From Pigmentiphaga humi (GTDB lineage: Bacteria > Pseudomonadota > Gammaproteobacteria > Burkholderiales > Burkholderiaceae_B), in NCBI RefSeq assembly GCF_900606115.1, contig NZ_UWPJ01000015.1:1-64000 (forward strand): a stretch of DNA of 64,000 bases, given 5' to 3'. Shown piece after piece: positions 1-64,000 of the stretch. Position numbers and translations under genes: made by a program. The notes beneath the pieces are model-generated. The model was not told the DNA's origin. It worked only from the letters and a program-made list of their open reading frames with translations, and searched no databases. Within the stretch, counting starts at the first letter, position 1. Every line of letters begins with the position of its first letter.

Positions 1-1
1 G

Positions 2-94
2 GCGCGGACTTGTGTCTACGAGCCCGTGGCGGTGGCGCGGCGGGAGGGGGAGTTGGTGGTGACGGAGATTAGGGGGAAGGGAAAGGTGCCTTGA
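2..94 (+). CDS. C-terminal end of an unidentified protein (truncated by window edge)
   Basis: The frame starting at base 2 is open from the window edge to a TGA at 92-94 and gives about 30 residues ending in EIRGKGKVP. The piece is rich in Arg, Val and Glu and shows no recognisable motif. Its upstream part lies outside the window, so neither function nor full length can be judged. The next 219 bases up to the DUF4145 gene show no convincing gene. Confidence 0.4.
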   Translation, partial: ARTCVYEPVAVARREGELVVTEIRGKGKVP

Positions 95-313
95 GGAGAC
101 GATCTGTTCGCATGACGTATTTGCCGTTTATGCTCGACGCGGTGTTAGGGCTAATTTGTTCCGGGACTATTTTCGCCAAATGGGGAAGCCGGCGCTCACA
201 TTTGAGCCTGAGTTGGCCGCTGCCAAGTAGGCACTTGGCACGCGAGGCGGATGATGGCGCAATTGCCTCGATGATCAACTGTCTATCCGGCGGAGGTTCG
301 CTCAAGCGAAGGA

Positions 314-1015
314 TTAACCCACGCTTTTGCCTTTCTCCTCTTTCTTGCTAGCGGCCAAGGCAACGATGTGTTCAAGATGCTGCTCGCGTTCATGACGCGA
401 GATGTACCAGTCCTTTAGCAGAATCTCGATCAAGTCAATGAGAAGCTGAGCCTCCTCCGGCTCAACATCGACGATGACGTTGATGTCTTTCTCCATGTGA
501 GCACCAATGTTGCCGATACTTCGAATCGCATCGATCGCTTTCCACGTTGCAGTGTCAATCTTCGGCTTCAACTCGTTGACCTCATCAATGAGTCGATTGC
601 GGGAAATGCCCCAGAAGTCACGGATGATTCCTTGCAGACATCTTCGAGCAAGTGTGGAGGAGGCCTTAGGACTGAGATCACGGATGAGGCAGGCTTCGTT
701 GTAGTCGGAGATGATGGCCCTAGGGATATAGTTGGGAAAGGGTTTTGCACTGGACTGTGGTCGAAGTTGCCACTCTGTGAGCGGCAAGCCCTTAACCCTG
801 GCTCCGTGGGCCGCATACTCCACGGCAAAGAGCTTGGCCTTCAGTTCGTACTCCCGGCACTGAGGGTTCGGACATGTCACCGCCGTCCAGGCGATTCCGA
901 GAGGACCGTCCTTGTTGCCGTCATTGAACGTACCGAGACCACTTGTGAATGAATTATTCGTGATGATGGCCGCACGATTGCAGTACGGGCACGTCCAAGG
1001 AAAGGTGTTCGACAT
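314..1015 (-). CDS. DUF4145-domain protein with N-terminal zinc ribbon
   Basis: A 233-residue cytoplasmic protein. An N-terminal zinc ribbon is visible as CPYC at residues 9-12 and CPNPQC at 48-53. The C-terminal half is a helical domain with the DUF4145 signature (ARRCLQGIIRDFWG, then IRSIGNIGAHMEKD), followed by a charged tail. DUF4145 proteins are HEPN-like and often sit beside or within restriction and other defence genes; the catalytic role, if any, is unknown. The gene is AT-richer than the housekeeping genes further on and is divergent from a DUF4062 gene, which suggests a transferred accessory module. No signal peptide or membrane segment is seen. Confidence 0.75.
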   Translation of the reverse strand: MSNTFPWTCPYCNRAAIITNNSFTSGLGTFNDGNKDGPLGIAWTAVTCPNPQCREYELKAKLFAVEYAAHGARVKGLPLTEWQLRPQSSAKPFPNYIPRAIISDYNEACLIRDLSPKASSTLARRCLQGIIRDFWGISRNRLIDEVNELKPKIDTATWKAIDAIRSIGNIGAHMEKDINVIVDVEPEEAQLLIDLIEILLKDWYISRHEREQHLEHIVALAASKKEEKGKSVG

Positions 1016-1352
1016 GAGGCGCTCAGTCTTGATGCGGGCTAATGTGGGAATTCAGCGGCCACCGAAGATGGCCCGCTGGAATGACGAGTGAAAGTGCATT
1101 AGACCTTCGCAAGCCACCCCTGAATATACTTACATGAATGCCGGACGTCATTCACGGCTGCCTTGATGAATGCGCTGCAGCGCGGGGAGGAAATACTCCC
1201 GACGAGGCTACCGTAACCGCTTCAGTTCCGCATAGCGTACACGATGGTCGACAAGTCTAGGTATGTAGAGTTTGGTTTGCGAGATTCGTCTAGTGTAGAG
1301 CGTTGCATTACAGGTAGAATTATCACTTATTCTATCTCCAAATGTGAGTGCT
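1016..1352. other. Intergenic region between divergent DUF4145 and DUF4062 genes
   Basis: About 340 bases without a gene, AT-rich in the right half. It must hold the promoters of both flanking genes. The stretch before the DUF4062 gene contains TTGCAT followed at a plausible distance by CTTATT/TATTCT-type hexamers, but no box is strong enough to assign. No repeat, tRNA or attachment site is visible. Confidence 0.4.
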
Positions 1353-2420
1353 ATGGATAAGCGCTACCAAGTCTTTATCAGTTCCACATATGCGGATCTT
1401 CAAGAGGAACGCCAAGAGGTCATTCAAGCGTTGCTGGAGCTCGACTGTATTCCCGCTGGCATGGAGCTATTTCCGGCAGCCAGTGAAGACCAGTGGACAT
1501 TGATTAAGAAAGTGATTGATGATTGCGACTACTACATGGTCATAGTTGCTGGTAGATACGGCTCCATGGGCCCTGATGGATTTAGCTATACAGAGATGGA
1601 GTACCGATACGCTCTCGACACTGGTAAGCCAATCATCGGCTTCGTTCATCGCAACCCTGGAGACCTTGCAGCAAGTCGTTGCGAACCCTCAGATGAAGGG
1701 AAGGCAAAGCTAAGCACATTTCGAGATTTTGTACAGAAAAAGATGTGCCGTTTTTGGGAGAGCCCTGTGGATCTCGGCAGCCAAGTTAGCCGAAGTTTGG
1801 TTAAGCTCATTAAAAGCAGTCCTGGCATCGGATGGGTACGAGGCAATCTTGTGCCAGACGAGAGTACGATGGAGGAAATACTCAGTTTGCGTCGTCGTAT
1901 TGAGGAACTTCAACAGGATCTCTTGGCCGCGAGCATTCATGGGCCTGAAGGAACAAGGGGGTTTGCTCAAGGAGCAGATGTTTTTGAAATTAACTATTCT
2001 TTCGTTGCGTCTCCCAGCGCCTATGCGCATGATGGAAAAGGTTATCGGGCAATCGTGGAAGCGGAATGGGATGAAATTTTTTCGGCCGTGTCGCCACTGA
2101 TGATTGATGAAGCTACCGAAAATGAAATGGCTAAGTCCCTGAACAGATTAATCAGTGATTTGGCAAGCTCAGACCTGCAAAGCAACAAGGGCTTCAAAGA
2201 CCTTGGATTAATGAACTTCCGAATAGATGGCGACGATTTTCAAACAATAAAGATTCAGCTTCGTGCCCTGGGGCTGATTACCAAGAGCACGAAGAGTCGG
2301 AGCGTGAAGGACACAGCTACATACTGGACGCTTACCCCATATGGTGACACTGTAATGACGCGATTGCGTGCCATACAAAGACCCAATACGCCAAGGGAGG
2401 GTACGGGTATGGTGGCATAG
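1353..2420 (+). CDS. DUF4062-domain protein (TIR-like fold predicted)
   Basis: About 355 residues. The first 170 residues match DUF4062: MDKRYQVFISSTYADLQEER at the start, then a conserved IVAGRYGS and FSYTEMEYRYAL segment. That layout resembles TIR-type domains, where a Glu in the equivalent helix can be catalytic; this is inference. Residues after about 190 form a coiled-coil-like stretch (ILSLRRRIEELQQDL) and a C-terminal winged-helix-like region. I chose ATG 1353 because family members begin MDKRYQV; a GTG at 1344 in frame would add three residues. DUF4062 occurs in signalling and defence proteins, often fused to other modules. Here it stands alone beside DUF4145 in AT-rich DNA. Confidence 0.75.
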   Translation: MDKRYQVFISSTYADLQEERQEVIQALLELDCIPAGMELFPAASEDQWTLIKKVIDDCDYYMVIVAGRYGSMGPDGFSYTEMEYRYALDTGKPIIGFVHRNPGDLAASRCEPSDEGKAKLSTFRDFVQKKMCRFWESPVDLGSQVSRSLVKLIKSSPGIGWVRGNLVPDESTMEEILSLRRRIEELQQDLLAASIHGPEGTRGFAQGADVFEINYSFVASPSAYAHDGKGYRAIVEAEWDEIFSAVSPLMIDEATENEMAKSLNRLISDLASSDLQSNKGFKDLGLMNFRIDGDDFQTIKIQLRALGLITKSTKSRSVKDTATYWTLTPYGDTVMTRLRAIQRPNTPREGTGMVA

Positions 2421-2918
2421 TCGACCACTGATCTGAGTTGCTGCCCGATCAAAGTCATATAATGAACGGTTGGTAACTGGTATGCATCCGAGTCCTGCCT
2501 TTACTGATGATGGGCTGTCTGTCACAGAGTCATTAGTCGAGACCGCAGGGTACTTGCAGCCGCTCGCCTCCAATCTTTCTTTCCTGTTCGAATCAAGATG
2601 AAGCGCCGTGGATGGTACCAATTGGCACCTGAATAGCTTCAACGAGAAAATTGGGTACTTCACTGCTCGCAGTTACGAACCTCGCGAAGTGCTGAAAAGG
2701 TGCAGCGTCATCGGAGTGTGCCGAGCATAGCGATGAGGACTGGAGTATTCAAAGAGTTTCCTTCCCTCTCCGACAGGTTTATAGTGCATGGGTTGCTAAA
2801 TGTAAATCATGGTTAACCAGAAATAAACAGGATTTGCGTAGGTTATTGTTTATTATTTTTCTCCAGATTTGATGCTGTAAAAAGGCTGAAGTAAAGAGAA
2901 TAGCGTATAGGTTGGTTA
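2421..2918. other. Gene-free AT-rich stretch
   Basis: Nearly 500 bases without a credible gene. The right half (about 2780-2915) is strongly AT-rich, with runs such as TTTATTATTTTT. Short open frames exist on both strands but have poor codon use and no family resemblance. The step in base composition on entering the ABC transporter gene suggests that this stretch is the right edge of an inserted accessory segment. No tRNA, direct repeat or integrase marks the border. Confidence 0.4.
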
Positions 2919-4658
2919 TTACTTACGTCTGCCAAGCACTTCATCCCGTACTCCAGCATCTACCACCTTACCTCCCTCCATCACGACCACCGTATCAAAC
3001 CGTGCCAACAAACTTGGCCTATGCACCGACGCCACAATGCAAGCCGCCGGAAAAGCCGCAACCATGCGATCAAATACTCGACCCTCGGCTTGAGGGTCGA
3101 GCGCACTGGTCGGTTCATCAAGCAACAAGAGCGAACTTCCCTTGGCCGCCAACGCCCCACGTGCCAATGCCAACCGCTGCCGCTGTCCACCGGAAAGATT
3201 TCCGCCACGCTCATTGATCGCGCTAGCCAGTCCCTCCGGCATTCGCTGCAGCACCTCGTCGAATACTCCCGCATGCACCGCCGACTGCAAGGCCTGCGCG
3301 TCCGCCGGATCTCCAAAGGTCAGGTTCTCTTCGACACTGGCCTCGAACACCTCGGCTTCTTGCGGAATCAGCGTAGCCAACGTGCGTAGTTCCTCCCAAT
3401 CCACCACCGCGCCATCCCGCAACAACTCACCTTGCTGAGGCGGATAAAGCCCCGCAAGCATGCGCAGCAACGTGCTCTTGCCCCCACCGCTTGGGCCGAT
3501 GAGCGCAACCCGCGAGCCGCGTCGCAGAACCAGATCAATCCCATGCAAACCGCCGCGCGCATCGTCTGCATAGCTCCACGTAGCGCCACGCAGTTCCAAG
3601 GTCTGCCACGGCGCATCCGCAACCACGGCCGGCACCGCAGCATCCGGATCCCCAGGCGCTTCCCAGATCGGCTCCGCGCTGCCGTAGTCGGTATGCATGC
3701 GCGCGAAGCTCTGGAAATTTGTGGCCATGGAGCCGACTACGGTGGCGGCTTGTTGCGCGTACTGGTAGATCATGAAGACGGTGCCCAGCATGATCGCCTG
3801 CCCGGGCTGGCGATGTTGCAGCACGTAGACCACCACCAGAATCCAGGTGAGCCCCATGCCCAGCAGGTCGACGGCGAACCATTTGCCTTCGTTGACCATG
3901 ACGGCCTTGCGCAAGGGCGCCATGACGGCTTGCATGCGGCGGCCGAGGATTTTGCGGGAGGCGGCCTGCAGGCGCAGGCCGATGACGGTGCCGGCGTTGC
4001 CGACGAAGTCGAGCAGGGCGGCGGCGTAGCGGCGTTCGGCGTCGTTCTCGGCGCGGGCGAGCTGCATGAGGACGCGGTCGAAGCGCAGGATGATGAGGGC
4101 GATGACGACGTAGCCGCTTACCGCGATGGCGCCGCTGGTGCGCGAGAGCAAGGCCAGCGCGACCAGCGGGCCGACGAAGTTGAAGGCGCTTTGCAGGTAG
4201 CCGAACTGGTTTTGGGCAAAGTCCGAGAGCGCGCGGCTGGCTTGTACGACGCGGTGCTGGAGTTCGCCCGAGTGCCGGCCGTCGCGCCAGGCCAGCGGCG
4301 CGGCGGCGATGCGCGCGTAGAGCTGGTCGGCCAGCCGTTCGCGCACGCGGACGCCGACGTTGCGCTCCAGCACGCGTCCGGGGCCGTGCAGCAGCCACGA
4401 CAGCAGGTAGATGCCGACGAGGTAGACGATCCAGCGGCCGGCCGTCGCCATGCTGCCTTGCTGGAGCGCGTTGATCGCCTGGGCGGCGAGCCAGGGCATG
4501 GTCAGCCGCAGCAGTTGCGCCGCGGACAACAGGCCGGCGGCACCGAGCATGTGGGGGCGTACGCCGGTCGCATGGCGCCAGAGTGCGCGATAGAGCTCGC
4601 GCGCCGCGCTGCCCAGGCCGATGGTGCGGGTGGGGGAAGAACTGCCGGACTTCGTCAC
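2919..4658 (-). CDS. ABC exporter, fused membrane and ATPase domains
   Basis: A 579-residue half-transporter of the exporter type. Residues about 30-310 hold six membrane segments and the rest is the nucleotide-binding domain: Walker A GPSGGGKST near residue 386, signature LSGGQRQRLALARG near 484, Walker B LLLLDEPTSALD near 511, and switch His in VASVHR near 545. It would act as a homodimer in the inner membrane and drive export; the substrate is unknown. The start is GTG 4658, which overlaps the TGA of the upstream dehydrogenase (GTGA), so the two are probably translationally coupled. That pairing suggests a shared substrate pathway. An in-frame ATG further upstream lies inside the dehydrogenase gene and was rejected. 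Confidence 0.85.
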   Translation of the reverse strand: MTKSGSSSPTRTIGLGSAARELYRALWRHATGVRPHMLGAAGLLSAAQLLRLTMPWLAAQAINALQQGSMATAGRWIVYLVGIYLLSWLLHGPGRVLERNVGVRVRERLADQLYARIAAAPLAWRDGRHSGELQHRVVQASRALSDFAQNQFGYLQSAFNFVGPLVALALLSRTSGAIAVSGYVVIALIILRFDRVLMQLARAENDAERRYAAALLDFVGNAGTVIGLRLQAASRKILGRRMQAVMAPLRKAVMVNEGKWFAVDLLGMGLTWILVVVYVLQHRQPGQAIMLGTVFMIYQYAQQAATVVGSMATNFQSFARMHTDYGSAEPIWEAPGDPDAAVPAVVADAPWQTLELRGATWSYADDARGGLHGIDLVLRRGSRVALIGPSGGGKSTLLRMLAGLYPPQQGELLRDGAVVDWEELRTLATLIPQEAEVFEASVEENLTFGDPADAQALQSAVHAGVFDEVLQRMPEGLASAINERGGNLSGGQRQRLALARGALAAKGSSLLLLDEPTSALDPQAEGRVFDRMVAAFPAACIVASVHRPSLLARFDTVVVMEGGKVVDAGVRDEVLGRRK

Positions 4659-5623
4659 GCGGCGCCGCGCATGATCCGATCCACCGCATCCAGCGCCCGC
4701 ATCGCCGGCAGCACCGACGCAATATCGCACCCGCTCGGCCTATCTTCGCGCAGCGCCGCAATGAACTCCGCATCCTGCGCCTCGAATGCCGGCATCGCTC
4801 CGGGCATATCCACCACCTTCCCTTCGCTGTCCGTCAACTCATCGCGGAACGCCCGGTAGGTTTCTTCTTCCCCGATGTACCGATAGAACCCGCCGAACGG
4901 CCCTTTGTTGTTGAACGACATGGCCATGGTCAGCAGCGTGCAGCGCTTGCGCGAGCGCATGGCGACGGTGAGGTCCATGGGGATGCCGAGCTCGGGGTGG
5001 TCGGGGCCGCGCTGGCCCCAGACGTCGAATTCCGATTCGCCCAGCAGCCAGCAGAATAGGTCGACGGTGTGGCAGGCGTGGTGCCACAGCAGGCTGTCCA
5101 CCCAGGTGCGCGGTTCGCCGAACATGTTGAGGTTGTTGCGGCGGAAGAAGTAGGTTTCGCAGACGAGATGGTGCAGGGTGAAGTCGCCGCTCTGGATGCG
5201 TTCGCGCAGGGTGGTGTGGGGCGGCGCGAAGCGGCGGCTGTGGGCGACCATCATGGGGACGCCGGTCTCTGCCTGCAGGCTGACCAGCCGTTCGGTGTCG
5301 GCCAGGCTCAGCGCCGCGGGGATCTCGATCAGCATGGGCTTGCCCAGGCGGGCGGCCAGTTCGGCGTGTTCGGCGTGGAGGCCCGAGGGGGTGGCCAGGA
5401 CGACGGCGTCGACGTCGGGGCGGCTCAGGCAGGCCTGGAGGTCGTCGCTGCAGTGGGGGATGCCGTGCTGCGCCGCCAGTTGCCGGCCGCGTCCGAGGTC
5501 GGCTGCGGCGAGGGCGGTGATCGCCACACCGGGCATGCGCGAGAAGATGCCCGCATGCGTGGCGCCCATGGCGCCTTCGCCGGCGATGCACAGGCGTATC
5601 GGGGTGGACGGGCTGGCTGGCAT
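4655..5623 (-). CDS. Gfo/Idh/MocA oxidoreductase, LigC-like semialdehyde dehydrogenase
   Basis: A 322-residue NAD(P)-dependent oxidoreductase. The N-terminal Rossmann fold shows CIAGEGAMGATHAG. The central block TYFFRRNNLNMFGEPR, LLWHHACHTVDLF and HPELGIPMDL strongly resembles 4-carboxy-2-hydroxymuconate-6-semialdehyde dehydrogenase (LigC/PmdC) of the protocatechuate 4,5-cleavage pathway; I recall that family from memory and could not align it. Start ATG 5623 has a GGAG ribosome site; the upstream in-frame ATG does not. The gene lies 86 bases downstream of the ChaN-like gene and overlaps the ABC exporter. No ring-cleavage dioxygenase or lactone hydrolase is nearby, so the true substrate may differ. 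Confidence 0.7.
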   Translation of the reverse strand: MPASPSTPIRLCIAGEGAMGATHAGIFSRMPGVAITALAAADLGRGRQLAAQHGIPHCSDDLQACLSRPDVDAVVLATPSGLHAEHAELAARLGKPMLIEIPAALSLADTERLVSLQAETGVPMMVAHSRRFAPPHTTLRERIQSGDFTLHHLVCETYFFRRNNLNMFGEPRTWVDSLLWHHACHTVDLFCWLLGESEFDVWGQRGPDHPELGIPMDLTVAMRSRKRCTLLTMAMSFNNKGPFGGFYRYIGEEETYRAFRDELTDSEGKVVDMPGAMPAFEAQDAEFIAALREDRPSGCDIASVLPAMRALDAVDRIMRGAA

Positions 5624-5709
5624 GAGTGGTCTCCGTTGGAAAGGGCGGGGCGCCCTCAACGGACGATGGCGCCTAGGGGGATGATTCTAGTGCGCCGGCC
5701 CCCGGCCTT

Positions 5710-6570
5710 CTAGCGGAAGGCTTTGCAGGGATCCTCGCGCGTGGCGACGGGCAGGGCGATCGTTTGATCGTAGCGCCCGGGAGCGGCCGCTTCTTCGAGG
5801 AAGCCCACCGCGTAGGCAGGCTGGCCCAGCCACCTGGGCGCGCCCAGGTCGCGCCGCACGTGGCCGTTGCCGGCCAGCAGCACGACGGGCCGCGTGCCTT
5901 GGGCGTGCGCGGTCTTGACGGCATCGGCCATGACGGCATCGCGCGCCAGTTGCGCCATGGCCATGCCGCCCAGCATGGTGGCGGGCAGGGCGCGGCAGTG
6001 GGCTTCGGCCACTTCGTCGCGCTGCGCGGCCATCAGGCCGGCGGGAGGCGAGGCCAGGCCGAGCGCGCGCACGCGCTCCACGGTGAAGGTGGCGCCCAGG
6101 CCGTTGCGCATGACGGCCGCCGCATCGGTGCGCGAGAGGTTGGCCGCTACCACGGGCAGTTTCTGCTTGAGCGCCAGTTCCAGCACCGGGCGGTAGTAGG
6201 ACCAGTTCCAGCCGGTTTTGGCGGGCGAGGCCGCGGCGATCACGCAATCGGCGTCGCGGCAGGTTTTCAGCGCCCGGTCGAGGTCGGCCTGGCGCTCGAT
6301 GTCGAACTGCTCCATGGCGATGACCGGCCGCCAGCCGCCGTCCACGGCCTCGGCCAGCGCGCGCGTGCGCAGGCGGTGGCCTTCGGCGTTGTCGTGGACT
6401 TCGCCCAGCAGCACGATGCCGTGGCGCGGCAGTTCCTTGGCCAGCGCGTCGGCGGGCCGGTTCTTGGCGCCGGGCATGAACGAGCAGCCCGCCAGCAGCA
6501 GGGCCGCGGCGCAGGCAGCGGCCGTGCGCAGCGGCAAGAAGGAGCGAGGGGAAGGGAAGCAGGCGGGCAT
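5710..6570 (-). CDS. ChaN-family lipoprotein
   Basis: A 286-residue predicted lipoprotein. A lipobox LLLAGC places the modified Cys at residue 29. The mature part has the ChaN/TraB-like motif GEVHDNAEGH and a later GNGHVRRDLG. Campylobacter ChaN binds heme pairs and is linked to iron uptake; the same role is likely here because the gene follows a HemS-type gene by about 73 bases on the same strand. The start ATG 6570 is chosen because it leads straight into the signal sequence; upstream in-frame starts would put a long basic extension before it. Confidence 0.8.
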   Translation of the reverse strand: MPACFPSPRSFLPLRTAAACAAALLLAGCSFMPGAKNRPADALAKELPRHGIVLLGEVHDNAEGHRLRTRALAEAVDGGWRPVIAMEQFDIERQADLDRALKTCRDADCVIAAASPAKTGWNWSYYRPVLELALKQKLPVVAANLSRTDAAAVMRNGLGATFTVERVRALGLASPPAGLMAAQRDEVAEAHCRALPATMLGGMAMAQLARDAVMADAVKTAHAQGTRPVVLLAGNGHVRRDLGAPRWLGQPAYAVGFLEEAAAPGRYDQTIALPVATREDPCKAFR

Positions 6571-6643
6571 GGGCGATGGATGAAGAATGAGGGCGGTCCG
6601 GCCGTGGCGGGACCGCCCGACGGGCGCGGCGCGGCGCGGCGGC

Positions 6644-7678
6644 TCAGTCCGCGCGCCGCGGCGTGCCCGGCGCAATGCTGGCCAGGCTGTCCGCCAGTTC
6701 GGTCCATGCCGGCAGCTCGGGCTTGCCGGGCTTGCGTTCGCCGAAGAACTGCACGATCAGCGATCCGTCGGCATCGTAGCATTCCAGCGAGGTGACGATG
6801 CCGTCCTCGGTGGGCTTGCGCACGACCCACGCCTGTTCGAACAAGTCCATCCGCATGTGCAGATTGAAGCCGGGATCGAGCACGTTCAGCCAGGGGCCCA
6901 TGGGGGCGATGCGATGCACCGGCCCGGTGTGGATCTGCACGCAGCCTGGGTTGCCGACGAACACCATGATGGAGAGCCCGGACGCAGCGGCCGATTCCAG
7001 CACCGTATCGACCGCGCCGATGCCGACCTGCTGGGCATGGTCGGCGGGCGCGAGCCGCAGCGCCTGGACGCGGCCCAGGCCGTGGCGGCGCAGCAGTCCG
7101 AAGAATTCGTGCGTGTCGCGCAGTTCGCGCCATTCCTGGCGGAAGGCCTCGACGTCGACGTCCGCATCGGGTTTGACCGTTTCTGCGGCGCGGCGCTCGG
7201 GCACGAGCGGGCCGGGGACGTCGGCGTGCGCGGCCAGCAGCGCGTCGAACGCGGCCCGGTCGGTGCCTTCCGTGACGTAGATCTTGTGGACGGCGTCGCC
7301 TTGCTGGTCGAACACCTGGAAGCTGGGGCGTTCGCCGCCCACGGCGAAGGCGTGCCGCCACTGCGACAGGAACAGGCGCAGGTCGATGGCCGGGTTCAGC
7401 GCCAGGCCCATCCTGCCTTCGATCTGCACGTGGTCGTAGGCGCCGGTTTTTTCGTGGACGGCGGCTTCGTTGCGGGTCAGGGCGAGCACCGGCCCGGCGG
7501 CCTTGAGCCCTCCCAGCAGCGCGGCCCAATCGGGCTTGAGGCGGACGGCGGAGGGATCGGCGGCCACCAGTTCGCCTTCGCTGGCGCCCAGTTGCGAGGC
7601 GGCATCGCGTATGCGCAGCTTGGGCTGTTCGGCCTTCAGGGCCTGGTAGCGCGCCCAAAGCGCGGCAGAAGTCGTCAT
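6644..7678 (-). CDS. hemS: Hemin-degrading factor / heme chaperone (HemS/ChuS type)
   Basis: A 344-residue cytoplasmic protein, close to the usual length of HemS/ChuS. It has the two-repeat build of that family: an N-terminal half with ALTRNEAAVHEKTGAY and HVQIEGRMGLALNP, and a C-terminal half with PGCVQIHTGPVHRIAPMGPWLNVLDPGFNLHMR split over neighbouring strands. The family binds heme after uptake and degrades it or hands it on. In Bordetella the counterpart is bhuS in the bhuRSTUV cluster; here the receptor and importer genes are absent and a ChaN-like gene follows. A candidate Fur site lies upstream. Start ATG 7678 gives MTTSAALW. Confidence 0.88.
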   Translation of the reverse strand: MTTSAALWARYQALKAEQPKLRIRDAASQLGASEGELVAADPSAVRLKPDWAALLGGLKAAGPVLALTRNEAAVHEKTGAYDHVQIEGRMGLALNPAIDLRLFLSQWRHAFAVGGERPSFQVFDQQGDAVHKIYVTEGTDRAAFDALLAAHADVPGPLVPERRAAETVKPDADVDVEAFRQEWRELRDTHEFFGLLRRHGLGRVQALRLAPADHAQQVGIGAVDTVLESAAASGLSIMVFVGNPGCVQIHTGPVHRIAPMGPWLNVLDPGFNLHMRMDLFEQAWVVRKPTEDGIVTSLECYDADGSLIVQFFGERKPGKPELPAWTELADSLASIAPGTPRRAD

Positions 7679-7712
7679 GGAAATTTTTCCGGGGAGATGG
7701 GTAGTTTGTGAA

Positions 7713-7732
7713 TAGTAATTATTTTTATTATC
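7713..7732 (-). promoter_or_regulatory. Candidate Fur box upstream of hemS
   Basis: On the minus strand this reads GATAATAAAAATAATTACT, which matches 14 of 19 positions of the classical Fur consensus GATAATGATAATCATTATC. It lies about 35-55 bases before the hemS start, in an AT-rich island between hemS and ilvD. Iron-repressed expression of a heme-use operon fits. Binding is not proven. Confidence 0.5.
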
Positions 7733-7844
7733 CGGGCCAAGTTCCACGCTGAACCGCTGCCCGTCCATGCCTGTCCAATCGTCATGTATGCTGTTTAAAG
7801 CCCTATACTTATCAGCTTCGCCCTTTTTTCGTGTGAGCTCCATC

Positions 7845-9731
7845 ATGCCGCAATACCGTTCCCGTACTTCCACCCATGGTCGCAACATGGCCGGGGCCCG
7901 TGCGCTCTGGCGCGCGACCGGCATGAAGGACGGCGATTTCGGCAAGCCCATCGTCGCCATCGTCAATTCCTTCACCCAGTTCGTGCCCGGCCACGTGCAC
8001 CTGAAGGATCTCGGCCAGATGGTGGCGCGCGAGGTCGAGGCGGCCGGCGGCGTGGCCAAGGAGTTCAACACCATCGCCGTGGACGACGGCATCGCCATGG
8101 GCCACGGCGGCATGCTGTACTCGCTGCCTTCGCGCGAGCTGATCGCCGATTCGGTCGAGTACATGGTCAACGCCCACTGTGCCGACGCGATGGTCTGCAT
8201 TTCGAACTGCGACAAGATCACTCCGGGGATGCTGATGGCCGCGATGCGCCTGAACGTCCCGGCCGTGTTCGTGTCGGGCGGCCCGATGGAAGCGGGCAAG
8301 GTGATCGAGGCCTACCATCCGGCGCAGGATGCCGGCGGCCAGAAGATCATCAAGGTCGACCTGATCGACGCGATGATCAAGGCTGGCGACCCGTCGGTGT
8401 CGGATGCCGACGTCGAGAACTACGAGCGCTCGGCCTGTCCCACTTGCGGATCGTGTTCGGGCATGTTCACCGCCAACTCGATGAACTGCCTGACCGAGGC
8501 CCTGGGCCTGTCGCTGCCGGGCAACGGCACGGTGGTGGCCACCCACGCCGACCGCAAGGCGCTGTTCCTGCGCGCCGGCCGGCTGGCGGTGGAACTGTGC
8601 AAGCGCTACTACGAGCAGGACGACGCTTCGGTGCTGCCGCGCAACATCGCCACTAAGTCCGCGTTCAAGAACGCGATGGCGCTGGACGTCTCGATGGGCG
8701 GTTCGACCAATACCGTGCTGCACCTGCTGGCGGCGGCGCAGGAGGCCGGCGTCGATTTCACGATGAGCGACATCGACCAGATCTCGCGCCACGTGCCGTG
8801 CCTGTGCAAGGTCGCGCCCGCCACGCAGGAGTACCACATCGAGGACGTGCACCGCGCCGGCGGCATCATGGGCATCCTGGCCGAGCTGAACCGCGCCGGG
8901 CTGCTCGATACCTCGGTTTCCACCGTCCACAGCAAGAATCTGGGCGAGGCGATCGCCGCCAATGACGTGATGACCTCGAAGGACGAGGCCGTCTCGACCT
9001 TCTTCCGCGCCGCGCCCGGCGGCGTGCCCACGCAGGTGGCTTTCAGCCAGGACAAGCGCTTCGACAAGCTGGACGACGACCGCGCCGAAGGCTGCATCCG
9101 CGACAAGGCGCACGCCTATTCGCTGGACGGCGGCCTGGCCGTGCTGTACGGCAACCTGGCCGAGAAGGGCTGCATCGTCAAGACCGCGGGCGTGGACGAG
9201 AGCATCCTCAAGTTCTCGGGCAAGGCGCGCGTGTTCGAAAGCCAGGAAGACGCCGTGGACGGCATCCTGGGCGACACGGTGCACGAGGGCGACGTGGTCA
9301 TCATCCGCTACGAAGGCCCCAAGGGCGGCCCCGGCATGCAGGAAATGCTCTACCCGACCTCCTACATCAAGTCCAAGGGCCTGGGCAAGGCCTGCGCGCT
9401 GCTGACCGACGGACGTTTCTCGGGCGGTTCGTCGGGCCTGGTGATCGGCCACGCCTCGCCGGAAGCCGCCGAGGGCGGCGCCATCGGCCTGGTACAGGAA
9501 GGCGACATGATCGACATCGACATCCCCAATCGCACCATCAATCTGCGTGTGGACGCGGCCGAGATGGCGCACCGCCGCGAAGCGATGGAAGCGCGCGGCG
9601 CCAAGGCCTGGAAGCCGGTGGACCGCCAGCGCGTGGTGTCGCAGGCGCTGCAGGCCTACGGGTTGATGGCGACCTCGGCCGACCGCGGCGCGGTGCGCGA
9701 CATTTCGCAATTGATGGGCCGCCCCGGCTGA
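7845..9731 (+). CDS. ilvD: Dihydroxy-acid dehydratase
   Basis: 628 residues. It catalyses dehydration of 2,3-dihydroxy acids to 2-oxo acids in valine, leucine and isoleucine synthesis, using an iron-sulfur cluster. Cluster ligands are visible in [11 protein letters not shown] (near residue 121) and [19 protein letters not shown] (near 200). Other family blocks include [13 protein letters not shown] and [12 protein letters not shown]. Start ATG 7845 gives [21 protein letters not shown], the normal family N-terminus; an upstream ATG at 7767 would add 26 unrelated residues. It is transcribed away from the hem genes and ends at a hairpin terminator. Confidence 0.97.
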
Positions 9732-9751
9732 TCGCCGAAGTTCTTCCTGCC

Positions 9752-9804
9752 GAAAACGCCAGCAGCAACGGTCAGACCGTTTCCTGCCTGGCGTTTTCTT
9801 CTTT
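9752..9804 (+). terminator. Hairpin terminator after ilvD
   Basis: Perfect 11-base arms GAAAACGCCAG (9752-9762) and CTGGCGTTTTC (9788-9798) are followed by TTCTTTCT. A smaller hairpin AACGGT-CAG-ACCGTT sits in the loop. The structure also covers the stop codon of the convergent XRE gene, so it may serve both. Confidence 0.65.
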
Positions 9805-10161
9805 CTGGAGCCGGTTGAGCAGTTTGACGAATTCGGCCGCGAGCTTGAGGTGCTTGGCGTCCAGCAGCGCGAGATGGCGCCGGAGCAGGCGTGTTTCGTC
9901 GGAGAGGTAGGGGGCTTCGTCGCCGTCGTGCAGTTCGGGGCGGGCGGGGATGACCTGGACGTTTTCGACCAAGGCATACAGGTCGGTCACGCCGACGTTC
10001 ATCGCCCGGGCGATGCTCTGGAGCCGCTTTAGGGATGGGTTCTGCTTGCCGTTTTCGATGCGGGAAAGGTTGCCGGCGTCGAAACCCGCCTCCATGGCGA
10101 CGGACTCGAGCTTGAGCCCGAGCTTCTCCCGCGTTTGCCTGATCGCCGAGCCGATATCCAT
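9772..10161 (-). CDS. XRE-family transcriptional regulator
   Basis: 129 residues. Residues 1-65 form a Cro/CI-type helix-turn-helix (IGSAIRQTREKLGLKLESVA, then NLSRIENGKQNPSLKRLQSIA). The C-terminal half is helical, with no recognised sensor domain, and probably gives dimerisation. Start ATG 10161 begins MDIGSAIRQ. The upstream region to the divergent small gene is AT-rich and holds three related palindromes with TTGC-N7-GCAA cores, so autoregulation and control of the divergent gene are likely. The ligand or signal is unknown. Confidence 0.85.
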   Translation of the reverse strand: MDIGSAIRQTREKLGLKLESVAMEAGFDAGNLSRIENGKQNPSLKRLQSIARAMNVGVTDLYALVENVQVIPARPELHDGDEAPYLSDETRLLRRHLALLDAKHLKLAAEFVKLLNRLQKEENARQETV

Positions 10162-10178
10162 GGCGTGATTGTCAAAGT

Positions 10179-10199
10179 GCTTTGCTTGCGACGCAAAGC
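10179..10199. promoter_or_regulatory. Putative XRE operator 1
   Basis: Perfect palindrome GCTTTGC-N7-GCAAAGC located 18 bases upstream of the XRE start codon. It shares the TTGC-N7-GCAA core and 7-base spacer with two further sites in the same intergenic region. Confidence 0.6.
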
Positions 10200-10220
10200 G
10201 CTGTACGCAAATGGATCGTG

Positions 10221-10247
10221 TATATTTTGCGTTATATGCAAAATATA
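10221..10247. promoter_or_regulatory. Putative XRE operator 2
   Basis: Perfect palindrome with 10-base arms TATATTTTGC and GCAAAATATA around a 7-base spacer GTTATAT. Its centre is 45 bases from that of operator 1. This is the longest palindrome in the intergenic region and lies where both divergent promoters would overlap. Confidence 0.65.
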
Positions 10248-10298
10248 TGACCAGGCCTGACGATGGGTGGGTGGACCGCCCGGCGTGAGCGCGGGGGA

Positions 10299-10317
10299 GG
10301 TTGCGTTTTATGCAAAC
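10299..10317. promoter_or_regulatory. Putative XRE operator 3, over the start of the small gene
   Basis: GGTTGC-GTTTTAT-GCAAAC, a near-perfect copy of the TTGC-N7-GCAA pattern with the same 7-base spacer. It covers the ribosome site edge and start codon (ATG 10310) of the divergent small gene, so a bound regulator could block its transcription there. Confidence 0.55.
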
Positions 10318-10639
10318 AGGGAAAGCGTGTGCCGAGGTGCTCGTGTTGAGCGGGATAGAAATGAATGGCCGCACCGCCTGGCTGTTCGTGCCGCGCAACT
10401 GGAACGTTGCCGAGCTGGAGTCCACGTTTCCGTTCTCCGGTCTCCCAGGCACGCCGCATCGCAGGGCGCTGGTCGCGCTCGATGTCGCCAAGGACTTGCT
10501 GCGCACCTATGGCGGCCAGCCGCTGCTCGAACTGCCGGGCGAACCCACGCTGGACGCTTTGCTGTCCAGGGAGCTCGCCGCGGTGCGGATGTCGATCTCG
10601 CGCGATCAGGACGCCGCGGGCTCGGCCATGCCGCTGTGA
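10310..10639 (+). CDS. Small unknown protein, divergent from the XRE regulator
   Basis: 109 residues with no family I recognise. It contains MNGRTAWLFVPRNWNVAELE and a Leu-rich C-terminal half (LVALDVAKDLLRTYGGQPLLELPGEP, in two pieces), and is probably soluble. ATG 10310 has a strong GGGGGAGG ribosome site 9 bases before it; an in-frame TTG at 10301 is less likely. Its 3' end overlaps the convergent oligopeptidase gene by 34 bases. The operator covering its start codon suggests that it is the main target of the XRE protein, possibly as a regulated partner. Confidence 0.6.
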   Translation: MQTGKACAEVLVLSGIEMNGRTAWLFVPRNWNVAELESTFPFSGLPGTPHRRALVALDVAKDLLRTYGGQPLLELPGEPTLDALLSRELAAVRMSISRDQDAAGSAMPL

Positions 10640-12750
10640 CGCAGCAGCGCATCGATGCTGGGATCGCGCCCGCGGAAGGCGCGGAACGATTCGATCGCCG
10701 GACGGCTGCCGCCCATTTGCAGGATCTCCTGCAGGAAGCGCGCGCCGACCTCGGGACGTAGCGTGTCTTCGGTCGCCGCATCCTCGAAGGCAGCATAGGC
10801 GTCGGCGGAGAGCACCTCGGCCCACTTGTAGCTGTAGTAGCCGGCCGAATAGCCGCCCGCGAAGATGTGGCTGAAGGTGTTGATCCAGCGCGAGACTTCG
10901 GGCTGCGGCATGACGTGCATGCGGTCGTTGACTGCGCGCGACAGCTCCAGCACGCTTTGTCCGCCGTCGGGGTCGTAGTCGGTATGCAGATGCATGTCGG
11001 TCGCGGCCAGCACGACCTGGCGCAGCGTCATCAATCCGCCCTGGAAGTTCTTGGCGGCGACCATTTTGTCGTACAGCGCGCGCGGAAGCGGTTCGCCGGT
11101 GTCGATGTGCGCGGTCATTTGCTCGAGCACCGCCCATTCCCAGCAGAAGTTCTCCATGAACTGGCTGGGCAGTTCGACCGCGTCCCATTCCACGCCGTTG
11201 ATGCCCGAGACGCCCAGGTCTTCCATCTGCGTGAGCATGTGGTGCAGGCCGTGGCCGCATTCGTGGAACAGCGTGATTACTTCGTCGTGGGTGAACAGCG
11301 AAGGCTTGCCGCCGCTGGGCGGCGTGAAGTTGCAGACCAGGTAGGCGATGGGGGTCTGCAACGCGCCGCCGGGGCGGCGGTAGCGGGTACGGGCGTCGTC
11401 CATCCATGCGCCGCCGCGCTTGCCTTCGCGGGCGTATAGATCGAGGTAGAACTGCGCCAGCAGCGTGCCTTCCGCGGATTCCACGCGGAAGAAGCGCACG
11501 TCGGGATGCCAGGCGGGCGCCTCGTCCGGGCGGATGCGCACCGGGAACAGCGTCTCGATGACCTTGAACAGGCCCGCCAGCACCTTGGGTTCGGGGAAGT
11601 ATTGCTTGACCTCGTTTTCGGAGAAGGCATAGCGCGCCTGGCGCAGCTTCTCCGAGGCGTAGGCGATGTCCCAGGGTTCGAGCTCGGCCAGGCCCAGCTC
11701 GGCTGCGGCATAGGCGCGCAGTTCGCTCAAGTCGCGTTCGGCGTAGGGGCGGGCGCGCTCGGCCAGTTCGGCGAGGAATTGCTGCACCTGCTCGGGCGTA
11801 TCGGCCATCTTGGGCACCAGCGAGACTTCGCCGTAGTTGGCGTAGTCCAGCAGCTGCGCTTCCTCGCGGCGCAGCCGCAGCAGGTCCAGCATGATGGCGG
11901 TGTTGTCCCATTCGGACTTGCCCTGGCCGTACTGCGGCCCGAGTTCCGAGGCGCGCGTCACGTGGGCCTTGTACATGGCCTCGCGCAGCGGGCGATGGTC
12001 GGCGTATTGCAGCACCGGGAAGTAGGAGGGGAAGTGCAGCGTGAACTTCCAGGCCGGCCGTTCGTCCGTCCCTTCGCCGGCCTTGGCGGCGGCTTCGCGG
12101 GCGGCCTGCCGGACGTCGTCGGGGATCCCGGCCAGTTCGGCCTCGTCGCGCACGATCAGCGCATAGTTGTTGGTGGCGTCCAGCACGTGGTCGGAAAACG
12201 CCTTGGACTGCGTGGCCTGCTGTTCCTGGATCTCGGCGAAGCGCGGCTTGCGCGCCTCGGCCAGTTCGGCGCCGCCCAGGCGGAAACCGCGCAGCTCGTT
12301 CTCGATCAGTTTCTTGCGCGCAGGCGTCTGATGTCCGAATTCCTTGCCGGCCGCCAGCTTCTTGTAGCGTTCGTAGAGTGCCTGGTTCTGGCCCAGCCCG
12401 GCCCAGAACTCGGTCACGCGCGGCAGGTTCTCGCCGTAGGCGGCACGCAGTTCCGGCGTATCCGCCACAGAATTCAAATGCCCGACCACGCCCCAGGCGC
12501 GCGACAGGCCTTCGATGCCCGCATCCAGCGTCTCGACCACGTTCTCCCACGTCGCCGGCGCATCTGCCACATGATCGGCCTCCAACGCGGCCACCGTCGC
12601 CTCCGCGCGCTCCAGCAACGCCGTTACGGCAGGCGTGATGTGCTCCGGCCGGATCGCATCGAAGCGCGCCAGGCCGGATAAATCCATGAGCGGATTGTCG
12701 GCCAGGTCGGCGGAAGAGGGAATGGATTGAGCGGCGGACGATTGCGTCAT
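10606..12750 (-). CDS. prlC: Oligopeptidase A (M3 metallopeptidase)
   Basis: 714 residues. A cytoplasmic zinc peptidase of family M3 that degrades short peptides, including cleaved signal peptides. The zinc motif HECGHGLHHML (HExGH form) is near residue 495, with the expected downstream metal-ligand Glu region (GVEWDAVELPSQFMENFCWE). The C-terminal block GGYSAGYYSYKWAEVL is also typical of M3. Start ATG 12750 has a GGAG ribosome site; a longer frame upstream lacks one. It lies downstream of folD on the same strand, separated by an intergenic repeat. Confidence 0.95.
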   Translation of the reverse strand: MTQSSAAQSIPSSADLADNPLMDLSGLARFDAIRPEHITPAVTALLERAEATVAALEADHVADAPATWENVVETLDAGIEGLSRAWGVVGHLNSVADTPELRAAYGENLPRVTEFWAGLGQNQALYERYKKLAAGKEFGHQTPARKKLIENELRGFRLGGAELAEARKPRFAEIQEQQATQSKAFSDHVLDATNNYALIVRDEAELAGIPDDVRQAAREAAAKAGEGTDERPAWKFTLHFPSYFPVLQYADHRPLREAMYKAHVTRASELGPQYGQGKSEWDNTAIMLDLLRLRREEAQLLDYANYGEVSLVPKMADTPEQVQQFLAELAERARPYAERDLSELRAYAAAELGLAELEPWDIAYASEKLRQARYAFSENEVKQYFPEPKVLAGLFKVIETLFPVRIRPDEAPAWHPDVRFFRVESAEGTLLAQFYLDLYAREGKRGGAWMDDARTRYRRPGGALQTPIAYLVCNFTPPSGGKPSLFTHDEVITLFHECGHGLHHMLTQMEDLGVSGINGVEWDAVELPSQFMENFCWEWAVLEQMTAHIDTGEPLPRALYDKMVAAKNFQGGLMTLRQVVLAATDMHLHTDYDPDGGQSVLELSRAVNDRMHVMPQPEVSRWINTFSHIFAGGYSAGYYSYKWAEVLSADAYAAFEDAATEDTLRPEVGARFLQEILQMGGSRPAIESFRAFRGRDPSIDALLRHSGMAEPAAS

Positions 12751-12841
12751 GAGAACTCCGAAATGCTGACTGTGTACCGTATGTAAGGGCGGCAAGCCGA
12801 AAGCCCAAGGGACCATGGGCCCGACGAAGTCCGTTGGGTTT

Positions 12842-12917
12842 GACCCAGGAAACCGCGGATCCGGCTCCGCCGGTACGCCAGTTTCGCCCCCTGGGGCGCG
12901 CGTCAGCGCGTAGGGGG
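12842..12917. repeat. Intergenic repeat, copy 1
   Basis: A GC-rich element of about 76 bases with inner palindromes (GCGGATCCGG...CCGG and CGCCCCCTGGGGCG) ending CAGCGCGTAGGGGG. It stops at the base next to the folD stop codon (CTA, 12918-12920 on this strand). A second copy is at 13864-13942. Its stem-forming build, without a T-run, resembles extragenic palindromic repeats. Confidence 0.7.
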
Positions 12918-13760
12918 CTATCTTTCAGCCGATTCCAGAGTATTGGCCAGCAGCATCGTGATCGTCATCGGGCCGACGCCGCCCGGCACCGGCGTGATCC
13001 AGCCGGCCACCTGCGAGACGCTGTCGAAATCGACGTCGCCGCACAGCTTGCCTTCCTCGTTGCGGTTGATGCCCACGTCGATCACGATCGCGCCCGGCTT
13101 GACCATGTCGCCCGTGAGCGTGTTGCGGCGGCCCACGGCGGCCACGACCACGTCGGCCTGGCGCGTGTGGTAGGCGAGGTCGGGGGTGGCGCTGTGGCAG
13201 ATCGTGACGGTGGCATTGGCCTGCAGGAGCAGCAGCGCCATCGGCTTGCCCACGGTATTGCTGCGGCCGATCACCACGGCGTGCTTGCCGCGCAAGTCGC
13301 AGCCGGTGCTCTCGATCAGCTTCATGCAGCCGTAGGGCGTGCACGGGCGAAAGCCATCCAGACCGGCCATCAGTTCGCCGGCGCTCAGCACCGAATAGCC
13401 GTCCACGTCCTTGCGGGTGGAAATGGCCTCGATCACCTTGTGCGGGTCGATGTGCCTGGGCAGCGGCATCTGCACCAGGATGCCGTGGATGGCCGGGTCG
13501 TGGTTGAGCTGGTCGATGCGGGCCAGCAGCTCGGCCTCGGCCATCGTGGCTTCGTACTTTTCCAGCACCGAATGGAAGCCCGCGTCGTGGCAGGCCTTGA
13601 CCTTGTTGCGCACGTAGACGTGCGAGGCCGGATCGTCGCCCACCAGGATCACCGCCAGGCCGGGACGCTTGCCTTGCCGGGTCAATTCGGCGGCGCGCAG
13701 GGCGATGTCGGAGCGGATCTGCTTGGAAAGTTCGTTGCCGTTGATGAGGCGTGCGGGCAT
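12918..13760 (-). CDS. folD: Bifunctional methylenetetrahydrofolate dehydrogenase / cyclohydrolase
   Basis: 280 residues, the normal length. FolD interconverts 5,10-methylene-, methenyl- and 10-formyl-tetrahydrofolate in one-carbon metabolism. Visible features are the catalytic Lys region [14 protein letters not shown], the substrate block [19 protein letters not shown], the NADP-binding [11 protein letters not shown] and the C-terminal [11 protein letters not shown]. It starts at ATG 13760. Between it and the upstream response regulator lies a second copy of the intergenic repeat. Confidence 0.97.
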
Positions 13761-13863
13761 GGCGGTCTGTATGGAGAAGAAAAGCGGACGTGGCGGTGCG
13801 CCAGGGAATCGAGAATTTTACTCCATGGCCTTAAACGAGGAGCCTCGCCGAGACACCGTAGCA

Positions 13864-13942
13864 GACCCAGGGCACTGCGGATCCGGCTCCGCCGGTCCGC
13901 CAGTGCCGCCCCCCTGGGGGGCGCGCGCAGCGCGTAGGGGGG
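13864..13942. repeat. Intergenic repeat, copy 2
   Basis: About 79 bases, matching copy 1 along its length. It shares GGATCCGGCTCCGCCGGT and ends CAGCGCGTAGGGGGG. Like copy 1 it ends exactly at a stop codon, here that of the response regulator gene (TCA, 13943-13945). The arms CGCCCCCC / GGGGGGCG can pair. Confidence 0.7.
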
Positions 13943-14557
13943 TCAATTTTTATGCAGCGCGACCTTCATCAAGTCGGCGACGGTGGTCACCTGCAGCTTT
14001 TCCATGATGTTGGCGCGATGCGCCTCGACCGTCTTGATGCTGATGCCCAGGTCGTCGGCGATCTGCTTGTTCAGGCGGCCGGCGACGATGCGTTCGAGCA
14101 CTTGCTGCTCGCGCACGGTCAGGCGCGACAGCAGGGCCTCGTAGCCGCGGCGGGTGGCGTCGTCGGCGGCGCGGGCGTGGGCCTGTTGCAGCATGTTGGC
14201 GATGATGTCGCGCAGGTCGGCTTCGCTGAAGGGCTTTTCCAGGAAATCCACCGCGCCTTTCTTCATGGTCGAGACGGCCATGGGGACGTCGCCGTGGCCG
14301 GTCACGAACACGATGGGCAGCGAGGCCTTGCGGGCGATCAGTTGCTCCTGCAGTTCCAGGCCGGTCATGCCGGGCATGCGCACGTCGGCGATCAGCACGC
14401 CCACGACTTCGGCGTCGTACTCGGCCAGGAAGCGTTCCGCGCTTTCATAGGCCCGGACCCGGTAGCCGTTGGCTTCCAGCAGCCAGCGTAGGGAGTCGCG
14501 CACGGCCTCGTCGTCGTCGACGATGAAGACGGTGCTGGTCTGGGGCGTGTTGCTCAT
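13943..14557 (-). CDS. Response regulator, FixJ/TodT type (receiver + LuxR HTH)
   Basis: 204 residues. The N-terminal receiver has acidic residues in IVDDDEAVRD, the phospho-acceptor Asp in ADVRMPG (residue 58) and the conserved Lys in FLEKPFS. The C-terminal third is a LuxR-type helix-turn-helix (LTVREQQVLERIVAG, NKQIADDLGISIKTVEAHR). It is the output partner of the PAS kinase encoded immediately upstream, whose TAA stop directly abuts this ATG. The regulated genes are not known; the divergent pyruvate dehydrogenase operon is one candidate. Confidence 0.92.
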   Translation of the reverse strand: MSNTPQTSTVFIVDDDEAVRDSLRWLLEANGYRVRAYESAERFLAEYDAEVVGVLIADVRMPGMTGLELQEQLIARKASLPIVFVTGHGDVPMAVSTMKKGAVDFLEKPFSEADLRDIIANMLQQAHARAADDATRRGYEALLSRLTVREQQVLERIVAGRLNKQIADDLGISIKTVEAHRANIMEKLQVTTVADLMKVALHKN

Positions 14558-16936
14558 TTAGATAAGCTCCTTGGGGGCGGATTCCTGGTCGAGGGCCGGC
14601 GTGGTCGGTTCGGTGGGGCCAACCCAGGGAAGCGTGAACTTGAAGATCGTGCCTCCGGCGGGATTGGGGTCGGCCCACAGCCGTCCGTGGTGGAATTCGA
14701 TGATCGTGCGGCAGATGTTCAGGCCCATGCCCATGCCTTCGGACTTGGTGCTGTAGAAGGGTTCGAACAGACGTTCGGGGTCGGCCAGGCCGTGTCCTCT
14801 GTCGGTGACTGCCACTTCCACCATGTCCTCTCGCACGTTTGCTTCCACCAGCAGTTCCCGCGACTCCGAATTCTGCATGGCCTCCAGGCCATTCTTGAGC
14901 AGGTTCAACACGACCTGTTCGATCAGAATAGGGTCGGCGAGAACGTCCGGCAACTGGTCCGGTATTTTTTGGATGATATCGATTCGCCGGGTCCGGGATT
15001 CGATCCCGGCGAAACCGACGGCATTATCCACGATCACGGGCAGGCTGACACGCTGGCGTTTGGGTTCGCTGCGCTTCACGAATTCGCGGATGCGGCGGAT
15101 GATCATACCCGCGCGCTGGGCCTGGGCGGTGGTTTTTTCCAGCGCGGGCAGCAGCTTGGCCGGGTCGGTGTCGCCCGCGCGCACCAGGGCGACCACGCCC
15201 ATGCTGTAGTTGTTGATCGCGGTAAGCGGCTGGTTGAGCTCGTGCGCCAGCGACGACGCCATTTCCCCCATGGTGATCAGGCGGCTGGTGAGCTGGATCT
15301 TTTCCTGCTGGGCGCGCGAGGCCTCCTCGGATGCGCGGCGCTCGGTGATGTCGCGCGCCACCTGCATGCGCACGCGCCGTCCGTCCACCCATTGCAGCAT
15401 GCGGTGGCGCACCTCGAACCAGCGGTGGGTGGACGACGAATACACCTCGATGGCCTCGTCGGTGAAGCGGCCGCGCCGTCCGGCCGACAGTTCGTCGTGG
15501 CCGGTCGGCTGGGAGCCCAGCACGCGCCGGTAGGTCCGGTTGGCGAACAGCAGTTCCGAGCCCTTGGGGGTCTCGGCGGTGACGGAAATCGCGTCGTCCA
15601 GGCCTTCGAGCACCGTCATGAAGCGCTCGTGCGCCGCCGCCAGGGCCTCGCGGATGCGCTTGGGCTCGGTGATGTCGGTCATCGAGGTCATCCAGCCTAT
15701 CTGCACGCCGCGCTGGTCGAGCAGGGGCGACACATACATGCGCGCGAAGAAGAGCGAGCCGTCGCGGCGCTGGGCCTCCATCTCGAAGCCGGTGCTGGGG
15801 GCGTTGCCGGACAGCAGCATCTCGGTATTGCGCCACTGCGCGGCGTGGTCGCCCTGCGGCCAGTAGGGGTAGGGCGGGGTGCGGCCGAGCAGGTCGGTCT
15901 CGTCCCAGCCCATCATGCGGCAGAAGGCGGGGTTCACGTAGGTGATGCGGCCCTCCATGTCGAGCACGCGCATGCCGGTCAGCATGGAGTTCTCCATGGC
16001 GCGCCGGAACGCGGTCTCGGCGATGACGGCCTGCTCCGCCTGCGAGCGGAAGCGGGTATGGCGCCACAGCGCCACCAGGCTCCAGATGATGACCGCCGAC
16101 AGCGACACCACCACCCATACCAGCATGGTCTGCGAGGTGTCGGTCTGGGTGCGGTAGCCGCGCGCGCTCAGCATCATGCCGTTGCCGGGCGGATCGAGCG
16201 GGATCTCGTAGGCGTTGATCGCGCCCTTGTCGGCGCGCGCCGAGGACGAGACCAGCGGCATGTCGTTGCCGTCGAGGATGGTGACCTTGTATTTGCGCGC
16301 GGTTTCCTGGGGAACCAGGTGCTGCAGCATCGCGTCCACCGAGTACACGGTGGCCAGCGTGCCGAGGAAGCGCTCGTCCTGGTAGACGGGCACGTAGAGA
16401 TCCAGGTAGACCTCGTTGTACTGGCCGCGGTAGGGGCGGGAATAGGCGGGCCGGTGTTCGTCGCGGGCGATCTCGAAAGAGCGGAAGGCCTCCGGGTCGG
16501 GCGTGCCGGGCACGCTCATGCGGAAGCTCTGGCCGGCGCGGCGGTCCGGCGTGGACACCCAGATGGCCTTGCGGTCGGCATTGATCCAGGCGACGTGGAT
16601 GATCTCGGGATGCTCGACCAGAAGTTCGCGGGCATCGTCCTGGAACCGGCTTTCCGTCATATTGGTGCGCACGAGGTCGCGGCCGAGCGCGCCCATGCGG
16701 TCGCGCGCGACGAGCATGCGCAGGCGCATCGACTGCTGGGCCCAGTCGACGTCGCGCACCAGCGTGCCGTAGCGCTGGGCGTCGTCGCGGGAGTCCAGCC
16801 ACCAGAGAATGGAGCCCATGACGCAGACGAACAGCCCCAGCGCGATGGCGGGAGTCAGCCAGTACCAGCTGCGGCGGCGCAGGCGGCCCATTTCGCGGAA
16901 CGGGGCGGGAATGCGGGAAGGATGAACGGTAGACAT
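14558..16936 (-). CDS. Membrane-bound PAS-domain sensor histidine kinase
   Basis: 792 residues. A membrane segment at about 24-46 and another near 268-292 bracket a periplasmic sensor region of Cache-like size. Two PAS domains follow (about 308-430 and 440-545; ITYVNPAFCRMMGWDETDLLG is in the first). The dimerisation helix carries the phospho-His in SLAHELNQPLTAINNY (near 566), and the ATPase domain shows NLLKNGLEAM and GMGMGLNICRTI. It would phosphorylate the adjoining FixJ-type regulator. Start ATG 16936 is the first that leads directly into the membrane anchor. The signal sensed is unknown. Confidence 0.92.
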   Translation of the reverse strand: MSTVHPSRIPAPFREMGRLRRRSWYWLTPAIALGLFVCVMGSILWWLDSRDDAQRYGTLVRDVDWAQQSMRLRMLVARDRMGALGRDLVRTNMTESRFQDDARELLVEHPEIIHVAWINADRKAIWVSTPDRRAGQSFRMSVPGTPDPEAFRSFEIARDEHRPAYSRPYRGQYNEVYLDLYVPVYQDERFLGTLATVYSVDAMLQHLVPQETARKYKVTILDGNDMPLVSSSARADKGAINAYEIPLDPPGNGMMLSARGYRTQTDTSQTMLVWVVVSLSAVIIWSLVALWRHTRFRSQAEQAVIAETAFRRAMENSMLTGMRVLDMEGRITYVNPAFCRMMGWDETDLLGRTPPYPYWPQGDHAAQWRNTEMLLSGNAPSTGFEMEAQRRDGSLFFARMYVSPLLDQRGVQIGWMTSMTDITEPKRIREALAAAHERFMTVLEGLDDAISVTAETPKGSELLFANRTYRRVLGSQPTGHDELSAGRRGRFTDEAIEVYSSSTHRWFEVRHRMLQWVDGRRVRMQVARDITERRASEEASRAQQEKIQLTSRLITMGEMASSLAHELNQPLTAINNYSMGVVALVRAGDTDPAKLLPALEKTTAQAQRAGMIIRRIREFVKRSEPKRQRVSLPVIVDNAVGFAGIESRTRRIDIIQKIPDQLPDVLADPILIEQVVLNLLKNGLEAMQNSESRELLVEANVREDMVEVAVTDRGHGLADPERLFEPFYSTKSEGMGMGLNICRTIIEFHHGRLWADPNPAGGTIFKFTLPWVGPTEPTTPALDQESAPKELI

Positions 16937-17259
16937 GGGGAAAAGTGTACGCAGACTGGGACGAGTATGCTGAAGCCGGCGGGCTGTTGCGTGTGGAAGA
17001 TCGCCGGCATCGCCTTGTGGCAGCAAGGTTTTGGGTTATTGCACTGCAAAATGATTTTCTCGGCGTTTCGTGCTAGATTTCACATCGTGGTAAATGATCT
17101 CGTAAGACGAAATTTATATTGCACGGAAGGCTTGCCGCCTTCTAGAATCGCGCCGGAGTTGCGGAACGGCCTTAGTTTTACATAGCCGAAGGCCGTTGGC
17201 AGCGACAGACTCCCCGGAGGGGCACCCCCGTCCGGGCCACACAGACTCAGGAGACAGGC
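16937..17259. promoter_or_regulatory. Divergent promoter region, kinase / aceE
   Basis: 323 bases between the sensor kinase gene and aceE. The part from about 17030 to 17125 is much AT-richer than its surroundings (TGATTTTCTC, AAATTTATATTGC) and probably holds the aceE promoter. I see no site that I can assign to a named regulator. The aceE ribosome site CAGGAGACAGGC is directly before ATG 17260. Confidence 0.45.
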
Positions 17260-19971
17260 ATGTCCGCTCTTCCCCAGGTCGGGGCCGCTAACGCCGCCAA
17301 CGACGAAGATACCCTGGAAACCCAAGAATGGCTCGACGCGCTGGAGGCGGTCCTCGATCGCGAAGGCCCGGAACGCGCCCACTACCTGCTTGAACGCCTG
17401 ATCGACCTGGCCCGCCGTTCGGGTGCCTACATTCCGTTCTCGCCCAACACCGCCTACGTCAACACCATTCCGACGCACATGGAGCCGGCGCATCCGGGCA
17501 AGCTCGACCTGGAAAACCGCATCCGCTCCTACATCCGCTGGAACGCCATGGCCATGGTGGTCAAGGCCAACCGCCTGCACCCGCCCGACGGCGGCGACCT
17601 GGGCGGCCACATCGCCTCGTTCGCCTCGCTGGCGACCATGATCGAGACCGGCCAGAACCATTTCTGGCACGGCGAAACCGAAAGCCGCGGCGGCGACCTG
17701 GTCTATTTCCAGGGCCACTCTTCGCCGGGCGTGTACGCCCGCGCCTTCCTGGAAGGCCGCCTGTCGGAAGACCAGCTCAACCATTTCCGCCAGGAAGTCG
17801 ACGGCAAGGGCCTGTCGTCCTATCCGCATCCGAAGCTGATGCCCGACTTCTGGCAATTCCCGACCGTCTCGATGGGCCTGGGCCCCTTGATGGCCATCTA
17901 CCAGGCGCGCTTCCTGAAGTACCTGCACGCCCGCGGCATCGCCGACACCAGCAACCGCAAGGTCTGGGTGTTCTGCGGCGACGGCGAGATGGACGAGCCC
18001 GAGTCGCTGGGCGCCATCAGCCTGGCCTCGCGCGAGAAGCTCGACAACCTGGTGTTCGTGATCAACTGCAACCTGCAGCGCCTGGACGGCCCGGTGCGCG
18101 GCAACGGCAAGATCATCCAGGAACTGGAAGGCGAATTCCGCGGCAGCGGCTGGAACGTCGTCAAACTGATCTGGGGCGGCTACTGGGATCCGCTGCTGGC
18201 GCGCGACAAGGAAGGCATCCTGCGCCAGATCATGGAAGAGACCGTCGACGGCGAATACCAGGCCTACAAGGCCAACGACGGCGCGTTCGTGCGCGAGAAG
18301 TTCTTCGGCAAGCACCCCAAGCTGCTGGAACTGGTCAGCCGCATGAGCGACGAGGACATCTGGCGCCTGAACCGCGGCGGCCACGATCCCCACAAGGTCT
18401 ATGCCGCGTTCGACGCCGCGCAGAACAGCAAGGGCCGTCCGACCGTCATCCTGGCCAAGACCATCAAGGGCTACGGCATGGGCGCCGCCGGCGAGTCGCG
18501 CAACCCCGCGCACCAGCAGAAGAAGCTGGACGACGACATCATCCGCGCCTACCGCGACCGCTTCAGCATTCCCGTGCCGGACGACAAGCTGGCCGACCTG
18601 CCGTACTTCAAGCCGTCGGACGAATCGCCGGAAATGAAGTACCTGCACGAACGCCGCCAGGCGCTGGGCGGCTATCTGCCGCACCGCCGCGAGAAGGCCG
18701 ACGAGCACCTGCCGGTGCCTGAGCTGTCGGTATTCCAGGCCGTGCTCGACCCGACCGCCGAAGGCCGCGAGATTTCGACCACGCAAGCCTTCGTGCGCAT
18801 CCTGACGCAGCTGCTGCGCGACAAGACCCTGGGTTCGCGCGTCGTGCCCATCGTGCCCGACGAATCGCGCACCTTCGGCATGGAAGGCATGTTCCGCCAG
18901 ATCGGCATCTACGCCCCCGAAGGGCAGAAGTACGTGCCGGTCGACAAGGCGCAGGTCATGTACTACCGCGAAGCGGAAGACGGCCAGATCCTGGAAGAGG
19001 GCATCAACGAAGCGGGCGCGATGAGTTCGTGGATCGCCGCGGCGACCTCGTACTCGACCAACAACCGCATCATGGTGCCGTTCTACATCTATTACTCGAT
19101 GTTCGGCTTCCAGCGCATCGGCGACCTGGCCTGGGCCGCCGGCGACATGCAGGCGCGCGGCTTCATGCTGGGCGGCACCGCCGGCCGCACGACGCTCAAC
19201 GGCGAGGGCCTGCAGCACGAAGACGGCCACAGCCACCTGATGTCGGCCACCATCCCCAACTGCGTGTCGTACGATCCGACCTTCGCGCACGAGCTGGCGG
19301 TCATCGTCCAGAACGGCCTGAAGCGCATGGTGGAAGACCAGGAAAACGTCTTCTACTACATCACGGTGATGAACGAGAACTATGCCCAGCCGGGCCTGAA
19401 GGCCGGCGACGAAGAGGGCATCATCCGCGGCATGTACCAGCTGAAGAAGAGCGAGGCCAAGGCCGAGCACCGCGTCCAGCTGCTGGGCTCGGGCACCATC
19501 CTGCGCGAAGTCATCGCCGCCCAGGAACTGCTCGAGAAGGATTGGGGCGTGGCCGCCGACATCTGGAGCGTGACCAGCTTCACCGAGCTGCGCCGCAACG
19601 GCCTGGACGCCGAGCGCCACAACCTGCTGCATCCGGCGGACAAGACCCCGCAGGTCTCCTACGTCACCGAAGCGCTGTCCAAGACCGAGGGCCCGATCGT
19701 CGCCTCGACCGACTACATGAAGTCGTTCGCCGACCAGATCCGGCCGTTCATCCCCAAGGGCCGCGCCTACAACGTGCTGGGCACCGACGGTTTCGGCCGC
19801 TCCGATTTCCGCGCCAAGCTGCGCGAGCACTTCGAGGTGGATCGCCACTTCGTCACGCTGTCCGCCCTCAAGGCGCTGGCCGACGAAGGCAAGATCCCGC
19901 TCAAGAAAGTGGCCGAAGCCATCAAGAAGTACGGTATCAACCCCGAGAAAGCCAACCCCCAACGCGCCTGA
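17260..19971 (+). CDS. aceE: Pyruvate dehydrogenase E1 component (homodimeric)
   Basis: 903 residues, as expected for the homodimeric E1 of proteobacteria. It decarboxylates pyruvate with thiamine diphosphate and passes the acetyl group to the lipoyl domains of E2. The cofactor motif GDGEMDEPESLGAI runs from about residue 240 to NCNLQRLDGP. Further blocks are YIPFSPNTAYVNTI, the active-site region GYGMGAAGESRNPAHQQKK, and GRTTLNGEGLQHEDGHSH. It is the first gene of the aceE-aceF-lpdA operon; a 118-base gap with a short palindrome separates it from aceF. Confidence 0.98.
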   Translation: MSALPQVGAANAANDEDTLETQEWLDALEAVLDREGPERAHYLLERLIDLARRSGAYIPFSPNTAYVNTIPTHMEPAHPGKLDLENRIRSYIRWNAMAMVVKANRLHPPDGGDLGGHIASFASLATMIETGQNHFWHGETESRGGDLVYFQGHSSPGVYARAFLEGRLSEDQLNHFRQEVDGKGLSSYPHPKLMPDFWQFPTVSMGLGPLMAIYQARFLKYLHARGIADTSNRKVWVFCGDGEMDEPESLGAISLASREKLDNLVFVINCNLQRLDGPVRGNGKIIQELEGEFRGSGWNVVKLIWGGYWDPLLARDKEGILRQIMEETVDGEYQAYKANDGAFVREKFFGKHPKLLELVSRMSDEDIWRLNRGGHDPHKVYAAFDAAQNSKGRPTVILAKTIKGYGMGAAGESRNPAHQQKKLDDDIIRAYRDRFSIPVPDDKLADLPYFKPSDESPEMKYLHERRQALGGYLPHRREKADEHLPVPELSVFQAVLDPTAEGREISTTQAFVRILTQLLRDKTLGSRVVPIVPDESRTFGMEGMFRQIGIYAPEGQKYVPVDKAQVMYYREAEDGQILEEGINEAGAMSSWIAAATSYSTNNRIMVPFYIYYSMFGFQRIGDLAWAAGDMQARGFMLGGTAGRTTLNGEGLQHEDGHSHLMSATIPNCVSYDPTFAHELAVIVQNGLKRMVEDQENVFYYITVMNENYAQPGLKAGDEEGIIRGMYQLKKSEAKAEHRVQLLGSGTILREVIAAQELLEKDWGVAADIWSVTSFTELRRNGLDAERHNLLHPADKTPQVSYVTEALSKTEGPIVASTDYMKSFADQIRPFIPKGRAYNVLGTDGFGRSDFRAKLREHFEVDRHFVTLSALKALADEGKIPLKKVAEAIKKYGINPEKANPQRA

Positions 19972-19994
19972 TCGGCGGCCGGGAGGGTAGGATA

Positions 19995-20008
19995 GGGCCT
20001 GCAGGCCC
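19995..20008. repeat. Intercistronic palindrome aceE-aceF
   Basis: GGGCCTGCAGGCCC is a perfect 14-base palindrome shortly after the aceE stop, followed by further GC-rich sequence. It could form an mRNA stem that protects or trims the aceE part of the transcript. It is not followed by a T-run, so it is unlikely to terminate. Confidence 0.35.
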
Positions 20009-20089
20009 CGTCCCGCCCGCCCGGCTGGCGCGCGCCTGCCTGCGCAAGGGGGTGCGCCGGCCCGGGTCCGGCCTTCTGGAGACTACAGA

Positions 20090-21760
20090 ATGAGCAATGT
20101 GAGTGAGCTGAAAGTCCCCGACATCGGGGATTTCAGCGCCGTCGAAGTGATCGAGATCCTGGTCTCGGTGGGCGACGCCATCAAGGCCGAGCAAAGCCTG
20201 GTGACCGTCGAATCCGATAAATCGTCGATGGAAATCCCCGCTTCGGAAGGCGGGGTGGTCAAGGCGATCAAGGTCAAGGTCGGCGACAAGGTGAGCGAAG
20301 GCTCGGTGCTGGTCGAGATCGAAGGCGCCGCCGCCGAGGCCGAGGCGCCCAGGCAGGAAGCCGCGCCGTCCAAGGCCGAGGCGCCTGCTGCACCGGCCAA
20401 ACAGGAAGCGGCCCCCGCCGCCGCGCCCCAGGCCGCGCCGGCCCAGGGCGGCGGCGAGGAAACCATCGACGTGCCCGACATCGGCGACTTCAAAGACGTC
20501 GAAGTCATCGAAGTGCTGGTCAAGGTCGGCGACAAGGTCTCGGCCGAACAGAGCCTGATCACGGTCGAGTCCGACAAATCCTCCATGGAAATCCCCAGTT
20601 CGGCCGCCGGCGAAGTCGTCGAGCTGCTGGTCAAGGTGGGCGACAAGGTTTCCAAGGGCAGCCAGTTGGTCAAGGTCAAGACCGGCGCATCCGCCGCGGC
20701 TGCTCCGGCCAAGGCCGAGAGCGCGCCTGCCGCCAAGCCGGCCGAGGCCGCCCCCGCTGCTGCGGCGCCGGCCGCCGCGCCCGCCGCCACGCGCCAGCCC
20801 CCCGTGCAGGCCGAGGCCTCGTCGGTGCAGACGGGCGCCAAGAGCCATGCCTCGCCCTCGGTGCGCAAGTTCGCGCGCGAACTGGGCGTGGATCTTGCCA
20901 AAGTGACGGCCAGCGGCCCCAAGGGCCGCATCACCCCCGACGACGTGCGCAACTTCGTCAAGCAGGCGCTGGCCGGCGGCGCCAGCACGGCTGCCGCGGC
21001 GCCGGCTGCCGGCGCGTCGGGCGGCGGCCTGGACCTGCTGCCGTGGCCCAAGGTCGATTTCACCAAGTTCGGCGAGATCGAATCCAAGCCGCTGTCGCGC
21101 ATCAAGAAGATCTCCGGCGCGAACCTGCACCGCAACTGGGTGATGATCCCCCACGTCACCAACAACGAAGACGCCGACATCACCAGCCTGGAAGCCTTCC
21201 GCGTTCAGCTCAACAAGGAAAACGAGAAGTCCGGCATCAAGCTCACGATGCTCGCGTTCCTGATCAAGGCGGTCGTTTCGGCGCTGAAGAAATTCCCCGA
21301 GTTCAACGCCTCGCTCGACGGCGACAATCTGGTGCTGAAGAAGTACTTCCACATCGGCTTCGCCGCCGATACGCCCAACGGCCTGGTCGTCCCGGTGATC
21401 CGCGACGCCGACAAGAAGGGCGTGCTGGACATCGCCAAGGAATCGTCCGAACTGGCCAAGAAGGCGCGCGACGGCAAGCTCTCGCCCGCGGAAATGCAGG
21501 GCGGCTGCTTCTCGATCTCGTCGCTGGGCGGCATCGGCGGGACCACCTTCACGCCCATCATCAACGCGCCCGAAGTGGCCATCCTGGGCGTGAGCCGCTC
21601 GTTCATGAAGCCCGTGTGGGACGGCAAGCAGTTCGTGCCCCAGCTCACGTTGCCCATGTCGCTCTCGTATGACCACCGCGTCATCGACGGCGCCGCGGCG
21701 GCCCGCTTCAATGCCCACCTGGCCGCGGTCCTGGCGGACTTCCGCCGGATCATGCTGTAA
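20090..21760 (+). CDS. aceF: Pyruvate dehydrogenase E2, dihydrolipoyl acetyltransferase
   Basis: 556 residues. Two lipoyl domains carry the [10 protein letters not shown] motif, with lipoyl-Lys at residue 44 and near 162; they are joined by Ala/Pro/Glu-rich linkers. A peripheral-subunit-binding domain follows (SPSVRKFARELGVDLAKV). The C-terminal acetyltransferase core has the catalytic SYDHRVIDGAAAARF near residue 525. It forms the core of the complex and makes acetyl-CoA. ATG 20090 has a GGAG ribosome site. The gap to lpdA is 9 bases. Confidence 0.98.
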   Translation: MSNVSELKVPDIGDFSAVEVIEILVSVGDAIKAEQSLVTVESDKSSMEIPASEGGVVKAIKVKVGDKVSEGSVLVEIEGAAAEAEAPRQEAAPSKAEAPAAPAKQEAAPAAAPQAAPAQGGGEETIDVPDIGDFKDVEVIEVLVKVGDKVSAEQSLITVESDKSSMEIPSSAAGEVVELLVKVGDKVSKGSQLVKVKTGASAAAAPAKAESAPAAKPAEAAPAAAAPAAAPAATRQPPVQAEASSVQTGAKSHASPSVRKFARELGVDLAKVTASGPKGRITPDDVRNFVKQALAGGASTAAAAPAAGASGGGLDLLPWPKVDFTKFGEIESKPLSRIKKISGANLHRNWVMIPHVTNNEDADITSLEAFRVQLNKENEKSGIKLTMLAFLIKAVVSALKKFPEFNASLDGDNLVLKKYFHIGFAADTPNGLVVPVIRDADKKGVLDIAKESSELAKKARDGKLSPAEMQGGCFSISSLGGIGGTTFTPIINAPEVAILGVSRSFMKPVWDGKQFVPQLTLPMSLSYDHRVIDGAAAARFNAHLAAVLADFRRIML

Positions 21761-21769
21761 GGAGCGACG

Positions 21770-23572
21770 ATGGCGAAAGAACTGAAGGTACCCGACATCG
21801 GCGATTTCAAGGAGGTCGAGGTCATCGAGGTCCTGGTGGCCGTCGGCGACACGATCAAGGCCGAGCAAAGCCTGATCACAGTCGAATCCGACAAGTCCTC
21901 CATGGAGATCCCGGCTTCCGAAGGCGGGGTGGTCAAGGCCGTCAAGGTCAAGGTCGGCGACAAGGTGAGCGAAGGCTCGCCGCTGGTCGAGATCGAGGCC
22001 GCCGCGGGCGAGGCCGCGCCGCCGCCCCGTTCCACCGAGTCGACCAAACTCGAATCCGCGCCGTCCGCCATGCACGAACTGGGCGAGCCCACCTCCGACA
22101 AGCCGGACCCGGATCCCGTCCCGCTGCCCACGCCCAGCGCGGCCAGCTTCGGCGGCAAGGCCGACCAGAGCTTCGACGTCGTGGTGCTGGGCGCCGGCCC
22201 CGGCGGCTACTCCGCCGCCTTCCGCGCCGCCGACCTCGGTCTGAAGGTTGCCCTGGTCGAACGCTACTCGACCCTGGGCGGCGTCTGCCTGAATGTCGGC
22301 TGCATTCCCTCCAAGGCCCTGCTGCACACCGCGGCCGTGGTCGAAGAAGCCGCCAAGATGGCCGAGCACGGCATCAGCTTCGGCAAGCCCGACATCGACT
22401 TGGACAAGCTGCGCAAGTTCAAGGAAGGCGTCGTCGGCAAGCTCACCGGCGGCCTCGCCGGCATGGCCAAGGCCCGCAAGGTCGCCGTGGTGACCGGCAT
22501 CGGCGCCTTCGTCGGTCCCAACCATATCGAGGTGGAGACCAAGGACGGCAAGCAGGTGCTGCAATTCGCCAGCGCCATCATTGCCGCCGGCAGCCAGTCC
22601 GTGAAACTGCCGTTCGCCCCCGAAGACGAACGCATCGTCGACTCCACCGGCGCGCTGCTGCTCAAGAGCGTGCCCAAGAAAATGCTCATCATCGGCGGCG
22701 GCATCATCGGCCTCGAAATGGGCACGGTCTACTCGACCCTGGGCGCGCGGCTGGATGTGGTCGAAATGCTCGACGGCCTGATGCAGGGCGCCGACCGCGA
22801 CCTCGTCAAGGTCTGGCAGAAGATGAACGAGCACCGCTTCGACAACATCATGTTGAAAACGAAGACGGTCGGCATCGAAGCCAAGAAAGACGGCATCTGG
22901 GTCACCTTCGAAGGCGAAAAAGCCCCCAAGGAACCCCAGCGCTACGACCTCGTCCTGCAGGCCGTCGGCCGCAGCCCCAACGGCAAGAACATCGGCGCCG
23001 ACAAGGCCGGCGTGCAAGTGGGCGACCGCGGGTTCATTCCCGTGAATTCCCAGATGCGCACCAACGTGCCGCACATCTTCGCCATCGGCGACATCGTCGG
23101 CCAACCCATGCTCGCCCACAAGGCCGTGCATGAAGGCCATGTCGCCGCCGAAGTGGCCGCAGGCCAGAAGAGCCACTTCGACGCCACCGTCATCCCGTCC
23201 GTGGCCTACACGGATCCGGAAGTCGCGTGGGTGGGCCTGACCGAAGACGAAGCCAAGAAGCAGGGCCGCAAGATCACCAAGGGCATGTTCCCGTGGGCCG
23301 CTTCCGGCCGCGCCATCGCCAATGGGCGCGACGAAGGGTTTACCAAGCTGCTGTTCGATGAAGAGACGCACCGGATCGTGGGGGGCGGCATCGTGGGTAC
23401 GAATGCCGGCGACATGATCGGGGAAGTGGCGCTCGCGATCGAGATGGGGGCGGATATGGTGGATATCGGCAAGACGATCCATCCGCATCCGACCCTAGGC
23501 GAGTCGATCGGGATGGCGGCTGAGGTGGCGGAAGGGGTGTGTACGGATTTGCCGCCGGTTAGGAAGAAGTAG
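21770..23572 (+). CDS. lpdA: Dihydrolipoamide dehydrogenase (E3) with N-terminal lipoyl domain
   Basis: 600 residues, longer than a classical E3 of about 470. Residues 1-80 are a lipoyl domain (lipoyl-Lys 42 in [10 protein letters not shown]), then a Pro/Ser-rich linker, then the flavoprotein. The redox pair is in [13 protein letters not shown] near residue 171, FAD binding in [20 protein letters not shown], and NAD binding in [12 protein letters not shown]. It reoxidises the dihydrolipoyl groups of E2 using NAD+. The fused lipoyl domain is known in some beta-proteobacteria and Neisseria. Part of it is identical in DNA to the first aceF lipoyl domain. Confidence 0.97.
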
Positions 23573-23596
23573 GGATCGTAGTAGTTAGTCGAAGAG

Positions 23597-23623
23597 AGGC
23601 CGCACTGTGTGCGGCCTTTTTTT
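23597..23623 (+). terminator. Rho-independent terminator of the aceE-aceF-lpdA operon
   Basis: Perfect 9-base arms AGGCCGCAC and GTGCGGCCT with a 3-base loop, followed directly by TTTTTT. It lies 25 bases after the lpdA stop and between the convergent genes. Confidence 0.92.
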
Positions 23624-23655
23624 CGCGTGCCTTCGCCCGGCTCAGCCGACAGCCA

Positions 23656-25095
23656 TCAAGACGCACCCCCACGCAATCCCTGACTGAACAACCGTGTCGC
23701 CAGCAACCCCTCCGGCGTGTGATGACTCGCAGGCCCCAGGTAAGGCAGCAGCATGCGCATGCGTTCCCGCTTGGAGTCCGCTTCATCCAGATCGGCGCAG
23801 AGGCGGCGCAGCGGTTCGTTGAAGTCGTTGTCGGCATCCTCGGGCGCCGGCAGGCCGGTATCCGCTTCTTCCATGCGCCGACGCGCCCGGTACGACAGGG
23901 CGCGCGAAGGGACTTGAAGTTGCGGGTCTTTCCACTCTCCGGCGATCCAGTCGTGGATGACGCGGATTTCGTAGTCGGTGAATACGCCGAACATTTCGGC
24001 ACGTTCGCCCGCCAGCAGGCGCCAGAACCGGCTTGCCGCGGGGTCCTGGTTGCGCCGTATCCAGCCGCCACGCTGCAGCTGATCCAGAAAAGCCGGTATT
24101 TGCCCGGGGTCGGCCAGCCATGCGTTGACGGATTTGCCGGCGAGCTTGCAATAGTCGGAGTGCATGTGCCGGCCGAAGACGCTTTTGCGTTTGAATATGG
24201 CGATGACCTCTTGTTCGAGGTCGAAGTCGCGGATGATGGACTCGCTGCCGTCGCCCAGTTCGTTGAGCATGTACCCGTTGCGTACGCGCTCGAAGAAGGC
24301 TGCTCGATGCCTGGCGGGGAGGGTGAGCTGCAATGCGTCGAGGGCCCGCCGCGCGTGGCCGGTGGCCATGTTGTCGATGGTGATGTGCAGGGTGAAGTAG
24401 TAGGGGTCGATGCCGAGTTCGTTCAACTCGTAGGCGGTAATGGGCAGGTGCAGCGGGAGCTGTTCATAGCCGAGGTTGAAACCGATGATTTCGGGAAGGT
24501 ATTTATCCGCGTTGCAGCCGAGGGCGAGTTGGATGGCGCCTTGCACGAAGCGGCTGTCGGCCATGCCGTCGCGGTGCCCGCACGCGTGGGCGTCGAGCAG
24601 GCGTCGGTACAACACCACGTGGTTCAGCTCGGGCGCGCCGTCGCCGAGTTCTTCGAGATAGGTTCGGATCAGCGGATGGAAGCGGGAGTCTTCCCATTGG
24701 GTCACCAGGCCGGCGAGCCAGGCGCCGTCCACCAGTTTGGTGGGCGCTATTTCATTGAGGAAGTACAGCGCGTGGGCTTCGCTGGAGAAATATTGGCGCG
24801 GCGCGCCTGATTGGCGCGCCGCGAGGTATTCGGCATAGCGTTGAGCCGTATGCGCGCTCTTCGCCTCCATCCAGGCGCCGCATGCCTGCGGCGTGGCCGG
24901 CATGTCGTTGGGCAGGGCCCGGACGGCCTCCAGGCTGGCATCGAGGAATTTGCCGGCACGCGCGCGAATGCCGGCATCGGGAGTCGCCGAGTAGAGGTTT
25001 TCGTAAAGCGAGCGCGCCGTGTCGTAGACGGCGGGTTGGGGCAATGAGGGCAGGCACGGCGACAAAGGGAATTCAACGGCGGTGTCTGAGAACAT
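23656..25095 (-). CDS. Iron-containing redox protein, heme-oxygenase-like di-iron fold
   Basis: 479 residues, resembling the Haem_oxygenas_2 / HDO superfamily, which includes non-heme di-iron oxidases and N-oxygenases such as UndA, BesC and SznF. Candidate metal ligands are Glu115 (LYFLNE), Glu156 and His159 (PELNH), Glu202 and Glu211 (PEIIGFNLGYE), and His237, Asp241 and His247 in LHITIDNMATGHA. The C-terminal 130 residues lie outside the core and are unexplained. It is soluble, with no signal peptide. ATG 25095 has an AAGGA site. It is divergent from a methyltransferase gene, which suggests a two-enzyme small-molecule pathway; the substrate is unknown. Confidence 0.75.
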   Translation of the reverse strand: MFSDTAVEFPLSPCLPSLPQPAVYDTARSLYENLYSATPDAGIRARAGKFLDASLEAVRALPNDMPATPQACGAWMEAKSAHTAQRYAEYLAARQSGAPRQYFSSEAHALYFLNEIAPTKLVDGAWLAGLVTQWEDSRFHPLIRTYLEELGDGAPELNHVVLYRRLLDAHACGHRDGMADSRFVQGAIQLALGCNADKYLPEIIGFNLGYEQLPLHLPITAYELNELGIDPYYFTLHITIDNMATGHARRALDALQLTLPARHRAAFFERVRNGYMLNELGDGSESIIRDFDLEQEVIAIFKRKSVFGRHMHSDYCKLAGKSVNAWLADPGQIPAFLDQLQRGGWIRRNQDPAASRFWRLLAGERAEMFGVFTDYEIRVIHDWIAGEWKDPQLQVPSRALSYRARRRMEEADTGLPAPEDADNDFNEPLRRLCADLDEADSKRERMRMLLPYLGPASHHTPEGLLATRLFSQGLRGGAS

Positions 25096-25292
25096 ATTTC
25101 CTTATCCTGTGCGAGGGCGATCCTGGCGACGCCATCCGGTCTTCCCGCAATTTCCGTTCCCGCCCCTGGCGGCGTTGGCATCCCCGGCAGTGGCCGAGAG
25201 CTGCCGTCACGAAGCTCACAGTTCGACACGCAAGCGCAGGCGTGAGCCCGATATATTTCCCGGCTCGCTTACACGCCTGCAGGCGCATCGAC

Positions 25293-26252
25293 ATGCAAAC
25301 CGGAGTTCCTGCCGAGGAGCCGCTGGTTCGGCTCATCCGTGCCGTGGCCGCCACCGGCTATACCTTCACGACGACCACGCCGGCCACCCACGCGCGCGTC
25401 TATCAGCGGACCGCCCATGCGCGGGCGCGAACGCTGCGCGATGTATTCGGCTGGAGCCGTCCTTTCGACCCGGGTGTTCTGCCGCCAGAGGTGTTCGATT
25501 TAATGAAAGCGGCCGACGTGCTGGAGCCGAGGGATGGGCTTTGGGCCAGCCGGATCCGGTTGTCCACGCTAGACGGGCAGCTCTACGCGCATTCGGCGTA
25601 TCCCACTGTGCAGGATGACTCGGTTTTCTTCGGGCCGGATACCTATCGATATGCCGATGCCGTCAAACAGCATCTGGCCGGACGGGGCGCGGGGCCGGCC
25701 CGCATGGTGGATGTCGGCTGCGGCGCGGGGCCGGGCGCCATCCTGGCGGGCCTGGCTGTTCCTGGCGCGGAAATCGTCGCGGTCGACATCAACGACCGCG
25801 CCCTGGCGTTGACCCGGGTCAACGCCGCGGTGGCGGGGGCGGCCAATGTGCAGGCTTGCCACAGCAATCTCCTGGACGGCGTGGATGGCGAATTCGACCT
25901 CGTCATGTCGAATCCGCCTTATCTCGTCGATCCCCACGCCCGCGCCTACCGGCATGGCGGCGGTCCGCTGGGGGCCGAGCTTTCCCTGGCGATTATCGAT
26001 GCGGGGCGCAGGAGGCTGAAACCCGGAGGCAGCCTGTTGCTGTACACCGGGGCGGCCATGGTCGACGGCACGGATCCCTTCCTGGCGGCCGTGTCCGACA
26101 TGCTCGCGGATGGCGGGCTTGCCTGGCGCTACCGGGAATTGGACCCGGATATTTTCGGTGAAGAGTTGTCGAACCCGGCGTATGCAGAGTGCGACCGGAT
26201 AGCGGCCGTGCTGTTGACCGCCACCCGGGTTTACGATGCCGAGGCGGGTTGA
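25293..26252 (+). CDS. Class I SAM-dependent methyltransferase (NPPY type)
   Basis: 319 residues. The SAM-binding glycine loop is VDVGCGAGPGAILAG near residue 145, followed by the acidic end of strand 2 (VAVDIND) and the catalytic MSNPPYLVDPHAR. NPPY is typical of N-methyltransferases acting on amide or exocyclic amino groups (HemK/PrmC, RsmC and DNA adenine types). The N-terminal 120 residues are a separate helical domain of unknown role. ATG 25293 leads into MQTGVPAEEPLVRLIR; open frame continues upstream but with poor coding character. It is divergent from the di-iron protein with a 197-base gap. Confidence 0.8.
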   Translation: MQTGVPAEEPLVRLIRAVAATGYTFTTTTPATHARVYQRTAHARARTLRDVFGWSRPFDPGVLPPEVFDLMKAADVLEPRDGLWASRIRLSTLDGQLYAHSAYPTVQDDSVFFGPDTYRYADAVKQHLAGRGAGPARMVDVGCGAGPGAILAGLAVPGAEIVAVDINDRALALTRVNAAVAGAANVQACHSNLLDGVDGEFDLVMSNPPYLVDPHARAYRHGGGPLGAELSLAIIDAGRRRLKPGGSLLLYTGAAMVDGTDPFLAAVSDMLADGGLAWRYRELDPDIFGEELSNPAYAECDRIAAVLLTATRVYDAEAG

Positions 26253-26291
26253 CCGGGGCTTGCAAGGGCCTTTACCCCGGAACGGTCCGGT

Positions 26292-27275
26292 TCAATCGAT
26301 CTTGAGATTGGCTTTCCGGATCACGTCGCCCCAGAGCTGGTAATCGTCCTTGATCATCTTCTCGAACGCGGCCGGCGGCCCACCGATCCTTTCTGCGCCC
26401 AGCCCCTCCAGCCGCTGCTTGAACTCCGGGGTTTCCATCACCTGGTTGATCGCCTGGTTGAGCTTGGCGACGACGCTGTCCGGCGTTCCCGTCCGCGCCA
26501 CGATGCCGAACCACGAATACAGCTCGAAGCCCTTGATGCCTTGCTCGTCCAGCGTCGGCACGTCGGGGAACTGCGGGGAGCGCTTCAGCGCGGTGACGCC
26601 CAGGGAGCGCAGCCGGCCGGATTTCAGCAGCGGCTGCACGGAGAACTCGATGTCGAAGTGCACGGGCACGTCGCCCGCGACCAGAGCGACGTTGGCCGGC
26701 GCCGAACCGCGGTAGGGGATGTGCTGCATCTCGACGCCGGTGACCTGCTTGAAGCGCTCGGCGCCCAGATGGGGCATGGTGCCGGCGCCGCCCGAGCCGT
26801 AGTTCATGCGGCCTTGTTCACGCTTGGCCATGGCGATCAGGTCCTGAATGCCTTTGCCGGGGAAGTCCGGCGCCACGGCCACCTGGTGCGGGCTGCGGAA
26901 GACGCCGACCACGGCGCGGAAATCGCGCACGGGCTCGAAGTTCATGGAGGGATAGAGCCATTTGCCGGTGGAAATCACGTTGCTGGCCATCAGCAGGGTG
27001 TGGCCGTCGGCGGGCTGGCCCAGCACGACTTCGCTGCCGATGATGGCGCCCGCGCCGGGCTTGTTCTCGACGACGACGGGTTGCCCCAATACCTTGCCCA
27101 GGCCCTCGGCGATGGAGCGGGCGGTGGTGTCGGAGGGGCCGCCGGCGGGGAAGGGCACGATCAGCCGGATGGGCTTGCTGGGATAGTCCTGCGCCAGCGC
27201 GGGGAATGCGCCGCCGGCCGTGATGGCCGCCAGCATGGCCGCGGCCAGTGTTTTGCGTCGAACGGTATTTTGCAT
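26292..27275 (-). CDS. Bug-family tripartite tricarboxylate transporter receptor
   Basis: 327 residues with a clear signal peptide (cleavage after PALA, near residue 29). The mature protein starts DYPSKPIRLIVPFPAGGPSD and has the family blocks VENKPGAGAIIG, GSGGAGTMPHLGAERF and IPYRGSAPANVALVAGDVP. Bug proteins bind carboxylates or related acids in the periplasm for TctAB-type importers. No tctA or tctB lies in the window. It is the last gene of the IclR/FAD operon, 23 bases after the preceding gene, so its ligand is probably the substrate of those oxidoreductases. ATG 27275 follows an AAGGAG site. Confidence 0.92.
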   Translation of the reverse strand: MQNTVRRKTLAAAMLAAITAGGAFPALAQDYPSKPIRLIVPFPAGGPSDTTARSIAEGLGKVLGQPVVVENKPGAGAIIGSEVVLGQPADGHTLLMASNVISTGKWLYPSMNFEPVRDFRAVVGVFRSPHQVAVAPDFPGKGIQDLIAMAKREQGRMNYGSGGAGTMPHLGAERFKQVTGVEMQHIPYRGSAPANVALVAGDVPVHFDIEFSVQPLLKSGRLRSLGVTALKRSPQFPDVPTLDEQGIKGFELYSWFGIVARTGTPDSVVAKLNQAINQVMETPEFKQRLEGLGAERIGGPPAAFEKMIKDDYQLWGDVIRKANLKID

Positions 27276-27298
27276 CTCTGTCTCCTTGTTCAATCGTT

Positions 27299-28666
27299 TC
27301 AGGCGGGGCGTGCTTCGACCGCGTTTTCATCCGCCGCGGCCAGCGCGTCGGCGGCGGATACAAGCGCGCCCTGGCTGCGCAGCAGTTGGCGCAGCTTGTC
27401 GACCGCGGGGTTTTCCTGCGTGGCCGCCAGCGCCGCATAGGCGCCGGCGGCATGGCCCAGGCACATGGCGGTGCCCATGTGGCGGGCGCCGCCGTTGGCT
27501 TCGCGCGTGGCGGAGATGGCGCGGCCGGTGACGACGATGCCTTCGACGCGCTCGGGCAGCAGGCAGGCCAGCGGGATCTCGAACGGCGCGGGCGGCATCC
27601 AGAGGTCCACGCCCGTGCCGCCGGCCTCGTGCAGGTCCATGGGGCCGGCGCCCAGGGCGATGGCGTCGGCGAAGCGCTTGCCGCCGACGATGTCTTCGGT
27701 CGTGAGGGTGTAGCGGCCGACGATGCGGCGCGTTTCGCGTATGCCGACGCGTTCGGCGATGCCGGCGAGCACGGATTGCTCGAAGCCGGGAACGTTCTCG
27801 CGCAGGAAGGGCACGATGGTCTTGATCTGCTGCCGCCCCACCTGCTCGGCACGCGTCAGTTCCGCGCCGTCGAGCGCGTCGATGCCGTGGATGCGGCTCA
27901 TCAGGCAGATGGCGTCGGTGTCGCCGGGCGTGCTGCAGAACGACAGGCTTTCCCAGGCGAGCTGGCCGCGCTGCAGGCCGTCCAGGGCGATGGCGCGTTT
28001 CTGTTCGCGCGGAATGGCGCGAAAGGCGCGCACGTCCACGTTGGACATGCGGAACACCAGCGTCAGGGGCTGGCGCTTGTCGCGCAGTTCGGGCTCTTCG
28101 CCGACGTAGGGAACGCCGGCCGCGGCGGCGATGACGGCATCGCCGGTGGCGTCCACCAGCATGCGGGAGCGCAGCGCGCGGCGGCCGGACACGTTCTCCA
28201 GCAGCAGGCCGGCCACGCGGCCGTCTTCCAGCAGCGGTCCTACCACGCGCGAGTGCAGCAGCACGTCCACGCCGGCTTCGCGCGCCATGTCGTCGGCGAC
28301 GATCTTGACGACTTCGGGATTGAAGGGGAAGTTGGTGATGGTGACGGGGTTGGCGCTGGCCTCGGCCAGGGTGTAGCGGCGAAAGCCGTCGCTGCCGCCC
28401 GCGGCCTCGATGCGCCGGGTGAGCTCGAAGCCTATGCCGCCCACGCAGCGCACGGTGCCGTTGAACAGGCCGATGTACTGCGCGACCATGCCGGAGGTGG
28501 CGGTGCCGCCCAGGCAGCCGGCGCGCTCCACCAGCGCCACGCGGGCGCCGCTGCGGGCCGCCGCGACCGCGGCGATCAGGCCGGAGGCGCCGCCCCCCGC
28601 GACGATCACGTCGTAGCGGTCCAGCACCGGCGTGCTCAGGGTTTCGGTAATGACCGAAGCATTCAT
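27299..28666 (-). CDS. FAD-dependent oxidoreductase (FAD_oxidored family), third of three
   Basis: 455 residues. The dinucleotide fold is DVIVAGGGASGLIAAVAAAR at the N-terminus, and a second FAD-contact region reads MLVDATGDAVIAAAAGVPY. Family members of this type oxidise or reduce organic acids and related small molecules; the substrate here is unknown. It is clearly paralogous to the first oxidoreductase of the same operon (31127-32476), sharing GCLGGTATSG / GCLGGAATAN, LSFCSTPGDTDAICLMSRI and similar blocks throughout. ATG 28666 follows an AAGGAG site. Confidence 0.88.
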   Translation of the reverse strand: MNASVITETLSTPVLDRYDVIVAGGGASGLIAAVAAARSGARVALVERAGCLGGTATSGMVAQYIGLFNGTVRCVGGIGFELTRRIEAAGGSDGFRRYTLAEASANPVTITNFPFNPEVVKIVADDMAREAGVDVLLHSRVVGPLLEDGRVAGLLLENVSGRRALRSRMLVDATGDAVIAAAAGVPYVGEEPELRDKRQPLTLVFRMSNVDVRAFRAIPREQKRAIALDGLQRGQLAWESLSFCSTPGDTDAICLMSRIHGIDALDGAELTRAEQVGRQQIKTIVPFLRENVPGFEQSVLAGIAERVGIRETRRIVGRYTLTTEDIVGGKRFADAIALGAGPMDLHEAGGTGVDLWMPPAPFEIPLACLLPERVEGIVVTGRAISATREANGGARHMGTAMCLGHAAGAYAALAATQENPAVDKLRQLLRSQGALVSAADALAAADENAVEARPA

Positions 28667-28686
28667 GTCGTATGTCTCCTTGCGGT

Positions 28687-30105
28687 TCAGAAGGCCAGCG
28701 GCTCGGTCCAGCGGAGCTGCTTGGGGGAGATCTCTTCGCGGATGGCGCGCGCGGCGGCGTGGCCGGCCACTTCGCCGGTCTGGCAGCACCAGGGGAAGTT
28801 GCGCATCACCATGAAGATGGTCTCGAAAGTGAAGGACAGCGACGCGCCCGTCAGCAGCAGGTTGTCGACCTCCTTGGGCAGGAAGCAGCGGTAGGGCACT
28901 TCGAAGGTGTATTTGGTGTACTGGTCCCAGAAGAAGGTCTTGGCCATGGGCGGCGTCACGGCGTCGGCAAAGCGCCGCCCTTCGCGCGCGTCGTCGATGG
29001 AGAAAACGTATTCGCCGATGGGGTGGCGGCCGTCCCGCACGCCGACGTAGCGGCCGACGTGGGAAATGAAGGCATCCTGGAAGCCCGGCACGTACTTGCG
29101 CAGGAAGGCGGCCTCGGCGTCGATCAAGCGGCGCAGTTCCTTCTTGGCGCGCGAGGCATGTTCGGTGTCTTCGTCCATGTGCAGCGCCCATTCATAGGGC
29201 ACGTTCTGCCACAGGATGAAGGTGCCCGGCCCCTGGATGGGGCTCATGTCCACAGTCGGGTGGCCGATGTAGTGGTCGCCGTAGACGCCCTGGTCGGCCA
29301 GGCGGGGGCGATAGAGTTCCGGCGGGATGTCGCCCGCCGCGCGCGCCGCGTTGATGAGCTTGCTCAGGGCGGGATCGTTCTCGCGTTTCTGGTAGGCGGC
29401 GGTCTGCGCGAAGTCGATGCCGCTCATGATCCACAGCAGGCCGCCGGGAATGGGGCGCGACTGCGCGTCCTGGGCGACGGTCTCGGGCTGCCGTCCGCCG
29501 CCGCGCACGAAGGGGGCGCCGGCGCGCGCGACCACTTCCGCGGTGCCGCTGCCTTCCACGAAGACGCGGCCGCCGACGGCTTGGCGGCCTTCTACCGTTT
29601 CGATGATGCCGTGGGTGATACGGCGCTCGCCGCCCTCGGCCTGCATCTCTACGTCCACGAAGGCGGCGCCGTAGATGGCCTGCACGCCGGCTTCCTCGAG
29701 CATCCGCAGCATGATGTTGCCGGCGCCGTCCGGGTTGAACGATGCGCGCCGGAAGGGCGAGCCGGGCGCCAGGTAATAGTCGTAGTGGGACAGGGCATTG
29801 CCGGCCCAGTCGGGCAGGTCTTGCTCGGTGGCCGTGTAGATGGCGCCGGCTGCCGCGAAGCGTTCCATCAATTCGGTATGGATGCCGCCGACCCCGGGGT
29901 TGGCGGCGCCCTGGAGCCCGGAGGTATGGACGCCGCCGGGCATGTCGAACTTCTCGACCAGGACCACGCTGCAGCCCTCGCGGCGCGCGCGCAGCGCCGC
30001 CGCGAATCCGCCCGGTCCCGCGCCGATGACGACGACGTCGGCTTGCGCGATAATCGGCACGCCCTCGGCGGTGCGGCCCAGGGGCTCGTTGCTACGGCTC
30101 TTCAA
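28687..30105 (-). CDS. FAD-dependent oxidoreductase (FAD_oxidored family), second of three
   Basis: 472 residues with the FAD fold VVVIGAGPGGFAAALRARR and a C-terminal GASLSFTFETIFMVMRNFPW. It is more distant from the other two flavoproteins of the operon, which resemble each other. The start is TTG 30105: it has a GGAG site 7 bases upstream, while the nearby ATG at 30112 is out of frame and soon meets a stop. The gene sits between a Bug receptor gene and the third flavoprotein gene with 20- and 38-base gaps. The substrate is unknown. Confidence 0.85.
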   Translation of the reverse strand: MKSRSNEPLGRTAEGVPIIAQADVVVIGAGPGGFAAALRARREGCSVVLVEKFDMPGGVHTSGLQGAANPGVGGIHTELMERFAAAGAIYTATEQDLPDWAGNALSHYDYYLAPGSPFRRASFNPDGAGNIMLRMLEEAGVQAIYGAAFVDVEMQAEGGERRITHGIIETVEGRQAVGGRVFVEGSGTAEVVARAGAPFVRGGGRQPETVAQDAQSRPIPGGLLWIMSGIDFAQTAAYQKRENDPALSKLINAARAAGDIPPELYRPRLADQGVYGDHYIGHPTVDMSPIQGPGTFILWQNVPYEWALHMDEDTEHASRAKKELRRLIDAEAAFLRKYVPGFQDAFISHVGRYVGVRDGRHPIGEYVFSIDDAREGRRFADAVTPPMAKTFFWDQYTKYTFEVPYRCFLPKEVDNLLLTGASLSFTFETIFMVMRNFPWCCQTGEVAGHAAARAIREEISPKQLRWTEPLAF

Positions 30106-30143
30106 TGCTCATTCTCCATGTGGGTATCGGGTGGCGGGGATCG

Positions 30144-31109
30144 CTATTCGGCGGTGATCTTGTTATCGACGATCACGGGTTTCCAGCGCGCCAGCTCTTC
30201 CTGCATGAAGGCCTTGAATTGCGCGGGCGTGCCGGGTGCGGGTTCCATCAGTTGCTGGCGCAGCAGCTCCACCACCTGGGGCTGGCGCAGCACCTCGCCG
30301 ATGGCGGCGCTGATGCGCTCGGCCAGCGCGGGAGCCATCGCTCCGGGCGCGACGAAACCCATCCATGCGCTGCCGACGATGTCGGGGTAGAACTCGCGCA
30401 GCGCCGGCACCTCGGGCAGCAGCGCCGCGCGGTCGGCGGTGGAGACGGCGATGGGCACCACCTTGTCGCCGCGCACTTGCGCCATCGTGGCCTGCGCGGG
30501 CAGGCAGCCCATCTGCACCTCGTCCGTCATCACGGCGGTGGTGGCCTGGACAGCGCCGGCGTACATCACCGGGACGATCTGCGTGCCGCTCTTGTTGGCG
30601 AGCAGCGTCATGACCAGGTGGCCCAGCGAGCCGTTGCCGACGTACGAGTAGTTGTATTTGCCCGGGTTCTTCTTCAGGATCTCGACGAGTTCCGGCAGCG
30701 TCTTGACGCCCAGCGCCTTGGAGGCGATCAACAGGCAGGGCTGGTGCACGCCCAGCGTCAGGGGCGTCAGATCCTTGTCGGGATCGTAGGCCATGCGCTT
30801 GTAGAGCAGGGGATTGTGGACCAGCGGGCCGGCGATGCTGACGCCGAAGGTGCTGCCGTCCGGATGCGCGCGGGCGACCAGCGTGGTGCCTATCATGCCG
30901 CCGGCGCCGGGCCGGGAGTCCACGATGAAGGGAGTGCCGAACTTCTTTTGCAACCCCTCGGCGACGACGCGCGCCACGGTGTCGGTGGTCGTGCCGGCGC
31001 TGAAGGGGTTGACCACGGTGGTGGTCCGGCCCGGCCATTCCTGGGCGGCCGCGACGGTGGCGGCGGACAGCATGGCGAGGCAGGCGGTGGCGCGTAGTGT
31101 TCTTTTCAT
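30144..31109 (-). CDS. Bug-family tripartite tricarboxylate transporter receptor
   Basis: 321 residues. Signal peptide to about residue 22 (ATVAAAQEWPGR). The mature protein has VVNPFSAGTTTDTVARVVAEG, VDSRPGAGGMIGTTLVA and GNGSLGHLVMTLLANKSG, the usual ligand-pocket loops of the family. It is one of two receptors in the IclR operon, between two flavoprotein genes. Either the two receptors bind substrate and product analogues, or the operon grew by duplication. ATG 31109 follows CAGGAGACATCC. Confidence 0.92.
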   Translation of the reverse strand: MKRTLRATACLAMLSAATVAAAQEWPGRTTTVVNPFSAGTTTDTVARVVAEGLQKKFGTPFIVDSRPGAGGMIGTTLVARAHPDGSTFGVSIAGPLVHNPLLYKRMAYDPDKDLTPLTLGVHQPCLLIASKALGVKTLPELVEILKKNPGKYNYSYVGNGSLGHLVMTLLANKSGTQIVPVMYAGAVQATTAVMTDEVQMGCLPAQATMAQVRGDKVVPIAVSTADRAALLPEVPALREFYPDIVGSAWMGFVAPGAMAPALAERISAAIGEVLRQPQVVELLRQQLMEPAPGTPAQFKAFMQEELARWKPVIVDNKITAE

Positions 31110-31126
31110 GGATGTCTCCTGGGGAA

Positions 31127-32476
31127 TCAGGCGGTCTGACCGGGGCTGGCGATCTGCGCGCGGCGGAACAGGGCATGGGCCTCTTCGAGGCGTTGCTGAA
31201 CTTCCGCAGCGGGGACGGCCGAGGGACGGCGGCCGCTGGCCGCCGCGATGGCGCCGAGCGTGCCGACCGCCTGCCCCATCGCCATGGAAGTCGCCATGTG
31301 GCGCGCGCCGGCCATCGCCTCGCGTGTGGCGCTCAGCGTGCGGCCGCACACCAGCAGGCCTTCCACCTCCACGGGCAGCAGCGCGCGCAGCGGGATCTCG
31401 AAGGGCTCGGGCGGCGCATACAGGCGGATGCCGGTGCCGCCCGGCTGGTGGCGGTCCATGGGGCCAGCGCCCAGGGCGATGGCGTCCTCGAAACCGCGCG
31501 CCTGCATGATGTCTTCTTCGCTCAGCGTGTACCGGCCTTCGATGCGGCGCGTCTCGCGCACGCCCACGCGTTCGGCGACGTCGGCCAGGACCGCGTTCTC
31601 GAAACCGGGAATCTCGCGCCGCAGAAAGCCCACGATGCTGGCGATCTGCCGGCGGCCTTCCTGTTCGGCGCGGGTGGCGTCGCGGGCGTCCAGCGCATCG
31701 ACGTCCTGGATGCGGCTCATCAGGCAGATGGCGTCGGTGCCGCCCGGGGTGCTGACGAAGGACAGGCTTTCCCAGAACAGTTCGCCGCGCCGCAGGCCGT
31801 CCAGCACCAATGCGCGGCGCTGCTCCGAAGGCACTGCCCTGAAGCGCGCCACGTCCACGTTCGAGAGCCTGAAGGAGAGGGTGCAGGGTTGGCGCTCGCC
31901 GCCGTCGTTCTTGGCGGGAACGCCCGCGCTGGCGCACACCAGGGCGTCGCCGGAAGCGTCCACCACCACCGGTGCGAGGAAGGCCAGGCGGCCTTGCACG
32001 GTCTCGACCGTGACGCCCGCGATAGAACCGTCCTGCAGCAGCGTGCGCGCGAAGGTCGTGTGCAGCAGTACTTCCACGCCGGCTTCGTTCACCGCGCCGT
32101 CGAGCACCCACTTGACCGTTTCCGGGTTGAAGGGCAGCACGCGCAGCGGAAACGGGGTGCCGGCGGCCTCGCCCATGACGTAGCGGTGGAAGCCGTCCGA
32201 GCCGCCGGCGGCCTGCACGCGTTCGGCCAGCTCGAAGGGAATGCCGCCGACCACGCGGGTTTCGCCGTGGAAGAACGCGACCCATTGGGCCACGAGGTTG
32301 GCGGTGGCGGCGCCGCCGAGGCAGCCGCCGCGCTCGACCAGCAGCGTGCGGGCGCCCGAGCGCGCGGCCGCGATGGCGGCTACGGTGCCGGAGGCGCCGC
32401 CGCCGACGACGATGACGTCGTAGCGGCCCGCGACGGGCGTGTTCAGGGATTCCCGGATGGTGGCGGATGGCTGCAT
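31127..32476 (-). CDS. FAD-dependent oxidoreductase (FAD_oxidored family), first of three
   Basis: 449 residues. N-terminal FAD fold DVIVVGGGASGTVAAIAAAR, then LVERGGCLGGAATANLVAQW, VVDASGDALVCASAGVPAKN and the C-terminal GRTLSATREAMAGARHMATS. It is paralogous to the third flavoprotein gene (27299-28666). It is the first structural gene after the IclR regulator, with an 85-base gap that contains a palindromic operator candidate and a hairpin around its start codon. The ribosome site is GGGAG. The substrate is unknown. Confidence 0.88.
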   Translation of the reverse strand: MQPSATIRESLNTPVAGRYDVIVVGGGASGTVAAIAAARSGARTLLVERGGCLGGAATANLVAQWVAFFHGETRVVGGIPFELAERVQAAGGSDGFHRYVMGEAAGTPFPLRVLPFNPETVKWVLDGAVNEAGVEVLLHTTFARTLLQDGSIAGVTVETVQGRLAFLAPVVVDASGDALVCASAGVPAKNDGGERQPCTLSFRLSNVDVARFRAVPSEQRRALVLDGLRRGELFWESLSFVSTPGGTDAICLMSRIQDVDALDARDATRAEQEGRRQIASIVGFLRREIPGFENAVLADVAERVGVRETRRIEGRYTLSEEDIMQARGFEDAIALGAGPMDRHQPGGTGIRLYAPPEPFEIPLRALLPVEVEGLLVCGRTLSATREAMAGARHMATSMAMGQAVGTLGAIAAASGRRPSAVPAAEVQQRLEEAHALFRRAQIASPGQTA

Positions 32477-32524
32477 GCATGTCTCCCGGGCGCCCTGTGC
32501 GGGCGCCTCCTGTCATGCATGCAG
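32471..32524 (-). promoter_or_regulatory. Leader hairpin around the start of the first FAD gene
   Basis: Outer perfect 11-base arms CTGCATGCATG (32471-32481) and CATGCATGCAG (32514-32524) enclose an inner GC stem GGCGCCC-N5-GGGCGCC (32489-32507). The start codon (32476-32474) lies in one arm and the GGGAG ribosome site between the two stems. A fold of this kind in the mRNA could hide the start codon. Confidence 0.4.
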
Positions 32525-32556
32525 TGTTGCGCTCAGTTCCGCATACCGCTAGGCGG

Positions 32557-32574
32557 TGTTCTCATACGTGAACA
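32557..32574. promoter_or_regulatory. Candidate IclR operator
   Basis: TGTTCTCATACGTGAACA is an 18-base imperfect palindrome with 14 symmetric positions. It overlaps the stop codon of the iclR-type gene and lies about 80 bases before the first FAD gene. Size and position fit an IclR-family operator controlling the catabolic genes separately from the regulator. Confidence 0.45.
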
Positions 32575-33416
32575 TTTTTTGCCTCGGCGGCCTTGGCCCG
32601 GTCCGCCGCCGCGGCAATCTCCATCGCGGTGGCGCGCAGGATATCCACCAGCGTCTGCCTGCGCGCATCGTCCAGGCGGCTGGCCGGCATGGCGAGTCCC
32701 ACGGCCGCGAGCATGCGCCCGTGCACATCCAGGACCGGAACGGCCAGGCCCACGATGCCGGCGGTGAATTCGCTGAGAGACCAGCCCACGCCTTCCTCGC
32801 GGATCTGCTGCAACTGCCGCCGCAGCACGGCCGCGGAGCGTATGGTCTGCTCGGTGCGCGGCTGCAGCTTGACGCGCTGGAGGTAGGACTCGCGTTCGGC
32901 CGGCGGCAGCCACGCGAGCAGCACCTTGCCGGCCGAGCTGGCATAAAGCGGCTGCATGACCCCGACGTGCACGGAATACAGGACGGCATTCGGCGACTGG
33001 GCGGAGGCGATGCGCTCGGCCATGTCGTTGCGCAGCACGCTGAGCACGGCCGACTCCTCCGTGTCGTGCATGAGCCGCTGCAGCCAGGGTTCGCTGGCAC
33101 GCAGCAGGTCGCGATTGTGCGCGCCGCGGCGCGCGAGCGCATACGCGCCTTCGCCGAGCTGGAACTGCTGCGACTCCTGCAATTGCTCGATGTAGCCGCG
33201 GCCGACGAGGTTGTGCAGCAAGGCGGTCAGGCTGCTTTTCGGGACGGCGGTTCGCCGCGCGATTTCGGCGTGCGTCATCGCGCGCCCCGTGCTGGCAAGG
33301 AGTTCGAGTATGTCGAGGACGCGGTCCGCCGATTTGACGCTGGACCGGGACGGGCCGGGCGTTCCGCGGGAGGTCGGCGCGGCTCGCTGCGGCTTGGGCG
33401 GAAGGGCGGAGTTCAC
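32562..33416 (-). CDS. IclR-family transcriptional regulator
   Basis: 284 residues. A winged helix-turn-helix occupies about 28-90 (SADRVLDILELLASTGRAMTHAE in two pieces, then VPKSSLTALLHNLVGRGYIE). The C-terminal ligand domain follows (VHVGVMQPLYASSAGKVLLA, EFTAGIVGLAVPVLDVHGRM). IclR proteins commonly control catabolic operons for aromatic or organic acids. It heads the operon of three flavoproteins and two Bug receptors on the same strand. The start is GTG 33416 with no good ribosome site, so the true start is uncertain by a few codons. Confidence 0.9.
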   Translation of the reverse strand: MNSALPPKPQRAAPTSRGTPGPSRSSVKSADRVLDILELLASTGRAMTHAEIARRTAVPKSSLTALLHNLVGRGYIEQLQESQQFQLGEGAYALARRGAHNRDLLRASEPWLQRLMHDTEESAVLSVLRNDMAERIASAQSPNAVLYSVHVGVMQPLYASSAGKVLLAWLPPAERESYLQRVKLQPRTEQTIRSAAVLRRQLQQIREEGVGWSLSEFTAGIVGLAVPVLDVHGRMLAAVGLAMPASRLDDARRQTLVDILRATAMEIAAAADRAKAAEAKNVHV

Positions 33417-33463
33417 CGGAGAATTGTATGGCAGGGGCCCGGGCCGGGGGCCGCGCCCGCCTG

Positions 33464-35440
33464 CTAATGCGAAGAAGACTCCCCGGGCTGCGGGAGCGTC
33501 AGCGTTTTCAAGAAGGCGTCGAAGTCGGTTTCCTCGCCCGCCGCTTCCAGCACATTGCCGGCGGACTGCAGCGACCCCAGGATGCTCAAATGGCTGTCGT
33601 CCGCCATCAAGGGAATATGTTCGCTGGTTTGATAGGTGTTCTTGAACAGCACGGACCGGGTCAGGATATGTACGTTTTCCTTGCTTCGCGCATAGTCGGC
33701 AAGCGCCCGGTGCGCGCGGATCGCCATGCCGTCGCCCGAAGCGGATATTTCGTCGGCGGAGAAGTCCATGCCAAGAAGCAGGCTTCTTTCATAGGCCGAC
33801 CGGACGTTCTTGTCGAACCGCGTGGGGGCTTGCATGATGATGACGGTTTTGTTCAGCCCGGCGATGGCGTCGATGGCTGCCCGCGTCGAGTCCATGAGTC
33901 CGCGTTTGTCTATCGGCCCCCAGTTCCCCGCCAGGACGACGTAGTCGTACCGGGCCAGGTTGTTCTTCACGTATTCCCTGTTGATCAGGCATTGTTCATA
34001 GGCCGGGCTGGACGTGGGCCCGATGAATGTCCGGTCGAATGCGGGGAAGCACCAACTGGTGGCGACCGCATGCACCTGGATGTGGAAATGCTTGCCCACG
34101 CGGTCCCAGAAAGGAATGTTGTGGCCGGCGAAGGAGTCGCCGAACAGGACGGCGGTCTTGAGTGCGGCGGGATCGCCGATATGGCAGTCCAGGCCCTCCG
34201 GGCCGACCTTGAGTGTCTTGACCGCATCCAGGCTGTAGAAGCACCAGCCGTTGGCAGGCAGCGGGATCGACAGCAGCCCGGATTGCTCCGGGGGCAGGGT
34301 TCCCGCCAGCCGTTCCGGAAACCCATCGTTGCTGCGCAGGTAAAGGGAGGACGATATCGCCAGGAACACCGGCAAGAAGATGAGGGCGAATTGCCTGGCT
34401 CGCGACTGCTCGAGCAGCGATCGCTTGCTGGCGTCTTCGATCAGCTTCCACGAGGCCCATCCAAGCATCAGGCTCAGGAGGATGGCCGAAGCCGTCGGCA
34501 CGATTTGGCCTTGCGTTCCCGTATAGACGAGCGCGACGCATAGCGGCCAATGCCAGAGGTAGATCGAATAGGACGTCTTGCCCAGCCATTGCGCGGCCCG
34601 TGTCGTGCTGAGGAGCGAGCCGCCGTTCCGGGAAAGGATGACGAGGGCGGTCCCCAGCACGGGAACGATGGCTTTCCATCCCGGCCAGAGGTCGGCGCTG
34701 TCGAAGGCAAGGACGCTGAAGGCGATCAGCAGGAAGCCCAGCCGTTCGATGATTGTGTTCCCCTTATGGGAAAGTGTGTTTTTTCCTTGATGGAGATACA
34801 CCATGCTTCCCGCCAGCATTTCCCAGGCGCGGGTGGGAAGCAGGTAGAAGGCGGGGCTGGGGGCCTTGGGCGTGACGACTACCGACAGGATGAACGATGC
34901 GGCCAGCCCGGCCAGAACGACCGAGCCCAGGAACTTCCTGCCCGGGCGTATTTTCCAGACGACGAGCAGCGCAATCGGCAGGGCGAGGCAGAATTGCCAT
35001 TCCACCGATAGCGACCAGGTGTGGAGCAGCAGGTTTTCATGCGCGAGGGGGGCGAAGTATCCCGTCTCCCGCCAGAACTGGAAATTCGACAGGAACGCCA
35101 GCGCGCCGGCCGCATGGGCCGCGAGCCGCGTGTAGTCGGCAGGCCCGAGAATGAACCCTCCTGCCGCGATCACGCCCGCGCACAGCGCCGTCAGTGCGGG
35201 GAGAATCCTCCGGGCCCGGGCGAGGTAGAAGTCCAGTACATCGAATTTCCAGAACGAAGCCTTGTCCGATTTTTCGATCCTGCCGACGACGATGCCAGTC
35301 ATCAGGAAGCCGGAGATCACGAAAAAAATGTCGACGCCGATGAAGCCGCCTTCAAAGCCCGGAACGCCGAAATGGAACAGGACGACGGAAACGACGGCCC
35401 AGGCGCGCAGGCCATTGATGTCTTTTCTAAAACGGTGCAA
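33464..35440 (-). CDS. Acyltransferase-3 / SGNH two-domain O-acyltransferase (OafA type)
   Basis: About 658 residues. Residues 1-360 form the multi-pass acyltransferase-3 domain, beginning HRFRKDINGLRAWAVVSVVL with the His-bearing FHFGVPGFEGGFIGVDIFFVISGF region. A periplasmic SGNH hydrolase domain follows, with the nucleophile block VLFGDSFAGHNIPFWD, an NWGP element and the C-terminal DDSHLS. Such proteins O-acetylate lipopolysaccharide or other surface glycans. The open frame runs upstream into the divergent glyoxalase-fold gene, so a downstream start is needed. I chose TTG 35440, directly before the family N-terminus; no ATG or GTG fits. Confidence 0.82.
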   Translation of the reverse strand: MHRFRKDINGLRAWAVVSVVLFHFGVPGFEGGFIGVDIFFVISGFLMTGIVVGRIEKSDKASFWKFDVLDFYLARARRILPALTALCAGVIAAGGFILGPADYTRLAAHAAGALAFLSNFQFWRETGYFAPLAHENLLLHTWSLSVEWQFCLALPIALLVVWKIRPGRKFLGSVVLAGLAASFILSVVVTPKAPSPAFYLLPTRAWEMLAGSMVYLHQGKNTLSHKGNTIIERLGFLLIAFSVLAFDSADLWPGWKAIVPVLGTALVILSRNGGSLLSTTRAAQWLGKTSYSIYLWHWPLCVALVYTGTQGQIVPTASAILLSLMLGWASWKLIEDASKRSLLEQSRARQFALIFLPVFLAISSSLYLRSNDGFPERLAGTLPPEQSGLLSIPLPANGWCFYSLDAVKTLKVGPEGLDCHIGDPAALKTAVLFGDSFAGHNIPFWDRVGKHFHIQVHAVATSWCFPAFDRTFIGPTSSPAYEQCLINREYVKNNLARYDYVVLAGNWGPIDKRGLMDSTRAAIDAIAGLNKTVIIMQAPTRFDKNVRSAYERSLLLGMDFSADEISASGDGMAIRAHRALADYARSKENVHILTRSVLFKNTYQTSEHIPLMADDSHLSILGSLQSAGNVLEAAGEETDFDAFLKTLTLPQPGESSSH

Positions 35441-35611
35441 AGCGGCCCCCGGCTGACCTGGTTCGGTCTCCGGCCGGAACTGTACGCGAAATCGGGCTCG
35501 AGGGCCGGGGATGCCCGAGGCCCGGGATGGCCAGGTGCGCCGCCTTGCCGTATCTTTTCCTCGAGTTCCCGACAATCGCACCCATTCCGACCGACTCGCA
35601 GGAGACTTCGA

Positions 35612-36091
35612 ATGACGAGCAAGAACACCATCTGCCTCTGGTATGACGGCACCGCCTTGGACGCCGCCACGTTTTATGCCCGGACCTTTCCCGACAGCGC
35701 CGTCCAGGCCGTTCACCACGCCCCGGGCGACTACCCTTCAGGCAAGCAGGGCGACGTGCTGACGGTCGAGTTCACGGTGATGGGGATTCCTTGTCTCGGC
35801 CTGAACGGCGGCTCGGCGTTCCAGCACAACGAGGCGTTCTCGTTCCAGGTCGCCACCGACGATCAGGAGGAAACGGACCGCCTGTGGAACGCGATCGTGG
35901 ATAACGGGGGCCAGGAAAGCGCATGCGGCTGGTGCAAGGACAAATGGGGACTGTCTTGGCAGATTACGCCGCGCGTGCTGACGGCGGCAATTACCGACCC
36001 TGACCCAGCGGCAGCCAAGCGCGCGTTCGACGCCATGATGACCATGGGGAAGATCGATATTGCCGCGATCGAGGCGGCCAGGCGCGGTTGA
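35612..36091 (+). CDS. VOC-family protein (PhnB-like glyoxalase fold)
   Basis: 159 residues. It begins NTICLWYDGTALDAATFYAR and has GIPCLGLNGGSAFQHNEAFSFQV and CGWCKDKWGLSWQITPRVL, the usual blocks of the PhnB-like 3-demethylubiquinone-methyltransferase-related VOC family. These small dimers are mostly of unknown substrate despite their old annotation. ATG 35612 follows CAGGAGACTTCG. It is divergent from the acyltransferase and convergent with the secreted protein gene that follows; a small CCGGTT-GGA-AACCGG hairpin lies at 36106-36120 between them. Confidence 0.85.
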   Translation: MTSKNTICLWYDGTALDAATFYARTFPDSAVQAVHHAPGDYPSGKQGDVLTVEFTVMGIPCLGLNGGSAFQHNEAFSFQVATDDQEETDRLWNAIVDNGGQESACGWCKDKWGLSWQITPRVLTAAITDPDPAAAKRAFDAMMTMGKIDIAAIEAARRG

Positions 36092-36140
36092 GGCGCAGGC
36101 GGTCGCCGGTTGGAAACCGGTTGAAGAAGGCGCCCCGGCG

Positions 36141-36599
36141 TCAGTAAGGACGCGGTTCGGCGAAGGTCACCGGCAAGCCGACCTTGGCCGTCGGCAAGGC
36201 GGCCTTGAGCGCGCGCAGCGCTTCGACCGCCTGGGCGAAGTCGGCATACGTCGATACCGTGATGCCGGTCGCCTCGTAGCGCTTGACGGAGACGGGGCGG
36301 GGCTGCGTCTGTTCGATCACGGCCTGGACGTCGGCCGGGGCGTTGGACACCATGACCTCGTTGGCGCTTTTGCCCACCACGCCCTGCGCATCGAGCAGCA
36401 GGGTGTCCTGGCTGCCCGCATACTGAGGAGGAATCACCCTGATGCGGTTTCCGTCGATGTCGTAGACGGGCAGGGCGCCCCACTCGGCGATCTGCGACTT
36501 GGACAGCTTCTGCCCGGGGGCGAGGGCGAATGCCGCATTGCCGGCCAGCGCCAGCGATAGGCCGATCAGCCCGAAGTAGCGTCGATAGTTTTGTTTCAT
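36141..36599 (-). CDS. Secreted protein, probable dedicated chaperone of the neighbouring protease
   Basis: 152 residues with a signal peptide (GLIGLSLALAGNAAFA, cleaved near residue 25). The mature part contains GNRIRVIPPQYAGSQDTLL and a C-terminal domain ending VTFAEPRPY. It starts 33 bases after the stop of a kexin-like protease on the same strand, with an AGGA site. In Aeromonas sobria the kexin-like serine protease ASP needs a small secreted chaperone (ORF2) encoded directly downstream; size, secretion and position here match that arrangement as I recall it. Sequence homology to ORF2 is not checked, so the role is inference. Confidence 0.6.
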   Translation of the reverse strand: MKQNYRRYFGLIGLSLALAGNAAFALAPGQKLSKSQIAEWGALPVYDIDGNRIRVIPPQYAGSQDTLLLDAQGVVGKSANEVMVSNAPADVQAVIEQTQPRPVSVKRYEATGITVSTYADFAQAVEALRALKAALPTAKVGLPVTFAEPRPY

Positions 36600-36632
36600 G
36601 TCTCGAATTCCTGGAGCGGGTGACGGCGTGGC

Positions 36633-38627
36633 CTATTGGGCCACGATGCGGGCTTCGGCGACGAATCTGAAGTCCCGGTCGCTGCCATCGCCGTTCTTCG
36701 AGGGGCAGGGTTCCGACAGGCGTTTCCGGGGTTCGCCGTCGTCGTCGGTATCGATCACCGTAATCTGTGTATCGGAATTGGACGCGATGGCGAAGAATTC
36801 CCAGGAGCCCTCTGCCGTTTCTCCGTGGAAAGCATAGCTTCCCAGCGTGTATTGCCGGAAGGTGTCCCAGCCGTCCGCCTTGAAATGGTCGTTGGGCAGC
36901 TTCAAGAGCGAAACAGTGCCCGCGGGAGACCTGGCGGCGATGCCCAGCGAGCCCAGGCAGACCCCTTCGCCCGACAGGCGGATCTGGAGTTGATCCACGG
37001 TCTGCCGGCTTCCCTCGAACTTGCCCAGCGACGTAATGCGCCGGTAGGGGAACGGTCCGATTCGGACAGCCGCGCCTTCGAGCTCGTCTTCGTCGAAGTC
37101 TTCCGATAGATCGTCGAGCTGCCAATAGGCAACGGGCCGGAACGCCGGCATCTGGACGTCCCCGGAGCGGCTCAGGCCGGGATTGTCCTTGTATTCGAGC
37201 GCCAGGGCCACTGCCTTCGCGGTGTCCGGCACGCCGAAGCCGTACCAGTTGGAATACTCGTAGCCCGCTGCGTTCTTCTGCCAGCCCAGGTCCATGGGAA
37301 AGGCGGTGGCGCCGTCGCGGATGTCGGCGGGGCTGCCCATCCGGTCGGTGGGCTGGTTGGTGGCGAGATCAAGCAGAGCGCCGAAGGGTTTGTCGCCCTT
37401 GAAGGGAATATGGTGGAGGTAGTCGGCATCCACCTTGCGGGCGGAGGCGCGGAAGATGTCGCGCACGTCGCGCCACGTGAGCGCCGGGTTGGCGCTGAGG
37501 ACCAGGGCGGCCACACCCGCGAGGGTGGGCGTGGCCGCCGAGGTGCCGTTCATGTAGGCGTAGTCGCAATCGGCGTTGTCGGGCTGGCCGTTGCGCGCGG
37601 TCTGGCCGCGCAGGAAAGGTGTGTGCGCGCCGGTGCGGCTGTATCCGTAGATGCAGCCGCGCAGGTCCGTGGAAAAGATGGTCGGGCCGTCTTGGTCGTT
37701 GCCCGCGCCTTCGCCATAGTTGCCGTTGCTGCCGAATTCGCCGCCCATGCCCGTGACCCACACCACCGAGCCCGCACTGCTGTAGCTGCTGGCGCTGCCC
37801 TTGGCGTTGAGGGCGGCGACGGTGATGATGTTCGGTTCGAGATTGGAGATGTCGTTGGCCGGATTGGTGCAGTCGAAATAAGCGGCATCGAGGCCGCACA
37901 GGCCTGGACTGAAGGAGTTCCCGGCGGCTTTAAGGAAGACGGCGCCCTTGCCGTCGCGCAGTTTTTTCAGGCCCCTGACCGCGACGGTCTTGCTGCTGGC
38001 GACGTCGGATTCGTACGGCGCCGCGAGCGTGTCCGAACCGTAGGAAGCATTGAAGACGTGCGCCTTGCTGGACCAGGGCGCGCCCCCATAGGCGTCGAAT
38101 ATCCCGTCCGACTTGCTGATGAAGTTGGCCCCGCCAAGAGTGGCCAGCGGCGCAATGCCCATGACGCCTTTCCCATTCTGGGCCCCGGCGATGATGCCGG
38201 CGACGACGGTGCCGTGCGCAGCGCTGGGGTGGGTCAGATCGGGGTAGGGATCGTTTGTCTCCGTCAGGAAGTTCCAGGACATGCTGAAATCGGCGTTGGG
38301 CGCCAGGTCTTCGTTATGCAGGTCGGTGCCGATATCCAGTACCAGTACGTTCACCCCCTGGCCTTTGATGCCCTGCCGATGGACTGGCTCGACATTCAGA
38401 TCCAGCCCGTTGCCGAAGGCGTCCGGGAAGCCTTTGAAATAGCTCGCTGCGTAGTTCAGCGCCCATTGGAAGGGGTACAGCGGCTCGGTTTCGCCTGTCT
38501 TGCAGGCGTAGGGGCCGGTTTCCGCACAGGCGGCGGGCGGATCCTCCTTCGCACCGCTGCCGCCGCAGGCGGTGAGCACGGCGGCGAGGAGAGGCAGCAT
38601 ACCGAAACGCACTGTTTTTCTATTCAT
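36633..38627 (-). CDS. Kexin-like subtilase lipoprotein with P domain
   Basis: 664 residues. A lipoprotein signal peptide ends in LTAC (Cys21), so the enzyme is probably membrane- or surface-anchored. The S8 catalytic triad is visible: Asp98 in VLVLDIGTDL, His138 in AAHGTVVAGIIAG and Ser363 in MNGTSAATPTLAG, with oxyanion Asn237 in KAAGNSF. Residues about 520-650 resemble a P/Homo-B domain (DQLQIRLSGEGVCLGSLGI, GSYAFHGETAEGSWEFFA), as in kexins and in Aeromonas ASP. There is no autotransporter barrel and no long N-terminal propeptide; a secreted downstream partner may replace the latter. The target is unknown; a virulence or processing role is possible. Confidence 0.85.
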   Translation of the reverse strand: MNRKTVRFGMLPLLAAVLTACGGSGAKEDPPAACAETGPYACKTGETEPLYPFQWALNYAASYFKGFPDAFGNGLDLNVEPVHRQGIKGQGVNVLVLDIGTDLHNEDLAPNADFSMSWNFLTETNDPYPDLTHPSAAHGTVVAGIIAGAQNGKGVMGIAPLATLGGANFISKSDGIFDAYGGAPWSSKAHVFNASYGSDTLAAPYESDVASSKTVAVRGLKKLRDGKGAVFLKAAGNSFSPGLCGLDAAYFDCTNPANDISNLEPNIITVAALNAKGSASSYSSAGSVVWVTGMGGEFGSNGNYGEGAGNDQDGPTIFSTDLRGCIYGYSRTGAHTPFLRGQTARNGQPDNADCDYAYMNGTSAATPTLAGVAALVLSANPALTWRDVRDIFRASARKVDADYLHHIPFKGDKPFGALLDLATNQPTDRMGSPADIRDGATAFPMDLGWQKNAAGYEYSNWYGFGVPDTAKAVALALEYKDNPGLSRSGDVQMPAFRPVAYWQLDDLSEDFDEDELEGAAVRIGPFPYRRITSLGKFEGSRQTVDQLQIRLSGEGVCLGSLGIAARSPAGTVSLLKLPNDHFKADGWDTFRQYTLGSYAFHGETAEGSWEFFAIASNSDTQITVIDTDDDGEPRKRLSEPCPSKNGDGSDRDFRFVAEARIVAQ

Positions 38628-38756
38628 GGGTCGTTGATATGGGAAATTGCCGGGCCATGGCGCCTCGCCCCAGGGATGGGTATCGCTTCCGGCCGGCAGT
38701 GGTCCTGGATTGCGCAGACGATCTCGACATTATGAATCAATTCATTTCAACTGTGA

Positions 38757-40106
38757 CTATTTGATTCCTGGAATCGACGCATCGTTTTTCGGCTCGACTG
38801 CCTCTCCGGTGCTCGCCGCCGCCTTGCTCGCCTCGGGCGCGAGCGTCTCCCGTTTCAACGACAGCACCAGCAGCGCGGCGCCGCCGAGGCAGCAGGCCAG
38901 GGCGATCATGCCCGGCGAGAAGCTGCCGGTGCTTTCCTTGATCCAGCCCATCAGATACGGGCCGGCGAAGCCGCCGAGGTTGCCCACGGAGTTGATCAAC
39001 GCAATGCCGCCGGCCGCCGCCGCGCCTTGCAGGAATACCGGCGGCATGGCCCAGAACGGCCCGAGGCTGGCATAGATGCCGACCGAGGCCAGGCCCAGGC
39101 AGCACAGCGCGACCCAGGGCGTGTCGAAGGCGATGCTGCCCAGGAAGCCGACGATGCTGAGGGCGGCCGCGGCGGCGACGTGGCCGGCCCGCTCGCCGCG
39201 CCTGTCGCTGTGGCGGCCCCAGGCCAGCATGGCTGCCGCGCTGGCGGCATAGGGGATGGCGACGATGACGCCGACCATGGCGTTGGAGTAGCCCATTGCC
39301 TTGGTGATCTGCGGCAGCCAGAAGCCGATGCCGTACAGCCCGATCACGATGCCGAAATACACCGCGCACAGCATGAGCACGCGCCGGTCCATCAGGGCCG
39401 GCCACATGGCGTGGTGGCTGCGGTGCGAAGCGGCGAGCCGGTCTTGCGCCAGGTCGGCCTCGACGACTGCGCGTTCCTGCGCCGACAGCCACTTCGCCTT
39501 GCCTGGGCCGTCGGGCAGCGCGAACAGCACCACGATGCCGAGCACGCACGAGGGCAGGCCTTCCAGGATGAACAGCCACTGCCAGCCCCGCAGCCCCATG
39601 AGATCGTCCATCCCCACCAGCAGGCCGGAGATCGGCGAGCCGATCGCGCTCGCCAGCGGGACCGCGGCCATGAACAGGGAGATGAATTTTGCGCGATGGC
39701 GGGCCGGGAACCAGTAGGTGAGATAGAGCAGCATGCCGGGCAGGAATCCCGCTTCGGCGACCCCGAGCAGAAAGCGCAGCGTGAGGAAGCTCCAGGTTCC
39801 CGAGACGAAGGCCATGGCCGACGAGATCAGTCCCCAGGTGAGCATGATCCGGGCGATCCACAGGCGGGCGCCGACCTTTTCCAGGATCAGGTTGCTGGGC
39901 ACTTCGAAAAAGAAATACCCGATGAAGAAAATGCCGGCTCCCCAGCCGTAGATGTACGGCGTGAAACCCAGGTCCTGGTTCATGGTCAGCGAGGCGAAAC
40001 CGATGTTCACCCTGTCCAGGAACGCCATCAGGTACAACAGCATCATCAGTGGAATGATGCGCGCGCTGATTTTGCGGTATGGACTGATCCGCGTCGTGTT
40101 TTCCAT
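38757..40106 (-). CDS. MFS permease, anion:cation symporter type
   Basis: 449 residues with about 12 membrane segments. The signature MAFLDRVNIGFASLTMNQDLG and the later block GVAEAGFLPGMLLYLTYWFP are typical of the ACS family, which imports organic acids such as hydroxyphenylacetate, phthalate and tartrate derivatives. A loop of about 40 residues separates the two halves (LPDGPGKAKWLSAQERAVVE). ATG 40106 leads straight into the first membrane segment. It lies upstream of the protease gene on the same strand with a 129-base gap containing ATGAAT-CA-ATTCAT, so it is probably a separate unit. The substrate is unknown. Confidence 0.88.
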   Translation of the reverse strand: MENTTRISPYRKISARIIPLMMLLYLMAFLDRVNIGFASLTMNQDLGFTPYIYGWGAGIFFIGYFFFEVPSNLILEKVGARLWIARIMLTWGLISSAMAFVSGTWSFLTLRFLLGVAEAGFLPGMLLYLTYWFPARHRAKFISLFMAAVPLASAIGSPISGLLVGMDDLMGLRGWQWLFILEGLPSCVLGIVVLFALPDGPGKAKWLSAQERAVVEADLAQDRLAASHRSHHAMWPALMDRRVLMLCAVYFGIVIGLYGIGFWLPQITKAMGYSNAMVGVIVAIPYAASAAAMLAWGRHSDRRGERAGHVAAAAALSIVGFLGSIAFDTPWVALCCLGLASVGIYASLGPFWAMPPVFLQGAAAAGGIALINSVGNLGGFAGPYLMGWIKESTGSFSPGMIALACCLGGAALLVLSLKRETLAPEASKAAASTGEAVEPKNDASIPGIK

Positions 40107-40245
40107 CCCCGTTCCCCGTCGGCTGCCATGCTTGGGCGTCGTTCTCGGCCGAGGCATGGTAGCGCATTCCGTCGGCGCATCGCGAGCGCCATGCGGTCTG
40201 CCGGCGTGCGCCCGGGGGACACCGCAATGACGAACGGACACCGCC

Positions 40246-41652
40246 ATGCCCATACCGCCGGATCCCTCCATGGCCTTGCTCGACACCGTGCTGCGCGCCG
40301 CCGCGCGGCGCTACCGGCTGCCCGCCGGTGGCATCGATAGCGTGCGGCGCCAGGCAGACAGCCACGCCGCGAGGCTGGCGGCCGTGATCGAGCAGGCCCG
40401 CGAGGATCGTGCACGCGGCCAGACGCCGACTGCGTCGGCCGGGCATGCTTTCGTTGAAGCGCTGGCCGCCATGATCCGCGACGCGATGCGCCCGGAGGCG
40501 GGCGATCCTGTGTTCCAGGCCATGGCGCTGCGCCATCGGCATGCACCGGTGCGCGAATACGCGTCCTTGTCGGCGCATGCCGCGCGGGACCGCCGGCAGG
40601 TGCGCGCGGCGGTGAACGCGCTGGCCCATCCGGCCAGGCTGGAAAGCGTGCAGGCCGGCCCGCAGCGCGAGGCGCTGGCGCGATTGCATGCCGCCGCATC
40701 GTCGCAGTCGTGGCGCGAACTGGATGAAGCGCTGCGGAGCCTGGAGGCACGGCAACACGCAGACGGGACGCCGTTCGCACACAGTCTGGCGCGGCTTCTG
40801 GAGAGCGCCGCATTGCTTCGGCTGGAACGCCTGGCAGCATTGGAACGGGACGACCGCGTGCACCGCTACCAGGCGCTTCGGGATCTCCGCGGTCCGCGCT
40901 CGGGCAGTTCCGCCGCGGCCGAGCAAGGCTATGCCTCGCAGCAGCGTGGCAGGGCGGTCGAGGCGCAGGCCGCGCAGGCGCTGGGCGCGCTGGCCCGGCG
41001 GCTCGACGAGCAGGCGGGAGGAGCGGGGGTGTTCCGTGTGGCGACATCGCTGCTGGTCTCGCCCGCGATAGCCGGCAGCGCGGCGCGCGCCAAGACGGAG
41101 TGGGACGCGGTCCTGCTGCGTCGGGCACATGCCGATGGCGAGGGCCCCGTGTGGGACGTCTGCCTGCTGGTCGAAGCCAAGGCTTCCATCGATGCCGCGA
41201 CGACGGACTTGCCGCGGCTGCTGCGCGGGTTGCGGCTGCTGGCGCAGGCCGGGGCGGACGCTATCTACCCGTTCGAGTCCAGGGAAGGCAGGGTATGCCT
41301 GCGGGGAGCGTCGTTGCGCAAGCTCAGTGCGGATGAACCAGTCCTGGCGCGTTCGGTGCTCTATTGCTGCGACGCATCGGCGGAACCGCCGCGTTTGCTC
41401 GGCGCCGCGAGCCGCATGCAACTGTTGTCCGCGCCCGCCAGCCTGGCATTCGCCGATGCGCTGGAGAACGGCGGGCAGACGGATCTCCGAATGCTGGAGC
41501 CGGTGTGGCATGCGCTGTTGGAGTCCCCGCAATGGGGGGCAGTGCTTCATCAGTACCCGATGCTGCGCCAGGCGCGCGAATTGGCGGTGCACATCGATGA
41601 CCTGAAGGCCGCGATCGCGCGCGTGGCGGAAACCGGGCACGGCAGTTGCTGA
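40246..41652 (+). CDS. Unknown protein with PD-(D/E)XK nuclease-like motif
   Basis: 468 residues, not matched to a named family. The N-terminal 260 residues are helical and Ala/Arg-rich. A nuclease-like core follows: Asp287 in TEWDAVLL, then Glu310-Ala-Lys312 in CLLVEAKAS, giving the D-x(n)-ExK spacing of PD-(D/E)XK enzymes. This is motif reading only and could be chance in a large protein. It is soluble with no signal peptide. ATG 40246 is used; ATG 40270 is an alternative. A small membrane-protein gene follows 31 bases later, and the SOS-linked UdgX operon converges on it, which makes a DNA-processing role worth testing. Confidence 0.6.
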   Translation: MPIPPDPSMALLDTVLRAAARRYRLPAGGIDSVRRQADSHAARLAAVIEQAREDRARGQTPTASAGHAFVEALAAMIRDAMRPEAGDPVFQAMALRHRHAPVREYASLSAHAARDRRQVRAAVNALAHPARLESVQAGPQREALARLHAAASSQSWRELDEALRSLEARQHADGTPFAHSLARLLESAALLRLERLAALERDDRVHRYQALRDLRGPRSGSSAAAEQGYASQQRGRAVEAQAAQALGALARRLDEQAGGAGVFRVATSLLVSPAIAGSAARAKTEWDAVLLRRAHADGEGPVWDVCLLVEAKASIDAATTDLPRLLRGLRLLAQAGADAIYPFESREGRVCLRGASLRKLSADEPVLARSVLYCCDASAEPPRLLGAASRMQLLSAPASLAFADALENGGQTDLRMLEPVWHALLESPQWGAVLHQYPMLRQARELAVHIDDLKAAIARVAETGHGSC

Positions 41653-41683
41653 ACGCTCGGCCATTCCACTCCGGAGCGCCGCC

Positions 41684-41980
41684 ATGTCGTCCAGTCCTGT
41701 TGCAGATAACGAGCCGTCCGTATCGTCCGAGGTGCCGGATGCCTCGCCGGAGTCTCGCTGGGAGCGCCTCAAGGCCTACGACGCCAATCGCCCCGACCTG
41801 CCCGGCGAACATCTGGTCGTATTCGGCGCCGGCGTTTTGCTGATGGTGGCCGGGATGCGCAGCCGCAAGGCGGTGTGGAGCACCTTGCTGACCGCGGCAG
41901 GGACGGCTCTGGTCGGCCGCGCGGCAAGCGGGACGGGAGGCATCGCGCGGGTGGCCAGGGTGGTGAAGCGGCTGCGCTGA
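41684..41980 (+). CDS. Small membrane protein of unknown function
   Basis: 98 residues. An acidic, Ser/Pro-rich N-terminus (DNEPSVSSEVPDASPE) precedes one or two short hydrophobic segments (HLVVFGAGVLLMVAGM and the Ala/Gly-rich TLLTAAGTALVGRAASG), and the C-terminus is basic. The pattern resembles small DUF2892-like inner-membrane proteins, but I cannot assign a family. It is probably co-transcribed with the preceding gene, 31 bases away, and converges with the UdgX gene 16 bases on. Confidence 0.6.
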   Translation: MSSSPVADNEPSVSSEVPDASPESRWERLKAYDANRPDLPGEHLVVFGAGVLLMVAGMRSRKAVWSTLLTAAGTALVGRAASGTGGIARVARVVKRLR

Positions 41981-41996
41981 CGCGCGTGGGCGCGCG

Positions 41997-43484
41997 TCAG
42001 GCCGGAAGCGTGGCTTCGGCCAACTGGCGCGCGCGGGCCAGCGTTTCGGCGATGTGCGCGGCGACCTGCGCCGGCGTGCGGACGCCTTGCACCCGCAAGG
42101 CGTAGGAGGGATGGTACGTCGCCATGACCAAGGCATCGCCCCGGAGCACGGGCGCATCGAGATGATCCTGCAGCGCGGCCGCGCGCCGCAATACCGCCCG
42201 CAGGGCCGTCGCGCCCAGCGCCACGATGACGCGCGGCTTCACGCGCGCGATCTCTTCCTCCAGCCAGGCCGCGCACGCCTCGACTTCCCGTTGGCCCGGC
42301 GTCTTGTGCATGCGCCGCTTGCCGCGCGCCACCCATTTGAAATGCTTGACCGCGTTGGTGAGGTAGACGGTCTCGCGCGCGAGTTCGGCGCGGCGCAGGG
42401 CGTCGTCCAGCACCTGGCCCGCCGGGCCGATGAAGGGCTGGCCGGCCAGGTCTTCCTGGTCGCCGGGCTGCTCGCCCACCAGCATGATGCGGGCGCCCTG
42501 CGGCCCGCAGCCGGGGACGGCCTGGGTGGCGTGACGCCAGAGCTCGCAACGGCGGCACTGGTCGAGCGTGGAGGGCAGGGCGCGCGGCGGCTGCGCGCGG
42601 CCGGCTTCCATCGGCACCGGTTTGCCGGGCATCTCGCCTACCGCGGCAGCTTGGCCGACGCGCCGCGCGCCCGCGCGCGCCTGGGCGATCATGGCGGGGA
42701 TGAGGGGGCCTTCGGGCAGGCCTTTCCAAAAGCGCACCGGCATGTGCTGCACCAGCGCGGCTTCGTTCAGGCGTGCGGGGTTGAAGATGCTCTGGTAGTA
42801 GGCCAGCCACAGCGGCTCGACCTGGTCGGCGGTGGCAGGCATGGCGGCGGGATCGGCCGGAAGCCCGGACAAGTGCATCGCCTGGCCGTCCCACAGGGCC
42901 GAGCCATGGGGCGTGCCTATCCACCACGAAGACTTTCCCATGCGGCGCGCGAAGTGTTCGGCGGCCGAGGCGAGCACGTCGTGGCCGGGTTCGTACCAGG
43001 CCAGGTATTCGGGCATGCCGCCGCCGGCGCGCTGCTGGAAGCGCACGTAGGCGATCATGTCGTGCCGCGCGCGGCGCACGGCCTTCGCCATTGCGTGCAG
43101 GCGCGCGCCATCGTGGTCGGCGGCCGAGGCGACGCTGCGGTCGCCGTTCTGCCAGCGCCACAAGGCGCGGTACAGCAAGGCCCAGCGCTGCGTCGAGCGA
43201 TACAGCGCGGCATGCTGCAGCAGGGCGGCGAAATCCCTGGAGATGCGGACAGGCGCGGCCGGAACGGGCGCGGCGGGTTCGGCCACGGCGCACGTTTGCG
43301 CAGGCGGAGCGGGGGCATAGTCCAGCGTCATCTGCCCCGCGGCCGAAGCGGGCAGGGCGTCGCTTTCCGTCCAGGTGACGGCGTCGGGCGGCCACCCGGC
43401 CGCCAGGGCGCGCAAGGCTTGCGCCCGCCAGCCCGGATAGCCGCCCGCGACTGCCAGGATCCGCATGCCGGTCATGGGGACCAT
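41997..43484 (-). CDS. UdgX-type uracil-DNA-crosslinking protein fused to DUF4130 domain
   Basis: 495 residues. The N-terminal 260 residues match the DUF4130 partner domain (SRDFAALLQHAALYRSTQRW, YYQSIFNPARLNE). The C-terminal part is a family-4-like uracil-DNA glycosylase: CRRCELW cluster cysteines, GEQPGDQEDLAGQPFIGPAG and the diagnostic basic loop GKRRMHKTPG (KRRIH in mycobacterial UdgX), whose His (residue 393) forms a covalent bond to DNA uracil in that protein. It probably acts on uracil-containing DNA. It follows the radical-SAM gene by 4 bases. Start codons at 43484, 43475 and 43466 are all possible; 43475 has the best-spaced GAGGG site. Confidence 0.85.
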   Translation of the reverse strand: MVPMTGMRILAVAGGYPGWRAQALRALAAGWPPDAVTWTESDALPASAAGQMTLDYAPAPPAQTCAVAEPAAPVPAAPVRISRDFAALLQHAALYRSTQRWALLYRALWRWQNGDRSVASAADHDGARLHAMAKAVRRARHDMIAYVRFQQRAGGGMPEYLAWYEPGHDVLASAAEHFARRMGKSSWWIGTPHGSALWDGQAMHLSGLPADPAAMPATADQVEPLWLAYYQSIFNPARLNEAALVQHMPVRFWKGLPEGPLIPAMIAQARAGARRVGQAAAVGEMPGKPVPMEAGRAQPPRALPSTLDQCRRCELWRHATQAVPGCGPQGARIMLVGEQPGDQEDLAGQPFIGPAGQVLDDALRRAELARETVYLTNAVKHFKWVARGKRRMHKTPGQREVEACAAWLEEEIARVKPRVIVALGATALRAVLRRAAALQDHLDAPVLRGDALVMATYHPSYALRVQGVRTPAQVAAHIAETLARARQLAEATLPA

Positions 43485-43488
43485 GCCC

Positions 43489-44700
43489 TCACAGCAGCGC
43501 CAGTTGCTCGGGCGCCCGCGCCAGCGCGCGCCGCAGGCGTTCCGACGGCGGCTCGGCCAAACCGGGCCGGTAGTCTTGCACGACGATGAAGGGCCTGGCC
43601 TTGTCCATGGCGCAGCGCAGCCGGATCAGGTCCTGATAGCGGATGGCGCGCAGGCGGCGCAGTTCAATCAGGCGCTTGGCGTTGCGCATGCCGATGCCTG
43701 GCACGCGCGCGATCAGCCGCTGTGGCGCGCGGTTCAGGTCCACCGGGAACACGCCGCGATGCGCCAGCGCCCACGCCAGCTTGGGGTCGATGTCCAGCGG
43801 CAGGCTGCCTTCTTCCTGGAACAGCTCCTCGGCCTGGAAGCCGTAGCCGCGCAACAGGAAGTCGGCCTGGTAGAGGCGGTGCTCGCGCAGCAGCGGCGGC
43901 GCCTGCATGGGAACGGTGGCGGGGCTGTCGGGAATCGGGCTGAAGGCGGAGTAGTACACGCGCTTGAGTTTGTAGGCGCCGTACAGGGTCTGGGCGGTCT
44001 GCAGGATGGTGCGGTCGTCGGCGTCGTCGGCGCCGACGATCATCTGGGTGCTTTGCCCGGCGGGGGCGCGGCGGGCGGCCTGTTTGTCGTCTTGCGCGGC
44101 TTCCTGCGCCAGGCGGATGGAGCCCATGGCGCGCTTGATGGTGTGCACGCTTTTCTCGGGGGCCAGCCGCTGCAGGGCGCCGCCGGTGGGCAGTTCGATG
44201 TTGACGCTGAGCCGGTCGGCGTAGCGGCCGGCCTCGGTGATCAACAGCGGGTCGGCGTCGGGTATGGTCTTGAGGTGGATGTAGCCGCGGAAGCGGTGTT
44301 CCTCGCGCAGCGACCGGGCGACCTGCAGCAACTGCTCCATGGTGTAGTCGGGGCTGCGGATGATGCCCGAACTCAGGAACAGGCCGTCTATGTAGTTGCG
44401 TCGGTAGAAATCCAGCGTGAGGTCGACGACTTCGCGCGGCGAAAAGCGTGCGCGGGGAACATTGCTGGAGCGGCGGTTGATGCAGTACTGGCAGTCGTAC
44501 TGGCAGAAGTTGGTCAGGAGTATTTTCAGCAGCGAGACGCAGCGGCCGTCGGGCGTGAAACTGTGGCAGATGCCGGCGCCCGTACTGGCGCCCAGCCCTT
44601 CGCGCCCGCGCGAATCCCGCCTGGGCGCGCCGCTGCTGGCGCAGGACGCGTCGTACTTGGCGGCATCCGCCAGGATCTCGAGCTTGGTCGACAGTTGCAT
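43489..44700 (-). CDS. Radical SAM protein of the DNA modification/repair type
   Basis: 403 residues. The cluster motif CX3CX2C is Cys66, Cys70 and Cys73 in NFCQYDCQYC. A C-terminal helix-hairpin-helix (RVPGIGMRNAKRLIELRRL, near 335-375) suggests DNA contact. The N-terminus KLEILADAAKYDASCASSG matches the family annotated as putative DNA modification/repair radical SAM protein (as I recall, TIGR03916), which nearly always pairs with a DUF4130/UdgX gene, as here. The chemistry is not established. It is the first gene of the operon; its start codon is only 11 bases from a perfect LexA box, which indicates SOS control. Confidence 0.9.
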   Translation of the reverse strand: MQLSTKLEILADAAKYDASCASSGAPRRDSRGREGLGASTGAGICHSFTPDGRCVSLLKILLTNFCQYDCQYCINRRSSNVPRARFSPREVVDLTLDFYRRNYIDGLFLSSGIIRSPDYTMEQLLQVARSLREEHRFRGYIHLKTIPDADPLLITEAGRYADRLSVNIELPTGGALQRLAPEKSVHTIKRAMGSIRLAQEAAQDDKQAARRAPAGQSTQMIVGADDADDRTILQTAQTLYGAYKLKRVYYSAFSPIPDSPATVPMQAPPLLREHRLYQADFLLRGYGFQAEELFQEEGSLPLDIDPKLAWALAHRGVFPVDLNRAPQRLIARVPGIGMRNAKRLIELRRLRAIRYQDLIRLRCAMDKARPFIVVQDYRPGLAEPPSERLRRALARAPEQLALL

Positions 44701-44711
44701 GAACGATAGAA

Positions 44712-44731
44712 TACTGTATTTATATACAGTA
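44712..44731. promoter_or_regulatory. LexA (SOS) box
   Basis: TACTGTATTTATATACAGTA, with the CTGT-N8-ACAG core of the proteobacterial LexA consensus. It is part of a longer perfect inverted repeat with 11-base arms AGAATACTGTA and TACAGTATTCT (44708-44735). It lies directly upstream of the radical-SAM / UdgX operon and about 80 bases before the divergent GFA gene. LexA bound here would repress the repair operon until DNA damage. Confidence 0.9.
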
Positions 44732-44812
44732 TTCTATGCCGCGAGCTCGAGGCTGGGCGCGTGGATTTCCGGCCTGGCCGCTTTCCCGATCATCGATATG
44801 GAGACCAGCAGC

Positions 44813-45223
44813 ATGAACGGCAATTGTCTATGCGGGGCCGTCGCCTTCACCTCTCCGGACACCAGGGAACTGAGTGTCTGCCATTGCGGTTTTTGCCGAA
44901 AATGGGGAGGCGGCCCCCTGTTCGTCGTCCATTGCGGACCGAACGTCGTGTTCACGGGGGGCGGCCAGGTCGCCGTCTACCCGTCTTCCAACTGGGCCGA
45001 GCGGGCTTTCTGCAAACGCTGCGGCACGCACCTCTACTACAAGCTGCTGGCCACCGGGGAGTATTTCGTTCCGGCCGGAACCTTCGGCTCGACCGATTTC
45101 GAGCTTTCCAGCCAGATCTACGTCGACAAGCGGCCAGGCTATTACGAACTCGCCAACCGGACTCCCATGCTTACCGAGGCGCAGGTCATCGAGCAATACG
45201 GACAGCCGGGAGACAAACCCTAG
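44813..45223 (+). CDS. GFA-family zinc protein (CENP-V/GFA domain)
   Basis: 136 residues. Zinc-ligand cysteines appear as NCLCGAV, CHCGFCRK and FCKRCGTHLYYK, the order found in glutathione-dependent formaldehyde-activating enzyme-like proteins. Most members have no proven activity. ATG 44813 has GGAG 9 bases before it; an earlier in-frame ATG at 44798 overlaps that site and is less likely. The gene is divergent from the SOS-boxed repair operon and might share its LexA control, but the distance of about 80 bases leaves room for its own promoter. Confidence 0.85.
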   Translation: MNGNCLCGAVAFTSPDTRELSVCHCGFCRKWGGGPLFVVHCGPNVVFTGGGQVAVYPSSNWAERAFCKRCGTHLYYKLLATGEYFVPAGTFGSTDFELSSQIYVDKRPGYYELANRTPMLTEAQVIEQYGQPGDKP

Positions 45224-45248
45224 ACCAGAATCCCGGCGTCCGAGGCAC

Positions 45249-46145
45249 TCATTTCCCGGCGGCTTTCAGCAGCCGATCCGCATAGTCCTGCCACGGCGCG
45301 GTCTTGAGGTCGAGGCCCTCGAACACGCCTTCGCGCGCCAGCCGGGCCACCCAGTCCTGCTTTTCGGCCGTGGCGCTGGTCATGAAGGGATCGAAACCGG
45401 CTTCCTGCACGGTCCGGGCGGATTCGCGCATTTCCTCGGCGCGGCGCTTGCCGTGCTGCACGACGCGGCTGAAGAAGTAGGCGCCTTGCTTGGTCCAGTC
45501 GATCTGCGGGAAGGTTTCCTGCAGGGTGGGCAGCACGTGGTCTTCGACGCCGTAGAAGCGCGCGGTGGCGTAGCTTTCGATCACCAGCGCCTCCAGGCCC
45601 TTGATCATGACGCTGCGGCTCATCTTGATGGCCGAGGCGATGCCCAGTTCCTCGGACACCGGCTTGGCGTCCATGCCCCAGCCGTTCAGCGTCGCGGCCA
45701 GGCTTTGCGCCTGCTTGCCGCCCAGCAGCATGGGGACGCGGATGCCGTAGGGCGGCACCGAGGTCATGACGCCGGCTTCGACGTAGCGGGCGCCGGCGGC
45801 TTCCAGCGCCGCGGCAGCGGTTTTCTTGGTGCCGGGCGAGGCGGAATTCAGGTCGAGGAAGAGCGTGCCCGCGCGCACGTGGCGGGCGGCTTCTTCGGCA
45901 ACGGCCAGCGTGTTGGAGGCGGTGACGGCCGAGATCAGCAGGGTGGCCTTTGCGCACAGGGCGGCCATGCTGTCGACGGCTTCGATGCCGGCCGCCTTGG
46001 CCGTTTCGCGCGCCGCGGCGCCGTCCGCGCCGGCGAATTTCGTGTCCCAGGCGTAGACGGCCTCCACGCCCTCCTTGCCGAGCAGGCCGCGGCCGAAGAT
46101 GCCGCCGACCTCGCCGAGTCCGATGATGCCCAAGGTAACGTTCAT
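45249..46145 (-). CDS. NAD(P)-dependent dehydrogenase, 6-phosphogluconate-dehydrogenase-like with DUF1932 domain
   Basis: 298 residues. N-terminal Rossmann fold GIIGLGEVGGIFGRGL, then DLNSASPGTKKTAA and a helical C-terminal domain of the DUF1932 type (KMSRSVMIKGLEALVIES, with the Lys in the catalytic position). Relatives oxidise beta-hydroxyacids. It is the last gene of a unit with an alpha/beta hydrolase, a cupin and a Bug receptor, but a 94-base gap with an inverted repeat precedes it, so it may also have its own promoter. The substrate is unknown. Confidence 0.85.
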   Translation of the reverse strand: MNVTLGIIGLGEVGGIFGRGLLGKEGVEAVYAWDTKFAGADGAAARETAKAAGIEAVDSMAALCAKATLLISAVTASNTLAVAEEAARHVRAGTLFLDLNSASPGTKKTAAAALEAAGARYVEAGVMTSVPPYGIRVPMLLGGKQAQSLAATLNGWGMDAKPVSEELGIASAIKMSRSVMIKGLEALVIESYATARFYGVEDHVLPTLQETFPQIDWTKQGAYFFSRVVQHGKRRAEEMRESARTVQEAGFDPFMTSATAEKQDWVARLAREGVFEGLDLKTAPWQDYADRLLKAAGK

Positions 46146-46176
46146 GTGCCCCTCGCTATGTGTTGGTTGGTTGATT

Positions 46177-46214
46177 GATTCGGTATCTGTAACCGGCAAT
46201 CGTACAACCGAATC
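46177..46214. promoter_or_regulatory. Inverted repeat upstream of the DUF1932 dehydrogenase
   Basis: GATTCGGT (46177-46184) and ACCGAATC (46207-46214) are perfect 8-base arms with a 22-base spacer, set in the only AT-leaning gap of the cluster. It could be an operator or an mRNA stem. Confidence 0.3.
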
Positions 46215-46239
46215 GGGGCAGGGATCGTTGCCCGGGCGG

Positions 46240-47163
46240 TCAGTCCGCGTCGTCCAGCGTTCGCGCCACGAAAGCGGCCGCATCGCGGGTGGCCGCGCGT
46301 GCGACGGGGCTGTCTTCGCCGTAGGCCGAAAAGCCGTGCGGCATGCCGGGGTAGACCGCGAGCTCGCAGGGGCGGCCCGCATCGCGCAGCAGCGCCGCGA
46401 ATTGCCGCGAGTCTTCGATCAGCGGATCGGCGTCGCCCACGCCCAGCCATGTGGGCGGGAAACCGTCCAGGCCGGTTTTGGCCGGCACCGCGGCCGTGGG
46501 GGGATCGGGCCACGCGCCGCCGAGATATTGCCGCCAGACCCACTTCGACTGCGGCCGCAGATTCTCCCGCGGTCCGCCGAGGTTCCCGTAGAACAGGGCC
46601 AGCGCCGGCAGGGCGGCAGGATCGGCGCCGGTATCGGCCAGGCGGCGCCAGGCCAGTACGCACAGCGAGGCGCCGGCCGATTCGCCCCACAGCACGGCCC
46701 GCCCGGGCAGTCCGAGCTCGCCGGCGCGCGCCAGCAGCCCGCGTACGCCCGCCACGACGTCATCGCGCTGGGCGGGGAACACGTGCTCGGGGGAGCGCCG
46801 GTAATCCAGCGCCACGACGGCGCGGCGCGTAGCCTGGGCAATGCCGCGGCAGACCGCTTCATGCGAGTCGAGCCCGCCCGCCCACCAGCCCGCCCCGCGC
46901 ACGAACACCACGAAGGCCTCGCCCGCTTCGTCCCGGGGCCGGTACAGGCGCGCGCGGATCGGGCCGGCGGCGCCGTCCACGGTCAAGTCGGTGGTGCCGC
47001 CTATGGCGGGCAGGGCGGCGTTGACGGCGCGGAAATAGCGGTCTTGCTGGGCGCGCGCTTCGGCCAGGGGAAGCGCCGTGGGGTCGGCTTGCGCGGCGCC
47101 TTCGGCCTTGAGGCGCGTCTGGACGGCGGCCAGCGCCGGGTCGACCGGGGCGAGCGCCGTCAT
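46240..47163 (-). CDS. Alpha/beta hydrolase, hormone-sensitive-lipase-like
   Basis: 307 residues. Catalytic Ser162 is in WGESAGASL, with Asp246 in GVGDADPL and His276 in GMPHGFSAYG. The usual HGGG oxyanion motif of this family is altered: the position reads VRGAGWWAGG (residues 88-97), with Arg replacing the His. The C-terminal cap and DYRRSPEHVFP are typical. It probably hydrolyses a small ester or lactone in the pathway of its operon. Its ATG overlaps the stop of the cupin gene by 4 bases (ATGA), so the two are translationally coupled. Confidence 0.85.
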   Translation of the reverse strand: MTALAPVDPALAAVQTRLKAEGAAQADPTALPLAEARAQQDRYFRAVNAALPAIGGTTDLTVDGAAGPIRARLYRPRDEAGEAFVVFVRGAGWWAGGLDSHEAVCRGIAQATRRAVVALDYRRSPEHVFPAQRDDVVAGVRGLLARAGELGLPGRAVLWGESAGASLCVLAWRRLADTGADPAALPALALFYGNLGGPRENLRPQSKWVWRQYLGGAWPDPPTAAVPAKTGLDGFPPTWLGVGDADPLIEDSRQFAALLRDAGRPCELAVYPGMPHGFSAYGEDSPVARAATRDAAAFVARTLDDAD

Positions 47164-47768
47164 GCTTCGGCTCCCTCGCGCATGCTCTTGGGAACGAGGG
47201 AGAAATCCCAGCCGTTGTTTTCCAGCGCGGCGAGCACGTCGGCGCCGTACTGGTCGATGATCTTCTGGCGCACGGAAGGCAGGCGGCCGACGTCGTCGAA
47301 ATCTTCGGGTTGACCCTGGATGAAGACCAGCAGATGGGCGTCCTGGTCGGAAATGTTGATGAACTGGCGGGCGACGCGGGGCGGCATGGCGATCATGTCG
47401 TAGGGCTCGAGCACGATGCTTTCCTGGCCCTCGTCGCCCCAGCGTATCAGCCAGCGGCCGGACAAGGCCATGAAAGTCTCGTGGGTCTTCCAGTGCACGT
47501 GCAGCTCCGGCCCGTCGTTGGGCGCCGCGAGCGCCAGGCCGATGCGCATGACGCCCTGGTCGCCGCCGACGATGGCCGGGTTGGGAGACAGCCGGCCCGG
47601 CAGCGAGGCAGGCGCCATCAGCACGTAGTTGGCCTTGGGGTTGAAGATGCGCAGCACCTCGGCGGGAATGCCCAGGTCCTCGTTCCAGTGGGACGCGCGC
47701 GGCTTGAGCTTGTCGAAGCGGGCGATGCGGGACTGCATTTCTTCCTGGGTCGGGCAGAGCGTTTGCAT
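47160..47768 (-). CDS. Cupin-domain protein
   Basis: 202 residues. The metal-binding cupin motif 1 is ELHVHWKTHETFMALSGRW (His-x-His...Glu) and motif 2 lies around PYDMIAMPPRVARQFINIS. It may be a small metal-dependent dioxygenase or isomerase, or a binding protein. ATG 47768 follows an AGGA site. It lies 28 bases after the Bug receptor gene and overlaps the hydrolase gene. The C-terminal 50 residues (RLPSVRQKIIDQYGADVLAA) are outside the cupin core. Confidence 0.82.
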   Translation of the reverse strand: MQTLCPTQEEMQSRIARFDKLKPRASHWNEDLGIPAEVLRIFNPKANYVLMAPASLPGRLSPNPAIVGGDQGVMRIGLALAAPNDGPELHVHWKTHETFMALSGRWLIRWGDEGQESIVLEPYDMIAMPPRVARQFINISDQDAHLLVFIQGQPEDFDDVGRLPSVRQKIIDQYGADVLAALENNGWDFSLVPKSMREGAEA

Positions 47769-47796
47769 AATAGGATTCCTGGTTGCGGCGGTGGGA

Positions 47797-48765
47797 TCAG
47801 TTCTGGACGTTGATGGCGGCGTCGGCCACGACCTTCTTCCAGGCCGCGTAGTCCTGCTTGATGAAGGCGCCGAACTCGGCCGGATCGGAATAAACGAATT
47901 CGATGCCGTTGTCGGCCAGCCGCTTGCGCACGTCCGGCGCGGACAGCCCGCGTTGGATCGCGGCGGCCACCTTCTCGCGGATGGCCGGCGGCGTGCCTTG
48001 GGGCGCGAGCACGCCGTACCAGGTGGTCACCACCATGTCCGGCAGGCCGATCTCGACCGCGGAGGGCACGTCCGGCAAGAGAGGCTGGCGTTCCTTGGTG
48101 AGGACGAACATGGCCTTGAGCTGCTGGCCCTTGATCAGGGGCACGGAGTTGGGCAGGCCGTTGATGACCATGTCGATCTGACCGCCCACCGCAGCCGTGA
48201 CCGCCTGGGATGCGCCCTGGTAGGGAACGTGGAGGATGTCGCTGCTCGTCAAGGCCTTGAATTTCTCGAAGGCGAGGTGGTTGGAGGAGCCCGCTCCGCC
48301 CGAGCCGAAACTGAATTTGCCGGGGTTGGCGGCAATGCGTGCGCGCAGGGCGGCGAAGTCGTCCCGGCCGAATTTCTGCGGGTTGACGACGAACACGTTG
48401 GGAACTTCCGCCACCATCGCCACCGGCGCCAGGTCGGTCAGCGGGTCGAAGCGCAGCGCCGGATTGATGGCCGGGGTAATCGTCAATGTGGGCGAGCTCA
48501 GCAGCAGGGTATAACCGTCGGCGGGCGCCTTGGCTACGTGTTCCATGGCGATGCGCCCGCCCGCGCCAGACTTGTTCTCGATCACGACAGCCTGGCCGAG
48601 TTCGCGCGTCAGGGTTTCGGCCAGGGTCTGGCCGACGACGAAGGTGGCTCCGGTCGGGAAAGGCAGCACCAGCTTGACCGGTTTGGCCGGATAGCCGGCA
48701 TCGGCGGCCACGGCGCGGGCCGAACAGGCGAGCAGCAGCATCGCCAGGGCGCTGGCTGTTTTCAT
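47797..48765 (-). CDS. Bug-family tripartite tricarboxylate transporter receptor
   Basis: 322 residues with signal peptide MKTASALAMLLLACSARAVA. The mature protein shows YPAKPVKLVLPFPTGATFVV, IENKSGAGGRIAMEHVAKAP and GSGGAGSSNHLAFEKFKAL. A Cys in the signal region (LLLACSA) does not form a proper lipobox. It is the first gene of the Bug-cupin-hydrolase-dehydrogenase unit and is divergent from a LysR gene with a palindromic site between them, so the ligand is probably the pathway inducer or substrate. ATG 48765 follows GGAGACAAGC. Confidence 0.92.
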   Translation of the reverse strand: MKTASALAMLLLACSARAVAADAGYPAKPVKLVLPFPTGATFVVGQTLAETLTRELGQAVVIENKSGAGGRIAMEHVAKAPADGYTLLLSSPTLTITPAINPALRFDPLTDLAPVAMVAEVPNVFVVNPQKFGRDDFAALRARIAANPGKFSFGSGGAGSSNHLAFEKFKALTSSDILHVPYQGASQAVTAAVGGQIDMVINGLPNSVPLIKGQQLKAMFVLTKERQPLLPDVPSAVEIGLPDMVVTTWYGVLAPQGTPPAIREKVAAAIQRGLSAPDVRKRLADNGIEFVYSDPAEFGAFIKQDYAAWKKVVADAAINVQN

Positions 48766-48830
48766 GCTTGTCTCCATACTTGTGTTGTGCAGGCATGCTA
48801 CGCGCCGGCGCCCCTCCTGGCGGCAGGGCT

Positions 48831-48853
48831 GCGCTTATGAGGAAAATAAGCGC
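48831..48853. promoter_or_regulatory. Candidate LysR binding site between bug and lysR genes
   Basis: Perfect palindrome GCGCTTAT-N7-ATAAGCGC. It contains the T-N11-A pattern of LysR-type sites and lies 66 bases before the Bug start and 65 bases before the LysR start, midway in the divergent gap. Confidence 0.55.
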
Positions 48854-48917
48854 GCGCTAATGGGGCGGCGCGGCAAGCAAGCGCACGCCGCCTGCACGGT
48901 TTTCCGGATCCCTACCT

Positions 48918-49865
48918 ATGCACCCGCTGGCCAACGTCGATTTCCGCAGCCTGCACATCTTCCTCACGCTGATGACCGAGCGCAGCGTCACCGCGACATC
49001 GCTCGTGGTCGGCGTTTCGCAGCCGGCCATTACCCAGGCGCTGAACCGGCTGCGCAAGAGCTTTGGCGACCCGCTGCTGGTGCGCGGTCCGCAAGGCATG
49101 CTGCCCACCGAGAAGGCGGTCGCGCTGGAGGCGGAGGTCCGGCGCTTCCTGGGGGAGCTCGCGGGCATCCAGGCGGCGCAGCAGGACTTCGATCCGTCGC
49201 GCCAGCAGCGCGAGGTCATCGTGACCGCGCCCGAGTACCTGGAGCAGCTCCTGCTGCCGTCCATAGCCATGGATCTGCGCCGCCATGCGCCGCAGGTCAC
49301 CTTGAGCGTGCGTTCGCCGGACCAGCGGCGCATCAGCCATTTGCTGGCGTCGGGAGAAGTCGATTTCAGACTGGGCTGGGTGCGAGATCCGCAGCCTTCG
49401 GTACGCGCCATGCCTTTGTTCGACGACGATGTCGTGGTGATCGGCGGCCCGGCCAACGCCGCCTTGGCGCAAGCATTGACGCTGCCCGTCTATACGGCCT
49501 TGCCGCACGTCAGGCTGCAGGGCAACGGCAGGACGACCTCGGGGCGGGTGATCGACGAGTTCGTCAAGCGGCAGGGCCAGACGCTGCATGTCTGCATCCA
49601 GGCGCAGGGCTTGATGGCGTTGCTGGGAACGTTGATGGTGTCGGACGCGGTGGCGACGGTGCCGCGGCGGATGGCGCTCAAGATAAGCGAAGTCTTCCCG
49701 GTGCGGATCGCCGATTTCCCCGGTACGCTGCCGCGCGTGAACAACGCCTTGTACTGGCACGAGCGCACCCAGCGCAGCACCTTCCACCAATGGTTCAGGG
49801 GAGTGATCGGCCGGGCCGCACAGGATGTCGCAGGCATGGGCCAGCACGGGCAGCCGGCGCGATAG
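48918..49865 (+). CDS. LysR-family transcriptional regulator
   Basis: 315 residues. N-terminal helix-turn-helix (NVDFRSLHIFLTLMTERSV, VSQPAITQALNRLRKSFGD) followed by the effector-binding domain. It resembles the NodD/NahR-like branch in its spacing. It is divergent from the Bug-cupin-hydrolase-dehydrogenase unit, which it presumably regulates. The ribosome site before ATG 48918 is weak. A GntP-type permease gene follows 69 bases later on the same strand and may belong to the same regulon. Confidence 0.9.
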   Translation: MHPLANVDFRSLHIFLTLMTERSVTATSLVVGVSQPAITQALNRLRKSFGDPLLVRGPQGMLPTEKAVALEAEVRRFLGELAGIQAAQQDFDPSRQQREVIVTAPEYLEQLLLPSIAMDLRRHAPQVTLSVRSPDQRRISHLLASGEVDFRLGWVRDPQPSVRAMPLFDDDVVVIGGPANAALAQALTLPVYTALPHVRLQGNGRTTSGRVIDEFVKRQGQTLHVCIQAQGLMALLGTLMVSDAVATVPRRMALKISEVFPVRIADFPGTLPRVNNALYWHERTQRSTFHQWFRGVIGRAAQDVAGMGQHGQPAR

Positions 49866-49934
49866 CCGATCCCACCCGCCGCGCCGCAGAAAAATGCGAT
49901 CATTGGGGTTACCCCCTAGTCTTGCGATCGCTTC

Positions 49935-51341
49935 ATGACCAGCACCCTCGCCATCGTCGTATCCCTTGCCGCTTTGATGTACCTGGCCTACCGGGGCGTG
50001 ACCGTCCTGCTCCTGGCCCCGCTGATGGGCGCCCTGGCCGTCCTGCTTTCCGGCGATGCCGCATGGCTGCTGCCCATCTACACGAGCACGTTCATGACGG
50101 CCCTGAGCGGCTACGTGCTCCAGTACCTGCCCATCTTCCTGCTCGGCTCGCTGTTCGGCCAGTTGATGGCCGATTCGGGCGCGGCCAATACGCTGGCGCG
50201 CTGGATCGTGCGCAGCGTGGGCGAGCGGCACGCGATCGTGACGGTGGTGCTGGCCTGCGCGCTGCTCACTTACGGCGGGGTGTCGCTGTTCGTGGTCGCG
50301 TTCGCCATCTACCCGGTGGCGGTCAATCTGTTCCAGACCGCGGGAATCCCGAAACGGCTGATCCCGGCGACGATCGCGCTGGGCGCCTTCACCTTCACGA
50401 TGACGGCGCTGCCCGGCACGCCGGCGATCCAGAACGCGATTCCCATCCCGTTCTTCGGCACGAACGTGTTCGCCGCGCCGGGGCTGGGCCTCCTGGCGTC
50501 GCTGGCGATGTTCTCGGGCGGGATCTGGTGGCTGCGCCGGCGCGCCGCAGCGGCTCAGGCGCGCGGCGAGGGCTATGGCGCGGCGGAGGAAGCGCAGGCC
50601 GCCGATCCGGCCGAACCGGGCGAGGATGCGCGCTGGTCGCTGATGCCTGTGCCGCTGGCCTTGCTGCCGCTGCTGCTGGTGGTGGGCATCAATGCGCTGT
50701 TCACCTACGTGGTGTTCCCCGGCGTGGATTTCTCATTCATGGCGGAGCGTTTTGCCGAGGTCGAGCCGCAGAAGATCGTCGGCCTGTGGGCCATCATCAT
50801 CGCGCTGGCCGCGGCGTGCGCCACGCTGGTGGTGCTGCGGCTGGGCAAGTGGAGCGACCTGAAGGCGACGGTGAACAAGGGCGTGTTCGGCTTCATGCTG
50901 CCGCTGTTCAACACGGCTTCCGAAGTGGGCTACGGCGCGGTCATCGCCGGGCTGGCGGGGTTCGCCATCATCCGCGACGCGGTGCTGAACGTATCGCCCG
51001 GCAACCCCCTGATTTCCGAGGCGGTGGCGATGAACGTGCTGGCGGGCATTACCGGGTCGTCGTCGGGCGGCTTGAGCATCGCCCTGCAGACCCTGGGCGC
51101 GGATTACCTGCGCATGGCGGAGCAGGCCGGCATCAGCCCGGAGCTGATGCACCGGGTGGCGGTGATGGCGGCGGGCGGCATGGACACCCTGCCGCATTGC
51201 GGCGCCATCATTACGCTGCTGGCCATCTGCAAGCTCACGCACCGGCAATCCTACGGCGACATCGCCGCCGTGACGATGCTGTTCCCGCTGCCGGCGCTGG
51301 CCATGGTCATCGCATTGGGCACGTGGTTCGGCAGCTTCTGA
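49935..51341 (+). CDS. GntP-family carboxylate permease
   Basis: 468 residues with about 12 hydrophobic segments. Blocks such as YGGVSLFVVAFAIYPVAVNL, TMTALPGTPAIQNAIPIPFF and GITGSSSGGLSIALQTLG fit GntP/CitMHS-like organic-acid transporters. A hydrophilic loop of about 35 residues (RRRAAAAQARGEGYGAAEE region) separates the halves. It probably imports a hydroxy- or oxo-acid by proton symport. It lies next to a LysR gene on the same strand and convergent with another LysR gene (one base between stop codons). Confidence 0.85.
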   Translation: MTSTLAIVVSLAALMYLAYRGVTVLLLAPLMGALAVLLSGDAAWLLPIYTSTFMTALSGYVLQYLPIFLLGSLFGQLMADSGAANTLARWIVRSVGERHAIVTVVLACALLTYGGVSLFVVAFAIYPVAVNLFQTAGIPKRLIPATIALGAFTFTMTALPGTPAIQNAIPIPFFGTNVFAAPGLGLLASLAMFSGGIWWLRRRAAAAQARGEGYGAAEEAQAADPAEPGEDARWSLMPVPLALLPLLLVVGINALFTYVVFPGVDFSFMAERFAEVEPQKIVGLWAIIIALAAACATLVVLRLGKWSDLKATVNKGVFGFMLPLFNTASEVGYGAVIAGLAGFAIIRDAVLNVSPGNPLISEAVAMNVLAGITGSSSGGLSIALQTLGADYLRMAEQAGISPELMHRVAVMAAGGMDTLPHCGAIITLLAICKLTHRQSYGDIAAVTMLFPLPALAMVIALGTWFGSF

Positions 51342-51342
51342 T

Positions 51343-52257
51343 TCATTCCAGCCGCCAGGCCAGGCCGTCCAGCCGCGCCAGCACCATGTCGAGGGCAAGC
51401 TCCACCAGGGGCCGGTCTTCCTTGATGGTGGCGGAGTGGCTGCGCCGTACCACGTAGAGGGTGCTTTCCAGGTCGCAGCCGACGATTCGCCGCGCCGCCA
51501 GCGTGCCCTGCGCCAGTTCGCGCGCCACGGTGCCGTAGGGCAGAACGCTGGCGGCCGACCCCCGCATGAGCAGTTCCCGGATCGCGGCGATGGATTGCAC
51601 TTCATAGCGTATGGGCAGGTCGACCGGTGCAACGCCGACCGCGCGCGCCAGCGCGCTGCGGCCGATGTCGCGTTCCGTGCCCATGGCCAGGTCGAAGTCC
51701 AGGATCTGTTCCAGCGTGACGGATTCCTGGGCGGGGGCCTGGTCGGGGTGGGTGACGAACAGGTGGGCTTCCTTGAGCGCGGCGGTGATGCTCAGTCCGG
51801 GCCGGGGATCGATGTCGTAGGCCAGCGCGACGTCCAGCTCCTGTCGCTCGACGGCGTCGACCAGCAGGAAACTGGGGTCTTCGCGCAGGCTGAGCGTGAG
51901 CTGCTGGTGGTCGCGCGCGGCGGCCAATTGCAGGTCGGCGCCGATGAGCAGGGTCAGGCTGGTCGTGAGCCCGAACGAGATCGCGGGGCGCTGCCTGCGT
52001 TCGAGCGCGATGACTTCCTTGCGTATGCGCTCCAGCATGTCGAAGACCTCGGCGCTGCGCGTGTAGAGCAGCTGGCCGGCGGGCGTCGGGTCCACGCCGC
52101 GCGAATGGCGCTTGAGCAGGGTGACCTGCAACTCTTCCTCGAGCGCGCGGATGTGCTGGCCCAGCGCGGGCTGGGCGACGTGCATGCGCTCGGCGGCGCG
52201 GGTGAAATTGCGTTGTTCGACCGCGGCGCGGAAATAGCGGAGCTGGCGCAAATTCAT
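51343..52257 (-). CDS. LysR-family transcriptional regulator
   Basis: 304 residues. The helix-turn-helix begins MNLRQLRYFRAAVEQRNFTR and AERMHVAQPALGQHIRALEE, typical of the CbbR/CatR-like branch. The effector domain follows. ATG 52257 is chosen over an upstream in-frame ATG at 52296 because it gives the canonical N-terminus. It is divergent from a Bug receptor / isochorismatase unit, which it probably controls; the 124-base gap holds AT-rich sequence but no site I can assign. Confidence 0.92.
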   Translation of the reverse strand: MNLRQLRYFRAAVEQRNFTRAAERMHVAQPALGQHIRALEEELQVTLLKRHSRGVDPTPAGQLLYTRSAEVFDMLERIRKEVIALERRQRPAISFGLTTSLTLLIGADLQLAAARDHQQLTLSLREDPSFLLVDAVERQELDVALAYDIDPRPGLSITAALKEAHLFVTHPDQAPAQESVTLEQILDFDLAMGTERDIGRSALARAVGVAPVDLPIRYEVQSIAAIRELLMRGSAASVLPYGTVARELAQGTLAARRIVGCDLESTLYVVRRSHSATIKEDRPLVELALDMVLARLDGLAWRLE

Positions 52258-52381
52258 CTGGCGTCTCGTCGTGCCATGCTGCAGTAGCGAAAACATACCG
52301 CTCGCATAGCAAAAATGTTCTGGATGGCGGTTCGCGCCGCGTCTCTAATGGCGTCCATCCATACGATACAAGGAGGACGAC

Positions 52382-53359
52382 ATGAATGCTTTTGCCCGTA
52401 CAGCCTGCGCATGGTTGGCCGTTGGCGTGTGGCTGGCCCCCGCGGCAGTTTCCGCGGCCGATTATCCGTCACGTCCGGTCAAGCTGATCGATGCATTCGC
52501 GCCCGGCGGCAGCACGGACTACCTGGCGCGTTATTTCGCCTCGAAGGCGGGCGAGGCATGGAGGCAGCCGGTCGTCGTGGAAAACCGCCCCGGCGCGGCA
52601 GGCCAGATCGGCACGGCCGCGGTGGCCAAATCGGCGCCCGACGGCTACACCTTGCTGGTATTGCCCAACGAGATCTGGTCGGTTGCGCCGCTGCTCTACA
52701 AGAATCTGCCCTTCAACGTCGGCCGCGACCTGATGCCGGTGGCCAGCATCGCCAAAGTGCCGATCGTGATGACGGTGCATCCTTCGGTGCCGGCCAACTC
52801 CGTGCAGGAATTCATCGACTACGCGCGCAAGAACCCGGGCAAGCTGACCTTCGGGTCGGCCGGCGAGGGCACGCTGCACCATCTTTCGGCCGAACTGTTC
52901 CAGTCCATGGCGGGCATCCGGATGGTGCACGTGCCGTACAAGGGCACCGCGCCGGCGGTGGTCGACCTGGTCGGCGGGCAGATCAATCTGGTGTTCTCGC
53001 CCATTACCGCGGTGCTGCCGCACATCAAGGCGGGCAAGCTGAAGGCGCTGGCCGTGGCCGACACCGTGCCGGTCGCCGCGCTGCCCGGCGTGCCGCCGGT
53101 TGCCCAGGCCGGCGTGCCTGGCTATGCGAGCCAGTTGTGGGTGAGCGTGGTGGCGCCCAAGGGGACGCCGGGTGACGTGATCGCCAAATGGGAACAGCAG
53201 GTGCAGCGCGTCATGCTGTCGGACGACGCGCGCGCCACGCTGGCGGGGCAGGGGATCGAACCCGAGTTCCTGCCGCAGAAGGACCTGGTCGAGCGCTTCG
53301 CCGCGGACTCGGCCAAGTGGGACAAGGTGATCCGCGAGGCGGGTATAAAGGTGGAGTAG
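52382..53359 (+). CDS. Bug-family tripartite tricarboxylate transporter receptor
   Basis: 325 residues. Signal peptide cleaved after AVSA near residue 25. The mature protein has DYPSRPVKLIDAFAPGGSTD, VENRPGAAGQIGTAAVAKSA, GSAGEGTLHHLSAELFQSM and VPYKGTAPAVVDLVGGQIN. A very strong AAGGAGG site precedes ATG 52382. It is followed after 69 bases by an amidase-type isochorismatase gene, suggesting uptake of an amide, carbamoyl compound or its acid. Confidence 0.93.
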   Translation: MNAFARTACAWLAVGVWLAPAAVSAADYPSRPVKLIDAFAPGGSTDYLARYFASKAGEAWRQPVVVENRPGAAGQIGTAAVAKSAPDGYTLLVLPNEIWSVAPLLYKNLPFNVGRDLMPVASIAKVPIVMTVHPSVPANSVQEFIDYARKNPGKLTFGSAGEGTLHHLSAELFQSMAGIRMVHVPYKGTAPAVVDLVGGQINLVFSPITAVLPHIKAGKLKALAVADTVPVAALPGVPPVAQAGVPGYASQLWVSVVAPKGTPGDVIAKWEQQVQRVMLSDDARATLAGQGIEPEFLPQKDLVERFAADSAKWDKVIREAGIKVE

Positions 53360-53428
53360 GGCTCCCATTCCCTGCCCGCCTGCGCGGGCTCCTTCAAGGG
53401 CTCTGAATTGTTTTCTAGGACTTGGCAA

Positions 53429-54088
53429 GTGACGCATATTTCTCAGCACCCCGACTTCGCTTTTTTCCAGGAGCGCGGCTTTGCCGTGCGGCTGGGCTTC
53501 GGCAAGCGGCCCGCCGTCATGGTGATCGACCTGACGAAAGGATTCACCGACCCGGCGCGGCCGCTCGGCGCCGACCTGGCGCCGCAGATCGGCACGGCCA
53601 ACGCCTTGCTCGATGCGGCCGCGGCCCGGAACGTGCCGGTGATCTTCACCTGCGTGCGCTATGACGATCCGCTCATGCGGGACGCCGGCCTGTGGGCCAT
53701 CAAGCAGAAGGGATCGATGTCGCTGGCCGCGTCGGGCGACGGCCACGAGATCGACGGCCGCCTGCACCGGCGCGAGCACGATGCCGTCCTGTACAAGAAG
53801 TACGCGTCGTGCTTCTTCGGCACGGATCTCGCATCCAGGCTGCAGAACCTGGGCGTGGATACGCTGATCCTCACCGGAACCTCGACCAGCGGATGCGTGC
53901 GCGCTACGGCCGTCGATGCATGCCAGATGGGTTTCAGGCCGATGATCGTGGCCGAAGGGGTCGGCGACCGCTCGGCCGCGGCCCACACGCAAAGCCTGTT
54001 CGACCTCGAGACCAAGTATGCCGACGTAGTGAGCCTGGACGAGACGCTGGCCTACCTGCGGGGCTTGCCGGCTGGCGACGCAGCGTGA
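53429..54088 (+). CDS. Isochorismatase-family cysteine hydrolase (amidase type)
   Basis: 219 residues. The catalytic triad is visible: Asp34 in VMVIDLTKGFTD, Lys in LYKKYASCFFGTDL (near 124) and Cys157 in GTSTSGCVRATAVDACQ. The pattern FGKRPAVMVIDLT...GFTDP is nearer to N-carbamoylsarcosine amidase and maleamate amidohydrolase than to isochorismatase proper. It therefore probably deaminates an amide. GTG 53429 with TAGGA 8 bases upstream is the best start; an in-frame TTG at 53408 lacks a site. It is paired with the preceding Bug receptor. Confidence 0.85.
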   Translation: MTHISQHPDFAFFQERGFAVRLGFGKRPAVMVIDLTKGFTDPARPLGADLAPQIGTANALLDAAAARNVPVIFTCVRYDDPLMRDAGLWAIKQKGSMSLAASGDGHEIDGRLHRREHDAVLYKKYASCFFGTDLASRLQNLGVDTLILTGTSTSGCVRATAVDACQMGFRPMIVAEGVGDRSAAAHTQSLFDLETKYADVVSLDETLAYLRGLPAGDAA

Positions 54089-54202
54089 CGCCGCGGTAGG
54101 AGGCTGCTGCGGCGCCGGCAGGGGGCTGGGTGCCGGAATCCGGCTCGAATCTGGGCTACATTTCCGTTCGTGACCGCATAACGAACTGGAGCAAACCCCA
54201 TC

Positions 54203-54940
54203 ATGACCGATCAAGCCCTGGCGCGCGCCTTCGCCCCCACCGGCCCGCTGCGAGCCTCCATCAATCTGGGCAACCCCATCCTGGCCGGCAAGGATCCCGA
54301 GACGGGCGAACCGTGCGGCGTATCGGTAGATCTGGCGCGCGCACTGGCGGCCGAGCTCGGCCTGCCGCTGGAACTGGTGGTATTCGATTCGGCGGGCAAG
54401 TCGGTCGAGGCGGTCACCAACGAGCAGGCCGATTTCGGTTTCTTCGCCGTCGACCCGGTGCGGGGCGCTGGAATCTCGTTCACCGAGCCCTATGTGCTGA
54501 TCGAGGGCTCCTATCTGGTCAAGCAGGACTCGCCGCTGCGCGACAACAGCGAGGTCGACCGCCCCGGCCACCGCGTGGTCGTGGGCAAGGGCAGCGCCTA
54601 CGATCTTTACCTGACGCGCGAATTCAAGCATGCGCAGATCGTGCGCGCGCAGACTTCTCCCACCACCGTCGACGTCTGGCTGGAGCAGGGCCTGGAAGTG
54701 GCCGCGGGCGTCAGGCAGCAGTTGGAGAGCGATGCGCAGCGGGTGGGCGGCGTGCGCCTCCTGCCCGGCGGCTTCATGGTGATCCGGCAGGCCATGGGCT
54801 GCCCCAAGTCGCGTCCGGCGGAAGTGGTGCAGGCGCTGTCGGACTTCGTCGAGCGCATGAAGGCCGAGGGCTTCGTCGAGCAGGCGCTGCGGCGGCACGG
54901 CATCGAAGGCGCATCGGTGGCGCCGGCGCGCGGGGCATAG
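54203..54940 (+). CDS. Family-3 solute-binding-type protein without signal peptide
   Basis: 245 residues with the amino-acid-binding-protein fold: GVSVDLARALAAELGLPLEL, NEQADFGFFAVDPVRGAGISF, EPYVLIEGSYLV and a C-terminal DFVERMKAEGFVEQALRRHG. Members are normally periplasmic, but the N-terminus MTDQALARAFAPTGPLRAS has no signal peptide, and no upstream in-frame start restores one. It may therefore act in the cytoplasm as a sensor or enzyme. No ABC permease or ATPase gene is adjacent. A Bug receptor gene follows 158 bases later. Confidence 0.75.
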   Translation: MTDQALARAFAPTGPLRASINLGNPILAGKDPETGEPCGVSVDLARALAAELGLPLELVVFDSAGKSVEAVTNEQADFGFFAVDPVRGAGISFTEPYVLIEGSYLVKQDSPLRDNSEVDRPGHRVVVGKGSAYDLYLTREFKHAQIVRAQTSPTTVDVWLEQGLEVAAGVRQQLESDAQRVGGVRLLPGGFMVIRQAMGCPKSRPAEVVQALSDFVERMKAEGFVEQALRRHGIEGASVAPARGA

Positions 54941-55098
54941 CTGCCCGGATCCGTGCGCGGCGCGCGCCGGCGCCGGTTCGCGGAAGGATCTTCCGAGCTG
55001 TTTTTCCCGTGTCCGCCTTGTTCCTGCCCGAGGCCCTCCCTATGATGCCTGGGAGCCGGGGCCATCGACGAAGCCGCGGCAACCCAGGAGACAGACGA

Positions 55099-56115
55099 GT
55101 GGACCACGAACCCAGGCTTGGAGATGACGCACTCGATCCGGCGCGCCGGTCGATGCTGGCGCGGATGGGGGCGCTGGCGGGCGCCACGCTGCTGGGCGGC
55201 AGGGCCCTGGCGCAAGGCGACTTTCCCGCCAGGCCGGTCTCGGTCGTGGTGGGAACGCCGCCAGGCGTTTCGGACCAGATGGTGCGCATGGTGGGCGAAA
55301 GCGTCCAGGAACAGCTCGGCCAGCCTTTCGTGGTCCTGACCAAGACCGGCGCCAACGGGCTGATCTCGGTCAACTATGTGTCGAATGCGCCGCCCGACGG
55401 CTATACGCTGCTGTTCGGCTCGATGTCCACGCTGACGATGAATCCCTTCGTCTACGCCAACGCCCGCTACAACCCCACCGTGGATCTGGTGCCGGTGGCG
55501 CAGCATGCGGTCTACCCCATGCTGTGGACGGCCAGCAAGAAATCCGGGATCACTTCGCTCAAGGAACTGGTGGCGTACGCCAAGGCCAACCCCGGCCGGT
55601 TCTTCGTCGGCCACCATGGCGAGGGCGGAATGTCCTACCTGACGCAATACCGCTTCTTCCAGCGGCACGACGTCAAACCGGTCTACGTGCCCTACGGCGG
55701 CAATGCGCAGACGCTGGTGGCCCTGCAGGCCAACGACATCCAGGCCAGCGTCGAACCGTTCCTGGTGGCCTTGCCGCAGGCGCGCAACGGCATGTTCACG
55801 CCCTTGGCGGTGACCAGCGTCGAGCGCAACCGGGCGCTGCCCGACGTGCCGGGCTTCATGGAAGACGGCATGTCCGACTACGGCATGGAGGCCTGGTTCG
55901 GCTTCTTCGCGCCCAAGGGCATGCCGGCGGAGCTGGTGAACAAACTGAATGGCGCCATCAACAAAGCCTTGCTCGATCCCAAGGTGCGCCGGCTCGTCGA
56001 AGAAGGAGGAGGCGTGCTGCGGCCGGTGGACGCGGGGGCGTTCGCGCAGACCGTGGCGGCCGACTACAAGCGGTTCTCGGCCTGGATTCCCGAGGCCGGG
56101 GTGAAGATGCAGTAG
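55099..56115 (+). CDS. Bug-family receptor with Tat-like signal
   Basis: 338 residues. GTG 55099 is the start, with a CAGGAG site; the open frame continues upstream without one. The N-terminus holds twin arginines (DPARRSMLARMGALAGATLL) and ends ALAQG, which suggests Tat export, unlike the Sec-type signals of the other Bug proteins here. The mature protein has FPARPVSVVVGTPPGVSDQM and GHHGEGGMSYLTQYRFFQRH. The usual PFPAGG loop is replaced by GTPPGVS, so ligand choice may differ. It is convergent with a TetR gene. Confidence 0.85.
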   Translation: MDHEPRLGDDALDPARRSMLARMGALAGATLLGGRALAQGDFPARPVSVVVGTPPGVSDQMVRMVGESVQEQLGQPFVVLTKTGANGLISVNYVSNAPPDGYTLLFGSMSTLTMNPFVYANARYNPTVDLVPVAQHAVYPMLWTASKKSGITSLKELVAYAKANPGRFFVGHHGEGGMSYLTQYRFFQRHDVKPVYVPYGGNAQTLVALQANDIQASVEPFLVALPQARNGMFTPLAVTSVERNRALPDVPGFMEDGMSDYGMEAWFGFFAPKGMPAELVNKLNGAINKALLDPKVRRLVEEGGGVLRPVDAGAFAQTVAADYKRFSAWIPEAGVKMQ

Positions 56116-56137
56116 CGGGCGCCGCCGCCGGCATCGT

Positions 56138-56905
56138 TCAGCGCGGCGCGGACGTCCGCTTGGGCTCCGGAGGCCGGGAAGCGCCCGCGCGTTCGTCGGC
56201 CTGCGCCTGGACGCGCGCGCGCATGCCGTGCAGGAAGCTCTCGACCAGTTGGCGGATCGTGGCTTCCAGGTCGCGCGGCATGCGGGTCACGTACACCCAC
56301 CGGCGCATACCGAGATAGAAGATGCTGGCATGCAGAGCCCAGACCATCTCGGTTTCCTCGTCCATGTCGAACGGCGCGTCGGGATGGCCGAATTCGGCAT
56401 AGCATTCGCGCACCACGGGTTCGTATATCTTGACCCGCAGCAGGCGGAACAGGCGCTCGTTGATGCCTGCGTGCTCCAGGCCGGCGAAGATCAGCAGGCG
56501 CACCCAGTCCTGCTGCAGCATGGACTTGGCGTAGTCCTGGTAGTAGGCGATCAGGCGCTCCTGCAGCGGCCGCGAGCGGTCCTGGATCTGTTCTTCCCAC
56601 AGGGGGTTCCAGCGCGACAGGTAGACTTCGGCATAGACCCGGTCGAACAGCGCCTGCTTGCTGGGAAAATAGCGGTACAGCAGCGACTGCGTGATGCCCA
56701 GCTCCTTGGCCAGGTCGCGCGTGCTGCCCTGGAATCCGTGGCGGGCGAAGTAGCGCACCGCATTGCGCACGATCATCTGCTCGCGGTCCGCGGAGCTGAG
56801 CTTGCTGGCGCGCTGGCGAACCGGCGCGGCATGCGCGCCGGCGCCGGGACTGGCGCCGGCGGGCGCCGCCGCTTCGGTCCGCAGCCGGGATTTTGTTGTT
56901 GTCAT
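56138..56905 (-). CDS. TetR-family transcriptional regulator
   Basis: 255 residues. A basic, Ala-rich N-terminal tail of about 38 residues precedes the helix-turn-helix (MIVRNAVRYFARHGFQGSTR, ELGITQSLLYRYFPSKQALF). The C-terminal ligand domain ends in a polar tail. It follows the LLM-type oxidoreductase gene on the same strand (83-base gap) and may be the last gene of that operon or a separate unit. Confidence 0.9.
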   Translation of the reverse strand: MTTTKSRLRTEAAAPAGASPGAGAHAAPVRQRASKLSSADREQMIVRNAVRYFARHGFQGSTRDLAKELGITQSLLYRYFPSKQALFDRVYAEVYLSRWNPLWEEQIQDRSRPLQERLIAYYQDYAKSMLQQDWVRLLIFAGLEHAGINERLFRLLRVKIYEPVVRECYAEFGHPDAPFDMDEETEMVWALHASIFYLGMRRWVYVTRMPRDLEATIRQLVESFLHGMRARVQAQADERAGASRPPEPKRTSAPR

Positions 56906-56988
56906 GGCAAGCTGGCAGGGTCACCCATGCGGCGGATTGTGCCACGCGCACCCGGCGCGGGCCAGTTCCGCCGTGCGCCGGCGCGGCT

Positions 56989-58086
56989 TCACGCGCAGGC
57001 CTGCACGGCGGCATTGACGCGAGGCAGCACTTCCCGAGCCATCAATTCCATCGACCGTTTGCCCAGCGCGGCGTCCTGCCAATCGTGGCAGGCGTACAGC
57101 AGCGTGCCGAAGTCGCCGACCTGCTCCCGGAACGCGAGCAGCTGTTCGGCCACGTCGTCCACCGTGCCGGCAATGACGAGGTTGCGCAGCACGAAGTCCA
57201 GGGTCAGGTCGGCATCCGGCATGGCCGGGTCGGGCTTGAAGAGGTTGCCGCGATTGCCGCCGCCGACCAGCTTGCGCATCAACTGCCTGAAGTAGAACGC
57301 GTAGGGGCCGTCGGCGCCCAGTGCATAGCGCTGCGCGGTGGCGCGGTCGTCGGCCACGAAGATGCTCTTGGCGACGCGCCAGTCCTGCGGCGAGGCCGCC
57401 AGCCCGGCGGCCTGGCGGCCTTCCACGAACTTGGGCCAATGCGTCGCCACCCACTTGGGCAGCAGGAAGTTGGCCGAGATGGGCGACCAGCCGCGCTTGG
57501 CCATTTCCAGTACGCCTTGGGAGTAGGGCGCCACCGCAGTGCCGACGATGGGCGGATGCGGAGCCTGGAGCGGACGCGCGACGATGCCCTGGCCGATTTC
57601 CGGAATCTGCGTGCGCGCGGTGCTGGCGCTCCAGTACTTGCCGCGGATGTCGTAAGGGGGATCGCGCCGCCACAGTTCGAGGATCATGTCGATGGATTCG
57701 ACGAACATCTCGTTGCGGTTCTTGTCCAGCGAATCGAACATCTCCGCATCCGACATCAGGCCGCCCGGGCTGATGCCGAACAGCACGCGTCCGCCGCTCA
57801 GGTGGTCGAGCATGGCGACCTGGGCGGCGATGTGCGCGGGGTGCTGGTTGGGCAGGTTGCAGGTGCCGGTGCCCAGCTTGATGCGGCGCGTCTGGCAGGC
57901 CACGCTGGCGAGGAAGGCGATGCATGACGAGACGGTCTCGGCGGCATCGGTGACGTGCTCGCCAACGAAGGCCTCGGCATAGCCGAGCGCCTCGGCGAGC
58001 AGGATGGCCTCGCGGTCTTCCTGCAAGGTCTGCTGCATCGGCCGGCCCGGGGGATGCAGGGGCATCATGAACATTCCGAGTTTCAC
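56989..58086 (-). CDS. LLM-class flavin-dependent oxidoreductase
   Basis: 365 residues, bacterial-luciferase-like. It begins KLGMFMMPLHPPGRPMQQTL and has EAFVGEHVTD, KLGTGTCNLPNQHPAHIAAQ and the late DFVLRNLVIAGTVDDVAEQL. Such enzymes are FMN- or F420-dependent monooxygenases or dehydrogenases acting as homodimers. GTG 58086 is the start, preceded by AAGGAGTCTCC; an upstream in-frame ATG lacks a site. It lies downstream of the flavoprotein / small-protein pair with a 100-base gap. The substrate is unknown. Confidence 0.88.
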   Translation of the reverse strand: MKLGMFMMPLHPPGRPMQQTLQEDREAILLAEALGYAEAFVGEHVTDAAETVSSCIAFLASVACQTRRIKLGTGTCNLPNQHPAHIAAQVAMLDHLSGGRVLFGISPGGLMSDAEMFDSLDKNRNEMFVESIDMILELWRRDPPYDIRGKYWSASTARTQIPEIGQGIVARPLQAPHPPIVGTAVAPYSQGVLEMAKRGWSPISANFLLPKWVATHWPKFVEGRQAAGLAASPQDWRVAKSIFVADDRATAQRYALGADGPYAFYFRQLMRKLVGGGNRGNLFKPDPAMPDADLTLDFVLRNLVIAGTVDDVAEQLLAFREQVGDFGTLLYACHDWQDAALGKRSMELMAREVLPRVNAAVQACA

Positions 58087-58186
58087 GGAGACTCCTTCAT
58101 CGCGATCGAATTCGGCGGGCGCCGGACCGGGGTGGCGGGCGCCCGCCCATGGCGCAGAGCGGGCACGCGCCCGGTACGGAGACGGC

Positions 58187-58459
58187 TCATGGCGCGATGC
58201 GTTCCCGCCAGCCGGCCACGGCATCTGCGCCGAGCTGGCCGGCCAGGTAGTCGATGAGCTCGGACAGTTCGTCCAGGTCGGCCACGCCGAACGTGCCGTC
58301 GAGCCGTCCGGAATGCTTCAGGGTGTCCTTGATCTCGGACAGCGCCCACTCGATGCCCAGCAGCTCGTCGTCGTCGGGAATGTTCTCGATCGCGGTGACG
58401 CGGTTGGCGCAGACCGTGACGTGGTAGCTGCCGGGGGGAAATTTCTCGTCGCCCATCAT
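58187..58459 (-). CDS. Small unknown protein, coupled to the FAD subunit
   Basis: 90 residues of no family I recognise. It has a beta-rich start (GSYHVTVCANRVTAIENIPD), then a helix-rich acidic part (WALSEIKDTL, LDELSELIDYLAG). One Cys only, so it is not a ferredoxin. Its ATG overlaps the stop of the preceding fumarate-reductase-like gene (ATGA), so stoichiometric synthesis is likely and it may be a subunit or maturation partner of that flavoprotein. Confidence 0.6.
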   Translation of the reverse strand: MMGDEKFPPGSYHVTVCANRVTAIENIPDDDELLGIEWALSEIKDTLKHSGRLDGTFGVADLDELSELIDYLAGQLGADAVAGWRERIAP

Positions 58460-60231
58460 TCGCTCTCCGCGAAATCGGTGGGCGCCGTGGACTTGGCCTG
58501 CATGACGGCAAGAATCTGTTCCGACAGTCCTTCGATCTCGGGCGGACGTTCCAGCGTGACCCCCATGCCGCCGCCGCATTTCCTGAGGACGACGTTGACG
58601 GTCCAGTTCGCGTCGTCCTGGTCCGGATAGTCGGTGCGGTAATGACCGCCGAAATAGCCGCCGCGGCTTTCCTTGCGTTCCTGCGCGGCCCGCGCGATCA
58701 GATCGCACAGGCCGGCCTGGCCTTCGGCTTCCAGCGCCTGCCGGATCTGCTGCGGCCAGCCCGCCGCGGACAGGTCTATGCGCAGGCGGGGCAGCGCTTC
58801 GGCGCGGACGCGCGCCACCTCGTTCCTGACGTGCTCCAGGCCTTGCGGCGTCTTGGCCATGTTCAGGTGCCGGAAGGCCAGCATCGAGAGCTCGTCGAGC
58901 AACTGCCGGGGTTCGCATCCGTCACCGCGCTGCCATTGCTCGAAGCGGGCGCGCAAGGCGGCCGCGTCGTCCTCCCGCAGAAGCGGTTCGGGCTCGCCGC
59001 GCGCGTAGCCGGCCGCGTGCAGGCCGCTGGCCGCGCCGAACACCAGGCAGTCGGACAAGGCCGACCCGCCGAAGCGGCTGGCGCCGTGCGAACCGCCCGC
59101 CACTTCGCCCGCGGCATACAGGCCCGGCACGTCGGTGCGGCCGAACTCGTCGATGCGCACGCCGCCGACCAGGTCGTGCGGATAGGTGACGATCTCGATG
59201 GGCTGGCTGCGCAGGTCCAGGCCGGCGCGCTCGGCCAGCTCGAACATGCGCGCGTAGCGCTCGTCCTGGCGCAGCGCGGCGGGCACGTCCGAGGCATCGA
59301 AATAAATGCCGCCGTGGGGGCCGCCGTTGCCGAGCAGGATTTCTTCGCTGATGTGGCGGCACAGCACTTCGGAGAGGTGGCCTTTTTCGCCCTGTTCGGG
59401 GTAGAGGCGGTACATGAAGCGCTCGCCCTTGCCGTTGTAGAGACGGGCGTTGCCTTCGTTGATCAGCCCGTTGATGAAACCGATCACCACGAACTTGACC
59501 TGCATCTTGGCGGGATGGATGGGCGTGGCCAGGAAGTGGCCGAACTCCATGCCGGTGAGCGATGCGCCCGCCTCGTAGGCCAGCGCGTAGCCTTCGCCGG
59601 TGGCGCCGGCCACGTTGTCGCCCACCGGGTAGAGCGCGCCGTAGCCGCCGGTGGCGAGGATGACCGCCTTGCAGCGCACCAGGTAGGCCGCGCCGCTGCG
59701 GTAGTCCACCGCCCAGACGCCGCGGACCTTGTCGCCGTCTTTCAGGATGCCGCCGACGATGGTGTGGGGCAGCGCCTCGATCCCCATCGCCTCGGCCTGC
59801 TCGCCCAGGCATCTCATCAGGTACTTGCCGGTCACGCGGTGGTGATGGACCATGCGTGGATGGCTGTGGCCCTGCCACGGGATCTGATGGTATTTGTCCT
59901 CGACGCGGATCAGGTCCAGGCCCCAGCTGCGCATTTCCTCGGTCAGCTCGCAAATGGCGTCGACCCATTTGCGCACCAGTACCTGGTTGCACAGGCCCAC
60001 GCCGTTGCGCACGACGTCGCCGAAATGCACGTCGGGATTGTCGCGCGGATCCTGGTGGCCGAAGGCGGCCGCGAATCCCGACAGCGCCTTGGTCGAGTTG
60101 CCCGACGGCCACGGCCCTTTGGTGATGGCCAGTACCTTGGCGCCGGCCGCGTGGGCCTTGATGGCCGCCATGGTGCCGGCGGAACCGCCGCCGATGACGA
60201 CGACGTCGCTGCTCAATTCGGTGATGTTCAT
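58456..60231 (-). CDS. FAD-binding protein, fumarate reductase / AprA-like flavoprotein
   Basis: 591 residues. FAD fold DVVVIGGGSAGTMAAIKAHA, a central VILATGGYGALYPVGDNVAG, the catalytic-domain region RMVHHHRVTGKYLMRCL, and PGLYAAGEVAGGSHGASRFGG. The C-terminal helical domain fits succinate-dehydrogenase flavoproteins and adenylylsulfate-reductase alpha-like proteins. No iron-sulfur subunit is encoded nearby; a 90-residue unknown protein overlaps its stop instead. ATG 60231 is 13 bases after the stop of a LysR gene on the same strand. The substrate is unknown. Confidence 0.85.
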   Translation of the reverse strand: MNITELSSDVVVIGGGSAGTMAAIKAHAAGAKVLAITKGPWPSGNSTKALSGFAAAFGHQDPRDNPDVHFGDVVRNGVGLCNQVLVRKWVDAICELTEEMRSWGLDLIRVEDKYHQIPWQGHSHPRMVHHHRVTGKYLMRCLGEQAEAMGIEALPHTIVGGILKDGDKVRGVWAVDYRSGAAYLVRCKAVILATGGYGALYPVGDNVAGATGEGYALAYEAGASLTGMEFGHFLATPIHPAKMQVKFVVIGFINGLINEGNARLYNGKGERFMYRLYPEQGEKGHLSEVLCRHISEEILLGNGGPHGGIYFDASDVPAALRQDERYARMFELAERAGLDLRSQPIEIVTYPHDLVGGVRIDEFGRTDVPGLYAAGEVAGGSHGASRFGGSALSDCLVFGAASGLHAAGYARGEPEPLLREDDAAALRARFEQWQRGDGCEPRQLLDELSMLAFRHLNMAKTPQGLEHVRNEVARVRAEALPRLRIDLSAAGWPQQIRQALEAEGQAGLCDLIARAAQERKESRGGYFGGHYRTDYPDQDDANWTVNVVLRKCGGGMGVTLERPPEIEGLSEQILAVMQAKSTAPTDFAESE

Positions 60232-60244
60232 GGGAAGCTTCTCT

Positions 60245-61225
60245 TTATGCGTGGGCGCGCCGGCAGGCGGCGGCCGTGGCCGGGCGCGCGGCCGCGAACT
60301 CGGGAGCGCGCGCGGCAGGGGCGCGCAGGGCCGCTTCAGGCGCGGCCGGAGCGTCTTCCTGCATGAGTCCGTGCAGGAAATCGAGCATCGCGCGCATCTT
60401 GCCGGGCATGTAGCGTTGCGGCGCGCAGACGGCCATCAACTGTATGGGGGAGGGCGTGAATTCCTCCAGCACGGCGACCAGCGCACCGGATCTCAGCTCG
60501 TTGCCTACGGTCCAGCTGCAGGTGTGGATGATGCCCGCGCCGCCCAGCGCGGCGGCGCGCAGCGCCAGCTCGCTGTCCACGCTCGCCTGCGCGCGCACGG
60601 CCGCATGGACCGGCACGCCGTCCTGCACGAAGCTCCACGAGCTTCCTTCCATCGTGATGCAGCGGTGCGCCGGCAGCTCGGAAGGATGGGTCGGCACGCC
60701 ATGGCGCGCGAGGTAGTCGGGGGAGGCCGCGGCGACCATCCGTCCATGGGCCAGTGTTCGCGCGATGCAGGTCGAACTGGGCAGCGGCCCGGTAACCACC
60801 GCCATATCCAGGCCTTCGGCCAGTAGATCGACAGGCCTGTCGCCCAGGCGTATGCGTAGCTGGACCTTCGGATAGCGGGACTGGAAGCGCGCCAGGCCGG
60901 GCATCAGGACCGACTGTCCGAACGCCGCCGGCACGCGCAGGGCGAGGGTGCCGTCCGGCTCGGCGTGGCCGCGCTTGAGCAAGGCCTCGCCTTCTTCGAT
61001 CTCGGCCAGGATGGCGCGGCACTGGCGGTAGTAGACCTCGCCCAGGTCGGTCAGCCGCATGGCCCGGGTCGTGCGCGCCACCAGCTGCACGCCCAGTTCG
61101 CCTTCCAGCCGAGCGATGCACTTGGCGACGGCCGATGCGGACAGGCCCAGCTTTTCGCCGGCGGTGGCCACGCTGCTGCTTTCGGCAACGCGAGCGAACG
61201 CATGCATGCACAACAGCTTGTTCAT
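60245..61225 (-). CDS. LysR-family transcriptional regulator heading a flavoprotein operon
   Basis: 326 residues. The helix-turn-helix begins NKLLCMHAFARVAESSSVAT and LGLSASAVAKCIARLEGELG, typical of the AaeR/CrgA-like branch. The C-terminal 45 residues are Ala-rich and probably disordered. ATG 61225 follows a GAGGAG site. Unusually it is not divergent but the first gene of the operon it probably controls (13 bases to the FAD gene). Three TGATC-type sites lie upstream. Confidence 0.9.
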   Translation of the reverse strand: MNKLLCMHAFARVAESSSVATAGEKLGLSASAVAKCIARLEGELGVQLVARTTRAMRLTDLGEVYYRQCRAILAEIEEGEALLKRGHAEPDGTLALRVPAAFGQSVLMPGLARFQSRYPKVQLRIRLGDRPVDLLAEGLDMAVVTGPLPSSTCIARTLAHGRMVAAASPDYLARHGVPTHPSELPAHRCITMEGSSWSFVQDGVPVHAAVRAQASVDSELALRAAALGGAGIIHTCSWTVGNELRSGALVAVLEEFTPSPIQLMAVCAPQRYMPGKMRAMLDFLHGLMQEDAPAAPEAALRAPAARAPEFAAARPATAAACRRAHA

Positions 61226-61279
61226 GATGATGTCTCCTCGGCAGGCGTGCCTGCGGGCCCGCCATGGACGGCAGTATAG

Positions 61280-61381
61280 TGATCTATCGATCAAAATTGA
61301 AAACGATCGAGGATAGTGGATACCCTCATGATCTATCGGAAGAATGAAGCCTGTCCCCTGCCTAATATGATCGATTGATCA
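61280..61381. promoter_or_regulatory. Three TGATC-type sites upstream of the LysR operon
   Basis: TGATC-TATC-GATCA (61280-61293) and TGATC-GATT-GATCA (61368-61381) are perfect palindromes; TGATC-TATC-GGAAG (61329-61342) is a half-conserved middle copy. The outer two are followed by A-rich runs (AAAATTGAA, AAAAAATGAA). They lie 55-157 bases before the LysR start, in the AT-rich part of a 353-base gap (61226-61578). The remainder, 61382-61578, holds no gene that I can support. Confidence 0.55.
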
Positions 61382-61578
61382 AAAAATGAAGCATATGGAG
61401 GCTGCGCATGCAGGGGACGTCGCGCGGCGGCGCTTCAGGCAGGCCCGGGACTTCCGGTACGAGGGTAACGGTCGTGACGGTCATGGGCGGGGACGGCGGG
61501 CTGCACGGCTGCGGGCCGAAGGAGCGCCGGCCGGGCTGCCTGGGCCGTGTAAACTCCCGGTTTTTACGTTCCGGTTCC

Positions 61579-62319
61579 ATGGTCGATACGTCCCGGCGCA
61601 CAGCTAGCGGCGCTCCGGCTTTCGTCCGCCTGCTCGCCCGTTTGGCGGACGCTCCCTTGCCCCCCGCGCGCCAGACGCTGGCCGACCGGTTGAGCCTGTG
61701 GCTGGGCTGGACCGACGCGATCGCGTTGTCCGCCGTGCTGAGCGGCAGCGCCAAGGCGATGCCCGCAAACGAGCCGGTATCCGGCGATGCCGCACAGGAC
61801 GCTTGCGCGCGCACGCGCGCCGAGCTCGCCGATTCGATCGCGCACGACCGCGTGCTGAACCCCATCCGGCCAACGGCCAGGCGCGACATCGCGCTCGCCG
61901 GCGCCGAGCACGAGGCGGATTTCGCGCGCTATCGCTTGCGCTACCTGGCCAAGCAGCAGCACATGGAAACAACTATCTCGATGCTGCGCGGCCGGCTGCG
62001 GGGGCATCTGGCCGCCCGGTCCGCCGGACTGGCCCAGCTCGCGGCGGTGGACGCCGTCATGGAGCGGGTGCTGGGGGCGCAGGAGCGCGCGCTGCTGGGG
62101 ACAGTGCCGGCTTTGCTGGAGAAGCATTTCCAGCGCATGCGCGGCGCCGCCGCCGGGGCCGCGCGGGAGCCGGGACCGGAAGCGGCGCCGGCCGGCCGCC
62201 TGCCGGCACCGGTCTGGCTGGACGCGTTCCGCAAGGACGTGCAGGGCGTCCTGCTGGCCGAGCTGGATTTCCGACTACAACCTGTCGAGGGGCTGATGGC
62301 AGCCTTTCGCGCAAGCTGA
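61579..62319 (+). CDS. DUF3348-family protein
   Basis: 246 residues. It begins MVDTSRRTASGAPAFVRLLA and contains LADRLSLWLGWTDAIALSAV and a helical middle (FARYRLRYLAKQQHMETTIS), matching the DUF3348 family of beta-proteobacteria. It is soluble and mostly helical; the function is unknown. ATG 61579 gives the family N-terminus; earlier in-frame starts add a low-quality Gly/Arg-rich extension. It is followed after 10 bases by the DUF802 gene, and in related genomes these are, as I recall, part of one conserved operon. Confidence 0.8.
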   Translation: MVDTSRRTASGAPAFVRLLARLADAPLPPARQTLADRLSLWLGWTDAIALSAVLSGSAKAMPANEPVSGDAAQDACARTRAELADSIAHDRVLNPIRPTARRDIALAGAEHEADFARYRLRYLAKQQHMETTISMLRGRLRGHLAARSAGLAQLAAVDAVMERVLGAQERALLGTVPALLEKHFQRMRGAAAGAAREPGPEAAPAGRLPAPVWLDAFRKDVQGVLLAELDFRLQPVEGLMAAFRAS

Positions 62320-62329
62320 ACGGGTCTTG

Positions 62330-64000
62330 ATGAGCAGATATTTTCCTTTCGTCGTTTTCTTCGCGGGCCTGGCCGCCTTGGGCTGGGTCGGCCTGGGATA
62401 CGTGGGAGCCAATCCCCTCGCCTTGGCGGTCATCGTGCTCATCGCGGCTTGCTATATCGCGGGCGGCATGGAGCTCTGGCGCTTTCGGCAGGCCACGGCT
62501 TCGCTGGCGCAGGCGGTGCGCGATCCCGCCGAGCCCGTTCCGGCGCTGGGAGCGTGGCTGGAGCGCCTGCATCCCTCGCTGCGCACGCCGGTGCGCCAGC
62601 GCATCGAGGGCGGACGCGCCGGGCTGCCGGGGCCGTCGCTGACGCCTTATCTGGTCGGCCTGCTGGTGCTGCTGGGCATGCTGGGCACGTTCCTGGGCAT
62701 GGTGGCGACCTTGCGCGGCACCAGCGTCGCGCTGGAAAGCGCGACCGACCTGGAGGCGATACGTTCGTCGCTGGCGGCGCCGGTCAAAGGACTGGGGTTC
62801 GCCTTCGGCACGTCGGTGGCGGGCGTCGCCGCGTCGGCCATGCTGGGATTGCTGTCGGCCTTGTGCCGGCGCGAGCGCCAGGAGGCCGTGCAGCGGCTCG
62901 ACAGCCGCATCGGTGCCGGACTGCGTGTGTATTCGCCGCTGCACCAGCGCGAGGAGTCGTTCAAGCTGCTGCAGCGGCAGGCGGAATTGATGCCGGTACT
63001 GGTCGACAGGCTGCAGACCATGACCGAGACTGTCGTCCGGCAGAACGAAGCCCTGGCGGACAAGCTCCTGGCCGGCCAGGCGGGTTTGCACGACACGATG
63101 GCGTCCGAGTACCGGGCCCTGGCGGCCGCGACGGCCCAGGGTCTGAAGGAAAGCCTGGTCGAGAGCATGCGGATGGCCAGCGCGGCCATCCAGCCGGCGG
63201 TGGAAGCCACGATGGCGGGCATGTCGCGCGAGGCCGGGGCCTTGCACGAGCGGGTGGAGCAGGCCGTGCAGCGCCAACTGGATACGCTGACCCGCAGCAT
63301 TGAATCGAGCACCGCGGACGTGGCCCAGGCATGGCGCTCGGCCCTGGACGCGCACCAGCGCAGCAGCGACGCCGCGGCCGGGGCATTGGAAACCAGCCTG
63401 GCGCGCTTCGGCGAGACCTTCGAGCAGCGCTCGGCCGGCCTGGTCGATGCGGTGGCGGAGCGCCTGGAAACGGCCGTGACGCGCGTCTCGGGCGCGTGGG
63501 ATGCGGCGTTGGCCGGCAACCAGCAGAGCCACGAGGCGCTGTCGGGCCGTTTCGATGCGACCTTGGGGCGCCTTGCCGCGACGTTCGAACAGCGGGCCGA
63601 TGGGCTGGTGGCGGGAGTCGCCGGCCATCTGGAGCGCGTCGCTGGCCAGGCCGATGCGGCTTGGCGCGAGGCCCTGGCGACGCAGCGCCGGGACGGCGAG
63701 ACGCTGGCGGCGGAGCTGCGCGCGTCGCACGGCCAGTTCGCAGCCACGTTCGACGAGAGCGCCGCGCGCCTGGTCGAGCGCCTGTCGGGCCGGTTCGAGG
63801 CGGCTGCCGGCAGCGTGTCGGCGGCGTGGACCGAGGCCTTGGCGCAGCAGGCGCGGACCAACGAGGCGCTGGCCGGCGAGACGCGGCAGGCGCTGACCGC
63901 CGTGTCTGGGCATTTCGGACAACAGGCGGCCGCGCTGCTCGAGAGCGTCGGCCAGGCCCATGCGGAACTGCGCGCCGACGCGGCGGAGCACGACCAGCGG
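62330..64000 (+). CDS. DUF802-family membrane protein, MotA/ExbB-like with repeat tail (truncated by window edge)
   Basis: 557 residues are visible and the gene runs off the end. Two N-terminal membrane segments (YFPFVVFFAGLAALGWVGLG and the segment after it) precede a MotA/TolQ/ExbB-like core: YLVGLLVLLGMLGTFLGMVA, then PVKGLGFAFGTSVAGVAASA. After about residue 215 the chain is a long helical tail containing exact 55-residue repeats. A channel-plus-long-tail build resembles ZorA of Zorya and other proton-driven motor proteins; this is architecture only. It is co-transcribed with DUF3348. Confidence 0.8.
   Translation, partial: MSRYFPFVVFFAGLAALGWVGLGYVGANPLALAVIVLIAACYIAGGMELWRFRQATASLAQAVRDPAEPVPALGAWLERLHPSLRTPVRQRIEGGRAGLPGPSLTPYLVGLLVLLGMLGTFLGMVATLRGTSVALESATDLEAIRSSLAAPVKGLGFAFGTSVAGVAASAMLGLLSALCRRERQEAVQRLDSRIGAGLRVYSPLHQREESFKLLQRQAELMPVLVDRLQTMTETVVRQNEALADKLLAGQAGLHDTMASEYRALAAATAQGLKESLVESMRMASAAIQPAVEATMAGMSREAGALHERVEQAVQRQLDTLTRSIESSTADVAQAWRSALDAHQRSSDAAAGALETSLARFGETFEQRSAGLVDAVAERLETAVTRVSGAWDAALAGNQQSHEALSGRFDATLGRLAATFEQRADGLVAGVAGHLERVAGQADAAWREALATQRRDGETLAAELRASHGQFAATFDESAARLVERLSGRFEAAAGSVSAAWTEALAQQARTNEALAGETRQALTAVSGHFGQQAAALLESVGQAHAELRADAAEHDQR
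63329..63988 (+). repeat. Four tandem 165-base repeats coding the DUF802 tail
   Basis: Units start at 63329, 63494, 63659 and 63824, each beginning with codons for Ala-Trp followed by x-x-Ala-Leu (AWRSAL, AWDAAL, AWREAL, AWTEAL). Each is exactly 55 codons. The first three share a central (T/G)F(E/D) block (ETFEQRSAGL, ATFEQRADGL, ATFDESAARL); the fourth is more diverged. More units may follow outside the window. Confidence 0.8.

Follow-up and report, generated by a model that had tools for sequence, protein, structure and literature searches.

A LexA-box operon of a radical-SAM protein and DUF4130, with a separable UdgX module, in Pigmentiphaga humi

In Pigmentiphaga humi, a radical-SAM gene and the DUF4130-UdgX fusion gene behind it (Table 1) probably form, judging by sequence, a LexA-repressed SOS operon whose core is a DNA-processing enzyme of radical-SAM protein and DUF4130, with UdgX as a separable accessory. 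What is new here is the dispensability of UdgX and the presence of three further invariant cysteines in the radical-SAM protein; SOS control is already published for other groups. The gene pair of radical-SAM and DUF4130 occurs widely among bacteria. The window analyzed is the 64,000-nucleotide stretch at positions 1-64,000 of NZ_UWPJ01000015.1 (forward strand), from a genome of 5.12 Mb. Relatives were taken from a draw of 398 Pseudomonadota genomes, 84 of which carry the TIGR03916 radical-SAM gene. A separate named set consists of the best 80 of at least 577 relatives and 51 of these 80 are named Pseudomonas, and rates are therefore quoted from the phylum draw.

Two published operons bear comparison. 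The COG1573-COG4277 SOS operon is described in Bacteroidetes by PMC8565304, with Verrucomicrobia and Alphaproteobacteria cited there as well. The other is CAC3343-CAC3344, described for Clostridium acetobutylicum in PMC3828012, with CAC3344 given as ‘of unknown function’. Both share with P. humi the kind of radical-SAM gene, the two-gene operon and a predicted SOS motif, whereas P. humi has a CTGT-N8-ACAG motif and a DUF4130-UdgX fusion as the partner. In a Bacteroides locus and two Clostridia loci, the radical-SAM partner is DUF4130 alone. Our literature search found no paper on UdgX with radical SAM or on UdgX with the SOS response. Among papers on related terms, the portions available of PMC12700426, PMC6120978, PMC5435343 and PMC10776899 hold nothing about a radical-SAM/DUF4130 operon, and an excerpt of PMC13130816 describes a radical-SAM protein (by annotation) upregulated on desiccation in an Acinetobacter.

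Table 1. Coordinates of the operon, its operator and its protein motifs in the window
Feature	Position	Strand	Remarks
Radical-SAM gene, TIGR03916, 403 aa	43489..44700	-	551.8 bits; PF04055
DUF4130-UdgX fusion gene, 495 aa	41997..43484	-	4 bases past radical-SAM stop codon
Inverted repeat, 14-base arms, holds LexA box	44706..44737		Similar position in relatives
CxxxCxxC for the radical-SAM [4Fe-4S] cluster (C66, C70, C73)	44482..44505	-	Invariant, 41 sequences
Extra invariant cysteines C20, C45, C54 ahead of radical-SAM core	44539..44643	-	Invariant in 41/41
C-terminal helix-hairpin-helix, residues 320-349	43654..43743	-	Under cut-off in this copy
DUF4130 / TIGR03915 domain	42711..43445	-	Profile match
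UdgX domain / TIGR03914	42039..42704	-	Profile match; alignment A2 vs UdgX structures
R-loop KRRMH; H393 = expected cross-linking histidine	42306..42320	-	Role from the accessible part of PMC10359453

The LexA box in P. humi and its relatives

The LexA box, TACTGTATTTATATACAGTA at 44712-44731, has the form TACTGT-N8-ACAGTA and is perfect at 12 positions. As the first-pass annotation had stated, it lies 11 bases before the radical-SAM gene (ATG at 44700), and the open frame holds no earlier ATG, GTG or TTG. The same annotation placed the box in an inverted repeat with 11-base arms; the repeat is present, with arms of 14 perfect pairs (44706-44719 with 44724-44737). The CTGT-N8-ACAG core occurs a single time in the window against 0.44 expected, so this core carries no significance by itself. 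The complete TACTGT-N8-ACAGTA pattern was found four times in the 5.12 Mb genome, against about 0.04 expected at the base composition of the window. One of these four perfect boxes belongs to the radical-SAM/DUF4130-UdgX operon; the others belong to recA (565 bits), to imuA (224 bits), which a Y-family polymerase gene follows, and to a PA0069-type radical-SAM gene (462 bits). The box of lexA itself (218 bits) has one mismatch. When up to two mismatches are allowed, the genome has 19 sites against 50 for a reversed-pattern control, and therefore only the best sites are informative. The operator of the operon resembles those of the genome’s own lexA and recA and is placed as for a promoter; a search for a sigma-70 consensus on the minus strand of 44500-45000 found none, and 41000-46500 held no known RNA family at gathering score.

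Box counts in relatives refer to 83 loci, which are the 84 radical-SAM genomes minus P. humi itself. Within 100 bases before the radical-SAM start, a box is present in 75 of them (40 of 45 genera), while the same scan gave a box in 1 of 996 control windows and 6 of 1660 shuffles. Extending the scan to 200 bases raises the count to 78 of 83, with exact matches to reversed patterns in 2 of 163 loci at most. At L109 and L124 the box overlaps the start codon, and these count as boxless at 100 bases and as having a box at 200; five loci (L046, L077, L082, L083 and L087) have no box of the scanned types in the 200-base scan. The form of the box varies: 24 of 26 loci of the same family, P. humi included, have it with at most one core mismatch, many loci of the phylum carry a GAAC/GTTC-N7-type box before the radical-SAM gene, and an exact Gram-positive-type box was found in only two of five distant members.

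The operon is thus very probably LexA-controlled, that is, switched on by DNA damage. This control had been proposed in the first-pass annotation, and the sequence evidence from the boxes of the same genome and from 75 of 83 relatives agrees with it. The survey of boxes before homologous operons that was suggested there, carried out here, found the box to be widespread, and absence of the box from all relatives, which was to count against the proposal, is therefore not what is seen.

A divergent GFA-like gene (44813-45223) starts 81 bases beyond the LexA box. From that arrangement, the palindrome could be read as an operator or promoter element of the GFA-like gene and not as a LexA site. We give this reading hardly any credence, as the palindrome has the same form as the recA, imuA and lexA boxes of the genome, and throughout the phylum a box accompanies the radical-SAM gene, in many loci as the GAAC/GTTC-N7 type.

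The radical-SAM protein and its DUF4130 partner

The radical-SAM protein matches TIGR03916 (rSAM_link_UDG) with 551.8 bits against a curated cut-off of 343.5, and the radical-SAM domain PF04055 with 30.2 bits against a cut-off of 29.5, with CxxxCxxC present. TIGR03916 was its sole NCBIfam match at E<=0.01, with no match to the spore photoproduct lyase/SplB family, and no solved structure matched the radical-SAM profile. Because C20, C45 and C54 are invariant in all 41 sequences, Bacteroidota and Bacillota members among them, they suggest an auxiliary Fe-S cluster or other metal site. The helix-hairpin-helix previously noted in this protein is weak in the P. humi copy (HHH_3, 21.4 bits, under the cut-off of 27) and stronger in two distant members, where it is at or just under the cut-off. 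SplB/spore photoproduct lyase and PA0069-type proteins are likewise of the radical-SAM kind and have links to DNA repair and SOS, but they belong to a different NCBIfam family, and the P. humi TIGR03916 protein adds the three invariant cysteines and the C-terminal helix-hairpin-helix.

The gene order first annotated, radical-SAM and then a DUF4130-UdgX fusion, holds up, with TIGR03916, TIGR03915 and TIGR03914 all over cut-off; the fusion gene scores 180.8 bits for TIGR03915 (cut-off 112.25) and 236.1 bits for the UdgX family TIGR03914 (cut-off 189.95). In the window, the TIGR03915 partner adjoins the TIGR03916 gene, a pairing of neighbours that belongs to the TIGR03916 family description. DUF4130 is over cut-off in all 84 radical-SAM genomes, and only three further genomes of the 398 drawn have it. 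With the starts as we call them, 101 of 161 loci show an overlap of 1-40 bases between the two genes; the window has a 4-base gap. At L175 no DUF4130 is seen, in a stretch that ends about 150 bases past the radical-SAM match.

One published proposal would make the pair a mutagenesis module, with DUF4130 and the radical enzyme modifying bases (thymines, for example) during SOS. A figure legend in the accessible part of PMC3765255 presents DUF4130 as an enzyme predicted to be mutagenesis-related, in association with radical-SAM proteins like SplB and with UDGs, and the operon box is of the same type as the imuA box of the genome. However, that part of the paper gives no mechanism, no polymerase gene stands beside the operon in the window, and the invariant DUF4130 residues matched no other Pfam family. 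We regard such a module as rather unlikely.

UdgX as an optional module

The UdgX domain of the fusion has motif A (GEQPG), the R-loop KRRxH, as KRRMH, and motif B (HPSxxxR), and its profile (alignment A2) matches UdgX structures with 254 bits, the fusion profile matching only in the UDG part. KRRMH is as the first-pass annotation read it, and the R-loop histidine is kept in 58 of 59 aligned fused relatives. The CxxC and later cysteine, which we take to be Fe-S ligands, are present in the window copy and replaced or missing in 7 of the 59 (one a broken frame). From these residues, covalent capture of DNA uracil sites by the domain is expected, and UdgX is in use as a uracil-capture tool. The three motifs are shared with Mycobacterium smegmatis UdgX, to whose structures the 254-bit match was obtained; the P. 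humi copy differs in being fused to DUF4130 and in lying behind a LexA box. The natural role of UdgX is described as largely unknown in the portion of PMC10359453 available.

UdgX is over the family cut-off in 63 of the 84 radical-SAM genomes; the other 21 comprise 20 with DUF4130 alone and one, G387 (L106), with a degenerate fused UdgX, which is left out of both the 20 and the 63. The 20 do not include three loci (L079, L080 and L085) where UdgX is cut by the end of the stretch or contig and was found in the genome. Of these 20, 11 have matches to the UdgX profile below its cut-off (best 154 bits, G360), presumably other UDGs or linker remnants. The LexA box is kept in 18 of the 20 (200-base scan), and UdgX is also absent from five loci, considered as loci and not as whole genomes, from Bacteroidota, Clostridia, Acinetobacter and a gut contig. 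Among 78 UdgX-bearing genomes, 63 have the radical-SAM gene and 15 lack it. Free-standing UdgX genes, none of them mycobacterial, have no matching box at 16 of 17 loci, the seventeenth being an operon remnant. At least seven gains or losses of UdgX are placed on the tree, the radical-SAM protein is equally constrained where UdgX is absent, and none of its alignment columns separates members with UdgX from those without. Radical-SAM and DUF4130 make up the LexA-controlled core, to which UdgX, itself intact, is an optional addition.

These patterns bear on the role first proposed for the operon, which was centred on UdgX: UdgX would capture uracil sites, and the radical enzyme would release or repair the resulting UdgX-DNA cross-link. 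Consistent with this, both belong to a single operon with a LexA box in front, UdgX retains its cross-linking residues, and for what becomes of UdgX-DNA complexes an excerpt of PMC10359453 offers suggestions, namely RecA-dependent pathways or proteases. Nevertheless, the 20 genomes that keep radical-SAM and DUF4130 with no UdgX over cut-off and the 15 that have UdgX without the radical-SAM gene speak against release of the cross-link as what the radical enzyme does in general, and so do the boxless free-standing UdgX loci and the lack of a radical-SAM column that follows UdgX. As UdgX is an optional add-on, undoing the UdgX trap is probably not what the radical enzyme is for, and we consider the proposal very improbable. 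A secondary coupling of radical-SAM and UdgX in fused lineages is possible. The fused UdgX is under clear selection and may matter more than ‘accessory’ implies.

A base-excision system has also been put forward. The accessible text of PMC8565304 reports SOS motifs for the COG1573-COG4277 operon of Bacteroidetes and names it a putative UDG-based excision system, in which the UDG domain would remove uracil with the assistance of a helix-hairpin-helix partner. The UDG here is, however, of the UdgX type, which in M. smegmatis captures without turnover (PMC10359453, in the part available); in 20 of 84 genomes the remainder of the operon persists while UdgX does not reach its cut-off, and the partner here belongs to the radical-SAM proteins. 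Base excision in this form appears improbable.

A possible role in the SOS response

In the favored reading of a LexA-repressed operon with a separable UdgX, DNA damage would lead RecA to trigger LexA cleavage, which would free the promoter under 44706-44737. The core product would be a two-protein DNA-processing enzyme in which the radical-SAM protein works with DUF4130, as the pairing of their genes suggests. The radical-SAM protein would contribute a helix-hairpin-helix for docking on DNA and, besides its core [4Fe-4S] cluster, the predicted auxiliary cluster of three cysteines; together with DUF4130 it would most likely act on a damaged or blocking nucleotide by altering or reversing it. 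UdgX is fused to DUF4130 in about three quarters of the drawn Pseudomonadota copies, P. humi included, and there it would covalently capture uracil sites, probably shielding them during the SOS state. UdgX would then be an accessory that can be separated from the core, and the radical enzyme would not have it as its reason for being or its substrate.

In working, UdgX may be likened to SRAP (YedK/HMCES), which in the sources available is SOS-associated and cross-links to abasic sites; the domain is unrelated, with no Pfam SRAP match in either protein at E<=0.01. A bolder version, which we hold to be a long shot, would make the two-cluster radical-SAM protein and DUF4130 an unrecognised SOS repair enzyme with radical chemistry, and the UdgX fused in most Pseudomonadota copies its covalent anchor wherever uracil occurs in single-stranded, damaged DNA, giving SRAP-like shielding and joining capture and repair in one complex. 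Because the core keeps its box without UdgX, and 63 of 78 UdgX genomes have the radical-SAM gene, the question moves to the lesion on which radical-SAM/DUF4130 acts. Pseudomonas species offer a natural comparison of operons with and without UdgX. Pseudomonas putida (L164) has the UdgX-free type, and the control genome, Caulobacter vibrioides, gives matches to TIGR03916, TIGR03915 and TIGR03914.

Anti-phage defence was also considered and rejected, as PADLOC models gave no match to either protein at E<=0.01. As to possible phage or plasmid cargo, relatives account for 2 of 71 candidate stretches of viral contigs, and matches occur in 10 of 50,697 phage records, namely two Acinetobacter ‘phage’ of 240 kb and eight unannotated ‘Bacteriophage sp.’ entries. 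Plasmid records contain them in 158 of 72,556 cases, 58 of which are from Phaeobacter.

The operon and its LexA box

The genes lie together in the window (Table), and the coordinates and family matches bear out the first-pass annotation in placing a LexA box in front of a radical-SAM gene (TIGR03916) followed by a fusion of DUF4130 (TIGR03915) and UdgX (TIGR03914). The box ends 11 bases from the earliest possible radical-SAM start codon, as described; the inverted repeat around it is also present, with arms of 14 bases rather than 11. The divergent GFA-like gene could use the same control region. Among the best 80 of 577 relatives, the closest named one is Bordetella genomosp. 13, with 87% identity in the radical-SAM protein.

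Table. Features of the operon region and invariant cysteines of the radical-SAM protein
Feature	Position	Strand	Remarks
Radical-SAM gene	43489-44700	minus	Upstream member of the two-gene operon
DUF4130-UdgX fusion gene	41997-43484	minus	4 bases after the radical-SAM gene
LexA box	44712-44731		In front of both genes
GFA-like gene (PF04828, 52.9 bits)	44813-45223	divergent	Start 81 bases from the LexA box
Radical-SAM core cysteines	C66, C70, C73		Invariant in 41 sequences
Extra cysteines ahead of the core	C20, C45, C54		Invariant in 41 sequences

Taken alone, the CTGT-N8-ACAG core is poor evidence, with one occurrence in the window against 0.44 expected. The 12-position form, TACTGT-N8-ACAGTA, is strong evidence against chance: without mismatch it occurs at 4 sites in 5.12 Mb, where base composition predicts about 0.04. 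Looser sites count for nothing, because with up to two mismatches the genome scan returned 19 sites and the reversed pattern 50. The remaining three perfect sites lie upstream of recA, of imuA (followed by a Y-family polymerase gene) and of a PA0069-type radical-SAM gene, and lexA itself has a site with one mismatch; because these SOS genes of the same genome bear the same box, that of the window is identified as the LexA type. LexA would repress the operon in this genome.

The PA0069-family gene (462 bits; L003:365-1510, a fetched stretch of contig C28 of the same genome) has its perfect box at L003:1501-1520, with a helicase-like frame, judged by eye, on the other side. In two further stretches, one-mismatch boxes at 1501-1520 precede a small, roughly 95-aa frame (L006; MYTVTLQDYPQIPDD...) and, by 62 bases, a DprA-like gene (L007:536-1438; 175 bits, cut-off 191), a DprA paralogue possibly under SOS control.

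Conservation of the operator

The radical-SAM family exceeds its cut-off in 84 of the 398 Pseudomonadota genomes drawn, which leaves 83 loci besides our own. The survey of homologous operons that the first-pass annotation had proposed found the operator to be widespread, with a box within 100 bases upstream at 75/83 loci and in 40/45 genera (controls: 1 of 996 equal-sized windows taken at these loci, and 6 of 1660 shuffles). Within 200 bases, accepting either CTGT-N8-ACAG with at most one mismatch or a GAAC/GTTC-N7 repeat without any, the count rises to 78, and none of these types was found at L046, L077, L082, L083 and L087. Exact matches across all 163 fetched loci number 68 for CTGT-N8-ACAG, 15 for GTTC-N7-GTTC and 42 for GAAC-N7-GAAC; the reversed patterns give 1, 0 and 1.

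In the window's family the radical-SAM gene is present in 26/200 genomes, and a box with at most one core mismatch in 24 of these 26 loci, our own counted; the exceptions have two (L246) and three (L249) mismatches. The gene is patchy within the genus (6 of the 11 genomes listed), which holds two operon lineages, L241 and L242 versus L250, L259 and L265, whose radical-SAM proteins are 63% and 72-87% identical to that of the window. The two also differ in box-to-start spacing, and this pattern suggests horizontal movement of the operon, operator included.

Two of five distant members, both Clostridia, show a perfect GAAC-N4-GTTC upstream of, or at, the gene, and the Bacteroides, Acinetobacter and gut-contig loci have no exact site of the expected LexA types, the last showing just GGA-N5-TCC, 198 bases off. 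A LexA site has been predicted for C. acetobutylicum CAC3343-CAC3344 in a passage of PMC3828012. Passages of PMC8565304 place a COG1573-COG4277 operon within the SOS networks of Bacteroidetes and cite earlier reports of SOS regulation of such a system in Verrucomicrobia and Alphaproteobacteria, and PMC3765255 predicts that DUF4130 is a mutagenesis-related enzyme and associates it with radical-SAM proteins and UDGs. Given these SOS reports, and NCBIfam names that already tie the families together, an operon of this kind was known before. The open-access papers searched include none that treats UdgX alongside radical SAM or the SOS response. What is added here, and absent from the literature passages considered, is that UdgX is dispensable and that the radical-SAM protein has extra cysteines.

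UdgX as an optional member

DUF4130 exceeds its cut-off in all 84 radical-SAM genomes. Of the 78 genomes in which UdgX does so, 63 also have the radical-SAM gene and 15 do not. This leaves 21 radical-SAM genomes with no UdgX over cut-off: G387 (locus L106), with a degenerate fused UdgX, and 20 with DUF4130 alone, 11 of which give weaker UdgX-profile matches below cut-off (best 154 bits). The box is present in 18 of these 20 UdgX-free loci and in 60/63 of the remaining fetched loci, L106 counted. Free-standing UdgX loci lack an exact box in 16 of 17 cases, one of the 16 having a one-mismatch core 118 bases off; the seventeenth, L215, retains the end part of DUF4130 and is therefore an operon remnant. 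Three more genomes have DUF4130 with no radical-SAM gene over cut-off (L230, L231 and L232, of one genus code), and all three have a GTTC-N7-GTTC site near the DUF4130 start.

In a tree built from 89 radical-SAM proteins, parsimony gives nine changes of UdgX state, at least seven on well-supported branches, and the group that includes Bacteroides, Clostridia and Acinetobacter lacks UdgX throughout. No alignment column separates 62 UdgX members from 20 UdgX-free ones; 14 columns are invariant in the UdgX members alone, and 13 of these are broken by a single sequence each. Judged from the UdgX-free loci, the tree and these columns, the radical-SAM protein is retained whether UdgX is present or absent. 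The first-pass proposal that it releases the UdgX cross-link thus fails as a general role, given the boxed loci with DUF4130 alone, and such release may be a side activity in fused lineages. The radical-SAM protein and DUF4130 would act together on DNA, and UdgX would be an optional trap for uracil, shielding sites while the SOS state lasts.

Conserved residues and expression signals

Six cysteines are invariant among radical-SAM sequences, even where identity falls to about 34% (Table), and the three ahead of the core suggest an auxiliary Fe-S cluster such as sulphur-inserting radical-SAM enzymes have. Invariant in 29/29 aligned DUF4130 sequences are R148, F149, P166, F178, R181, I189, W226, R238, P249 and E258. 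Since 58/59 fused UdgX copies keep the R-loop histidine, this domain is under selection; the lone exception is probably L064, whose UdgX is in another frame. Fe-S-site cysteines are lost in 6 of the 59 (L098, L100 and L107 among them), and these six retain the R-loop histidine and the other active-site residues. UdgX is decaying in place at L106, with neither GEQPG nor the R-loop motif, and at L064, in its separate frame; at both, the radical-SAM and DUF4130 frames remain open.

By our own start calls, the radical-SAM and DUF4130 genes overlap by 1-40 bases at 101 of 161 loci, lie 0-30 bases apart at 26 and more than 30 apart at 11, the call being unsure at 23; these counts fit translational coupling in most loci. 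A Shine-Dalgarno-like tetramer precedes the radical-SAM gene at merely 26/163 loci. Among 40 phylum loci with GAAC-N7-GAAC upstream of that gene, the box ends exactly 2 bases from the called start codon at 21, and a TTG lies 18 bases upstream of the box at 10. With the latter spacing a TATA-like hexamer would fall within the box, and transcription would begin near the ATG, so that these SOS transcripts are possibly leaderless.
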